Below are positions 1 through 37,684 of a stretch of DNA of 37,684 nt, piece by piece. The stretch lies in assembly GCA_025057935.1 (NCBI GenBank), contig JANWUW010000028.1:1-37684 (forward strand), read 5' to 3'. The DNA comes from Thermoflexales bacterium. GTDB taxonomy: Bacteria; Chloroflexota; Anaerolineae; J036; Brachytrichaceae. How positions within the stretch are numbered: position 1 is the stretch's first letter; each line of letters opens with the position of its first letter. A model generated the notes under the pieces. It worked only from the letters and a program-made list of their open reading frames with translations. It made no database searches and was not told the DNA's origin. The position numbers were made by a program, and so were the translations under genes.

Positions 1-32
1 GAGAGCCGACCTGGCTAAGCCGGTCAGCTCTC
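1..32 (-). terminator. Hairpin downstream of the ftsH-like gene
   Basis: An 11-base inverted repeat (GAGAGCCGACC near the left edge, GGTCAGCTCTC at 22-32) pairs with one G-T wobble when read on the minus strand. It lies about 20 bases past the stop of the minus-strand protease gene, where a terminator is expected. Any T-run would fall outside the window, so intrinsic termination cannot be confirmed. Confidence 0.5.
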
Positions 33-51
33 ACTGAGCTGATGATCGCAC

Positions 52-2034
52 TTACTCCGTCGGTTGCGTGTTGCTTGCGGCAGCTTGGCTCCCAGAGTGC
101 ATGCCGTTTGATGTTCCGTTGATGATGACAACTTCCTCTTCCTCCGGCGCGTGACCATTGGCAGTGCTCGGAGCGCCTAACGCAGTCGGCTGGAGCGATG
201 AAGTGCCGCGGCGCACCTCGGCAAGTGCTTGGGCGCGCATCGCAGCCAGCGTGCGCGGGATGATTTGCTCTTCACGCAGCGCTTCAGGCGACTGATTCGC
301 CTCGATGATCTCCACCACTTCCTTGCCGTTGAGGGTGCTCTTCGCCAACAGCTCCTCTGCCAGCGCAGTAACCTCGCGCCAGTGTCGCCGTAGGAGCTGC
401 TCGGTGATCTCCTCCATCTGCAGCCAGTAGCGCGCAAGGCGCTCGTCCTCGCCGAGCAGCGTCTCGTTGGTCGCCTTCATTGCCAGCGCAGGACCAAAAA
501 AGCCTGTGCGCGCCATCAACCACAGGTTGCGCTGCACAGTCATGTAGTCGCCCCCGACCGAGTTGTAGATCTCGCCAGTCAGAATCTTCTCCGCTGCGCG
601 CCCTGCCAGCGCTACAATGATCTCGTAGGCATAGCGCATCACTGGCTCAACATGCTGGTCAACGGTGTCCACGGGCATCACGTGCCCGAGCGAGCCAGTG
701 GTGAGGCGCACGATGGTGACGCGCACGATCTTCTGGTCAGGCATCACATAGTACTGTGCCACGGCATGCCCAGCCTCGTGATAGGCGAGCACGCGGCGCT
801 GATGCTCATCCATCTCCTCGATGGGCGCCTCCATGCCGAGCGTCTGCTCCATCAGCGCGCGGTCAATGTCTTTCTGGCTGACTTTGCGGCGTCCTTCGAA
901 GAACGCGATGCGCACTGCATCTTTAGTGATCGCGCCGGCGATGTCAGCTGGCGTCATGCCGGCTGTGTCGGCGACAATCGCTTCCACGTCCACCGTCTCG
1001 TCGTGAGCAATCTTGCGCAGGTAGCCTTCGATGATCTGTCGGCGGCTGGCGCGGTCGGGCGGGTCAACAGCGATCTTGGTGTCGAGGCGCCCCGAGCGCG
1101 TAAGCGCAGGGTCGAGCACGTCTGGGCGGTTGGTGCTGCCCATCCAGATCACGTGCCAATCGCGCTTGGGCTTGTATTCCTTGCCGAAGAAGCGATACAC
1201 GCGGCGCAGGAACTTCTCCTTGCGCGTGGGCTTGTTCATGCCGTCCATCTGGCTGAGCAAAGTGGAGAGCGCGAACATGCCCAAGCCGAAGCCAGTGAAG
1301 CTGCCGACCATCGGACCGCTGCCGCGCACGCCGCCGCGGTTCATGCCCACAGCGTCAATCTCGTCAATGTAAGCCACGCAGGCGCCGTACTTCTTCGCCA
1401 AGTCGCGTGCCCACTTGCAGAAGCGCAGCACGCGCAGGATGTCCATGCCCCAGAACATGCCTTGGAAGCTGGTGCCCTGCGCGCTGATGAACGCCATGCC
1501 CGACTCTCCAGCGATAGCTTTGGCGAGCATGGTCTTGCCCGTGCCTGGCGGTCCGTAGAGCAGCAAGCCGCTGATGTAGCGCCCGCCCATCTTCTCGAAT
1601 TCCTTGCGGTCGCGCAGCAGGCTCATCCACTGCTTGACCAATTTGACCAGTTGCGGCTGACCCCAGTAATCGTCAAAGGTCACTGTGGTGTCGTCGCCTG
1701 GGCGGATGATCTCGGCATCAGGGCGCGAGAGAAACCAGAAGATCAAGCCGAACTGTAGGATGATGCTGAACAGAATGGTGACGACGTAGAGCGCAAGCTG
1801 GATGAGCTGACCGAGGATGGTGAAGAAGATGTTGAGCGATACGTCGTCAATGGTGGCGAGCATGTAAATCGTGACCGCGAGGCTGATCAGCAACGTGATC
1901 TTGATGAAGCTCTTGACGGCGCGACGCAGGCGGTTGGGCCAGCGCTCGTATGGGATGTCTATCTTTTTGCGCTTATTGCGCGCTGCAGTTGGCGCCACTG
2001 AGGGCGAGCTTGCACTTCCACTCACAACCGTCAT
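52..2034 (-). CDS. ftsH: FtsH-like membrane AAA ATPase / zinc metalloprotease
   Basis: ATP-dependent protease of the FtsH family (660 aa), expected to unfold and degrade membrane and soluble proteins at the cytoplasmic membrane. Two hydrophobic segments (about residues 44-63 and 68-102) are separated by only a few residues, so the large extracytoplasmic loop of E. coli FtsH is missing. The AAA module has Walker A GPPGTGKT (161-168), pore-loop aromatics in GMFWG (192-196), Walker B with DEID (224-227) and both arginines of the second region of homology (TRSGR, 312-316). A basic insertion of roughly 25 residues lies between Walker B and that region. The peptidase motif HEAGH is at 419-423, with a likely third zinc ligand at D496. 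The ATG is preceded by GAAGGAGC, which supports this start. It is divergent from the mazG fusion gene. Several FtsH paralogues are common in this phylum; this looks like a divergent one rather than the housekeeping copy. Confidence 0.9.
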   Translation of the reverse strand: MTVVSGSASSPSVAPTAARNKRKKIDIPYERWPNRLRRAVKSFIKITLLISLAVTIYMLATIDDVSLNIFFTILGQLIQLALYVVTILFSIILQFGLIFWFLSRPDAEIIRPGDDTTVTFDDYWGQPQLVKLVKQWMSLLRDRKEFEKMGGRYISGLLLYGPPGTGKTMLAKAIAGESGMAFISAQGTSFQGMFWGMDILRVLRFCKWARDLAKKYGACVAYIDEIDAVGMNRGGVRGSGPMVGSFTGFGLGMFALSTLLSQMDGMNKPTRKEKFLRRVYRFFGKEYKPKRDWHVIWMGSTNRPDVLDPALTRSGRLDTKIAVDPPDRASRRQIIEGYLRKIAHDETVDVEAIVADTAGMTPADIAGAITKDAVRIAFFEGRRKVSQKDIDRALMEQTLGMEAPIEEMDEHQRRVLAYHEAGHAVAQYYVMPDQKIVRVTIVRLTTGSLGHVMPVDTVDQHVEPVMRYAYEIIVALAGRAAEKILTGEIYNSVGGDYMTVQRNLWLMARTGFFGPALAMKATNETLLGEDERLARYWLQMEEITEQLLRRHWREVTALAEELLAKSTLNGKEVVEIIEANQSPEALREEQIIPRTLAAMRAQALAEVRRGTSSLQPTALGAPSTANGHAPEEEEVVIINGTSNGMHSGSQAAASNTQPTE

Positions 2035-2073
2035 CGTTCAATAGCTCCTTCACAATTGAGGATCGCGGGTGGC

Positions 2074-2079
2074 TATAAT
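2074..2079 (+). promoter_or_regulatory. Candidate -10 box for the mazG-phosphoesterase unit
   Basis: A perfect TATAAT lies about 100 bases before the GTG start of the mazG fusion gene, in the divergent gap from ftsH. No good -35 hexamer sits at 16-18 bases; TTCACA at 19 bases is the nearest. The ftsH ribosome-binding site on the other strand is immediately to the left. Confidence 0.4.
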
Positions 2080-2175
2080 TCAGTCACGTTGCCGCGGGAT
2101 TTCGAAAATTGTAGTCTTGCCTGCGCTGCCCCGTAGGCAAGCTGTTGTTGCTTTTAAGGTTGCGGTGAGCTTCTC

Positions 2176-3645
2176 GTGATCATCCTGCTTGGTCTCGGTC
2201 CTGGTGATCCTGCCTTGCTCACGCGCGAGGCATGGTCGGTGCTTCAGCGAACGCAGCAGCTCTACCTGCGCACACGCCGACATCCAACCGTGGATGCGCT
2301 TCCTGATCACCTGACGCTGCACAGCTTCGACGCGACTTACGATGAAGCTGAGGACTTCGAGCGCGTGTATCGCGCCATCGCTGACGCTGTTCTCGCCGCA
2401 GCAGAGCGCGACGCCGAAGTAGTGTATGCCGTGCCGGGTCACCCGCTGGTGGGCGAGGCGACCAGCAGCCTCATCCTTGCTGAGGCGCGCCAGCGCGGGA
2501 TCAGCGTGCGCGTTGTCGCTGGCGTGAGCTTCGTTGAGAGCACCCTGCAGGCGCTCGCTGCGCATCCTGACTTCGCGACGGAGGCGCTTGACCCGCTGCG
2601 CGGCCTGCAAGTGCACGATGCCTTGGAGCTTGCCACAGCCTATCATCCTCCGCTCAACCCTGATCAGCCAGCCTTGATCGCACAGGTGTATTCGCGCCTC
2701 ATCGCCTCCGACGTGAAGTTGACGTTGATGAACCAGTATGCGCCGCAGCACCCTGTGTGGGTGGTGCGCGATCAGCAGGTTGAGCGCGTGCCGCTCCATG
2801 AGCTGGACCACGCCGAGCGCTTCGACCACCTCACTACGCTCTACGTGCCGCCGACGCCGCAGCCCAGCAGCTTCGAAGCGCTGCAAGCTATTGTGGCGCA
2901 TCTCCGCGCGCCAGAGGGCTGCCCTTGGGACCGCGAGCAGACCCATGAATCGCTGCGCGCGACGCTGCTCGAAGAGGCATACGAGGTGCTCTCTGCAATT
3001 GATGCAGGTGACTGGCAGGCGTTGAAGGAGGAGCTGGGCGACTTGCTGCTCAACGTGGTGATGCAGGCACAGATCGCAACCGAGAGCGAAACCTTCCGCA
3101 TGGGCGACAGCATCGCGCACGTGATCGCTAAGCTCAAGCGTCGCCACCCGCACGTGTTCGGCGATGTAGTGGCGCGGACTGCGGATGAGGTGCTGAGCAA
3201 TTGGCACGCCATCAAGCAGCATGAGCGCGCCCAGAGCGGCGAGACCTCAGCGCTGGACGGCGTGCCCGTTGCATTGCCAGCGCTGGCGCAGGCGCAAATG
3301 ATCATCCACCGCGCTAAGCAACTTGGCTTCCGCTGGCACGCTCCTGAGATGCACGCGCGCAAGGTGCGCGAAGAGCTCGAGGAAGTCGCGCGCGCCGCGG
3401 ACGCAGCACAGCGCACGGAAGAACTCGGCGACCTCATCTTCGCGATCGCGGGCTGGGCAGAGAGCTTCGGCGTTGACCTCGAAAGCGCAGTGCGCGAAGC
3501 AAATCAAAAGTTCGCGCGCCGCTTTCGGGCGCTAGAGCGCCTCGCGCGCGAACGCGGCTTAACGCTCGGCGCGCTCTCGCTGGATGAACTGCTTGCGCTC
3601 TGGCGCGAAGCCAAAGCGCATGCTGTGATCAACCCACTGCGATGA
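2176..3645 (+). CDS. mazG: Tetrapyrrole methylase domain / MazG nucleotide pyrophosphohydrolase fusion (YabN-like)
   Basis: Two-domain protein of 489 aa, the same architecture and nearly the same length as Bacillus YabN. Residues 1-225 form an SAM-dependent tetrapyrrole-methylase-like domain starting with GLGPGDP; its substrate is unknown in this family. The MazG part begins with PEGCPWDREQTHESL (about 246-260) and has the metal-binding pattern EEAYEV (266-271) followed by EELGDLL. A second MazG half is seen near the C-terminus (EELGDLIFAIAG). MazG hydrolyses nucleoside triphosphates to monophosphates and is thought to clean the nucleotide pool. The GTG start at 2176 is chosen because IILLGLGPGDP is the normal beginning of the methylase fold. 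Its stop overlaps the next start by 4 bases (ATGA), so translation of the two is coupled. Confidence 0.9.
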   Translation: MIILLGLGPGDPALLTREAWSVLQRTQQLYLRTRRHPTVDALPDHLTLHSFDATYDEAEDFERVYRAIADAVLAAAERDAEVVYAVPGHPLVGEATSSLILAEARQRGISVRVVAGVSFVESTLQALAAHPDFATEALDPLRGLQVHDALELATAYHPPLNPDQPALIAQVYSRLIASDVKLTLMNQYAPQHPVWVVRDQQVERVPLHELDHAERFDHLTTLYVPPTPQPSSFEALQAIVAHLRAPEGCPWDREQTHESLRATLLEEAYEVLSAIDAGDWQALKEELGDLLLNVVMQAQIATESETFRMGDSIAHVIAKLKRRHPHVFGDVVARTADEVLSNWHAIKQHERAQSGETSALDGVPVALPALAQAQMIIHRAKQLGFRWHAPEMHARKVREELEEVARAADAAQRTEELGDLIFAIAGWAESFGVDLESAVREANQKFARRFRALERLARERGLTLGALSLDELLALWREAKAHAVINPLR

Positions 3646-4484
3646 AGATTGCCATCCTCTCCGACATCCATGGCAACTATCCGGCGCTTTGCGCCGTATT
3701 AGATCACCTCGAGCACTGGCGACCTGATTTTGTGATAGTCGCAGGCGACATCGTGAACCGCGGTCCGCGCTCGCGCGAGTGCTGGCAGCTCGTGCAAGAG
3801 CGGCGCGCGCGCGAGGGTTGGCATCTCCTTCTCGGCAACCACGAGGAGTACGTGCTGGAGCAGGCGAAGGACGAAGCTCCCCTCGAAGGACCGAGAGCCG
3901 AGATCATGCGCGTCTCGCGCTGGACGTTGGAGCAGCTCGGCGCGGAAAGCGCGCAAGCCCTGCGCGCCCTGCCGTTCTCTCTGGAACTAGCGATGAATGG
4001 GCACGTGCGTTGGCCGCTGCGTGCAACACATGGCTCAATGCTCGGCACGCGCGACGGCATCTACCCTTTCAGCACGCCAATGGAAATATGCGCCAAAGCC
4101 GGCGCGCCGCTGCCTGCCGTGTTTTGCGTCGGTCACACGCATCAGCCCTTGGTGCGCGACCTCGACGTGGTGCTAGTGGTCAACGCTGGCTCGGTTGGGT
4201 TGCCGTTCGATGGCGACCCGCGCGCGAGCTACGCGCAAGTCACGTGGCAGCGCGACGGTTGGCATGGCGCGATCGTGCGCCTAGACTATAACCGCGCCCA
4301 AGCCGAGCGCGACTTCTACGAGACGGGCTTCTTGGAGAACGCAGGTCCTTTGGCGCGTTTGATCCTGCGCGAGCTGCAACTGGCGCGCGGCCAGATCTAC
4401 AGTTGGGCGCAGCAATACGAACAAGCTGTGCTCAGCGGCGAGCTGAGCTTGGAGCGGTCGGTGGAGCGCTTCTTGGCGCAGTGA
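3642..4484 (+). CDS. Calcineurin-like metallophosphoesterase (YfcE/MJ0936-type)
   Basis: Dinuclear-metal phosphoesterase of 280 aa with the full set of family motifs: SDIHG (D8, H10), GDIVNRGP (D36), GNHEE (N66, H67) and GHTH (164-167). These bind the two metals and activate water. The natural substrate cannot be read from sequence; relatives act on phosphodiesters, or on protein or nucleotide phosphates. The start overlaps the mazG stop (ATGA), so the pair forms one operon. It converges with the ABC permease gene, only 3 bases separating the two stops, and no terminator is visible between them. Confidence 0.88.
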   Translation: MKIAILSDIHGNYPALCAVLDHLEHWRPDFVIVAGDIVNRGPRSRECWQLVQERRAREGWHLLLGNHEEYVLEQAKDEAPLEGPRAEIMRVSRWTLEQLGAESAQALRALPFSLELAMNGHVRWPLRATHGSMLGTRDGIYPFSTPMEICAKAGAPLPAVFCVGHTHQPLVRDLDVVLVVNAGSVGLPFDGDPRASYAQVTWQRDGWHGAIVRLDYNRAQAERDFYETGFLENAGPLARLILRELQLARGQIYSWAQQYEQAVLSGELSLERSVERFLAQ

Positions 4485-4487
4485 GCG

Positions 4488-5462
4488 CTAGTCTTGCACG
4501 AAAGGCTTGCCAAGTGCGGCGGGCGGCGCTGTGTGCAGCGCCTGCAGCACGCGGCGTCGCACCTTCGCGGGCGCATGCATCAGCAGGCGGTCGAGCCAAC
4601 CTGCTGACGTGAACACAAGGAACACGATCATCAGCGCGAACGGCGCTACGTTCAATACCTGCGTCGGCACGCCTTGAAACTGATCTTGCGCTACGCTTGC
4701 CAAGGACTGCAGCACGCCGAAGAGGTAAGCGCCGAACGCCGCGCGCAATGGGTTCCAACCGCCAAAGATCACGATCGCTAACGCGATCCAACCGTAGCCG
4801 CCAGTGTGACGGAAGCTCCATCCTGCCTTAAAGTCCAGCGAGAACGCTGCGCCTGCAATGCCCATCAGCGCGCCGCCGATTAGCGTGTAGAGGTACCGCA
4901 GCCGAACTACATCAGCACCGCGCGCGAAGGCAGCGTTGGGTTGCTCGCCGATGGCACGCAGCGTTAAGCCAGCGCGCGTGCGATAGAAGAACACCCACGT
5001 GAGCACGATCAGCACGTAGCTTGCATACACCACCACGTCGCTGCTGAACAGCAGCCGCCCCACGATGGGAAGCTCACTGAGCAGCGGCAGCGGGAAGGCA
5101 GGCACGGTTGGTCCGGGAATACGCACAATCGGCACGCCGAGGAAGGACGAGAGATCGCTGAACAACAGCGCCAACACGAATCCCACGGCGATCTGCGATT
5201 GCCGCAGTGTGATTGCGTTGAAGGCAACGATGAGCGCGATGAGCGCGCCGACCACTGCCGCAGCGATGAAGCCCAACCACACGCTGCCGGTCGCCAGCGC
5301 GGCTGCAAAGCCGACCATCGCGCAGAACATGATGGTGCCTTCAGCGGAGAGGTTGATCACTCCGGCGCGCTCGGAGATGGTCTCACCGATCACGGCGAAG
5401 ACCAGCGGCGTCGCCGAGGCGATCGCCGTCGCCAACACGATGAGGATCTGCTCGCTGCTCAT
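4488..5462 (-). CDS. ABC transporter permease, nucleoside/BMP family (second permease)
   Basis: Integral membrane subunit (324 aa, about nine hydrophobic segments) of an importer of the BMP/nucleoside type (YufQ-like). The start MSSEQILIVLATAIAS with the following ISERAGVINLSAEG stretch is typical of this permease class. The reading frame stays open further upstream, but that extension is arginine-rich and antisense-like, so the ATG at 5462 is preferred. It overlaps the stop of the preceding permease by 4 bases (ATGA). It works with the other permease and the double ATPase encoded just upstream. The substrate is probably a nucleoside, but related systems carry other small ligands. Confidence 0.9.
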   Translation of the reverse strand: MSSEQILIVLATAIASATPLVFAVIGETISERAGVINLSAEGTIMFCAMVGFAAALATGSVWLGFIAAAVVGALIALIVAFNAITLRQSQIAVGFVLALLFSDLSSFLGVPIVRIPGPTVPAFPLPLLSELPIVGRLLFSSDVVVYASYVLIVLTWVFFYRTRAGLTLRAIGEQPNAAFARGADVVRLRYLYTLIGGALMGIAGAAFSLDFKAGWSFRHTGGYGWIALAIVIFGGWNPLRAAFGAYLFGVLQSLASVAQDQFQGVPTQVLNVAPFALMIVFLVFTSAGWLDRLLMHAPAKVRRRVLQALHTAPPAALGKPFVQD

Positions 5463-6514
5463 GCTGTGCCTCCAGCGCGACGCTGCGCCAACCCGCGACC
5501 GATTAGTGCTGCGAGCACCAGCACGCCTTGGATCACCCCTGAGAGCGAGGAGTCCACGCGCTGCAGCACCAACGGCAACTGCAAGCTGCCCACGTTGAGC
5601 GCGCTGAAGAAGAAGGCGATCGGCAGCACGAACAGCGCGTTGAATCCCGCCAGCATCACCACTAGCAAGCCGAGGAAACCTAAGCCGCCGGAGATGGTCG
5701 GGATGAGGCGATGGTAGTTGCCCACGACCTGCAGAGCGCCGCCAACGCCGGCAAGCACACCGCACAATGCGAACGCCCCCAGCAAGTGTCTTGATGAGGA
5801 CACGCCGAGGATGTCTGCAGCGCGCGGGTTGTGACCTACAGCGCGCAGCCGCAAGCCAAAATAGGTGCGCTGCATGACGACGATGGTGAAGAGCAAGCTG
5901 GCAAGCGCCAGCGCAACGCCAACGGGTGTGGCTTCCGTGCGCCCAAAGGTGCCCAGCCAAAGGTGCTCGCCGAACGGCTCTGTGCCGCTAGTAGATGCGA
6001 CGCCGGGGCGCTTCCACGGTCCGAAGACGAGATAAATCGCAGCGCCTTGCGCGATGAAGTTGAGTCCCAGCCCTGCGAAGATCTCGCTCACGCGCCCATA
6101 CACCTTCAGCACGCCTGCTAACAATCCCCAACCAACGCCGCCAAGCGCACCTGCCGCGATACTGAGCGCGATCGCCAGCGGCGCTGGCAGCACGTCGCCC
6201 AGCAAGCGCAACGTGAACGTGGTGGCGATCGCGCCCATCGTCACCTGTCCTTCAACACCGAGGTTGTAAAGACCAGCGTTGAAGGTAAAGACCAGCCCCG
6301 CTGAGCAGAGCAGCAACACGGTTAGCGTGTTGACGACGCGCCCGATTTGGTCCGCGGTGCCGAAGGCACCGCCAATTAGCGCGCTGAACACGGCTGTCGG
6401 CGACTCGCCGACGAGGAGCACTAACCCCATCAACAACACTAACGCTGCCACCACCGCCACAAGGCGGTATGCCGCAGCTAGCGGGTGCGCCTGAGGAGCA
6501 GAAGCCACAGCCAT
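5459..6514 (-). CDS. ABC transporter permease, nucleoside/BMP family (first permease)
   Basis: YufP-like permease of 351 aa with around ten hydrophobic helices. The stretch FTFNAGLYNLGVEGQ (about 77-91) is the conserved beginning of the transmembrane domain in this family. It pairs with the second permease to form the channel. GGAGGG lies 9 bases before the ATG, inside the 3' end of the ATPase gene, so the three genes are co-transcribed. No substrate-binding lipoprotein gene adjoins them within the window. Confidence 0.9.
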   Translation of the reverse strand: MAVASAPQAHPLAAAYRLVAVVAALVLLMGLVLLVGESPTAVFSALIGGAFGTADQIGRVVNTLTVLLLCSAGLVFTFNAGLYNLGVEGQVTMGAIATTFTLRLLGDVLPAPLAIALSIAAGALGGVGWGLLAGVLKVYGRVSEIFAGLGLNFIAQGAAIYLVFGPWKRPGVASTSGTEPFGEHLWLGTFGRTEATPVGVALALASLLFTIVVMQRTYFGLRLRAVGHNPRAADILGVSSSRHLLGAFALCGVLAGVGGALQVVGNYHRLIPTISGGLGFLGLLVVMLAGFNALFVLPIAFFFSALNVGSLQLPLVLQRVDSSLSGVIQGVLVLAALIGRGLAQRRAGGTA

Positions 6515-6516
6515 GT

Positions 6517-7977
6517 TCAGAATTTCCCTCCGATCATGTGTCCGAGCTGGTCAACCGTGAGCGCGGTCGTGCTCAACGGCGGCGAGACGCGCCCGCCGCT
6601 GAATACCAACACGCGATCGCTGTAGCGCAACACCTCATCGAGGTCAGATGAGGCAAACACGATCGCTGTGCCCTGCTGACACCGCGCGATGAGTTGCTGC
6701 CACACCCACAAAGTGCTCTCAATGTCTAGGCCGCGCGTTGGGTGTTCCATGAACAACACGCTGAGCGGCGAGGGCATGAGCGCAAGCTGCGTGCGTTGTT
6801 GATTGCCACCTGAGAGCTGCTCCACGCGCGACTCCGGCGTGCCGCGGATGTTGAAAGTGCGAATGGCGGCTTCGGCGAGCTGCTGGGTGTAGGTGCGATC
6901 GACGAAAAAGCCGCGTGGCGCGCGCAGTGCCACGTGCTCGCGGATGGTCAAGCCCGGAATGAGACCATCGCGCAGGCGATCGGCAGGCACATAGCATACG
7001 CCTGCAGCGAGATAGTCGCGGTAGGGGCGATGCGTCATGTCTTGTCCGTTGATCCGCAGCGTGCCACGCGCGAGTCGCTCCACGCCAGCACAGGCTGCAA
7101 GGAATGCCTGCTGCCCGCTGCCCTCAAGCCCTGCTAAGCCGATCACCTCGCCGCGATGCACTGCAAGGTGGGCGATGTGCAGGTCGAACAGCTCGGTGCG
7201 GATCACTGCGTCGTGGAGCTCGAAGGCAATGTCGTCCTGCGTGGTGTGAGGCTTCGATGGCTCTGCCAGCACCTTGCCGAACATCATCGCTACTAGCTTC
7301 TCTGCAGGGCAAGGCAACGCAACGGTGCCGACCACTCGTCCGTGGCGCAGCACTGTGACTTCGTCACACAATGCCTCGATGTCTTCCAGCTTGTGCGAGA
7401 CGAAGATGATCGCCTTGCCTTCTTCGGCGAGTTGACGCAGCGCAGCGAAGAGCAACGTCTTCTGCTCGGCGGAGATGCCCGTGGTAGGCTCATCGAGGAT
7501 CAACACCCGCGCGCCGAGTGCTAACAGGCGCAACATCTCCAACTGCTGGCGCTCTCCCACAGTAAGCTCGCTCACGTGCGCCTCCGGGTTGAGCATGAAG
7601 TGAAAGCGCTCAGCAAGCGACGCAAGCATGCGGCGCGCGCCGCGCTGATCCAGCCACAAGCGCCTGCCAGCTTGTCCTAACATGAAGTTCTCCAGCACAG
7701 TGAGCGGCGGGAAATCAAGCGGGTCTTGGTGCAGCATGCCGATGCCGGCGCGGATCGCATCAGTCGGTGTGCGAATATCCACGAGCCTGCCATCGAGGAT
7801 GATCTCGCCGCTATCGCGGGTGATGTAGCCGCTCAGGATCTTCGCCAGGGTGCTTTTACCAGCGCCGTTTTCGCCGAGCAAGCCGTGAATCGTGCCAGCG
7901 CGCACGCGAAGTGAAATGTCGTCGTTCGCGTGCACAGCTCCGAACCACTTGTGAATGTGCCGAAGCTCAACGTCCAT
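6517..7977 (-). CDS. ABC transporter ATP-binding protein with two ABC domains, nucleoside/BMP family
   Basis: Cytoplasmic energising subunit (486 aa) with tandem ABC domains. The first is canonical: GENGAGKS (35-42), signature LTVGERQQ and Walker B LILDEPTTG (159-167). The second is degenerate in the way normal for this family: its P-loop reads GLEGSGQQ without the lysine, the signature LSGGNQQR is kept, and the Walker B acidic motif has become MEHPTRG. Only one productive ATP site is therefore expected. It is the first gene of a three-gene minus-strand operon with the two permeases. The 280 bases between it and the glycosyltransferase gene contain no other gene I can support. Confidence 0.92.
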   Translation of the reverse strand: MDVELRHIHKWFGAVHANDDISLRVRAGTIHGLLGENGAGKSTLAKILSGYITRDSGEIILDGRLVDIRTPTDAIRAGIGMLHQDPLDFPPLTVLENFMLGQAGRRLWLDQRGARRMLASLAERFHFMLNPEAHVSELTVGERQQLEMLRLLALGARVLILDEPTTGISAEQKTLLFAALRQLAEEGKAIIFVSHKLEDIEALCDEVTVLRHGRVVGTVALPCPAEKLVAMMFGKVLAEPSKPHTTQDDIAFELHDAVIRTELFDLHIAHLAVHRGEVIGLAGLEGSGQQAFLAACAGVERLARGTLRINGQDMTHRPYRDYLAAGVCYVPADRLRDGLIPGLTIREHVALRAPRGFFVDRTYTQQLAEAAIRTFNIRGTPESRVEQLSGGNQQRTQLALMPSPLSVLFMEHPTRGLDIESTLWVWQQLIARCQQGTAIVFASSDLDEVLRYSDRVLVFSGGRVSPPLSTTALTVDQLGHMIGGKF

Positions 7978-8257
7978 GCAGCTTTGCCTTCGCGCGGGGA
8001 TGATGAAAGTGTAGCAGCAATTGCGTGAGAGCGAGTGCTCAGGAGGGTGGTCAAGTTCCTACCGCTTCACGCTTTTGCGCAGCATGCTGTTCCTAGGGAG
8101 GTGTGCATTAGCCCATGCGCGGCTGCTCTCTGCTTGTGCGTGTGGGCACAGCGCGCTGGTGAAGACACGCCCATCAGCGCTCAGTCGAGAATCGTCGTGA
8201 AGCTCAGTGTATCCTTCGCTTTGTAGCAGCGAACCTTGTAGCTGCGCCTTCGCAACC

Positions 8258-8998
8258 ATGGTGTATTTCGTCCTGCCTGCGTACAACGAAGCTAAGGCAT
8301 TACCCATGCTGCTGGAGCGCATTCGGCGCGTTGCAAGCCGCCACCCGCAGCTTCACATTCACGTGATCGTGGTGGACGATGGCAGCGAGGACGACACAGC
8401 GTGCGCGGCGCTGAGCGTAACAGGCTTGTCGGTGCGCTTGGTGCGTCACGAGCACAATCGTGGCTTGAGCGAGGCGCTGCGCAGCGGCTTTCATGCCGCG
8501 TTGGAGCAAGCTGATGACGAGGACGCCATCGTGACCATGGACGCTGACGACACGCATCATCCAGGTCAAGCGCTGCGCATGGTGGCGCTGCTTGAGGAGG
8601 GCTACGACCTTGTGATCGCCTCACGCTATCAACCTGGCGCGCGCACGCTTGGCGTGCCTTGGTTTCGGCGCTTGCTCAGCGATGGCATGAGCGCGCTGTT
8701 TCGCTTGGTGTATCCCATCCCCGGCGCGCGCGACTACTCCTGTGGCTTTCGCGCTTACCGCGCGGCGATCTTGCGCCACGCGTTCGAGCACTACGGTGAA
8801 GCTTTCATCAGCGAGCGCGGCTTCACTTGCACAGTGGATATGCTGCTCAAGCTAACGCGGCTCGGTGCGGTGGTCACTGAGATCCCTATGGTGCTGCGCT
8901 ACGACCGCAAGCCGAGCGAGAGCAAGATGAACGTGCGGCGCACAGTGGTGCAGACATTGCGCTTGCTGCTGCGGCGCCGGCTCGGATACTTCCGCTGA
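8258..8998 (+). CDS. Family 2 glycosyltransferase (dolichol-phosphate-mannose-synthase-like)
   Basis: Soluble GT-A fold glycosyltransferase of 246 aa. It starts with VYFVLPAYNEAKAL, the standard beginning of the fold, followed by VVDDGSEDDT (nucleotide-sugar binding) and MDADDTHHP, containing the DxD-type metal site. The FISERGFTCTVDMLLK region is typical of DPM1-like enzymes, which transfer a sugar from a nucleotide donor to a polyprenyl phosphate. There is no C-terminal membrane anchor. An upstream in-frame GTG at 8207 would add 17 residues, but the ATG directly before the fold is preferred; neither has a strong ribosome-binding site. hisS follows after 19 bases on the same strand. Confidence 0.85.
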   Translation: MVYFVLPAYNEAKALPMLLERIRRVASRHPQLHIHVIVVDDGSEDDTACAALSVTGLSVRLVRHEHNRGLSEALRSGFHAALEQADDEDAIVTMDADDTHHPGQALRMVALLEEGYDLVIASRYQPGARTLGVPWFRRLLSDGMSALFRLVYPIPGARDYSCGFRAYRAAILRHAFEHYGEAFISERGFTCTVDMLLKLTRLGAVVTEIPMVLRYDRKPSESKMNVRRTVVQTLRLLLRRRLGYFR

Positions 8999-9017
8999 GG
9001 CGGATAAGATCGCGCCT

Positions 9018-10373
9018 ATGCCGAACATCATCGTCCCGCGCCCCATGAGCGGCTTCCCCGAATTGTTGCCCGCTGAGCAGATCGTCTTTAACCGCTGCCT
9101 TGAGATCGTGCGGCGCACTTTCGAGTTGTTCGGCTTTGCGCCGATCGAAACGCCAGCGGTGGAGCGCAAAGAGGTGCTCACCTCGAAGGGGGGCAACGAA
9201 AAAGAGATCTACGCGCTCGCGCGCCTTGCCGCAGCACCAGGCGAAGATGCAAGCACCGACTATGCTTTGCACTTTGACCTTACAGTGCCGTTGGCGCGCT
9301 ACGTGGCGCAACACAAAGACAAGCTCGTCTTCCCCTTCCGCCGTTACCAGATTCAGAAGGTGTGGCGCGGTGAACGACCACAAGCTGGGCGCTATCGCGA
9401 GCTTTACCAGTGCGACATTGACGTGATCGGGCGCGGCTCGCTGAGCTTGCTCGCCGACGCGGAGATGCCGCTGGTGATCTACCACACCTTCACGCAAATG
9501 AACATCGGTCCCTTCGTCGTGCGTGTGAGCAACCGGCGCGTGCTCCAAGGATGGCTGGAGTCTTTCGACCTGCCGCCCGAGCGTATCAGCGCAGCGCTGC
9601 ATGCAGTGGACGATCTCGAGAAGGTCGGCGCCGAGGCTGTGCGCGCATCATTGCTGCAGAAAGCAGGGCTGAGCGAAACACAGGCGGACCAACTGCTGCG
9701 CTTCATCGCTGAGTCCGACCGCTTGCCGACCGACGCACTGCTGCAGCATCTCCGCGCGTGCGAGGGCAATGCCACGTTCCGCCAGGGCGTGGAAGAGCTC
9801 GAGACTGTGGTGCAGCACATGCGCGCGCTAGGCATGCCCGAGACAGCGTTCAAAGTAGATCTCAGCATTGTGCGCGGGCTGGACTACTACACGGGCACAG
9901 TGTACGAGACGCGCCTGATCGATCATCCCAACTTGGGCAGCGTTTGCTCTGGTGGGCGTTACGACGACCTCGCAGGCTATTTCACCACCGAGAAGTTGCC
10001 CGGCGTGGGGATTTCGATCGGCCTAAGTCGTTTGGTGTTGCGCTTGCTTGAGGCGGGCGTGCTCAAGCCGGGCGCGGCGACACCAACCCAGGTGTTAGTC
10101 ACCACGCTCGACCCGCAGCAGCTCCGCGAGTACTTGGCGATTGCGGCTGATCTGCGCGCGCAAGGCATCCCCACCGAGGTGTACCTCGAGCGCGCGCGCA
10201 TTGGCGACCAACTGCGCTACGCGAGCCGCAAGGGCATTCGCTATGCTGTGATCGCCGGCGAGACGGAATTCAGCGACGGCACGGTCAAGGTGAAGGATCT
10301 CGCACGAGGGGAAGAAGAGGTGTTCTTCCGAGAAGAACTCGCCGAGCGCATGGTAGAACGATTGCTGCCATGA
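9018..10373 (+). CDS. hisS: Histidyl-tRNA synthetase
   Basis: Class II aminoacyl-tRNA synthetase charging tRNA-His (451 aa, slightly longer than the usual 420-430). Motif 2 is read in RRYQIQKVWRGERPQAGRYR, followed by ELYQCDIDVIG. The histidine-binding motif LDYYTGTVYE starts at residue 288, then GGRYDD (312-317) and motif 3 (GVGISIGLSRL). The C-terminal 95 residues form the anticodon-binding domain. The stop overlaps the NAD kinase start by 4 bases. Confidence 0.95.
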   Translation: MPNIIVPRPMSGFPELLPAEQIVFNRCLEIVRRTFELFGFAPIETPAVERKEVLTSKGGNEKEIYALARLAAAPGEDASTDYALHFDLTVPLARYVAQHKDKLVFPFRRYQIQKVWRGERPQAGRYRELYQCDIDVIGRGSLSLLADAEMPLVIYHTFTQMNIGPFVVRVSNRRVLQGWLESFDLPPERISAALHAVDDLEKVGAEAVRASLLQKAGLSETQADQLLRFIAESDRLPTDALLQHLRACEGNATFRQGVEELETVVQHMRALGMPETAFKVDLSIVRGLDYYTGTVYETRLIDHPNLGSVCSGGRYDDLAGYFTTEKLPGVGISIGLSRLVLRLLEAGVLKPGAATPTQVLVTTLDPQQLREYLAIAADLRAQGIPTEVYLERARIGDQLRYASRKGIRYAVIAGETEFSDGTVKVKDLARGEEEVFFREELAERMVERLLP

Positions 10374-11203
10374 CCATTCAGGCAGTAGGGGTGCTCGATC
10401 ATCCCAAATTGCCAGCGACCAGCGAGGTGGCGTCGCAGATCGCCGCCGCGTGTGCGGCATGGGGGGTTCAAGTGCACCGCGCAAAGACGTGGGACACAGC
10501 CGCGCTGCGCGTGCTCATGCCCAGCGTACAGTTGCTGATCGTGCTCGGCGGCGATGGCAGCACGCTGCGCGCGGCGCGGGTTGCCGCGCCACACGGTGTG
10601 CTGGTCGTTTCAGTCAACATGGGGCGCTTGGGCTTCTTAAGCGAGATGACCCCAGCGAACTGGCGCGAGGTGTTGCCATGCATCCTACGCGGCGAGTTTT
10701 GGGTCGAAGAGCGCCTCATGGTGCGTGCCCTGGCGCAGCGCAACGGTGAGCCGCTCAGCACCCACGACGCGCTCAACGACGTGGTGGTGAGCCGCGGCAC
10801 GCTGGCGCGCATCATCCGCGCTGAGACCTTTGTAGATGGTAGCTTGCTCACTACCTACGCTTGCGACGGCTTGATCGTCGCCACGCCGACCGGCAGCACT
10901 GCCTATGCCCTCGCAGCAGGCGGTCCGATTTTGCCGCCCACCCTGCGCAACATCGTTGTCGTGCCCATCGCGCCCCACCTTAGCCTAGACAAGCCAATCG
11001 TGCTCTCCGAAGGTTCGGTGATCTCGATTCGTGTGCACACTGACCACCAAGCCGCGCTCACCGTGGACGGTCAACAGGAAGTGGTGCTGCAAGATGGCGA
11101 CCGCGTAGATGTGCAGACTGCGCCTCACGTAGCCCGCTTTGCACGCACTCAGCCTCCGTCGTACTTCTACCGCACGCTGTTGGCACGGCTGAAGGGAGGG
11201 TAG
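10370..11203 (+). CDS. nadK: NAD kinase
   Basis: ATP/polyphosphate-NAD kinase of 277 aa, which makes NADP from NAD. Hallmarks are GGDGS (60-64), the ND pair in LNDVVVSRG (N136, D137) and the glycine-rich TPTGSTAYALAAGGP segment. Length is normal for the family. ATGA overlap with hisS indicates translational coupling; the pairing has no obvious functional logic. Confidence 0.93.
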   Translation: MTIQAVGVLDHPKLPATSEVASQIAAACAAWGVQVHRAKTWDTAALRVLMPSVQLLIVLGGDGSTLRAARVAAPHGVLVVSVNMGRLGFLSEMTPANWREVLPCILRGEFWVEERLMVRALAQRNGEPLSTHDALNDVVVSRGTLARIIRAETFVDGSLLTTYACDGLIVATPTGSTAYALAAGGPILPPTLRNIVVVPIAPHLSLDKPIVLSEGSVISIRVHTDHQAALTVDGQQEVVLQDGDRVDVQTAPHVARFARTQPPSYFYRTLLARLKGG

Positions 11204-11352
11204 CAGCGAGGAACTCAGCATAGCTTTAGTTTGCCTTGAAGCTGGTTTCGGGGAAAACTTAGGCTTACTTCATCGCTGCTTTAGCCGCCGCTTATGCGCT
11301 GCCTTCATCATCTGTGCCCATGTGGAGCTTTAATCGAGAAGGAGGCAAGACG

Positions 11353-11907
11353 ATGAAGTTCTGGAAAGCGATCGCAATTGGTGCGATTTTGAAGGTGAGT
11401 CTCGCAGCTTGTGCTGTGCCCACTCCAGCGACACCGACACCTACGAGTGCGCCATCGCCTACACCTGCTCCGACAGAGACACCAGCACCGAAAGACATCG
11501 TAGATGTGGCGGCGGCGGGCAACTTTAGCACGCTGGTTGCTGCGGTGCAGGCGGCGGGGTTGGTGGAGACGCTGAAGGGCGAGGGTCCGTTCACGGTGTT
11601 TGCGCCCACGGATGAGGCGTTTGCCAAGCTGGGCAAGGAGACGCTGGATGAGCTGCTCAAGCCTGAGAACAAGGATAGGCTGGTGGCGATTCTGACGTAT
11701 CACGTTGTGCCTGGCAAGGTCATGGCGGCGGACGTGGCGGGTTTGAAGAGCGCCAAGACAGTGCAGGGCGAGGAGATTGCGATTCGTGTGGAGGGCGGCA
11801 ACGTGTTCGTCAACGATGCGAGGGTGGTGCAGACGGACATCATGGCGAGCAACGGCGTGATTCATGTGATCGACAGCGTGATCTTGCCGCCGAGCCTGAA
11901 GCGCTGA
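11353..11907 (+). CDS. Fasciclin-domain lipoprotein
   Basis: Surface lipoprotein of 184 aa. The first 20 residues are a signal peptide ending in SLAAC, a lipobox with C20 as the lipidated residue. A Thr/Pro/Ala-rich linker (about 21-45) leads into one fasciclin (FAS1) domain, recognised by [10 protein letters not shown] and the terminal [13 protein letters not shown]. Such domains mediate adhesion or matrix contacts. The ATG at 11353 has GAAGGAGG upstream at good spacing, so the 13 residues that could be added before it are not used. The FAS1 part uses GCG, GTG, ACG, ATT and CGT codons far more than neighbouring genes do, a possible sign of separate origin. Confidence 0.85.
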
Positions 11908-11931
11908 ACGTGCTCTAAGTAATAGCAGGCA

Positions 11932-11972
11932 AAAAGAAACATCCTCGGTTCATCGCCGAGGATGTTTCTTTT
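11932..11972. terminator. Bidirectional Rho-independent terminator
   Basis: A perfect 17-base inverted repeat, AAAAGAAACATCCTCGG and its complement, surrounds a 7-base loop. It carries A-runs on one side and T-runs on the other, so it can stop transcription from both directions. It lies between the convergent fasciclin and ammonium transporter genes. Confidence 0.92.
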
Positions 11973-11989
11973 CTCGCAGGTCTTGCCCC

Positions 11990-13480
11990 TCACTTCCCGA
12001 CGGTGCCAGGCAGTGGCGACGGTCGGTAGATGCTCGAAGCAGGGCTGGGCGCGCCAGGAGTGAAGTCCACATCCTGCGGATAGGCAATCATGCCGTGCTC
12101 CATTGCGTCCAAGCCCTGTACCTCCTCCTCCGCGCTCACGCGCAGACCGATGGTCTTCTTGATCAAGAAGAACAGGATTCCAGTTGTAGCTGCCGTCCAC
12201 ACACCGCAGGCGATGACCCCGATGAGCTGGATGATGAGCTGACCGAAGCCGCCGCCGTGGAATAGTCCTGTGACGCCATTGAGTGAGCCGAACAGCCCGA
12301 GTGCGAGCGTGCCCCACGCCCCGCTCACCAAGTGCACTGGGATCGCGCCCACTGGATCGTCGATGCGCAACTTCTCCAGCACTGTGCCGAAGACCATCAT
12401 CACCACACCGCCCACGGCGCCAATGATGACCGAGTCAAGCGGGGTGACGTAGGCGCACGGCGCAGTGATCGCCACCAACCCTGCCAACACGCCGTTGAAT
12501 GCAGCGCCCACATTCGCTTTGCGCGCAGTGAGGTAGCCGTAGATTACAGCCGCGGCAGCGCCAGCAGCAGCGGCAAGGTTGGTGTTTGCGGCAACAAGCG
12601 CAACAGCGTCGGCGTTTGCACCGTACATCGCGAGCTGGCTGCCGGGGTTAAAGCCGAACCAGCCCAGCCAAAGGATGAACACGCCCAAGCCGAACAGGGT
12701 AACTGAGTGGCCGGGGATAGCGTTCGCCGAACCGTCCTTGTTGAAGCGCCCAATGCGTGGTCCAAGCGCCAGCGTGCCCATCAGCGCTGCCCAACCGCCC
12801 ACGCTGTGAACCACGGTCGAGCCAGCGAAATCACGGAAACCACCGCCAGGGACAAGCCCTGTGCTATCGCCTAGCGTCCATAGCCAGCCCGTGCCCCATA
12901 CCCAGTGCCCAAAGATGGGGTAGATCAGGGCGGAGATGACGATGCTGTAGATGAGGTAGGCGCTGAACTTGGTGCGCTCTGCCATGGCGCCGGAGACGAT
13001 GGTTGCCGCGGTTCCAGCGAAGACGAGCTGGAACAGCCAAAACGCGAGCATTGGTGCGTTGCCGATGTCCGAGCCGCCAGTGCCCACGAAGAAGTTGCTC
13101 GTGCCAAACCAGCCGCTCTGCACAGTGCCGAACATCAAGCCGTAACCGACCGCCCAGTAGGCAAGGCTTCCCATGACGAAGTCCATGACGTTCTTCATCA
13201 TGATGTTGCTGGCATTCTTCGCACGGGTGAGCCCAGCCTCAACGAGCGCAAATCCTGCCTGCATGAAAAACACGAGGAATGCTGTGACAAGCATCCACAT
13301 CGTGTCAATGCCGCGCACTAGCTCGCCGGGGCTAGGACCCTCGGTTTCGCCGAAGGCAATGCGGCTGCCCACGAGAAACACGGCGGCTGCTGCCGCGGGA
13401 CCAATCAAGCGCAAGCCTGCGTAGCGCAGGCGCTTTCGTAGAGCTTCGGGCGTCGTCAAAGTGATCGCGCGGGTCGTCAT
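11990..13480 (-). CDS. amt: Ammonium transporter (Amt family)
   Basis: Ammonium channel of 496 aa with an N-terminal hydrophobic segment (about 25-43) and eleven further helices. The conserved twin histidines lining the pore are H225 (in TVVHSVGGW) and H383 (in IPVHLVSGAWG). The AGFALVEAGLTRAKNA stretch near residue 75 and FNPGS (277-281) are family signatures. AAGGAGAG lies just before the ATG. No glnB/glnK gene adjoins, unlike many amt loci. The 200-base leader can form hairpins, described separately. Confidence 0.95.
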   Translation of the reverse strand: MTTRAITLTTPEALRKRLRYAGLRLIGPAAAAAVFLVGSRIAFGETEGPSPGELVRGIDTMWMLVTAFLVFFMQAGFALVEAGLTRAKNASNIMMKNVMDFVMGSLAYWAVGYGLMFGTVQSGWFGTSNFFVGTGGSDIGNAPMLAFWLFQLVFAGTAATIVSGAMAERTKFSAYLIYSIVISALIYPIFGHWVWGTGWLWTLGDSTGLVPGGGFRDFAGSTVVHSVGGWAALMGTLALGPRIGRFNKDGSANAIPGHSVTLFGLGVFILWLGWFGFNPGSQLAMYGANADAVALVAANTNLAAAAGAAAAVIYGYLTARKANVGAAFNGVLAGLVAITAPCAYVTPLDSVIIGAVGGVVMMVFGTVLEKLRIDDPVGAIPVHLVSGAWGTLALGLFGSLNGVTGLFHGGGFGQLIIQLIGVIACGVWTAATTGILFFLIKKTIGLRVSAEEEVQGLDAMEHGMIAYPQDVDFTPGAPSPASSIYRPSPLPGTVGK

Positions 13481-13905
13481 GGTTGCTTACTCTCCTTAGA
13501 TCGCGTCTAAACAAGCTCGAGATAAAGACAAGGCACGCGACCAGACAGCGAGGTTTGGTCTCTGCGCCCTTATCCTAGGCGCACATGTGTTGATTGAGGG
13601 TGCTACAGCCCGCGCGTCGCGGCGCGAAGGTTTGTGCTACGTTTCTGGCTCTCGGGCGTTGCTCACCTCCTTTTAAAAACATTGAAGCCCGCGAAGGCTT
13701 GTGAGCCAAAGCGCGGGCTTCACGGCTCGCTCTGTGCTAAGTTGTGGCGCGATTATACCCGAGTGTGAGGTCTCCCCTTCCTGAGAGGATTCAACTCTGG
13801 TTGCTCGCCCTGTTGAAGCAAGGATTTCCCCACAGGGCTATGAGCGCTGAAGCATCCTGCTGCGCAGGCAAATATGTTGCCACTACGCTGATTAAAAACT
13901 GCGAG
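13481..13905. other. Gap upstream of amt with terminator and foldable leader
   Basis: No gene can be supported in these 425 bases. The part nearest amt (13481-13670) would be its leader. Read on the minus strand it contains short inverted repeats, GCGCC/GGCGC around 13563-13582 and GACCA/TGGTC around 13537-13562. It also contains an unused AGGAGGTGAGC-type ribosome-binding sequence near 13660-13675 with no start codon at a sensible distance. I see no sigma-54 (GG-N10-GC) element and no convincing sigma-70 promoter. Confidence 0.4.
13675..13722 (-). terminator. Rho-independent terminator after the DUF4268 gene
   Basis: TGAAGCCCGCG (13683-13693) pairs perfectly with 13712-13722, and an inner GGCT/AGCC can extend the hairpin. 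On the minus strand the stem is followed, 3 bases later, by five T. This suits the end of the aspS-thrS-DUF4268 unit. Because it is also upstream of amt, it could limit read-through into that gene. Confidence 0.7.
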
Positions 13906-14850
13906 CTAGCGTATTCGGCTGAGGTGTGGCTTGATCGCGTTTTCAAAGCGCGCCATGGTGCTGACGATGGCTTCTTGGAGTTCCGTCCATCGCTCGCGAT
14001 CGGATAAGCCGCCCAAGCCGCGGATCGGGTAGGCAACGCGCGAGGCGCGTGACTCATCGAGGCGCTGCCACTCAAGTGGTTCGCCGAAGCTGGCTTCGAT
14101 CTCGTCGCGGTGCTTGAAGAGGGCATCGAAGATGGACTTGTTGCGTTCGCCTTCCCTCGTGTCAATGTAGAGCTCCACCCGCGCATGATCTTTCAAGACA
14201 ACGCAGTTCCAAGTGACCCCTGTTTTGCCTGCACCTGCACTGATCCAAGATCCCGTGCTCGGGGAGATATGAGCGAACGTAGTGTTTTGTTGCTCCTTAG
14301 CTTTCTCCAAAACCCCTCGCCAGAACTCTAGCCTTAGAGCGTGGGTCTGACCAAGCTCCTTGCGTTGTGCGCCCGTCTGTCGTCCAGTGCTGCTGGGCGC
14401 TTCGATGAGGGAGAAGAGCGGCGCGGGTGGCGAGTCGCCGATGCGCACTGCTTCGAGTTTCACCAAGTAGAAGCCCATGTCCTCCGGAAGGATTTCGTTG
14501 ATCCACCGGATCGCTTTTACATGTTCGGGGCGTGGGTCGCTAGTGATCCAGATCGCCAGCTTTGCGTCGCGGTTGCTCACGTAGGTGAGCAGCTTGCCGA
14601 GGTGGTCGTGGTCAGTCGCCTCGAGCTGATTCTCGATCACCGCCAGGTTGCCCTCTTCGTCCTCGGCGAGGATATCCACCGAGAAATCACCAGCATTGGC
14701 TTCGGTTTTCAGAAGAGAAAGGTTGATCCCGATGACCTCCTGCAGGATGTCAAGGTGCTGGGAGAGCCAGCGCGTGAAGCTCAAGGCCTCATTAGGCCAA
14801 AGCTCACGAAGCGGCAGCCGCGTCAGGCGCGCGATGGGCTTCTCGGACAT
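13906..14850 (-). CDS. DUF4268-type protein with PD-(D/E)XK nuclease-like N-terminus
   Basis: Protein of 314 aa. The N-terminal third resembles the PD-(D/E)XK nuclease fold: DFSVDILAED places an acidic residue at D59, and the next strand carries ENQ (E73, Q75). This gives a D-x13-ExQ arrangement, with Q in place of the usual lysine, followed by a helix ATDHDHLGKLLTYV. The C-terminal half (about 185-300) contains a WISAGAGKTG strand and an RVELYIDTREGERNKSIFD segment of the kind found in DUF4268 proteins. The function is not established; relatives occur with restriction or defence genes and also as orphans. It starts 12 bases after thrS ends, so it is probably the last gene of the aspS-thrS operon. 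The ribosome-binding site is weak. Confidence 0.75.
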   Translation of the reverse strand: MSEKPIARLTRLPLRELWPNEALSFTRWLSQHLDILQEVIGINLSLLKTEANAGDFSVDILAEDEEGNLAVIENQLEATDHDHLGKLLTYVSNRDAKLAIWITSDPRPEHVKAIRWINEILPEDMGFYLVKLEAVRIGDSPPAPLFSLIEAPSSTGRQTGAQRKELGQTHALRLEFWRGVLEKAKEQQNTTFAHISPSTGSWISAGAGKTGVTWNCVVLKDHARVELYIDTREGERNKSIFDALFKHRDEIEASFGEPLEWQRLDESRASRVAYPIRGLGGLSDRERWTELQEAIVSTMARFENAIKPHLSRIR

Positions 14851-14862
14851 CGACTCGCCGAT

Positions 14863-16725
14863 CTACCACAATGCGAGCGCGTATCCGCGGATTACGCGCA
14901 GGGCGTTCTCGAGGAACTGCGCCACGGGCATTGCCTTCAGGTCCTCGCCGCTGCGCAGGCGGACGGCTACTGCGCCGCTCTGCTGCTCCTTGTCGCCGAC
15001 CACCAACATGTAGGGGATCTTCATTGTCTGCGCTTTGCGGATTTTGTTCTGCATGCGATCCGAGCTGTCGTCCACGCGCACACGCATGCCATGCTTGCGC
15101 AGCTCCTCCGCGACGTTGCGGCAGTACTCGATGTGCCGATCGGCGATGGGGATCAGCACTGCTTGCACCGGCGCCATCCAGACGGGAAACGCGCCTGCGA
15201 AGTGCTCGATGAGGAAGCCGATGAAGCGCTCGTGGGTGCCGAGCGGGGCGCGGTGAATGCACAGAGGTGTTTTCTCTTTGCCGTCGCGATCAGTGTAGGT
15301 GAGATTGAAGCGCGCCGGCACTGCAAAGTCTACTTGGTTGGTCGCCAGCGTGAACTCGCGCCCGATGGCGCTGAAGATCTGCACGTCAATTTTAGGGCCG
15401 TAGAATGCAGCCTCATTCTCCGCCTCGTAGAACGGCACGCCGGCGTGGCGCATGGCGCTGCGCACCATATCTTCGGTCTTCAGCCACAGTTCTTTGTTGT
15501 CCACGTACTTCTTGCCCAGCCCCTCGTCGCTGTGCAAGCTCAGACGCATGACGTACTTCTCGATGCCGAATATCTTGAAGTAGCGCAAGTAGAGGTTCAC
15601 CACGCCGAGAAACTCCTCCTCGAATTGTTCCTCGGTGCAGTAGATGTGCGCATCGTTCATCTGCATGCTGCGCACGCGCATCAAGCCGAACAGCTCGCCG
15701 CTCTGCTCGTAGCGGTAGCACGTGCCATACTCAGCGAGGCGCAGCGGCAGGTCGCGGTAGCTGCGTGGCTTCGAGGCGTAGATCTTGTGATGGAAGGGGC
15801 AGTTCATCGGCTTGAGGTAGTAGCGCTCGCCGTCGTCCAATGTCATGGGTGGGAACATGCTGTCGGCATAGTACGGCAGGTGACCACTGCGCAGAAACAG
15901 CGCCTCCTTGGTGACGTGAGGGGTTCGCACGCGAAGGTAGCCAGCTTCCTCTTCGACGCGCTTGGCGAGCGCCTCGAGCTGCTCGATGATCACACCCCCA
16001 TTGGGCATCCATAGCGGCAAGCCGGGTCCGACCTCCTCATCGAAGAAGAAGATCTCCAGCTCGGCGCCGAGCTTGCGATGGTCGCGCTTGCGCGCCTCCT
16101 CTTGCATTTGCAGGTAGTGTTGCAGCTCTTCTGGCGTGTCGAACGCGACGCCGTAAATGCGCTGCAGCATGGGATTGCGCTCATCGCCGCGCCAGTAAGC
16201 GCCGCTGCTCTGGGTGAGCTTGAAGGCGTCGGGGTTGATCTCGCGCGAGTTGGCGACGTGCGGACCGCGGCAAAGGTCGGTGAAGGTGTCTTGGGTGTAG
16301 ATGCTGATCACAGGCGGAGCATCGCTCTGCGATTTCTCGCCGAACTCGTCGCTTCTGCCTTGCACGATGCCGTCAATCAGCTCGAGCTTGAAGGGGTTGT
16401 CTTTGAACAGCGCGCGCGCTTCTTCTTCGCTCACTTCGCGGCGCACGAAGTCCACGTGCTTGCTGATGATCTCGCGCATGCGCGCCTCGATGCGCTGGAG
16501 ATCCTCTGGTGTGAATGGGCGCGCTACGTAGAAGTCGTAATAGAAGCCATTCTCCACGGGCGGCCCAATCGTTGGCTTTGCTTCGGGGAAGAACTCGAGC
16601 ACTGCCTGCGCCATGATGTGCGCCAGAGAATGGCGCTTCTTGTAGAGCGACAAGGGCATTTGCTTGCCCTTGCCATAGGTGATCATGGGCTCGTCGGCGG
16701 TGGTTGGTTGTGCAGGGGCTTCCAT
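14863..16725 (-). CDS. thrS: Threonyl-tRNA synthetase lacking the TGS domain
   Basis: Class II synthetase charging tRNA-Thr (620 aa from the ATG at 16725; a GTG one codon earlier is possible). The TGS domain that normally begins ThrRS is absent. After some 30 residues the protein goes straight into the editing domain, with HSLAH (HxxxH zinc-like site) and the CRGPHV motif that hydrolyse Ser-tRNA-Thr. The catalytic core has MNCPFHH (zinc and threonine binding), motif 2 around YRYEQSGELFGLMRVR and motif 3 near RAPLGTHERFIG. The anticodon-binding domain ends the protein. The start overlaps the aspS stop (TGATG), so the two synthetases are coupled. Confidence 0.95.
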   Translation of the reverse strand: MEAPAQPTTADEPMITYGKGKQMPLSLYKKRHSLAHIMAQAVLEFFPEAKPTIGPPVENGFYYDFYVARPFTPEDLQRIEARMREIISKHVDFVRREVSEEEARALFKDNPFKLELIDGIVQGRSDEFGEKSQSDAPPVISIYTQDTFTDLCRGPHVANSREINPDAFKLTQSSGAYWRGDERNPMLQRIYGVAFDTPEELQHYLQMQEEARKRDHRKLGAELEIFFFDEEVGPGLPLWMPNGGVIIEQLEALAKRVEEEAGYLRVRTPHVTKEALFLRSGHLPYYADSMFPPMTLDDGERYYLKPMNCPFHHKIYASKPRSYRDLPLRLAEYGTCYRYEQSGELFGLMRVRSMQMNDAHIYCTEEQFEEEFLGVVNLYLRYFKIFGIEKYVMRLSLHSDEGLGKKYVDNKELWLKTEDMVRSAMRHAGVPFYEAENEAAFYGPKIDVQIFSAIGREFTLATNQVDFAVPARFNLTYTDRDGKEKTPLCIHRAPLGTHERFIGFLIEHFAGAFPVWMAPVQAVLIPIADRHIEYCRNVAEELRKHGMRVRVDDSSDRMQNKIRKAQTMKIPYMLVVGDKEQQSGAVAVRLRSGEDLKAMPVAQFLENALRVIRGYALALW

Positions 16726-18524
16726 CACTTCGTCAACCTCTCGAGCGCTTCTTCTTCGGTAACGATGCGGATGTGCAGTTCTTGGAGTTGCTTCTCGCTC
16801 ACTGGCGAGGGAATGCCGAGCATGGTGTCGGCGGCTTGTTGGTTCTTGGGAAAGGCGATGACCTCTCGCAGGTTGGGGGCTCCAGCATAGAGCATCGTGA
16901 GACGATCAATGCCGGGCGCGATTCCGCCATGCGGCGGCGCGCCGTACTCGAACGCCTCCAGCATGTGGCCGAACTTCTGGTAAGCCTCTTCCATGCTCAA
17001 GCCAAGCAAGCGCATCACGCGCTCTTGCACATCGCGGCGATGGATGCGGATCGAGCCGCCAGCCACTTCGTAGCCGTTGCACACGAGGTCGTACTGCTTG
17101 CCCCTCACACGCGCCGGGTCAGTTTCGAGGAACTCGAGGTCTTCGTCGCGCGGCGCGGTGAAAAGATGGTGGTTGGCGACCCAGCGCTTCTCCGTCTCGT
17201 CGTAGCTAAACATGGGGAAGTCCACAATCCAGGCGAAGGCGAGTGCATCGGGGTCGCCGAGCTTGAGGCGCAGCCCGAGTTCGTGGCGCAGCTCGCCGAG
17301 CGCTTCGTTGAGCTTCATGCGATCGTCGTCTGCAGCGAGCAGCACAAGGTCGCCGGGCTTCGAGCCGCTGATGCGCATGATGGCTTGCTTCTCAGCATCG
17401 CTGAGCTTCGCGCCGGCGCCGCTGGCGCGGTAGCCATCAGCATCGTGCCAAAGCACAACCAAGCCGCGCGCGCCGTTGCGCTTGGCGAATTCAGTGAGTT
17501 CGTCGGTCTGCCTGCGCGTGAAGTGCGCGCATCCCGGCGCGACCAGCCCTTTGACGTGCGCTGCTTGGAACGGTGCGAACGAAGTCCCGCGCATTGCTGC
17601 GCTCACGTCGAACAGCTCCATGCCGTAGCGCAAGTCGGGCTTGTCGCGGCCGAAGCGCTCCATTACCTCCTCGTAGGAAAGGCGGGGGAAGGGCTTGAAC
17701 ATCAAATGCTTGCCGTGCAGCTCAGCGAACTGCTCAGTGAACGCAGTGAGCAACCCCTCGACGACTTCCAGCACGTCGTTTTGATCAACGAAGCTCATCT
17801 CCATGTCGAGCTGTGTGAATTCAGGTTGGCGGTCGGCGCGCTGGTCTTCGTCGCGGAAGCAGCGGGCGATCTGGAAGTAGCGCTCGACGCCTGCCACCAT
17901 GAGCAACTGTTTGAGCTGCTGCGGGCTTTGCGGCAGCGCGTAGAAGCGCCCTGGATGGAGGCGGCTGGGCACAAGGTATTCGCGCGCTCCCTCTGGAGTG
18001 CTCTTGAACAGGATTGGTGTCTCGACTTCGATGAAGCCACGCGCGTCGAGGTAATCGCGGATGAATTTAACGAAGCGATGGCGAATGATGAGGTTGCGCA
18101 TCATGCGCTCGCGGCGCAGATCGAGATAGCGGTAGCGCAGGCGCAGGGCTTCGTCCAACTCTTGAGTGTCGTCGTTGATCACAAAAGGGGGTGTCTTCGA
18201 GGGATTGAGCACTGTGAGCTTGTTCGCCACCACCTCGATCTCGCCTGTGGCGAGCTTTGGGTTCGCCATGCCCTCAGGGCGCTTCACGACGTCGCCGACA
18301 ACTTGGATCACATACTCGTTGCGCAGCGACTCCGCCAAGGCAAACGTCTCAGCCGAGAGGTGCGCAGGATTGAAGACCACCTGAGTGATGCCAAAGCGAT
18401 CGCGCAAGTCCACGAAGATCACACCGCCATGGTCGCGCCGGCGGTGAACCCATCCGGCTAGAGTCACAGTTTGACCGGCGTGTTCGAGGCGCAGCTCACC
18501 GCATGTGTGGGTCTTGTAGTGCAT
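16725..18524 (-). CDS. aspS: Aspartyl-tRNA synthetase, probably nondiscriminating (Asp/Asn)
   Basis: Bacterial-type AspRS of 599 aa. The N-terminal OB-fold binds the anticodon. The catalytic core has motif 2 around [19 protein letters not shown], a GAD insertion domain, and motif 3 [13 protein letters not shown]32 (in RRRDHGG) and G85 (in RPEGMANP) match the two positions (H31 and G83 in Pseudomonas aeruginosa) known to relax anticodon recognition. The enzyme should therefore also make Asp-tRNA-Asn for conversion by GatCAB; this is inference from two residues. TGAGGAAAG precedes the ATG. It is the first gene of the aspS-thrS-DUF4268 unit. Confidence 0.95.
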
Positions 18525-18536
18525 GGCAGGCTTTCC

Positions 18537-18942
18537 TCAAGCTCCTCGCTGCAGCGCAAGCGCTGAAGACGTGTGAGCGGCAGAATCATACCGCAGCGGG
18601 CTTCGCTGAAGCGGAAGGGGAGTGAAGTCCGGCGAATGGCTAGGGTGACCCAAATGCACACGCTTGAACAACCCTAACTCTGGTAGCTCCGGCGTGGCAC
18701 GAACAGCGCAACAGTCTGCTGCGCTTTCACATACTGCGAAGAGCAGCGCGTCCGTCGTGCCAAGCGCGAGATAGCGCCGAAGCTCAGCCTGCTCTGCTGC
18801 AACTGCATAGGTTTGCGGGTTGTGCAGTGCGACTAGACGTCACTCGCCGCGGGTTGCTCTGCGCTGCATATCTGTCGGTGACGAGGTTCGGGCAAGAAGC
18901 CTGAACCTGGTAAAACTTGAGCCAAAGCATGATCTCGTGCAT
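18537..18942 (-). pseudogene. Frameshifted small gene of unknown function
   Basis: On the minus strand GGAGG lies 6 bases before an ATG at 18942, which opens MHEIMLWLKFYQVQAS and continues to NPRRVT. There the frame is lost. Removing one T near 18837 restores a frame that continues LVALHNPQTYAVAAEQAEL and runs to a TGA at 18537-18539, about 134 codons in all. The second half has no start codon of its own. The ribosome-binding site, the protein-like composition and the clean join all suggest a real gene with a one-base insertion, either a true pseudogene or a sequencing error. I do not recognise the family. The unusually proline-rich last 40 residues may be out-of-frame tail. Confidence 0.5.
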
Positions 18943-18987
18943 CGCACGCCTCCTGCACAGTCTATTGAATCCGCTCTCGTGTTGGTC

Positions 18988-19260
18988 TTACTGATCGCCC
19001 TCTTTCGACTTTGCCTGATCTCGCCAAAACTGTTCTGAAAGTCGTCTCAAGACTGCAATGACGTGGTCGAAGCCTTCTCTACTGCCTTCCCATGTGAGCT
19101 CCCACCACGTGCCACAGAATTTGCACTGCAACAGTCGCCTCCATACTCTAGTCCGTATGTGCAATGTCCTCGAGCACAGCGCGTCAGTACTTTACTTTTC
19201 CGCCTTGCCCTCTTCCAACCGGCGGATAGAAGAGCACTTACATCCAGTCGTGAGCTCCAC
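18988..19260 (-). pseudogene. Small cysteine-containing ORF interrupted by a stop
   Basis: One minus-strand frame is protein-like across 90 codons except for a TAA at 19192-19194. Before the stop it reads VELTTGCKCSSIRRLEEGKAEK (shown in two parts: VELTTGCKC, then SSIRRLEEGKAEK). After it, the frame gives a QCKFCGTWWELTWEG segment and an amphipathic helix (FDHVIAVLRRLSEQFW), ending at 18988. CxC and CxxC pairs suggest a zinc-ribbon protein. It sits 45 bases upstream of the frameshifted gene on the same strand, so the two may once have formed a small operon. A 58-aa product from a TTG at 19164 is possible but has no clear ribosome-binding site. Confidence 0.4.
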
Positions 19261-19861
19261 TTCATCTTGAGATGCTGCACACGGATATCTCGAACATTTC
19301 CTTGTTCAATTAGCTCGCAAAAGGGGACGGTTCGGGATAGCCCACTCTCTTGCACTGTCCGCCGTGCGTCCGCCAAAAGGGGGAGAGGGCGACACTGCAG
19401 CGAGACCTACTGCCGATCTCAGCAGCATGATGCCTATCCATGCGCGGGGGCAGCGCGCGCAGCTATTAGCATTGCTTCCTTGTGCAGCACAGCCGATGAG
19501 CACTGTCAAATCCGTAGCCGAGCTGTGGTGTTGTTGCAGGCGCGTGTGGTCTTTATGCGGATACAAGCTGCTGGATGAGCAGGCTAGCAGTGCTCGACAA
19601 GATGAGTGCATTGCCCTCAAGGAAGGTCAACGCCATACCTGCCACTGCGCAAGGGGGACGCAGCGCACGTGGCTTCTTGACTCAACCTTGCGCGACGACT
19701 TCTCCCCTGCTACAGCACAACGTGCGCCAGCGAGGTTGCTCAGTTAGCTGCTGACTGTGGATTCACGCCCAGTTTGGATGCAGTGCTGTAGCGTAAGAGA
19801 AGCTGTGCGAGGCAATAGGGTAGCCCGATAGTGAAGACGGCGAAGCGATTTAGCTCAGGAT

Positions 19862-21499
19862 TCAGCGCGTGCGCGCATCGTGCTCGGCACGACACTGGTA
19901 TGCGAGGAGCTGAGCTTGGCGCGCATAGCGTGCAGCGTGTTTCTGACAGCTACTGCGCGCGAGCTCTGCGTAAAGCGCCGCAGCTTCACATGCATTGTGG
20001 CTGATCACCCAACTGTGCGCTAGCTGCCCTCCGGCTTGTTCGCGTGTCCGTGGATGTATGGCGAGCGCGTAAGCCTGCTCGTAAGCCTTGCGCGCAGCTT
20101 GAGGTGATTGGCGTGCAGCGAAGATGTCCCCTTTGAGCAAGTATGCTTGTGCGCGCAGCTCAGTGATCAACGCCGTTTGTCGCGATTGAGATTCAAGCTG
20201 CGCAAGGGCACTATCCAAGAGAGTCTCTGCATTGTCGAGAGTAGCTCCCCACAACTCGTCGGCGTTCATGCTGAAGAGGAGGAAACGATTGCGCGCGGAG
20301 ATGAGATGTGCCTGTGCTTGGGCAAGCGAGCGATATGGCTCCTCGAGCTGTTGAAGCGCCTGGCTCATTAGTCGCTCGCTTTCGATGGCGAAACCTTGAG
20401 CTTTAGCGAACGAACTGCGCGTGACCAACAAGTGGTAGTGGGCGATCAAACCCTGCTCAAAAATAGGCGCTGCCCAGTTTTGATTTTGACGGGCGCGATC
20501 AAAATAGGCTTTAGCTCGATCCAGCAGGATGGTGTCCACTTGTCCACAGGAATCGAGCGCGAGTTGCCTGTAGAGTTTGCCCAACACGTAAGTCGCAAGC
20601 GCATCGTGTTCTTGGCTGTCGCTCTTCTCAAGTGCTTGAAGCAACGGCTGGAAATCCTGAAGCACGTTAAGCGCTGCGCCCTCATTCAGCTCAGCATTGA
20701 TTTTGAGTGCAAACGTCAAAACAAGGCCCGAGAAAGTATGACTGATCACAGGCGCCAAGGCTGTTTCTAGATTTGCATTTTGCTGGAATTCTGCCGAGTG
20801 GTCGAGGATGCCAGCTTGAATCCGCTCCGCAAGGTCGGGCATCCAATCCAGGAGCCTCTCGCTGATTCGTAACTGCACAGCGAGGGTGACCCTGCGCGTT
20901 GAACATTCAACAGCACCAAACAGGACTGCTTCGTGCTCTCCAGTGGGGTTCGATGAATTGCTGCTTAGCGGGGCAGGCAGAGTCTCGACCGCTATCCAGC
21001 TCCCGAAGCGCGATTCGAGTCCGCCTTGGAGGTACTGCGGCACTTCGCGGGCGAGCTGAAGGCAGTGAAACTGCCGAGACTCTTCGAGGGCTTGGTCACT
21101 AAAGTGCACGCTCCAAGGTGAAACGCCAATGCGCAGCACAAACCGTTGAGAGGGTGGTGTTTGATGCTCGCCCTCTTCGGTGTTGGGCGCTGTGAGTCGC
21201 AAGTGGGCTTGGTGCACGAGCGTCGCAGAGAGGAGGACAGCGAGAGCAAGAAGCAAGAGCGAAAGCTTCTTAGCTTCGTTGCCATGACGCACCTCTCCCA
21301 CGACAACGATATTGCTGTAGTCCGCCGAACCCCCAATATTCACCTCGAGATGGCGCATCTCTCCCTGACGTTCCCAAAGGCGAAGCAAGCGAGCGCGCTG
21401 CCACAAGCGCTTCAAGACGAGCTTGACGCGCGCACCCACTTCCCGTGCTACAGAAGTCGCTGATGCGAAATGGACAACAATTTTTTGAAAACAATCCAT
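19862..21499 (-). CDS. Membrane-anchored protein with TPR-like repeats, function unknown
   Basis: Protein of 545 aa. Residues 1-75 are a basic, helical cytoplasmic part ending in GGSADYSNIVVVGEV, a short beta-like motif resembling the glycine-rich linkers seen in Chloroflexota STAND and TPR signalling proteins (my recollection, unverified). One transmembrane helix follows (about 79-96). The rest is predicted extracytoplasmic, with a central alpha/beta-looking region and, from about residue 290, helical repeats of TPR type rich in Ala, Leu and Gln (for example AYLLKGDIFAARQSPQAARKAYEQA). The frame is open to 21652, but a good promoter (TTGACG, 16 bases, TAAAAT) begins transcription about 12 bases before the ATG at 21499, which fixes the start. 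It is divergent from the P450 gene. No catalytic motif is visible. Confidence 0.7.
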   Translation of the reverse strand: MDCFQKIVVHFASATSVAREVGARVKLVLKRLWQRARLLRLWERQGEMRHLEVNIGGSADYSNIVVVGEVRHGNEAKKLSLLLLALAVLLSATLVHQAHLRLTAPNTEEGEHQTPPSQRFVLRIGVSPWSVHFSDQALEESRQFHCLQLAREVPQYLQGGLESRFGSWIAVETLPAPLSSNSSNPTGEHEAVLFGAVECSTRRVTLAVQLRISERLLDWMPDLAERIQAGILDHSAEFQQNANLETALAPVISHTFSGLVLTFALKINAELNEGAALNVLQDFQPLLQALEKSDSQEHDALATYVLGKLYRQLALDSCGQVDTILLDRAKAYFDRARQNQNWAAPIFEQGLIAHYHLLVTRSSFAKAQGFAIESERLMSQALQQLEEPYRSLAQAQAHLISARNRFLLFSMNADELWGATLDNAETLLDSALAQLESQSRQTALITELRAQAYLLKGDIFAARQSPQAARKAYEQAYALAIHPRTREQAGGQLAHSWVISHNACEAAALYAELARSSCQKHAARYARQAQLLAYQCRAEHDARTR

Positions 21500-21518
21500 T
21501 TTTCTTTTCTGAGGCGAT

Positions 21519-21546
21519 ATTTTACTCAAAAATGCTTTTGCGTCAA
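21519..21546 (-). promoter_or_regulatory. Sigma-70 promoter of the TPR gene
   Basis: On the minus strand, TTGACG (21541-21546) and TAAAAT (21519-21524) are separated by 16 bases. Transcription would begin near 21512, leaving a leader of only about a dozen bases before the ATG at 21499. The surrounding 100 bases are clearly more AT-rich than the rest of the window. Confidence 0.65.
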
Positions 21547-21695
21547 TAGATGCATTATGTAACAAAACGTGGAGAAGCAAAACTTTGCCGACTTGATGCT
21601 TAGAAGAGCGGGAGCTCGGCTGAGATGAAGGGGGTTGCTGAAGGAACATCATTATACTTGCTGCCTTGCAAATTCGACCAGAGCTGGATTTGTCT

Positions 21696-23087
21696 ATGCC
21701 TGTTCAAGCCTTGCTGCGTCGTTCCGTAGCCAGCGTTCGCGGTCCTTCGTCGTTTGAGTTATTGACGAAGTTGCATCGCATCAAAGAAGCGCCGCTCGAA
21801 TTTCTTGCTGAATATACTCGCGATTACGGCGATCTGTGGGGTTTCACAGTGGGCGGTCAGGAGGTGGTATTTGTCAATCATCCTGATGTTGTGAGACGCG
21901 TGCTCCTCGACAACGCGCGCAGTTACTCGAAGGACACCTTCCAGTATCGTCAGCTTGCTCGGATTACAGGCGATGGCTTACTCACAAGCGACGGTGAAGT
22001 TTGGTTTTCTCATCGTCGCTTGCTCCAAAATGCCTTCCATCCGAAACATTACGCCGAACTGGTCAGCATTGCCTCCGAGGAAGCCCATGCGTTAAGCCTG
22101 CATCTTCACTCCGCGGATCCCAGGAAAAGCGGAGTGATTGTTGATATCCATTCGCGAATGCTTCGCCTCGCCATGCGCATCTTGGAGAGAATGTTCTTTT
22201 CGGAGGACTCGAGCGGTGAGGTGAGCCAACTCGTAGAGGACACCGAAGCTGCTTTGGACTACATTGTGCAAAGCGCTTTACAAATTCCGCCCTTGTCACT
22301 ATGGACACAGTTGCGCGGAAGCCGCGGTTTCAAGCACAGGCTGCGCCGCATTGATTGCTTTGTGCATTGCCTCATGAGGCAACATCAGAAGGGCAACGCC
22401 CGAGGTGCCACAAAACTGCTAGACCTACTCATGGCTGCTTTGGAGGGGAGGGCAGAGCCTGCTATGAGCGAGCACCAAGTGCGCGACGAAATCGTCACGC
22501 TCATCATTGCGGGTCACGAGACCGTGGCAACCGCCCTCTCATGGACGCTCTACCTCGTCGCGCAGCATAGCGACATCCAAGAGGCAATGCGAGCGGAGCT
22601 GAGTCAAGTGCTGGGTGCAGCGCCTTCACTCACCCTCGAAGAGCTGCCGCGCTTGAAGCTCACGCGGAGCGTCGTCGAGGAGGCGCTTCGACTGTTCCCC
22701 CCAGCGTGGCTGATCACGCGCCGCGCTATCCGTGAGGATGTGCTAGGTGGTCACATCATTCCTGCCGGCACCTTGGTGGTGATCAGCCCCTACATCCTGC
22801 ATCGGCATGCTGCATTTTGGCGTGAGCCGGAGCGCTTCGACCCCATGCGCTTTGATCCGCTGCACGCGAAGACACCTCCGCGTTTTGCTTATCTCCCCTT
22901 CGGCGCAGGACCGCGGCTGTGTATTGGACATCAGTTTGCGATGCTGGAGAGCGTGGCGGTGCTGGCAACCTTAGTGCGCCACTTGCGCTTCAGCCTTGTG
23001 CCGGGCTATCCAAGACCGCGCATGCAGGCGCGCGTCACGCTTCAGCCGCATGGTGGTTTGTGGCTGCAGGTGCAGCCTGCTCAGTAG
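21696..23087 (+). CDS. Cytochrome P450
   Basis: Haem-thiolate monooxygenase of 463 aa with every core motif: I-helix AGHETVAT (from residue 272, oxygen activation), ExxR E329-R332, and the haem loop FGAGPRLCIG with the axial cysteine C409. The early segment GLLTSDGEVWFSHRRLLQNAFHP is typical of bacterial CYP110/CYP102-like enzymes acting on fatty acids, terpenes or carotenoids. The frame could start at a TTG (21666), but the ATG at 21696 is preferred. It lies just upstream of the photosynthetic operon, so hydroxylation of a carotenoid or related lipid is tempting but unproven. No dedicated redox partner adjoins. It overlaps the convergent zincin gene by 7 bases. Confidence 0.92.
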   Translation: MPVQALLRRSVASVRGPSSFELLTKLHRIKEAPLEFLAEYTRDYGDLWGFTVGGQEVVFVNHPDVVRRVLLDNARSYSKDTFQYRQLARITGDGLLTSDGEVWFSHRRLLQNAFHPKHYAELVSIASEEAHALSLHLHSADPRKSGVIVDIHSRMLRLAMRILERMFFSEDSSGEVSQLVEDTEAALDYIVQSALQIPPLSLWTQLRGSRGFKHRLRRIDCFVHCLMRQHQKGNARGATKLLDLLMAALEGRAEPAMSEHQVRDEIVTLIIAGHETVATALSWTLYLVAQHSDIQEAMRAELSQVLGAAPSLTLEELPRLKLTRSVVEEALRLFPPAWLITRRAIREDVLGGHIIPAGTLVVISPYILHRHAAFWREPERFDPMRFDPLHAKTPPRFAYLPFGAGPRLCIGHQFAMLESVAVLATLVRHLRFSLVPGYPRPRMQARVTLQPHGGLWLQVQPAQ

Positions 23088-23458
23088 GCGTCAAGCGCTT
23101 CAAGGCGATCGTCGTCAATGCCAAAGTGGTGGGCGAGTTCGTGGCGCAAGGTGCGGCGCACTTCTTCGCGCAGCGCCTCGAGCGAGTCGCAGGCATGCAC
23201 GTGCGCGTAACGGTAAATGGTGATCAGATCAGGCAGCGTCATGTCGTAGTGGGTGCTGCGCGCGGTGAGCGGCACGCCGCGATACAAGCCGAACAAGTCG
23301 GCAGGGTCGTCAACTGCTGCCTCATCCAAGTCCTCCGCGGAAGGGCGATCTTTCACTTCGATTTCTAGGTTGCTGATGCGCGCTCGGATGGATTCGGGAA
23401 GCTCCTCAAACGCTTCGCGGACGATGCGTTCGAAGTCCTTCATGCGGATGCGGATCAT
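23081..23458 (-). CDS. Small zincin-like metallopeptidase (PF06262-type)
   Basis: Compact protein of 125 aa ending in HELAHHFGIDD: H106, E107 and H110, with D116 completing the HExxHxxGxxD minimal zincin motif. The DLFGLYRGVPLTARS segment before it is a family hallmark. These proteins are widespread single-domain zinc peptidase relatives with no firmly established substrate. An alternative start five codons in (M6) is possible; neither start has a clear ribosome-binding site. It is convergent with, and slightly overlaps, the P450 gene. Confidence 0.85.
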   Translation of the reverse strand: MIRIRMKDFERIVREAFEELPESIRARISNLEIEVKDRPSAEDLDEAAVDDPADLFGLYRGVPLTARSTHYDMTLPDLITIYRYAHVHACDSLEALREEVRRTLRHELAHHFGIDDDRLEALDAY

Positions 23459-23606
23459 GGCTCAGGAGATTATCAAGCACGCGTTCGAGTCAGGAGTAAC
23501 TTGGCGGCGAAGCAGCGCTGCTGGGCAGCCGTGCTGCTTCCAAGCTGCTGTGCAGCTTTCTTCGACAAACCCTCGGCAAATCCGGGGCGAAGGTGCGAGC
23601 CTTGCC

Positions 23607-23624
23607 TTGTCGGCTAGTTGACAA
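23607..23624. promoter_or_regulatory. Inverted repeat over the puf -35 box, possible operator
   Basis: TTGTC (23607-23611) and GACAA (23620-23624) form a perfect 5-base inverted repeat with an 8-base centre. The right arm overlaps the -35 hexamer, and the site is flanked by two copies of CTTGCC. The TGT-N10-ACA core recalls, but does not match, the TGT-N12-ACA site of the purple-bacterial repressor PpsR/CrtJ. It is a plausible repressor site for the photosynthesis operon. Confidence 0.4.
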
Positions 23625-23645
23625 CTTGCCAAAGCCGTGAATAAT
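23618..23645 (+). promoter_or_regulatory. Promoter of the puf operon
   Basis: A consensus TTGACA (23618-23623) is followed after 16 bases by AATAAT (23640-23645). Transcription should begin near 23652, giving a leader of about 70 bases with a small hairpin (GCTCAG/CTGAGC) before the strong pufB ribosome-binding site. The upstream part, 23459-23606, contains no gene I can support. Confidence 0.75.
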
Positions 23646-23723
23646 TAGGGGTGCAACGCCTATCTGCTCAGGTTCAGCAGTGAAGCTGAGCGAACTCTCT
23701 GACCGAAAGGAGGTGAAACCGAG

Positions 23724-23891
23724 ATGAACGACAAGGTCCCGGAGCGCTGGCGCCCCATCTTCACCAACGAAGAGTGGATCCAGCACCAACTCGTGGTGGC
23801 AGCCCTGTGGATGTTCAACATCCTAGCGGGCATCGTCCACATCATCCTCTTCCTGTACAAGCCCTGGATTGACCTGACCCCAGGTCGGTGA
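23724..23891 (+). CDS. pufB: Light-harvesting antenna polypeptide, beta subunit
   Basis: 55-aa membrane peptide with one helix. H39 (in AGIVHIILFLYKPW) is the usual bacteriochlorophyll ligand of beta polypeptides, followed by the KPW variant of the conserved RPW end. H21, at the membrane entrance (EWIQHQL), could bind a second, monomeric pigment of B800 type, as in Roseiflexus antennae. AAAGGAGGTGA lies before the ATG. It is the first gene of the operon, 18 bases ahead of pufA. Confidence 0.93.
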   Translation: MNDKVPERWRPIFTNEEWIQHQLVVAALWMFNILAGIVHIILFLYKPWIDLTPGR

Positions 23892-23909
23892 TGAAAGGAG
23901 GTAGTCCCA

Positions 23910-24038
23910 ATGCGAGATCCAAAGTTCATTGACTTCAAGACAGCGCTCGCGCTGTATGTCACCTCGATGGTGTTGACAGCGCTGCTGCTGCACTTCGTGG
24001 TCTACAGCTCGAGCTGGAACGACTTCTGGCTCAAGTGA
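23910..24038 (+). CDS. pufA: Light-harvesting antenna polypeptide, alpha subunit
   Basis: 42-aa membrane peptide with a single helix. H28 (in TALLLHFVVY) is the bacteriochlorophyll ligand, and the C-terminal SSSWNDFW aromatic stretch is typical of alpha polypeptides near the pigment ring. Its ribosome-binding site AAAGGAGGT (23894-23902) starts just after the pufB stop. It pairs with PufB in the ring around the reaction centre. A 269-base structured segment follows before pufL. Confidence 0.93.
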   Translation: MRDPKFIDFKTALALYVTSMVLTALLLHFVVYSSSWNDFWLK

Positions 24039-24307
24039 GGCGTTAAGTCTTCATCCCGAAGCCGGCGAGGTGCATCCCGAAGCGAAAATGCTCCGAAGAG
24101 CAGATAGGCGGTCGCCTAGGAGTGCAAGTCGCCGGCTTCTTAATCAAGAGGCGACGTGAGTGCCGCTTCGCTCTGGCGCAAGCACCTCGGAGACGCGAAA
24201 ACAGAAATCATCTCCAGTTATCCATGTGGCGTGGTCGAAGGGGTATATGCGGTGCGAGGAGGAAGTGGAGCACGTCGCCCCGAGCTGAAAGGTGAGGTGA
24301 AAGACGC
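24039..24307 (+). ncRNA. Structured RNA segment between pufA and pufL
   Basis: This gap can fold into two branched domains. Domain 1 is closed by an 11-base perfect stem (24058-24068 with 24129-24139) extended by TGCA/TGCA. It encloses two hairpins: TGCTC-CGAA-GAGCA (24089-24102) and TAGGC-GGTC-GCCTA (24105-24118). CATCCCGAAGC is directly repeated at 24052 and 24073. Domain 2 is closed by GGCGACGTG/CACGTCGCC (24150-24158, 24271-24279) and holds at least one inner hairpin (GGAGA/TCTCC, 24189-24215). There is no T-run, so it is not a simple terminator. In purple bacteria, stem-loops at this place stabilise the antenna mRNA; the same role, or ligand sensing, is possible here. It does not match a riboswitch class I know. 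Confidence 0.55.
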
Positions 24308-25171
24308 ATGCTGTCGTTTGAAGCGAAGTATCGCCGCGAAGCCTTAGAAGTGCCGCCTATCCCGTGGTTGGGGATGGGCATCTTCCGCTTCTGGATTGGT
24401 CGCTTCTACGTGGGCTTCTGGGGATTGGTGGCGCTCTTCTTCGGCTTGATCGGCTCGGCGGTGTGGTTCTGGCAGGTGCTCTTTGTGCACCCGCTGGACC
24501 CGCGCAACCCACTGCTCAACTTCATTCGAGGTCAGATCAAGCCGCCACCACCAGAGATCGGTCTATCCATCCCTCTTGACGGTGAGAAGGGGCTGTGGTG
24601 GATCGTGGTGGTCTTCTGCGCGACGGTGACCTTCTTCGCGTGGATGATGCGCCAAGCCGAGATCGCGCGCATGCTCAAGATGGGCTATCAGGTGCCGATT
24701 GCCTACGGCGCAGTCTTCTCTTCGTGGGTGACGATCCAGATTCTGCGCCCAGTGCTGCTCGGTCACTGGTCAGAAGGATTCCCGTTGGGCGTGATCGCAC
24801 ACTTGGACTGGCTCTCGGCGTTCGGTTACCGCTACTACAACTTCTTCTTCAACCCCTTCCACGCGCTTGGCATCACGTTCCTGTTCGGGAGCGCGTTTGT
24901 GCTCTCACTGCACGGCGCGACGATCCTCAGCGCTTCGGGCAAGAAAGCGGAAGGCGTGACTGAGGAGAACGTCAACCAGTTCTACTGGGATTTCCTTGGT
25001 TACTCCATCGGCGAGGTTGGCATCCACCGCTTGGCGTTGTGGACCGCAGTGCTCTCCGTGCTTGTAAGCAACCTGTGCTTCGTGCTCTCTGGGACGGTGG
25101 TGCAGGACTGGAACGCGTTCTGGGACTTCTGGAACAAGTTGCCATTCTGGAGCGGGTTTGGCTTTAACTGA
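24308..25171 (+). CDS. pufL: Photosynthetic reaction centre L subunit
   Basis: 287-aa, five-helix subunit of the type-II reaction centre. Aligned by eye with Rhodobacter L, all four cofactor histidines are present: H165 (accessory bacteriochlorophyll, in VIAHLDWLS), H185 (special pair, in NPFHALGITF), H202 and H240 (non-haem metal, in SLHGATILSA and VGIHRLAL). The position of Phe L181 remains Phe (F193). GGTGAGGTGA precedes the ATG. The stop is 15 bases before pufM. L and M are separate genes here, unlike the fused pufLM of Roseiflexus. Confidence 0.96.
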   Translation: MLSFEAKYRREALEVPPIPWLGMGIFRFWIGRFYVGFWGLVALFFGLIGSAVWFWQVLFVHPLDPRNPLLNFIRGQIKPPPPEIGLSIPLDGEKGLWWIVVVFCATVTFFAWMMRQAEIARMLKMGYQVPIAYGAVFSSWVTIQILRPVLLGHWSEGFPLGVIAHLDWLSAFGYRYYNFFFNPFHALGITFLFGSAFVLSLHGATILSASGKKAEGVTEENVNQFYWDFLGYSIGEVGIHRLALWTAVLSVLVSNLCFVLSGTVVQDWNAFWDFWNKLPFWSGFGFN

Positions 25172-25186
25172 AGCCAAGGAGGTGCC

Positions 25187-26074
25187 ATGACAACCGAAGT
25201 CTATCGCGAGTCCTTCGAGCGACGCACGAAGACCGTGCGTTACCTACGATTTCTAGAAGGGCTGGCTGACACTCAGGTAGGACCAATCTTCCTCGGCATG
25301 TGGGGCACAGTGGCGCTCTTCTCCTACCTGCTGAGTGCTTTTATCACGGCGATTGGGTTCGGTGAGCAGGTGGGTTGGAACCCAATTCGACTTGTGCGCG
25401 AATTGCCGGTGCTCACGCTCTACCCGCCGCCACCATCCTACGGTTTGCAGCTTGCTCCGCTGCAAGAGGGCGGTTATTGGCAGATCGCCACATTCTTCCT
25501 CACCGTGTCGCTGATCGCGTGGACCTTCCGCGCGTGGACGCGCGCAGTGGCGAACGGCTTGCGCCCCACGGTGGCGATCGCCTTCACCGCAGCGCTCTTC
25601 CTCTACGCTGCGATCTACATCATTCATCCCATCTCGATGAACTCGTGGAACGAGGCGCCGGGACACGGGTTGGCTGCAATCTTGCTCTGGACCAACCACT
25701 TCAGCGTGAAGTACGGCAACTTCTACTACAACCCGTTCCACATGGTCTCCATCTTCGGGCTGCTGGGCAGCGCGGTGATCTTGGCGATGCATGGCGCGAC
25801 CATCCTCGCGACGCTCGCCTACAACGCGCACAAGGAGATCGACGAGATCGAGAAGAGCGATGAGGGTACGCATCGCGCCCAGCTCTTTTGGCGCTGGGTG
25901 ATGGGCTTCAACGCCACGGCGCACTCGATCCATGTGTGGGCGTTGGGCTTTGCGTCGCTCACCGCGGTGGCAGGTGCCATCGGCGTGATTGCCACAGGCT
26001 GGCTCGAGCCGAACTGGTATCTATGGGGGTGCCGCGCAGGCATCGCGCCTGGCATCCAAGCAGCTTGCCCATGA
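25187..26074 (+). CDS. pufM: Photosynthetic reaction centre M subunit
   Basis: 295-aa partner of PufL. H185 is the special-pair ligand, H202 and H249 bind the metal, and E217 matches the metal-ligating Glu M234 of Rhodobacter. The accessory-pigment histidine (M182) is replaced by I165 (AAILLWTN where purple bacteria have SHLDWTN), so a bacteriopheophytin should sit there, as in Chloroflexus and Roseiflexus centres. Tyr M210, which tunes primary charge separation, is L193. AAGGAGGTG precedes the ATG. pufC follows after 21 bases. Confidence 0.96.
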   Translation: MTTEVYRESFERRTKTVRYLRFLEGLADTQVGPIFLGMWGTVALFSYLLSAFITAIGFGEQVGWNPIRLVRELPVLTLYPPPPSYGLQLAPLQEGGYWQIATFFLTVSLIAWTFRAWTRAVANGLRPTVAIAFTAALFLYAAIYIIHPISMNSWNEAPGHGLAAILLWTNHFSVKYGNFYYNPFHMVSIFGLLGSAVILAMHGATILATLAYNAHKEIDEIEKSDEGTHRAQLFWRWVMGFNATAHSIHVWALGFASLTAVAGAIGVIATGWLEPNWYLWGCRAGIAPGIQAACP

Positions 26075-26095
26075 GTCCTAGCGGGAGGTGAAGTC

Positions 26096-27313
26096 ATGAC
26101 CGTCCACGAAGGAGCTCCCCCAGGGGCTGTCGCGAAGTACGACGAGCGCCAACGCGAGATTTTGCGCGGCGAGCTAGTGGGGCTGGTGGCGTTCACCATC
26201 TTGGCGCTGGGTGGCGTGATTGCGCTCTCGATGGCATTCGCCGGCGTGCGCGAGGTCAGCGGCTACCGCGCTGAGCATACTTACAACTACGCTGGCGTGC
26301 AGCAGGTGAACTTCCTGCAGTACATGGAGCGCATTGGACGCCCAGTCGCTCAGCCAAGCGCAGAGGCGCTTCAGGCTTACTCGGAGTGGGTTGCCAAGAA
26401 TCCGCGCACCGTGAATGTGCAGGTGCTTAACAAATACCTAGGCGACAAATACAACGACACTAACAACGTCTTCGCCTACATGAGCGCCTACTTCACGCCG
26501 GGCGTGGGTCAGAGCTGCGAATACTGCCACAACCTCCAGAATTTCGCCGCATACGACAAGCCGCAGAAAACAGTGGCAAAGGCGATGCTGATCATGCAGT
26601 TTGAGCTGCAGGCGAAGTGGATTGAGAACATTCCGCGACCTGAGGGTCAGCCCCTGTACCAGATCAAGTGCTACACCTGCCACTACGGTCAGGCGAAGTT
26701 CTGGAATCAGGACCTCAAAGCGAGCAACCCAGAGCTATTCGGCGTTGCTGGCGGCGGCAACCCAACGCCGCACGACATGAAGAACAACGGCATCACGCTG
26801 AACGGCAAAGTGCCAAGCAGCTACGAAGTGGTGGACGACCGCTATCTAGCCACACGCCCGGACGCCGAGGGCAACTACAACTTCTACCAAGTCACAGCCA
26901 GCAAGGACACGCCACCTGGGCTGGTGGACACCTACCGCAACCAGTATGCCATGTATCACCAGAACACCGCGCTGGGTGTGGGGTGCGACTTCTGCCACTA
27001 CGGTGGTTACTTCAAGAGCTATGTGACTGCCGATGGCGTGTTCAAGTGGCCCAAGGCGCAGGCGCGGCACATGCAAGCCATGATGCTGGACATCGCGTTG
27101 AACTGGTTCCCGCAAATGCCCAACGTCAACGACGTGACGCAGAACCAGAATTACTACGCGCAGCCCAACTGCTACATGTGCCACCGTGGCTATGTGGTGC
27201 CACCAGGCGCCGCAGAGTTCCCAGAGAAACCTGTCAAAGTGGCTGATCCTCAAATCAAGCCGCTAGTTGACCTACCGCTGCCGAAGCCGATCTTGCCGAC
27301 CAGCAGCAAGTGA
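26096..27313 (+). CDS. pufC: Reaction-centre-bound tetrahaem cytochrome c subunit
   Basis: 405-aa electron donor to the oxidised special pair. An uncleaved N-terminal helix (about residues 22-48) anchors it, and the rest faces the periplasm. Four CxxCH haem sites are seen: C141EYCH, C192YTCH, C297DFCH and C359YMCH, in the two-pair spacing normal for PufC. No lipobox cysteine is present, so anchoring is by the helix, as described for Roseiflexus. GGGAGGTGAAG lies before the ATG. A hairpin follows the stop. Confidence 0.95.
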   Translation: MTVHEGAPPGAVAKYDERQREILRGELVGLVAFTILALGGVIALSMAFAGVREVSGYRAEHTYNYAGVQQVNFLQYMERIGRPVAQPSAEALQAYSEWVAKNPRTVNVQVLNKYLGDKYNDTNNVFAYMSAYFTPGVGQSCEYCHNLQNFAAYDKPQKTVAKAMLIMQFELQAKWIENIPRPEGQPLYQIKCYTCHYGQAKFWNQDLKASNPELFGVAGGGNPTPHDMKNNGITLNGKVPSSYEVVDDRYLATRPDAEGNYNFYQVTASKDTPPGLVDTYRNQYAMYHQNTALGVGCDFCHYGGYFKSYVTADGVFKWPKAQARHMQAMMLDIALNWFPQMPNVNDVTQNQNYYAQPNCYMCHRGYVVPPGAAEFPEKPVKVADPQIKPLVDLPLPKPILPTSSK

Positions 27314-27320
27314 CCTGATG

Positions 27321-27360
27321 TAGGACGCAGCGCTCGCCGCTCAGGTGGCGCTGCGTCCTA
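27321..27360 (+). other. 13-bp hairpin between pufC and the transporter gene
   Basis: TAGGACGCAGCGC (27321-27333) pairs perfectly with 27348-27360 around a 14-base loop. AAAATAAG rather than a T-run follows on the plus strand, so it probably does not terminate efficiently. It may instead protect the 3' end of a puf message or attenuate the downstream gene, whose ATG is only 13 bases beyond and lacks a ribosome-binding site. Confidence 0.6.
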
Positions 27361-27373
27361 AAATAAGCGCGTC

Positions 27374-28702
27374 ATGTTTCTGAACAAGCGCCTGCTCCGT
27401 TTGAGCCTCTTCCAGCTCGGCTTAGGCTTCAGCGTGGTGGTCTTCAACGGCGCGCTCAATCGTGTCTTCATCGCTGAGGAGCAGATCCCCGCCGGCATGG
27501 TGGGCTGGCTGTTGAGCCTTGGGCTGTTCGTAGCGCCGATTCGTGCGCTGATGGGCTTCATGTCCGACCGCGAAAAGCGCACCTTCGGCTACCGCCGCTT
27601 CCCCTACGCTTGGTTTGGGACGGTGTTTGTGTTTCTCGCGCTTTCCTCAGCACCGTTCTCTTTGCTGCTGCTGAGCAAAGCGTCCGAGCTGAACAGCCAT
27701 GTGCCGTTCCCCGTCGGCTTCGGCATGTCCACGTTTATCTTCCTGCTGTATGCCGTGGGCTTGCACATAGGGCAGACGGGTTACCTAGCGATGGTCACCG
27801 ATCTCACACCACAGCGCGAGCGCAGCCGCGCCATGGCGTATCTGTGGGTGACCTTCATCATCGGCCAAATCATCAGCGCCTTCATCGTGAGCGCGTGGCT
27901 CGAGGATTACCACCCCTCCAAGCTGGTTCAAGTGATGCAAACGGGGGCAGTGGTGTTCTTCGTGCTAGCGGTGGCAGCGATCTGGGGACAGGAGAAACCA
28001 ATCGAGCTGGAGGAAGATCTCGATGATTTCTCCAGTAAGGTTTGGGCACTCTTTGAGGATCGCCGCATGCGGTGGTTCTTTGCGACGCTATTCATCGGCA
28101 CGCTGGGGCTAACTGCGCAAGACGTTCTGCTCGAGCCATACGGTGGGCAGGTGCTGGGCATGGCGGTGAGCGAAACGGCGCGCCTCACTGCGGCGTGGGG
28201 GATCGGGATGTTGATTGCCATGCTGATCGCATGGCGCGTGATCCCACGCTTAGAGTCGCCCTTGCCTGTGGCGCTTGCGGCTGGCTTGATTGGCATGGCA
28301 GGTTTTGGGTTGATCAGCAGCGCCAGCCTCTCGAAGCAGGTGCTGCCGTTCGTGCTGGGCGCCTCGATCATCGGCGTTGCTAGCGGCTTGTTCTTGATCT
28401 CGACGCTGGCTTGGGTGGTGAGCCTTGCAGACGTGAAGACAGCAGGGCTTTACGTGGGCATGTGGGGACTGGTTCAGACTACTGCAGCAGGCTTGGGCGC
28501 TCTCGGAGGGAGCAACCTGCGCGACCTCGTCATCCGCACCACGGGCAACGTTGCCCAGAGCTACACCACCGTATACGTCGTCGAGATGGCGCTGCTAGCA
28601 GTTGCGCTGATCTTGTTCGCCTTCATGCCGCGCGAGTTACTCGCTGTGCGCACCAAGGGACGCTCGGCATTTGCCGGCTTAACGGAGATTCCAGGTAGTT
28701 GA
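27374..28702 (+). CDS. PucC/LhaA-type (BCD family) major facilitator protein
   Basis: 442-aa membrane protein with about twelve helices, of the bacteriochlorophyll-delivery (BCD) branch of the major facilitator superfamily. Members assist assembly of light-harvesting complexes, possibly by delivering pigment. Recognisable parts are the opening RLSLFQLGLGFSVVVFNGALNRV, here abbreviated as its key residues FQLGLG and NGALNRV, then RALMGFMSDR, the FGYRRFPY loop and TPQRERSRAMAY. Location after pufC supports a role in antenna and core assembly. No ribosome-binding site is visible. The start agrees with the family beginning. Confidence 0.9.
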   Translation: MFLNKRLLRLSLFQLGLGFSVVVFNGALNRVFIAEEQIPAGMVGWLLSLGLFVAPIRALMGFMSDREKRTFGYRRFPYAWFGTVFVFLALSSAPFSLLLLSKASELNSHVPFPVGFGMSTFIFLLYAVGLHIGQTGYLAMVTDLTPQRERSRAMAYLWVTFIIGQIISAFIVSAWLEDYHPSKLVQVMQTGAVVFFVLAVAAIWGQEKPIELEEDLDDFSSKVWALFEDRRMRWFFATLFIGTLGLTAQDVLLEPYGGQVLGMAVSETARLTAAWGIGMLIAMLIAWRVIPRLESPLPVALAAGLIGMAGFGLISSASLSKQVLPFVLGASIIGVASGLFLISTLAWVVSLADVKTAGLYVGMWGLVQTTAAGLGALGGSNLRDLVIRTTGNVAQSYTTVYVVEMALLAVALILFAFMPRELLAVRTKGRSAFAGLTEIPGS

Positions 28703-28731
28703 CTCGCTCGTAAGAAGAGAGGTGAAGTGAC

Positions 28732-28899
28732 ATGCCGCTCATCCCAAGCATGGAATCCTTGCTGTGCATCGTGCTGCTGTTGATGGGGTCTGTAGGGTTG
28801 TTCGTGCTCTTCGTGTTCACGGACAACGACGCTGTAGCGCAGAGCAAACTCCCGCAGCACGCTACGGAGAAGCGCGACGAGCAAGCCTCATCAGCTTGA
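28732..28899 (+). CDS. 55-aa single-helix membrane protein, last gene of the puf operon
   Basis: An ATG at 28732, preceded by AGAGGTGAAG, opens a 55-residue protein. It has a short N-terminus (MPLIPSMES), one hydrophobic helix (about 9-30, CIVLLLMGSVGLFVLFVF) and a charged polar tail (DNDAVAQSK onward). The helix has no histidine, so it is not an antenna peptide. It lies 29 bases after the transporter gene and before the operon terminator. Size and topology resemble accessory helices of reaction-centre-antenna cores (PufX-like, or the unassigned extra helix described for Roseiflexus). That link is by position and shape only, not by sequence similarity I can demonstrate. Confidence 0.75.
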   Translation: MPLIPSMESLLCIVLLLMGSVGLFVLFVFTDNDAVAQSKLPQHATEKRDEQASSA

Positions 28900-28949
28900 C
28901 GTCGAGGGTGCTGCTTGGTCGCGCTGACTGCAAAAGCGCAGGTATCCAT

Positions 28950-28983
28950 CAGCGCCATGCGTCTACAAGGCATGGCGCTTTTT
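28950..28983 (+). terminator. Rho-independent terminator of the puf operon
   Basis: AGCGCCATGC (28950-28959) pairs perfectly with GCATGGCGCT (28969-28978) around a 9-base loop and is followed by six T. It closes the transcription unit 50 bases after the small membrane protein. Confidence 0.93.
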
Positions 28984-28997
28984 TCTTGCTGAGCAGC

Positions 28998-29028
28998 TTG
29001 ACTCATGGGAGGAGCGCGCCCGTATAAT
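28998..29028 (+). promoter_or_regulatory. Promoter of the glutaredoxin gene
   Basis: TATAAT (29023-29028) is preceded by TTGACT (28998-29003) at a long 19-base spacing. It lies between the puf terminator and the glutaredoxin-like gene, giving that gene its own transcription start about 25 bases before the ATG. Confidence 0.55.
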
Positions 29029-29060
29029 GCTCGCAACGATTTAGGAGGCGCACCTGAGGT

Positions 29061-29342
29061 ATGGCAGAGGGCGTGATCAAGTTCTACGGCGCAATGTGGT
29101 GTGGCGACACGCGCCGTGCGCGCGCTTGGTTTGATAGCAACAACATCCCTTACGAGTGGATCGACGTAGACAAAGATCCTGAAGCGGAAGCTTTCGTCAA
29201 GTCGGTGAACAAAGGCATGCGGAGCATCCCTACCATTGTGTTTGCTGATGGTTCAATCCTCGTTGAGCCAAGCACGCGCAAGCTGGAAGAGCATGCGCGC
29301 AAGCTCGGGCTGATCACAGCTCCGCAGGCGGTGGACCTCTGA
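29061..29342 (+). CDS. Glutaredoxin/mycoredoxin-like protein with a CGDT active site
   Basis: 93-aa thioredoxin-fold protein. The redox site reads WCGDT, so the second cysteine of the usual CxxC is threonine and the protein must act by a monothiol mechanism or bind a low-molecular-weight thiol. The cis-proline is in SIPTIVF, and FADGSILVEPS is the typical end of the mycoredoxin fold. AGGAGG (29043-29048) is a little far from the ATG (12 bases). It may protect proteins near the photosystem from oxidation; the position alone suggests this. Confidence 0.85.
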   Translation: MAEGVIKFYGAMWCGDTRRARAWFDSNNIPYEWIDVDKDPEAEAFVKSVNKGMRSIPTIVFADGSILVEPSTRKLEEHARKLGLITAPQAVDL

Positions 29343-29361
29343 TTCGCAGACGGCGGCTGGA

Positions 29362-30048
29362 ATGCAGTCGCGCCGACCCGCGCTCTCGCCTGTGCTCATC
29401 GGCTGCAGCGTAGCCGCTGCACTGATGGCGCTAGGGGTGTTAGGGGCAGCGCTCGTCGTCGGCGCGGCGCTGCGCGAGACTGCCCAGCGTGTCTCGCAGG
29501 CGAACCCGCTGCGCGTCTTGCCGACGTTGTTGCCTGCAAGCACGCCCACGATTGTGCCGCGCGGATTCGCGGTGCTGCAGTTGCGTACGTTAGGCGAGCT
29601 TGCCACTGCTCAGAAGACAGTGGCTACAGTGGTCGAAGCCGAAAAGGCGCGTGTGGGGAACATCCTCTACGAGCGCTTGCTTCTGGTCGCCTGCGGGCGC
29701 GTGAAGGCAGGGGTGCGGCTAGAGGAACTCACCGAAGCCGACCTCATGGTGAGCGCCGACGGAAACACTGTGCGCGTGCGCCTGCCGCAGCCCGTGATCC
29801 TTGACGCCTACTTGATTGACGATGCCAGCCAGCGCTGCACAACGCGCGTGTATGACCGCACCAATCTGCTGATCTTGCCTGAGACAAAGGAGCTGGAGTC
29901 GCAGGCGCGCGAGAAAGCTGTGGAGGCGATTCGGCAAGTGGCGGTGGACTCGGGATTACTCGACGAAGCTTATCGAAGCGCGCAGATTGCTGTCGAGCGT
30001 GTGCTGCTTCGCGTTGGATTCAAGCGCGTGGAGTTCGTCGAGGATTAG
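29362..30048 (+). CDS. DUF4230 family membrane-anchored protein
   Basis: 228-aa protein with an N-terminal transmembrane helix (about 10-37) and a soluble, probably extracytoplasmic domain. The central pattern VKAGVRLEELTEADL, VRVRLPQPVILDAYL and the helical C-terminus (AREKAVEAIRQVAVDSGL) fit DUF4230, whose function is unknown. It starts 19 bases after the glutaredoxin gene, with which it is probably co-transcribed. It converges with the cytochrome gene, 9 bases apart. Confidence 0.8.
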   Translation: MQSRRPALSPVLIGCSVAAALMALGVLGAALVVGAALRETAQRVSQANPLRVLPTLLPASTPTIVPRGFAVLQLRTLGELATAQKTVATVVEAEKARVGNILYERLLLVACGRVKAGVRLEELTEADLMVSADGNTVRVRLPQPVILDAYLIDDASQRCTTRVYDRTNLLILPETKELESQAREKAVEAIRQVAVDSGLLDEAYRSAQIAVERVLLRVGFKRVEFVED

Positions 30049-30057
30049 CGCCGATTT

Positions 30058-30927
30058 TCATTCCTCGGGCACCGTTACCTCTTGCGGCCCGGCGCCCACC
30101 TCTCGGTGACAGCGCTCACATGCTGGTTTGACAACGTTTCTCCAGTCTAAGTAGCGCGGCGTGTCAAGGCTGCGGTGCGCTTGGTGGCAGCTCGAACACT
30201 GCAGCGTAGTGGTGTAGAGCGTTAAGCCGCGCGCGATCAACAGTGCGCCCTCTGCTTCACTCATGCCGCGCGGCAGGCGCAAGGGCGCGCCTTCGAGCCA
30301 CAGCCTGTATGCCGCCGGCAGCATGTTGTGCGTGTGATTGTCCATCCCAACGCGCAGCAGCGTATCCATGTGACACTGAGCGCACCCCTCGTTGGAGAGA
30401 TGCGGGACATGCAAGGCAAGCGCAGTGGGCGCTGTTGTCTGTGTCACGCCGTTCACAACAGTGGCGGTGATGGCGGTTTTCTCGATGCGACGGTCATCTG
30501 CACCAGCTAACCAACGCGCTGCCATGTGGGCACTCAGCCAGAGCGTCTCCGCGCGCGCGCGTGTGCTGCCATTGCCGCGATGGCAATCAATGCAGCGCAG
30601 CGTCTCGCCGATGCCATGGAGGTGTTGGTAGTGGTAGCTGGCGAGGTCGGGCGCAATTGCGCCGCCCATCGCTACCTGCGCGCGCTCAACGTAGGCACGA
30701 TGTTGTGGCGTGTGGCAACTCAGGCAGGCTTGGTCGGATTCCTGCCATTCCAGCACGGCTTGTGCGCCGCCGAGCGCCATACCGCTGAAGAGCAGTGCTG
30801 CGACGCCAAGCCCAACCCAGCGCAAGGAATTGGGGACACGCCGTCGAGGGAGATACCAGCCCTCTTCTGATAAGTTCAGCTCATCGTCGTCGGGGAAGGT
30901 GTAGGTTGGCGGCAGGTAACGCGGCAT
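30058..30927 (-). CDS. Membrane-anchored pentahaem cytochrome c
   Basis: 289-aa protein with a cytoplasmic N-terminus, one membrane helix (about 35-58) and an extracytoplasmic part with five CxxCH haem sites: C68LSCH, C112IDCH, C182AQCH, C244SSCH and C270ERCH. The layout resembles NapC/NirT or cytochrome c3-type quinol-oxidising electron carriers but does not match either exactly. It may move electrons between the quinone pool and a periplasmic partner, possibly PufC. The open frame extends to 31113, but the ATG at 30927, before PRYLPPTYTFPDDD, is preferred: the extra part overlaps lgt and is not protein-like. It follows lgt by 8 bases on the same strand. Confidence 0.85.
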   Translation of the reverse strand: MPRYLPPTYTFPDDDELNLSEEGWYLPRRRVPNSLRWVGLGVAALLFSGMALGGAQAVLEWQESDQACLSCHTPQHRAYVERAQVAMGGAIAPDLASYHYQHLHGIGETLRCIDCHRGNGSTRARAETLWLSAHMAARWLAGADDRRIEKTAITATVVNGVTQTTAPTALALHVPHLSNEGCAQCHMDTLLRVGMDNHTHNMLPAAYRLWLEGAPLRLPRGMSEAEGALLIARGLTLYTTTLQCSSCHQAHRSLDTPRYLDWRNVVKPACERCHREVGAGPQEVTVPEE

Positions 30928-30935
30928 GGGAAATC

Positions 30936-31793
30936 TCAAGCCGGGCGCGGGCTTGGGCGCTGGCGTGGCAAGACGAGGTGATTCAGTGCTATGATCGTGC
31001 AGCCCACACCAACTAAACCCAAACCCACAATCACCGCTGTGGGCAGAGCGCCGATCGTCCAAGCGTCGGGTCGGAACAGCAGCTCGATCCACGAGCGTCC
31101 CGCGCCATACCAAATGAAATAAGCCGCTGCGAGGTCAGCAGGCTTCAGGTGTGCGACGCTGCGGCGGCTCAGCCAGAGCATCAGCAAGAAGCCCACGAAG
31201 TTCCACGCTGATTCGTAGAAGAACGTGGGATGAAAGCGCGTCTCGGGTGGGTAGAGGTTGAGATCGGTGAAGTCAATGCTCGGTGTTCGAATGCGGTAGG
31301 GCGGGGCGATGGTAATGCCCCACCAGCTCACGCCAGTTGGTCCGCCGTAGAGCTCTTGGTTGAAGTAGTTGCCCCAGCGCCCGATCGCCTGACCGAGTGC
31401 TAGACCCGGCGCAATGCTGTCGCAGAGCGCGCGCAGATCTACACGATACCGCCGTGCGACAATCAGCACACCAACCGCGCCGCCGAGCAAGCCGCCAAAG
31501 ATGCCCAGTCCACCGTTCCAAATCGCGAAGATCTGGAACAGGTTTCGGCTGTAATACGCCCAGCCGCTGCCGCTGCCGTCGTTGGGAGAGGAAAACACAT
31601 GATACAGGCGCGCGCCTATAATGCCCAAGCCGGCTACCCACACTACACCGTCCCAGGCGACGTTGGGGTTGATGCCGCGTCGGCGCAGCTCAAGCGCAGC
31701 GATGTAAGTCCCCACAAAAATGCCGAGCGTGACCAGTATGCCGTACCAGTGCACCTTGATTATGCCTAGATCGAGCGCCACGCGCGGGTCCAT
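30936..31793 (-). CDS. lgt: Prolipoprotein diacylglyceryl transferase
   Basis: 285-aa inner-membrane enzyme that attaches diacylglycerol to the lipobox cysteine of prolipoproteins, such as the fasciclin protein in this window. The signature GRWGNYFNQE (138-147) is present, as is the N-terminal HWYGIL (15-20) and the HPTFFYES region with its conserved His. The ATG at 31793 is preferred over an earlier one at 31865, because DPRVALDLGIIKVHWYG is the normal beginning and a TATAAT lies 10 bases before this ATG. Confidence 0.93.
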   Translation of the reverse strand: MDPRVALDLGIIKVHWYGILVTLGIFVGTYIAALELRRRGINPNVAWDGVVWVAGLGIIGARLYHVFSSPNDGSGSGWAYYSRNLFQIFAIWNGGLGIFGGLLGGAVGVLIVARRYRVDLRALCDSIAPGLALGQAIGRWGNYFNQELYGGPTGVSWWGITIAPPYRIRTPSIDFTDLNLYPPETRFHPTFFYESAWNFVGFLLMLWLSRRSVAHLKPADLAAAYFIWYGAGRSWIELLFRPDAWTIGALPTAVIVGLGLVGVGCTIIALNHLVLPRQRPSPRPA

Positions 31794-31803
31794 AGGGGAC
31801 GAG

Positions 31804-31809
31804 ATTATA
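31804..31809 (-). promoter_or_regulatory. lgt: -10 box directly before lgt, implying a near-leaderless mRNA
   Basis: TATAAT on the minus strand ends 10 bases before the lgt ATG, so transcription would begin only a few bases ahead of the start codon. No ribosome-binding site fits in between. No good -35 is seen at 17 bases. Confidence 0.45.
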
Positions 31810-31918
31810 GGAGGCTCGAATAAAAGCGCGGATGAGGAGAGCAGCCAACTTTCTAGCCAGCACATTGCTGCTCTGCCTCACTTGCGGTGTCAACAACGTG
31901 CTCGCAAAAGCGAAGGCA

Positions 31919-31985
31919 CGTCATCCCCAAGAAAGCAGGGTCCCAGCGGAGCGCATTCCCAGACGCCCGCTTACGTGGGCATGAC
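31919..31985. repeat. REP-like palindromic element (degenerate)
   Basis: The ends are imperfect inverted copies: GTCATCCCCAAGAAAGCAGGG on the left (written here as its key parts GTCATCCCC and AAGCAGGG) and CCCGCTTACGTGGGCATGAC on the right. This is the form of the widespread GTCATTCCCGCGAAAGCGGG-type intergenic repeats found in many bacterial phyla. Only one copy is present in the window. Confidence 0.55.
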
Positions 31986-32076
31986 AATGAGGTGCACGCC
32001 ACATTCTCGCTTTTCAGCGTCGCAATCGGCGCCTGGCTAACCTTTCTGTCTCTTCAGCGGTTGTGCCGTTGCAGAG

Positions 32077-32082
32077 TATAAT
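32077..32082 (+). promoter_or_regulatory. rpoB: Candidate -10 box of rpoB
   Basis: TATAAT lies 91 bases before the rpoB ATG. The nearest -35-like sequence, TTCAGC, is at 18 bases and weak. It implies that rpoB is transcribed from its own promoter rather than from an upstream ribosomal-protein gene. Confidence 0.5.
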
Positions 32083-32173
32083 CTCAGCTTTGCGCGAACT
32101 TGTCAGGCGCTTTGAGCATCCAGAACCCCAGCAGCCTGATGCGTGTTGACCCATTCACGAGGACGGTGAACGG

Positions 32174-35100
32174 ATGTACAGCATTCCAACCAGCGCCAAG
32201 AAGTCTTACGCTCGCTCGGCAGACGTGCAGTTGCTCCAAAGCTTAATCGAAGTGCAGCTTGAGTCGTTCAAGCTGTTCCAGAACGAGTTGCTGCGCGAGC
32301 TGTTTGAGGAGATCTCACCCATCGAGAGCTACAACGGCGAGCTGGCACTCTACTTTCCCGGCAATTACAAGCAGGCGCGGGAGTATGGCTTGACTTACTG
32401 GTTTGAGGAGCCAAAGGTGTCCATCGAGGAATGCGTGGAGCGCGATCTGACCTACGGTGCGCCGCTCTACGTCAAGGTCGCCTTGCACAACCGCAAGACC
32501 GACGAGCACAAGGTGGACACCATCTACTTCGGCGAATTCCCGTTGATGACCGAGAACGGCACGTTCATCATCAACGGCACCGAGCGGGTGGTGGTCTCGC
32601 AGCTCATTCGCTCGCCAGGCGTGTATTTCGACGCAGAAGAAGACCCCGGCACCGGACGACCGCTGGGGCAGGCAAAGCTCATCCCCGACCGCGGTGTGTG
32701 GATGGAGTTCGAAACGCGCCGCACCGACTACATCGTGCTTAAGTTCAATCGCAAGCGCACCATCCCTGTCACCATTTTGCTGCGCGCGCTGGCTGCGGTG
32801 GACGATGGTGTGAGCGGCGATATTCTGACCAAGGGGACAAACGAGGAGTTGCTTGCGCTCTTCGCTGATGTGGACACCGACCCACTGCACAGATACATCG
32901 AAGCCACGTTCAAGCAAGAGCCAGAGTGGTCGAACAAACCCTCGCGCCCGATCGCTCAGGAGGCGCTGGTGGAATTCTTCCGCCGCGTGCGCCCGGGCGA
33001 CCCGCCGACGCTGGAGAACGCGCGCAACTTCATTCTGCAGCAGCTCTTTGATCAGCGGCGCTACGACCTCGAGCGCGTAGGGCGCTACAAGCTCAACCAG
33101 CGTCTTGAGCTGGACAGCTACATCCCGCGCACGCATCGCACCATCACCAAACGAGACATCGTCGCCATCTTGCGTCGGCTCATCCAGATCAACAACGGGG
33201 TGTGCGGCCCGGACGATGTGGACCATCTTGGCAATCGCCGCGTGAAGACCAACGGCGAGTTGATCCAAAACAAGCTGCGCGTTGGCTTGCGCCGCATGGA
33301 GCGCATGGTGAAAGAGCGCATGTCTATGCCAGATAACGAGTCTCCCTCGCCGATCAACCTGATCAACATTCGTCCTGTGGTCGCGGCAGTGCGCGAGTTC
33401 TTCGGCTCGTCGCAGCTCTCGCAGTTCATGGAGCAGACCAACCCGCTGAGCGAGCTGACGAGCAAGCGCACGCTCTCGGCGCTCGGTCCAGGCGGCTTGC
33501 GGCGCGAACGCGCCGGCTTCGACGTGCGCGACGTGCACCACAGTCACTACGGTCGCATTTGTCCGATCGAAACGCCCGAAGGACCGAACATCGGTCTGAT
33601 CGGTCGTCTGGCGACTTACGCGCGCGTCAACGCTTACGGCTTCTTGGAGACCCCATACCGCCGCGTGAAGAAAACCGTGCCAAATGTCGCAGCCCAGACA
33701 GAAGGGCGCACCCTGCGCGAGGACATCCTCGATGAGCGCGGGAATGTCATTGCAGAGGCAGGCACTGTGATCAGCCCCGAGCTAGCGAAGCGCCTAGAGA
33801 AGTTCAAGCACCTCAGTGAGATCCCTGTTCGCCCCTATGTCAGCGACGAGATCGAATACATGTCCGCTGACACTGAGGACCGCTTCACACTGGCACAAGC
33901 AAACGCACGCTTGAACGAAAAAGGCGAGTTCATCGAAAGCCGCATCTCAGTGCGCCGCAACCAGAAGTTCATGTTTGCCAGCCCCGAGCAGGTGGACTTC
34001 ATCGACGTGTCGCCCAAGCAGATCGTCGGCATTAGCGCCTCGCTCATCCCCTTCGTGGAGCACGACGAGGCGAGCCGCGCGCTGATGGGCAGCAACATGC
34101 AGCGCCAAGCCGTGCCACTCATCCAGCCACATGTGCCTTTGGTTGCTACAGGCGTTGAAGTGCGCGCTGCGATGGACAGCGGGCAGCTCGTGATCGCGGC
34201 TGAAGACGGCGAAGTGGTCAGCGTCACCGGGCGCCAGATCGTGATCCAGAGCGGCAAAGGGCGGCATGTGTATAACCTGCGCCGCTTCAACCGCAGCAAC
34301 CAGAGCACCTGCATTGACCAGCATCCAATCGTCGTCAAGGGGCAGCGCGTGAAGAAGGGCCAGGTGATCGCCGACTCATCGAGCACAGTGAACGGCGAGC
34401 TGGCGCTTGGGCAGAATGTGCTCGTTGCCTTCATCTCTTGGGAGGGCGGCAACTACGAGGACGCCATTCTGGTCAGCGAGCGCTTGATCCGCGACGACCT
34501 CTACACGTCCATTCACATCGAGAAGTACGAAGTGGACGCGCGCGAGACCAAGCTTGGACCCGAAGAGATCACGCGCGATATTCCGAACATCGGCGAGGAG
34601 GCGCTGAAAGACCTCGACGAATTCGGCATCGTGCGCATTGGCGCCGAGGTGAACCAAAACGACATCCTCGTCGGCAAGATCACGCCAAAGGGTGAGAAGG
34701 ACCTCTCGCCTGAGGAGCGCTTGCTGCGCGCGATCTTCGGCGAGAAGGTGCGAGAAGTGCGCGACACAAGCCTGCGCTTGCCGCATGGTGAGCACGGCAA
34801 AGTGGTGGATGTGAAGGTGTTCGAGCGCGATGAGTTCCGTGATTTGCCAGCGGGCGTGCACAAGATGGTGCGCGTTAGCGTCGCGCAACGCCGCAAGCTC
34901 ACCGAGGGCGACAAGATGGCAGGCCGGCACGGCAACAAGGGCGTCGTCTCCAAGATCGTGCCGATCGAAGACATGCCCTTCTTGGAGGACGGCACGCCAG
35001 TGGACATCATCCTCAACCCGCTCGGCGTGCCCAGTCGCATGAACATCGGGCAAATCTTGGAGACGCACCTCGGCTGGGCTGCGCATCGCCTCGGCTTCCG

Positions 35101-36091
35101 CGCCGTCACGCCCGTGTTCGACGGCGCCACTGAGGCGGAGATCGAAGCGGAGTTGTGCCGCGCTTGGATGATTGATCGCGCCTACAAGGAGATCACCGAG
35201 CGCGCTTGGAAGGCTGCGAAGGAGAATAACTGGCCGACTGAGGAGATGCGCGATGAGCACGAGGTGCGCCTCGCCTATCTCGCGGAGTGGCTCGATGGGA
35301 AGGGATATGACCTCGACCGCGCCATGCGCGACGAGATCTACGCGCGCCGCATTGTGCTGAATGAGTGGCTGCGCGAGAAAGGCTACGAGCCGCAAGAACT
35401 GCTGGTTTATGAAGACGACACGCGCTCTTTCGCCCAACGCGAAGAAGCGGATCGCAAAGCTATTGATGTCGCGTTGCGCTTGTGGCTCGAGGTGCAGGGC
35501 TTCCCAGCGCCTGAGCTGAGTGGGGACGCACTGCGCGCGCGCGTGACCGAAGTGAGCTTGCAAACCGGCAATCCACCCCCACACCTCGGCACCATGCGCT
35601 TGATTGACGGCAAGACTGGCGAACCCTTCGACCGCCCAGTGACGGTGGGCTACATGTACGTCCTCAAGCTGGCGCACCTCGTCGAGGACAAAGTGCACGC
35701 GCGCTCCACCGGTCCGTATTCGTTGGTGACGCAGCAGCCGCTCGGCGGCAAGGCGCAGTTTGGCGGTCAGCGCTTTGGTGAGATGGAGGTGTGGGCACTG
35801 GAGGCATACGGCGCTGCGCACACGCTGCAAGAAATGCTCACCGTCAAATCTGATGACGTGCAAGGTCGCGTGCGCACCTACGAGGCGATCATCAAAGGCG
35901 CGCCCATCGAAGAGCCAAGCATCCCCGCTTCGTTTAAGGTGCTGGTGAAGGAGCTGCAATCGCTGGGGATCGCCGTCGAAGCGGTCACGCACAGCGGCGA
36001 GATCTACAACTTCGGCAAGGAAGAAGAGCGCCGCCAACTGCCAAAGTTGGGTGGGCTGGGTCTGCCCGGCTTGGACGAGCCAGAAAGCTGA
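32174..36091 (+). CDS. rpoB: RNA polymerase beta subunit
   Basis: Complete beta subunit of 1305 aa. The fork and rifampicin region reads [24 protein letters not shown] (abbreviated: E420, S430, T433, S435 at the places of E. coli D516, H526, R529, S531). The later conserved blocks [11 protein letters not shown] and [29 protein letters not shown] (key part [12 protein letters not shown]) are intact. A large lineage-type insertion, rich in charged residues, occupies about 990-1140, just before [14 protein letters not shown]. The ATG is preceded by a weak GAGGACGG. rpoC does not follow: a hairpin and then a minus-strand gene end the unit. lgt rather than rplL is upstream. Confidence 0.97.
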
Positions 36092-36104
36092 CGTCGCGAG
36101 CGAG

Positions 36105-36139
36105 AAAAACACGCGCCGCTGCACATCGCAGCGGCGCGT
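36105..36139. terminator. Terminator between rpoB and the aminopeptidase gene
   Basis: ACGCGCCGCTGC (36111-36122) pairs perfectly with 36128-36139 around a 5-base loop. On the minus strand it is followed by G and five T, making a good terminator for the aminopeptidase gene. On the plus strand the T-content is poor (TTGCTTT), so it may act less strongly for rpoB. Confidence 0.8.
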
Positions 36140-36160
36140 TGCTTTGCGAAGGTGTGAGGC

Positions 36161-37684
36161 TCAGCTTGCTGACTCGCTGAGGTAGACGAGCGTGCGCACG
36201 CCGTAGCCCATAGCGCCTTTGACGTGATAGCCCTTGTTCTCGCTGCTGAACATCATGCCCGCCATGTCTATGTGAGCCCAGGGGTACTCACCCTCGCCTT
36301 CCACTGAGCGATAGAGGAAGTACGCCGACGTGCCAACGCCGCCGAAGCGCCCGCCGCTGTTTTTGATGTCGGCGACGTCGCTGCGAATCTTCTCGTTATA
36401 GTCAGGGTAAAGCGGCAGGCGCCATAAACGTTCGCCGGCACGCGCTGCGGCGCGCAACACGGCTTCAGCCCAATCGTCGCGGTTTGCGAACAAGCCAGCC
36501 GCGACGCGCTCGCCGAGCGCTACCACACACGCGCCGGTGAGCGTTGCGAGATCCACCACCCCGGCGGGCGCGTAGCGCTTGGCGTAATGCAGCGCATCGG
36601 AGAGGATCAATCGCCCTTCTGCGTCAGTGCTGACGATCTCCGCGCGCACGCCGCTCATCAGCCGAATGACGTCTCCGGGTCTGAAGGCGCGCCCATCAGG
36701 CATGTTCTCCACCAGCGGGATCAAGCCAACCACGGGTTGCGAGACGTTGAGCTGAGCCACGGCTTGCATCGCGCCAAGCACCGCTGCAGCACCAGCCATG
36801 TCGGCTTTCATCTCGGGCATGCTGTCAGCAGGTTTGAGCGAGAGTCCGCCGCTGTCAAAGGTGACGCCTTTGCCCACGAACACCAGCGGCGCGCGCGCCT
36901 CGCTGCGCTCGGGCATGTGCTCGAGGATGACGAAGCGCGGAGGATTGTGGCTGCCCTGCGACACTGCCACCACGCCGCCCATGCCCAGCGCAGCGATCTG
37001 CGTCTCATCAAGCACTGTGCAGCGCAACCCGACGCGCTGCGCCATGTCTTGCGCGAATTGCGCGAAGGCGATCGGAGTGACGGCGTTCGGCGGGCGGTTA
37101 ATCAACGTGCGCGCGGTGTTCACTGCCTCCGCAAGCACGCGACCGCGCCGCGCGCCTGCTTCGATCTCTGCGATCTTGTTGGCGTCGAACTCGGCGACGA
37201 GGCAGGTTTCGACGCGCTTTTCCTCTGGCTGAGCGCGAAACTCGTCGAACACGTACGTGCCGAGCAGCGCGCCCTCCACTGTCGCCTCGGCTGCTTCACG
37301 TGCCGCTAAGCCCCCAATCCCGGCGCCGTGGACGATGGTTGCCACGCGCTTGCAGCCGAGCGCTTGCGCCTTGCGGAAGGCGGTGGCGCTAGCTTGGCGC
37401 GCGCGATCAAGCGAGAACTCGGCTGCTTTGCCCAACCCAACGAGGATGACACGCGGCGCGGGAAGACGTCCGTAGGTGTAGAGCACAGCCACATCGTTCA
37501 GTTGCCCTTTGAAGTCGCCAAGGCGGATGAGTTGGCTGATCCACCCCTCGCCCTCTCCAGCGCGCAGCGCAGCGTCCACAGCGCCTGTCGCTCCGCCAGG
37601 TCGCTGCACGCCTTCAAACAAGTTGACGATGATTGCGTCGGCGTCAACTGTTTGGATGGCGCTGTTGATCACGCGGATGTCCAT
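36161..37684 (-). CDS. pepA: Leucyl aminopeptidase (M17 family)
   Basis: 507-aa cytosolic zinc/manganese aminopeptidase removing N-terminal residues from peptides. The C-terminal catalytic domain has GKGVTFDSGGLSLKP (metal-binding Lys and Asp), MKADMAGAAAV and the M17 signature, here STDAEGRLILSDAL in place of NTDAEGRL. The N-terminal domain (1-160) is the usual variable one. The ATG is the very last three bases of the window. MDIRVI is a natural beginning and the length is normal, so the gene looks complete, though a start further out cannot be excluded. Confidence 0.93.
   Translation of the reverse strand: MDIRVINSAIQTVDADAIIVNLFEGVQRPGGATGAVDAALRAGEGEGWISQLIRLGDFKGQLNDVAVLYTYGRLPAPRVILVGLGKAAEFSLDRARQASATAFRKAQALGCKRVATIVHGAGIGGLAAREAAEATVEGALLGTYVFDEFRAQPEEKRVETCLVAEFDANKIAEIEAGARRGRVLAEAVNTARTLINRPPNAVTPIAFAQFAQDMAQRVGLRCTVLDETQIAALGMGGVVAVSQGSHNPPRFVILEHMPERSEARAPLVFVGKGVTFDSGGLSLKPADSMPEMKADMAGAAAVLGAMQAVAQLNVSQPVVGLIPLVENMPDGRAFRPGDVIRLMSGVRAEIVSTDAEGRLILSDALHYAKRYAPAGVVDLATLTGACVVALGERVAAGLFANRDDWAEAVLRAAARAGERLWRLPLYPDYNEKIRSDVADIKNSGGRFGGVGTSAYFLYRSVEGEGEYPWAHIDMAGMMFSSENKGYHVKGAMGYGVRTLVYLSESAS

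Follow-up and report, generated by a model that had tools for sequence, protein, structure and literature searches.

The last gene of the puf operon in the stretch of DNA analysed here (the window, 37,684 nucleotides from a Thermoflexales bacterium) encodes a 55-residue protein with a single membrane helix. Judging from sequence comparisons, this protein is probably the form that subunit Z, also called protein h, of the Roseiflexus castenholzii core complex takes in the Roseilinea lineage. Together with a small chain of the Chloroflexus complex (chain N), it probably represents one reaction-centre subunit that Roseilinea-type bacteria, Roseiflexus and Chloroflexus have in common and that genome annotation has missed. 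The match between sequence profiles, the synteny of Z and N, and the absence of puhA make the identification of the ORF with the Z/h subunit the best reading of our results. We put at roughly three in four the probability that the ORF encodes the Roseilinea version of Z/h and chain N, packing on the M subunit of the reaction centre (RC-M) and standing in for the membrane helix of the H subunit.

An overlooked gene at the end of the puf operon

The operon lies on the forward strand of the window. It is preceded by a promoter-like element, TTGACA-16-AATAAT (23618-23645), identified by consensus match only (11 of 12 positions), and opens with the genes of a beta-type (LHβ, 23724-23891) and an alpha-type (LHα, 23910-24038) antenna polypeptide, both recognised by weak matches to PF00556 and by synteny. 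Next come pufL (24308-25171; PF00124, E = 1.2e-74), whose product RC-L has 8iug_L as its top match in the PDB and is not fused to RC-M; pufM (25187-26074; PF00124, E = 2.1e-77), encoding RC-M, the proposed partner of the 55-residue helix; and pufC (26096-27313; PF02276, E = 2.8e-17), encoding a tetraheme cytochrome with an N-terminal membrane helix. They are followed by the gene of a PucC/LhaA-like assembly factor (pucC, 27374-28702; PF03209, E = 2.9e-96), which by synteny is found directly upstream of the ORF in all homologous loci. The ORF itself (28732-28899, from ATG to TGA) starts after a gap of 29 bases, in which the ribosome-binding site AGGTGA is found (28720-28725). An intrinsic-terminator-like hairpin followed by a T run closes the operon (28951-28985; 10-pair stem, -20.7 kcal/mol, z = -3.2); it was missed by the pattern scan because its loop is longer than 8 bases. 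The region between the antenna genes and pufL also contains a stable hairpin (24058-24139; -45.8 kcal/mol, z = -4.0 for 24039-24150), placed similarly to the Rhodobacter puf hairpin that sets the ratio of antenna to reaction centre.

The protein has a single hydrophobic stretch, at about residues 10 to 29 (codons at 28759-28818), which is free of histidine. AlphaFold2 predicted one main helix at residues 6 to 37, with a mean pLDDT of 95-97 over residues 11 to 30, and an extra, low-confidence helix within the C-terminal tail. There is no lysine or arginine ahead of the membrane helix and there are three past it; all 15 homologues likewise have none ahead of the helix and one to five past it. 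This distribution is as expected for an N-out/C-in topology, i.e., a predicted cytoplasmic, charged C-terminus behind a single membrane helix, which is a prediction and not a measurement. The first-pass annotation had placed a short ORF with a ribosome-binding site between the PucC-like gene and the operon terminator, and had described its product as one hydrophobic helix with no histidine in the membrane and a charged tail. Its coordinates were exact, AGGTGA and the hairpin are both present, and the description agrees with the hydrophobicity, the lysine and arginine counts and the AlphaFold2 helix.

Homologues of the ORF were found in 14 other genomes of the family (E-values from 1e-28 to 2e-7), which are named in their records as Candidatus Roseilinea and other Thermoflexales. 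In all 15 genomes the ORF comes last in the order LHβ-LHα-pufL-pufM-pufC-pucC, always directly after pucC, and a purine-rich ribosome-binding site precedes it at the matching position. The ORF is present in 15 of the 16 pufC-bearing genomes of the family, and in the remaining one (G020) the contig stops 41 bases past pucC. Relatives that have no pufC gave no strong match to it. Pairwise dN/dS was about 0.01-0.13 in many pairs, showing that the ORF is under strong purifying selection. The first-pass annotation would have abandoned the ORF had it not been conserved in related puf operons, or had synonymous and nonsynonymous changes accumulated at equal rates; its conservation after pucC in 15 genomes and the low dN/dS values are the opposite of both. 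That it might be spurious or decaying is suggested by its shortness and by the lack of a Pfam or NCBIfam family covering the protein, but the dN/dS values and the conservation of start, ribosome-binding site and motif in 15 genomes refute this explanation, to which we give practically no weight. The ORF is a genuine, overlooked gene. When the window was scanned for small membrane ORFs that are conserved in related puf loci and do not overlap larger genes, the scan retrieved this ORF and the two antenna polypeptides, and no others. Weak phylum-wide matches outside the family (E above 0.001) were set aside because they were isolated or inside larger frames.

One of 12 members of the protein family gave a weak Pfam match to FixS (E = 0.098), and the gene could in principle encode a small respiratory helper, such as FixS/CcoS of the cbb3 oxidase, that lies next to the puf genes by chance. 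However, this match is below any cut-off and concerns a single member, while the strict co-occurrence with pufC and the fixed position in the operon would not be expected of a respiratory gene. We regard a respiratory function as very improbable.

Relationship to subunit Z and chain N

A phmmer search of the PDB with the single 55-residue sequence gave no match. With an HMM of the Roseilinea family, the same database gave a sub-threshold match (E = 0.91) to a small chain without a name, 8ydm_N, which is identical over 64 residues to a protein in the genome of Chloroflexus aurantiacus; the N gene was found in all 17 phototrophic Chloroflexaceae searched. In Roseiflexaceae, a small conserved ORF about 10 kb from puf corresponds to 8hju_Z, the core subunit Z (protein h) of R. 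castenholzii. Comparison of profiles with hhalign matched the Roseilinea family to the Roseiflexaceae Z family with a probability of 86-88 (E = 3e-6 to 5e-6) and to the Chloroflexaceae N family with a probability of 76-85 (E = 7e-6 to 2e-5). Column shuffles, which keep the helix composition, equalled the score with Z in none of 300 cases and the score with N in 3 of 300, and none of 29 natural membrane-helix profiles from the same loci scored as well. Among these natural decoys, the last helix of the PucC-like protein came closest (probability of 38), probably by chance.

When 31 proteins were aligned jointly, no gap fell within the helix, and one cysteine and one threonine were invariant. A single register holds across the Roseilinea, Z and N families, in which the cysteine marks the helix start and is followed, 18 residues on, by Thr-[Asp/Asn]; the spacing from Cys12 to Thr30-Asp31 in the 55-residue protein is common to 8hju_Z and 8ydm_N. 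The relationship to 8hju_Z is visible at the level of profiles and not at that of single sequences, e.g., Z of the Roseiflexus RS-1-type genome scored 5.6 bits against the Roseilinea HMM, which is within the background. The Z and N families themselves aligned weakly (probability of 32); the link therefore depends on profiles that are short (about 30-50 columns) and of limited diversity.

The gene neighbourhood of Z and N provides a check that is independent of sequence similarity. The order in Roseiflexaceae is bchX, a DUF169-like gene, Z, bchY and bchZ, and in Chloroflexaceae the N gene comes after the DUF169-like gene or bchX and before bchI, where the neighbours were named from translated sequences without a family search. 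The genes of Z in Roseiflexaceae and of N in Chloroflexaceae lie at 9259-9450 of locus L110, 11847-11993 of L112, 9914-10066 of L116, and about 1450-1660 of L124-L140. This common bchX/DUF169 neighbourhood indicates that 8hju_Z and 8ydm_N are orthologues. Hence, the Roseilinea family, which matches both, bridges two proteins that were already linked by synteny.

The Roseilinea gene ends the puf operon and is not beside bchX and the DUF169-like gene, a position that we treated as a secondary and not a defining feature of the subunit. We searched the bchX regions of five genomes of the Roseilinea family for a Z-like ORF and found none. The placement in the puf operon, when Z and N are in the bch cluster, counts against the identification with Z/h. 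The position of the Z/N gene relative to bchX and the DUF169-like gene already varies between Roseiflexaceae and Chloroflexaceae, and a Roseilinea bchX cluster lacking the ORF is consistent with the gene having moved between bch cluster and puf operon, in either direction. The window's own genome bin (G000) contains two copies of bchX, at 6251-7417 of L191 (contig C37) and at 2069-3235 of L192 (contig C67). The overlapping stretches of these contigs are 77% identical, and the second copy stems either from a duplication of the cluster or from a contig that belongs to another organism.

A different role is conceivable given the structure of the transcript. A strong hairpin separates pufC from pucC (27321-27360, forward strand; -37.7 kcal/mol, z = -5.9), and strong counterparts (-27 to -47) of differing sequence occupy the equivalent position in 10 out of 10 related loci (L099-L104, L106-L109). 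This suggests a transcript-processing or attenuation element that sets pucC and the 55-residue gene apart from the reaction-centre genes. With such a hairpin in the transcript, expression of the ORF at a 1:1 ratio with the reaction centre is not guaranteed, and it could be below the level of the reaction centre. The protein might then be a helper in assembly or pigment delivery that works with the adjacent PucC/LhaA-like protein (cf. PufQ or an LhaA partner), and not a stoichiometric core subunit. Its gene is always directly downstream of pucC, and the pair lies past the strong hairpin in all loci examined, which could set its expression apart. Yet the profiles match proteins that are built into solved cores, 8hju_Z and 8ydm_N, and in Chloroflexaceae and Roseiflexaceae the related gene is found beside bch genes and not beside a PucC gene. 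We therefore consider a helper of this kind unlikely, and retain the Z/h subunit as the preferred identity of the protein.

A candidate stand-in for the H subunit

To our knowledge, the reaction centres of Chloroflexota are described as having no H subunit. We found no PuhA/PRCH protein in 20 Chloroflexota genomes, that of the window included; the ORF, co-occurring with pufC, is thus a gene of Chloroflexota that have a type-II reaction centre and no puhA. Homology between the ORF and PuhA itself, proposed from the resemblance of 'ED[KR]REGYPL' to 'TDRNAVEES', was rejected, since the hhalign probability against the profile of PRCH N-termini was below 1. Shuffled PRCH profiles often equalled or beat the real one against the Roseilinea family, in which the Pfam PRCH profile (PF03967) had no match. 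The PRCH queries were N-terminal sequences; those of R. sphaeroides and T. tepidum are identical to PDB chains, and the others come from PDB alignments.

The assignment of subunit Z (protein h), made in 2023, puts it with RC-M on one side and the antenna on the other, at or close to the position of the H-subunit helix (PMC10432797, PMC10516601). The two studies disagree on whether it coincides with that helix. One of them places protein h at the exact position of the H helix in R. castenholzii (PMC10432797), whereas the other reports a mismatch on superposition, with the helix sitting against RC-M and LHα11 and stabilising the contact between reaction centre and antenna (PMC10516601). The possible existence of a protein-h-like helix in other Chloroflexota has been raised before (PMC10432797), which anticipates part of our conclusion on the Roseilinea ORF. 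In the arrangement that we infer, which includes the stoichiometry of the protein in the complex, the 55-residue protein would cross the membrane once, with its N-terminus outside and its charged C-terminus in the cytoplasm. Its helix would pack against RC-M in the place of Z, on the face that is covered in purple bacteria by the membrane helix of the H subunit. There it may help to assemble and stabilise L/M and the contact with the antenna, and would thus have an H-like role where puhA is absent.

The first-pass annotation had instead proposed a new core subunit affecting ring closure or quinone exchange, perhaps akin to the helix reported as unassigned in the Roseiflexus core. The kinship with this formerly unassigned helix stands, through the profile match to Z. 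Its novelty does not, Z having been assigned in 2023, and the protein adds to a known but barely recognised group of core helices. As to the antenna ring, PufX is also encoded at the end of a puf operon, and a single helix lacking a pigment-binding histidine and encoded at this place might do the work of subunit X, PufX or PufW and keep the ring open for quinone exchange. No gene for subunit X was detected in Roseilinea genomes, where a gap helix might accordingly be missing. However, the profiles match the helix on the RC-M side, Z/N, and not the gap helix X (8hju_X/8iug_X), which is absent from the top 70 scores against the Roseilinea HMM. In Roseiflexus the gap is the place of subunit X and of the N-terminal helix of pufC (PMC10516601), and pufC of the window retains its N-terminal hydrophobic helix. 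The sequence evidence therefore points away from a role at the ring gap, which we hold to be quite improbable, and towards the RC-M side occupied by Z.

The two other small helices of Roseiflexus were located through their Fe-S neighbours in a Roseiflexus RS-1-type genome (G542), where the genes of subunit X (32 residues; L163, 6034-6132) and protein Y (39 residues; L169, 15241-15360), both confirmed in the PDB, lie 29 kb from each other, as they do in R. castenholzii. Neither was detected in the Roseilinea genomes, a weak negative for such short peptides, nor in Chloroflexus genomes. Of the three small helices of Roseiflexus, Z/h alone appears to be widespread.

With somewhat less assurance than for the ORF itself, we favour the broader view that the Roseilinea ORF, Roseiflexus Z and Chloroflexus N all represent a single ancient subunit. 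This subunit would stand in for H, be of an origin separate from PuhA, and occur in each of the tested phototrophic lineages of Chloroflexota that have a type-II reaction centre. If so, the reaction centre of this phylum would always have an extra subunit that is invisible to annotation, whose gene in Roseilinea is inside the puf operon. Should the same helix recur across all three of the phototrophic families tested, L, M, C and this helix would make up the minimal type-II reaction centre of Chloroflexota. Such a recurrence bears on how type-II reaction centres assemble without PuhA, and on efforts to produce the reaction centres of Chloroflexota in Rhodobacter (PMC12650329), the published account of which nowhere mentions protein h, subunit X or TMx. 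It also matters for annotation, as neither Pfam nor NCBIfam recognises these proteins. The place of the Roseilinea gene in the puf operon ties the protein to the production of the reaction centre more directly than does the separate location in Roseiflexus.

Comparison with known systems

Several known proteins resemble the Roseilinea protein to different extents. Subunit X (TMx, 32 residues) and protein Y (protein I, 39 residues) of Roseiflexus are also tiny unannotated helices of the core, with no detectable relation to it. RC-Ht of Gemmatimonas phototrophica (PDB 7o0u_H1) and the N-terminal helix of PuhA are each a single helix beside the reaction centre, as proposed for the Roseilinea protein. 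Ht corresponds to the transmembrane portion of an H subunit that is split into separate parts (PMC10214105), and it is a true PRCH-domain protein, whereas the Roseilinea family has no detectable similarity to PRCH (hhalign probability below 1).

The 'hypothetical protein chain N' of 8ydm, from Chloroflexus aurantiacus, for which we found no article in the open literature, has the register and the invariant residues of the Roseilinea protein. It differs from it by a basic C-terminal tail, TN[IV]TA[YF]ARR, and by a gene that adjoins bchI.

Subunit Z (protein h, formerly TM1) of R. castenholzii is WP_041331144.1, present in PDB entries 8hju, 8hjv, 8iug, 8iun, 8j5o and 8j5p. Its N-terminus is longer than that of the Roseilinea protein and its C-terminal tail is different (TDKQATSAYLRLDP vs TDRNAVEESxLPxH). 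Its gene is flanked by bchX-DUF169 and bchY-bchZ, at a distance of about 10 kb from puf, whereas the Roseilinea gene is inside the puf operon (PMC10432797). The two proteins are alike in size class (63 vs 55 residues), in their one helix with a cysteine at its start, and in the residues that follow, i.e., glycine at Cys+10, Thr-[Asp/Asn] at Cys+18 and alanine at Cys+22, and both belong to organisms without puhA.
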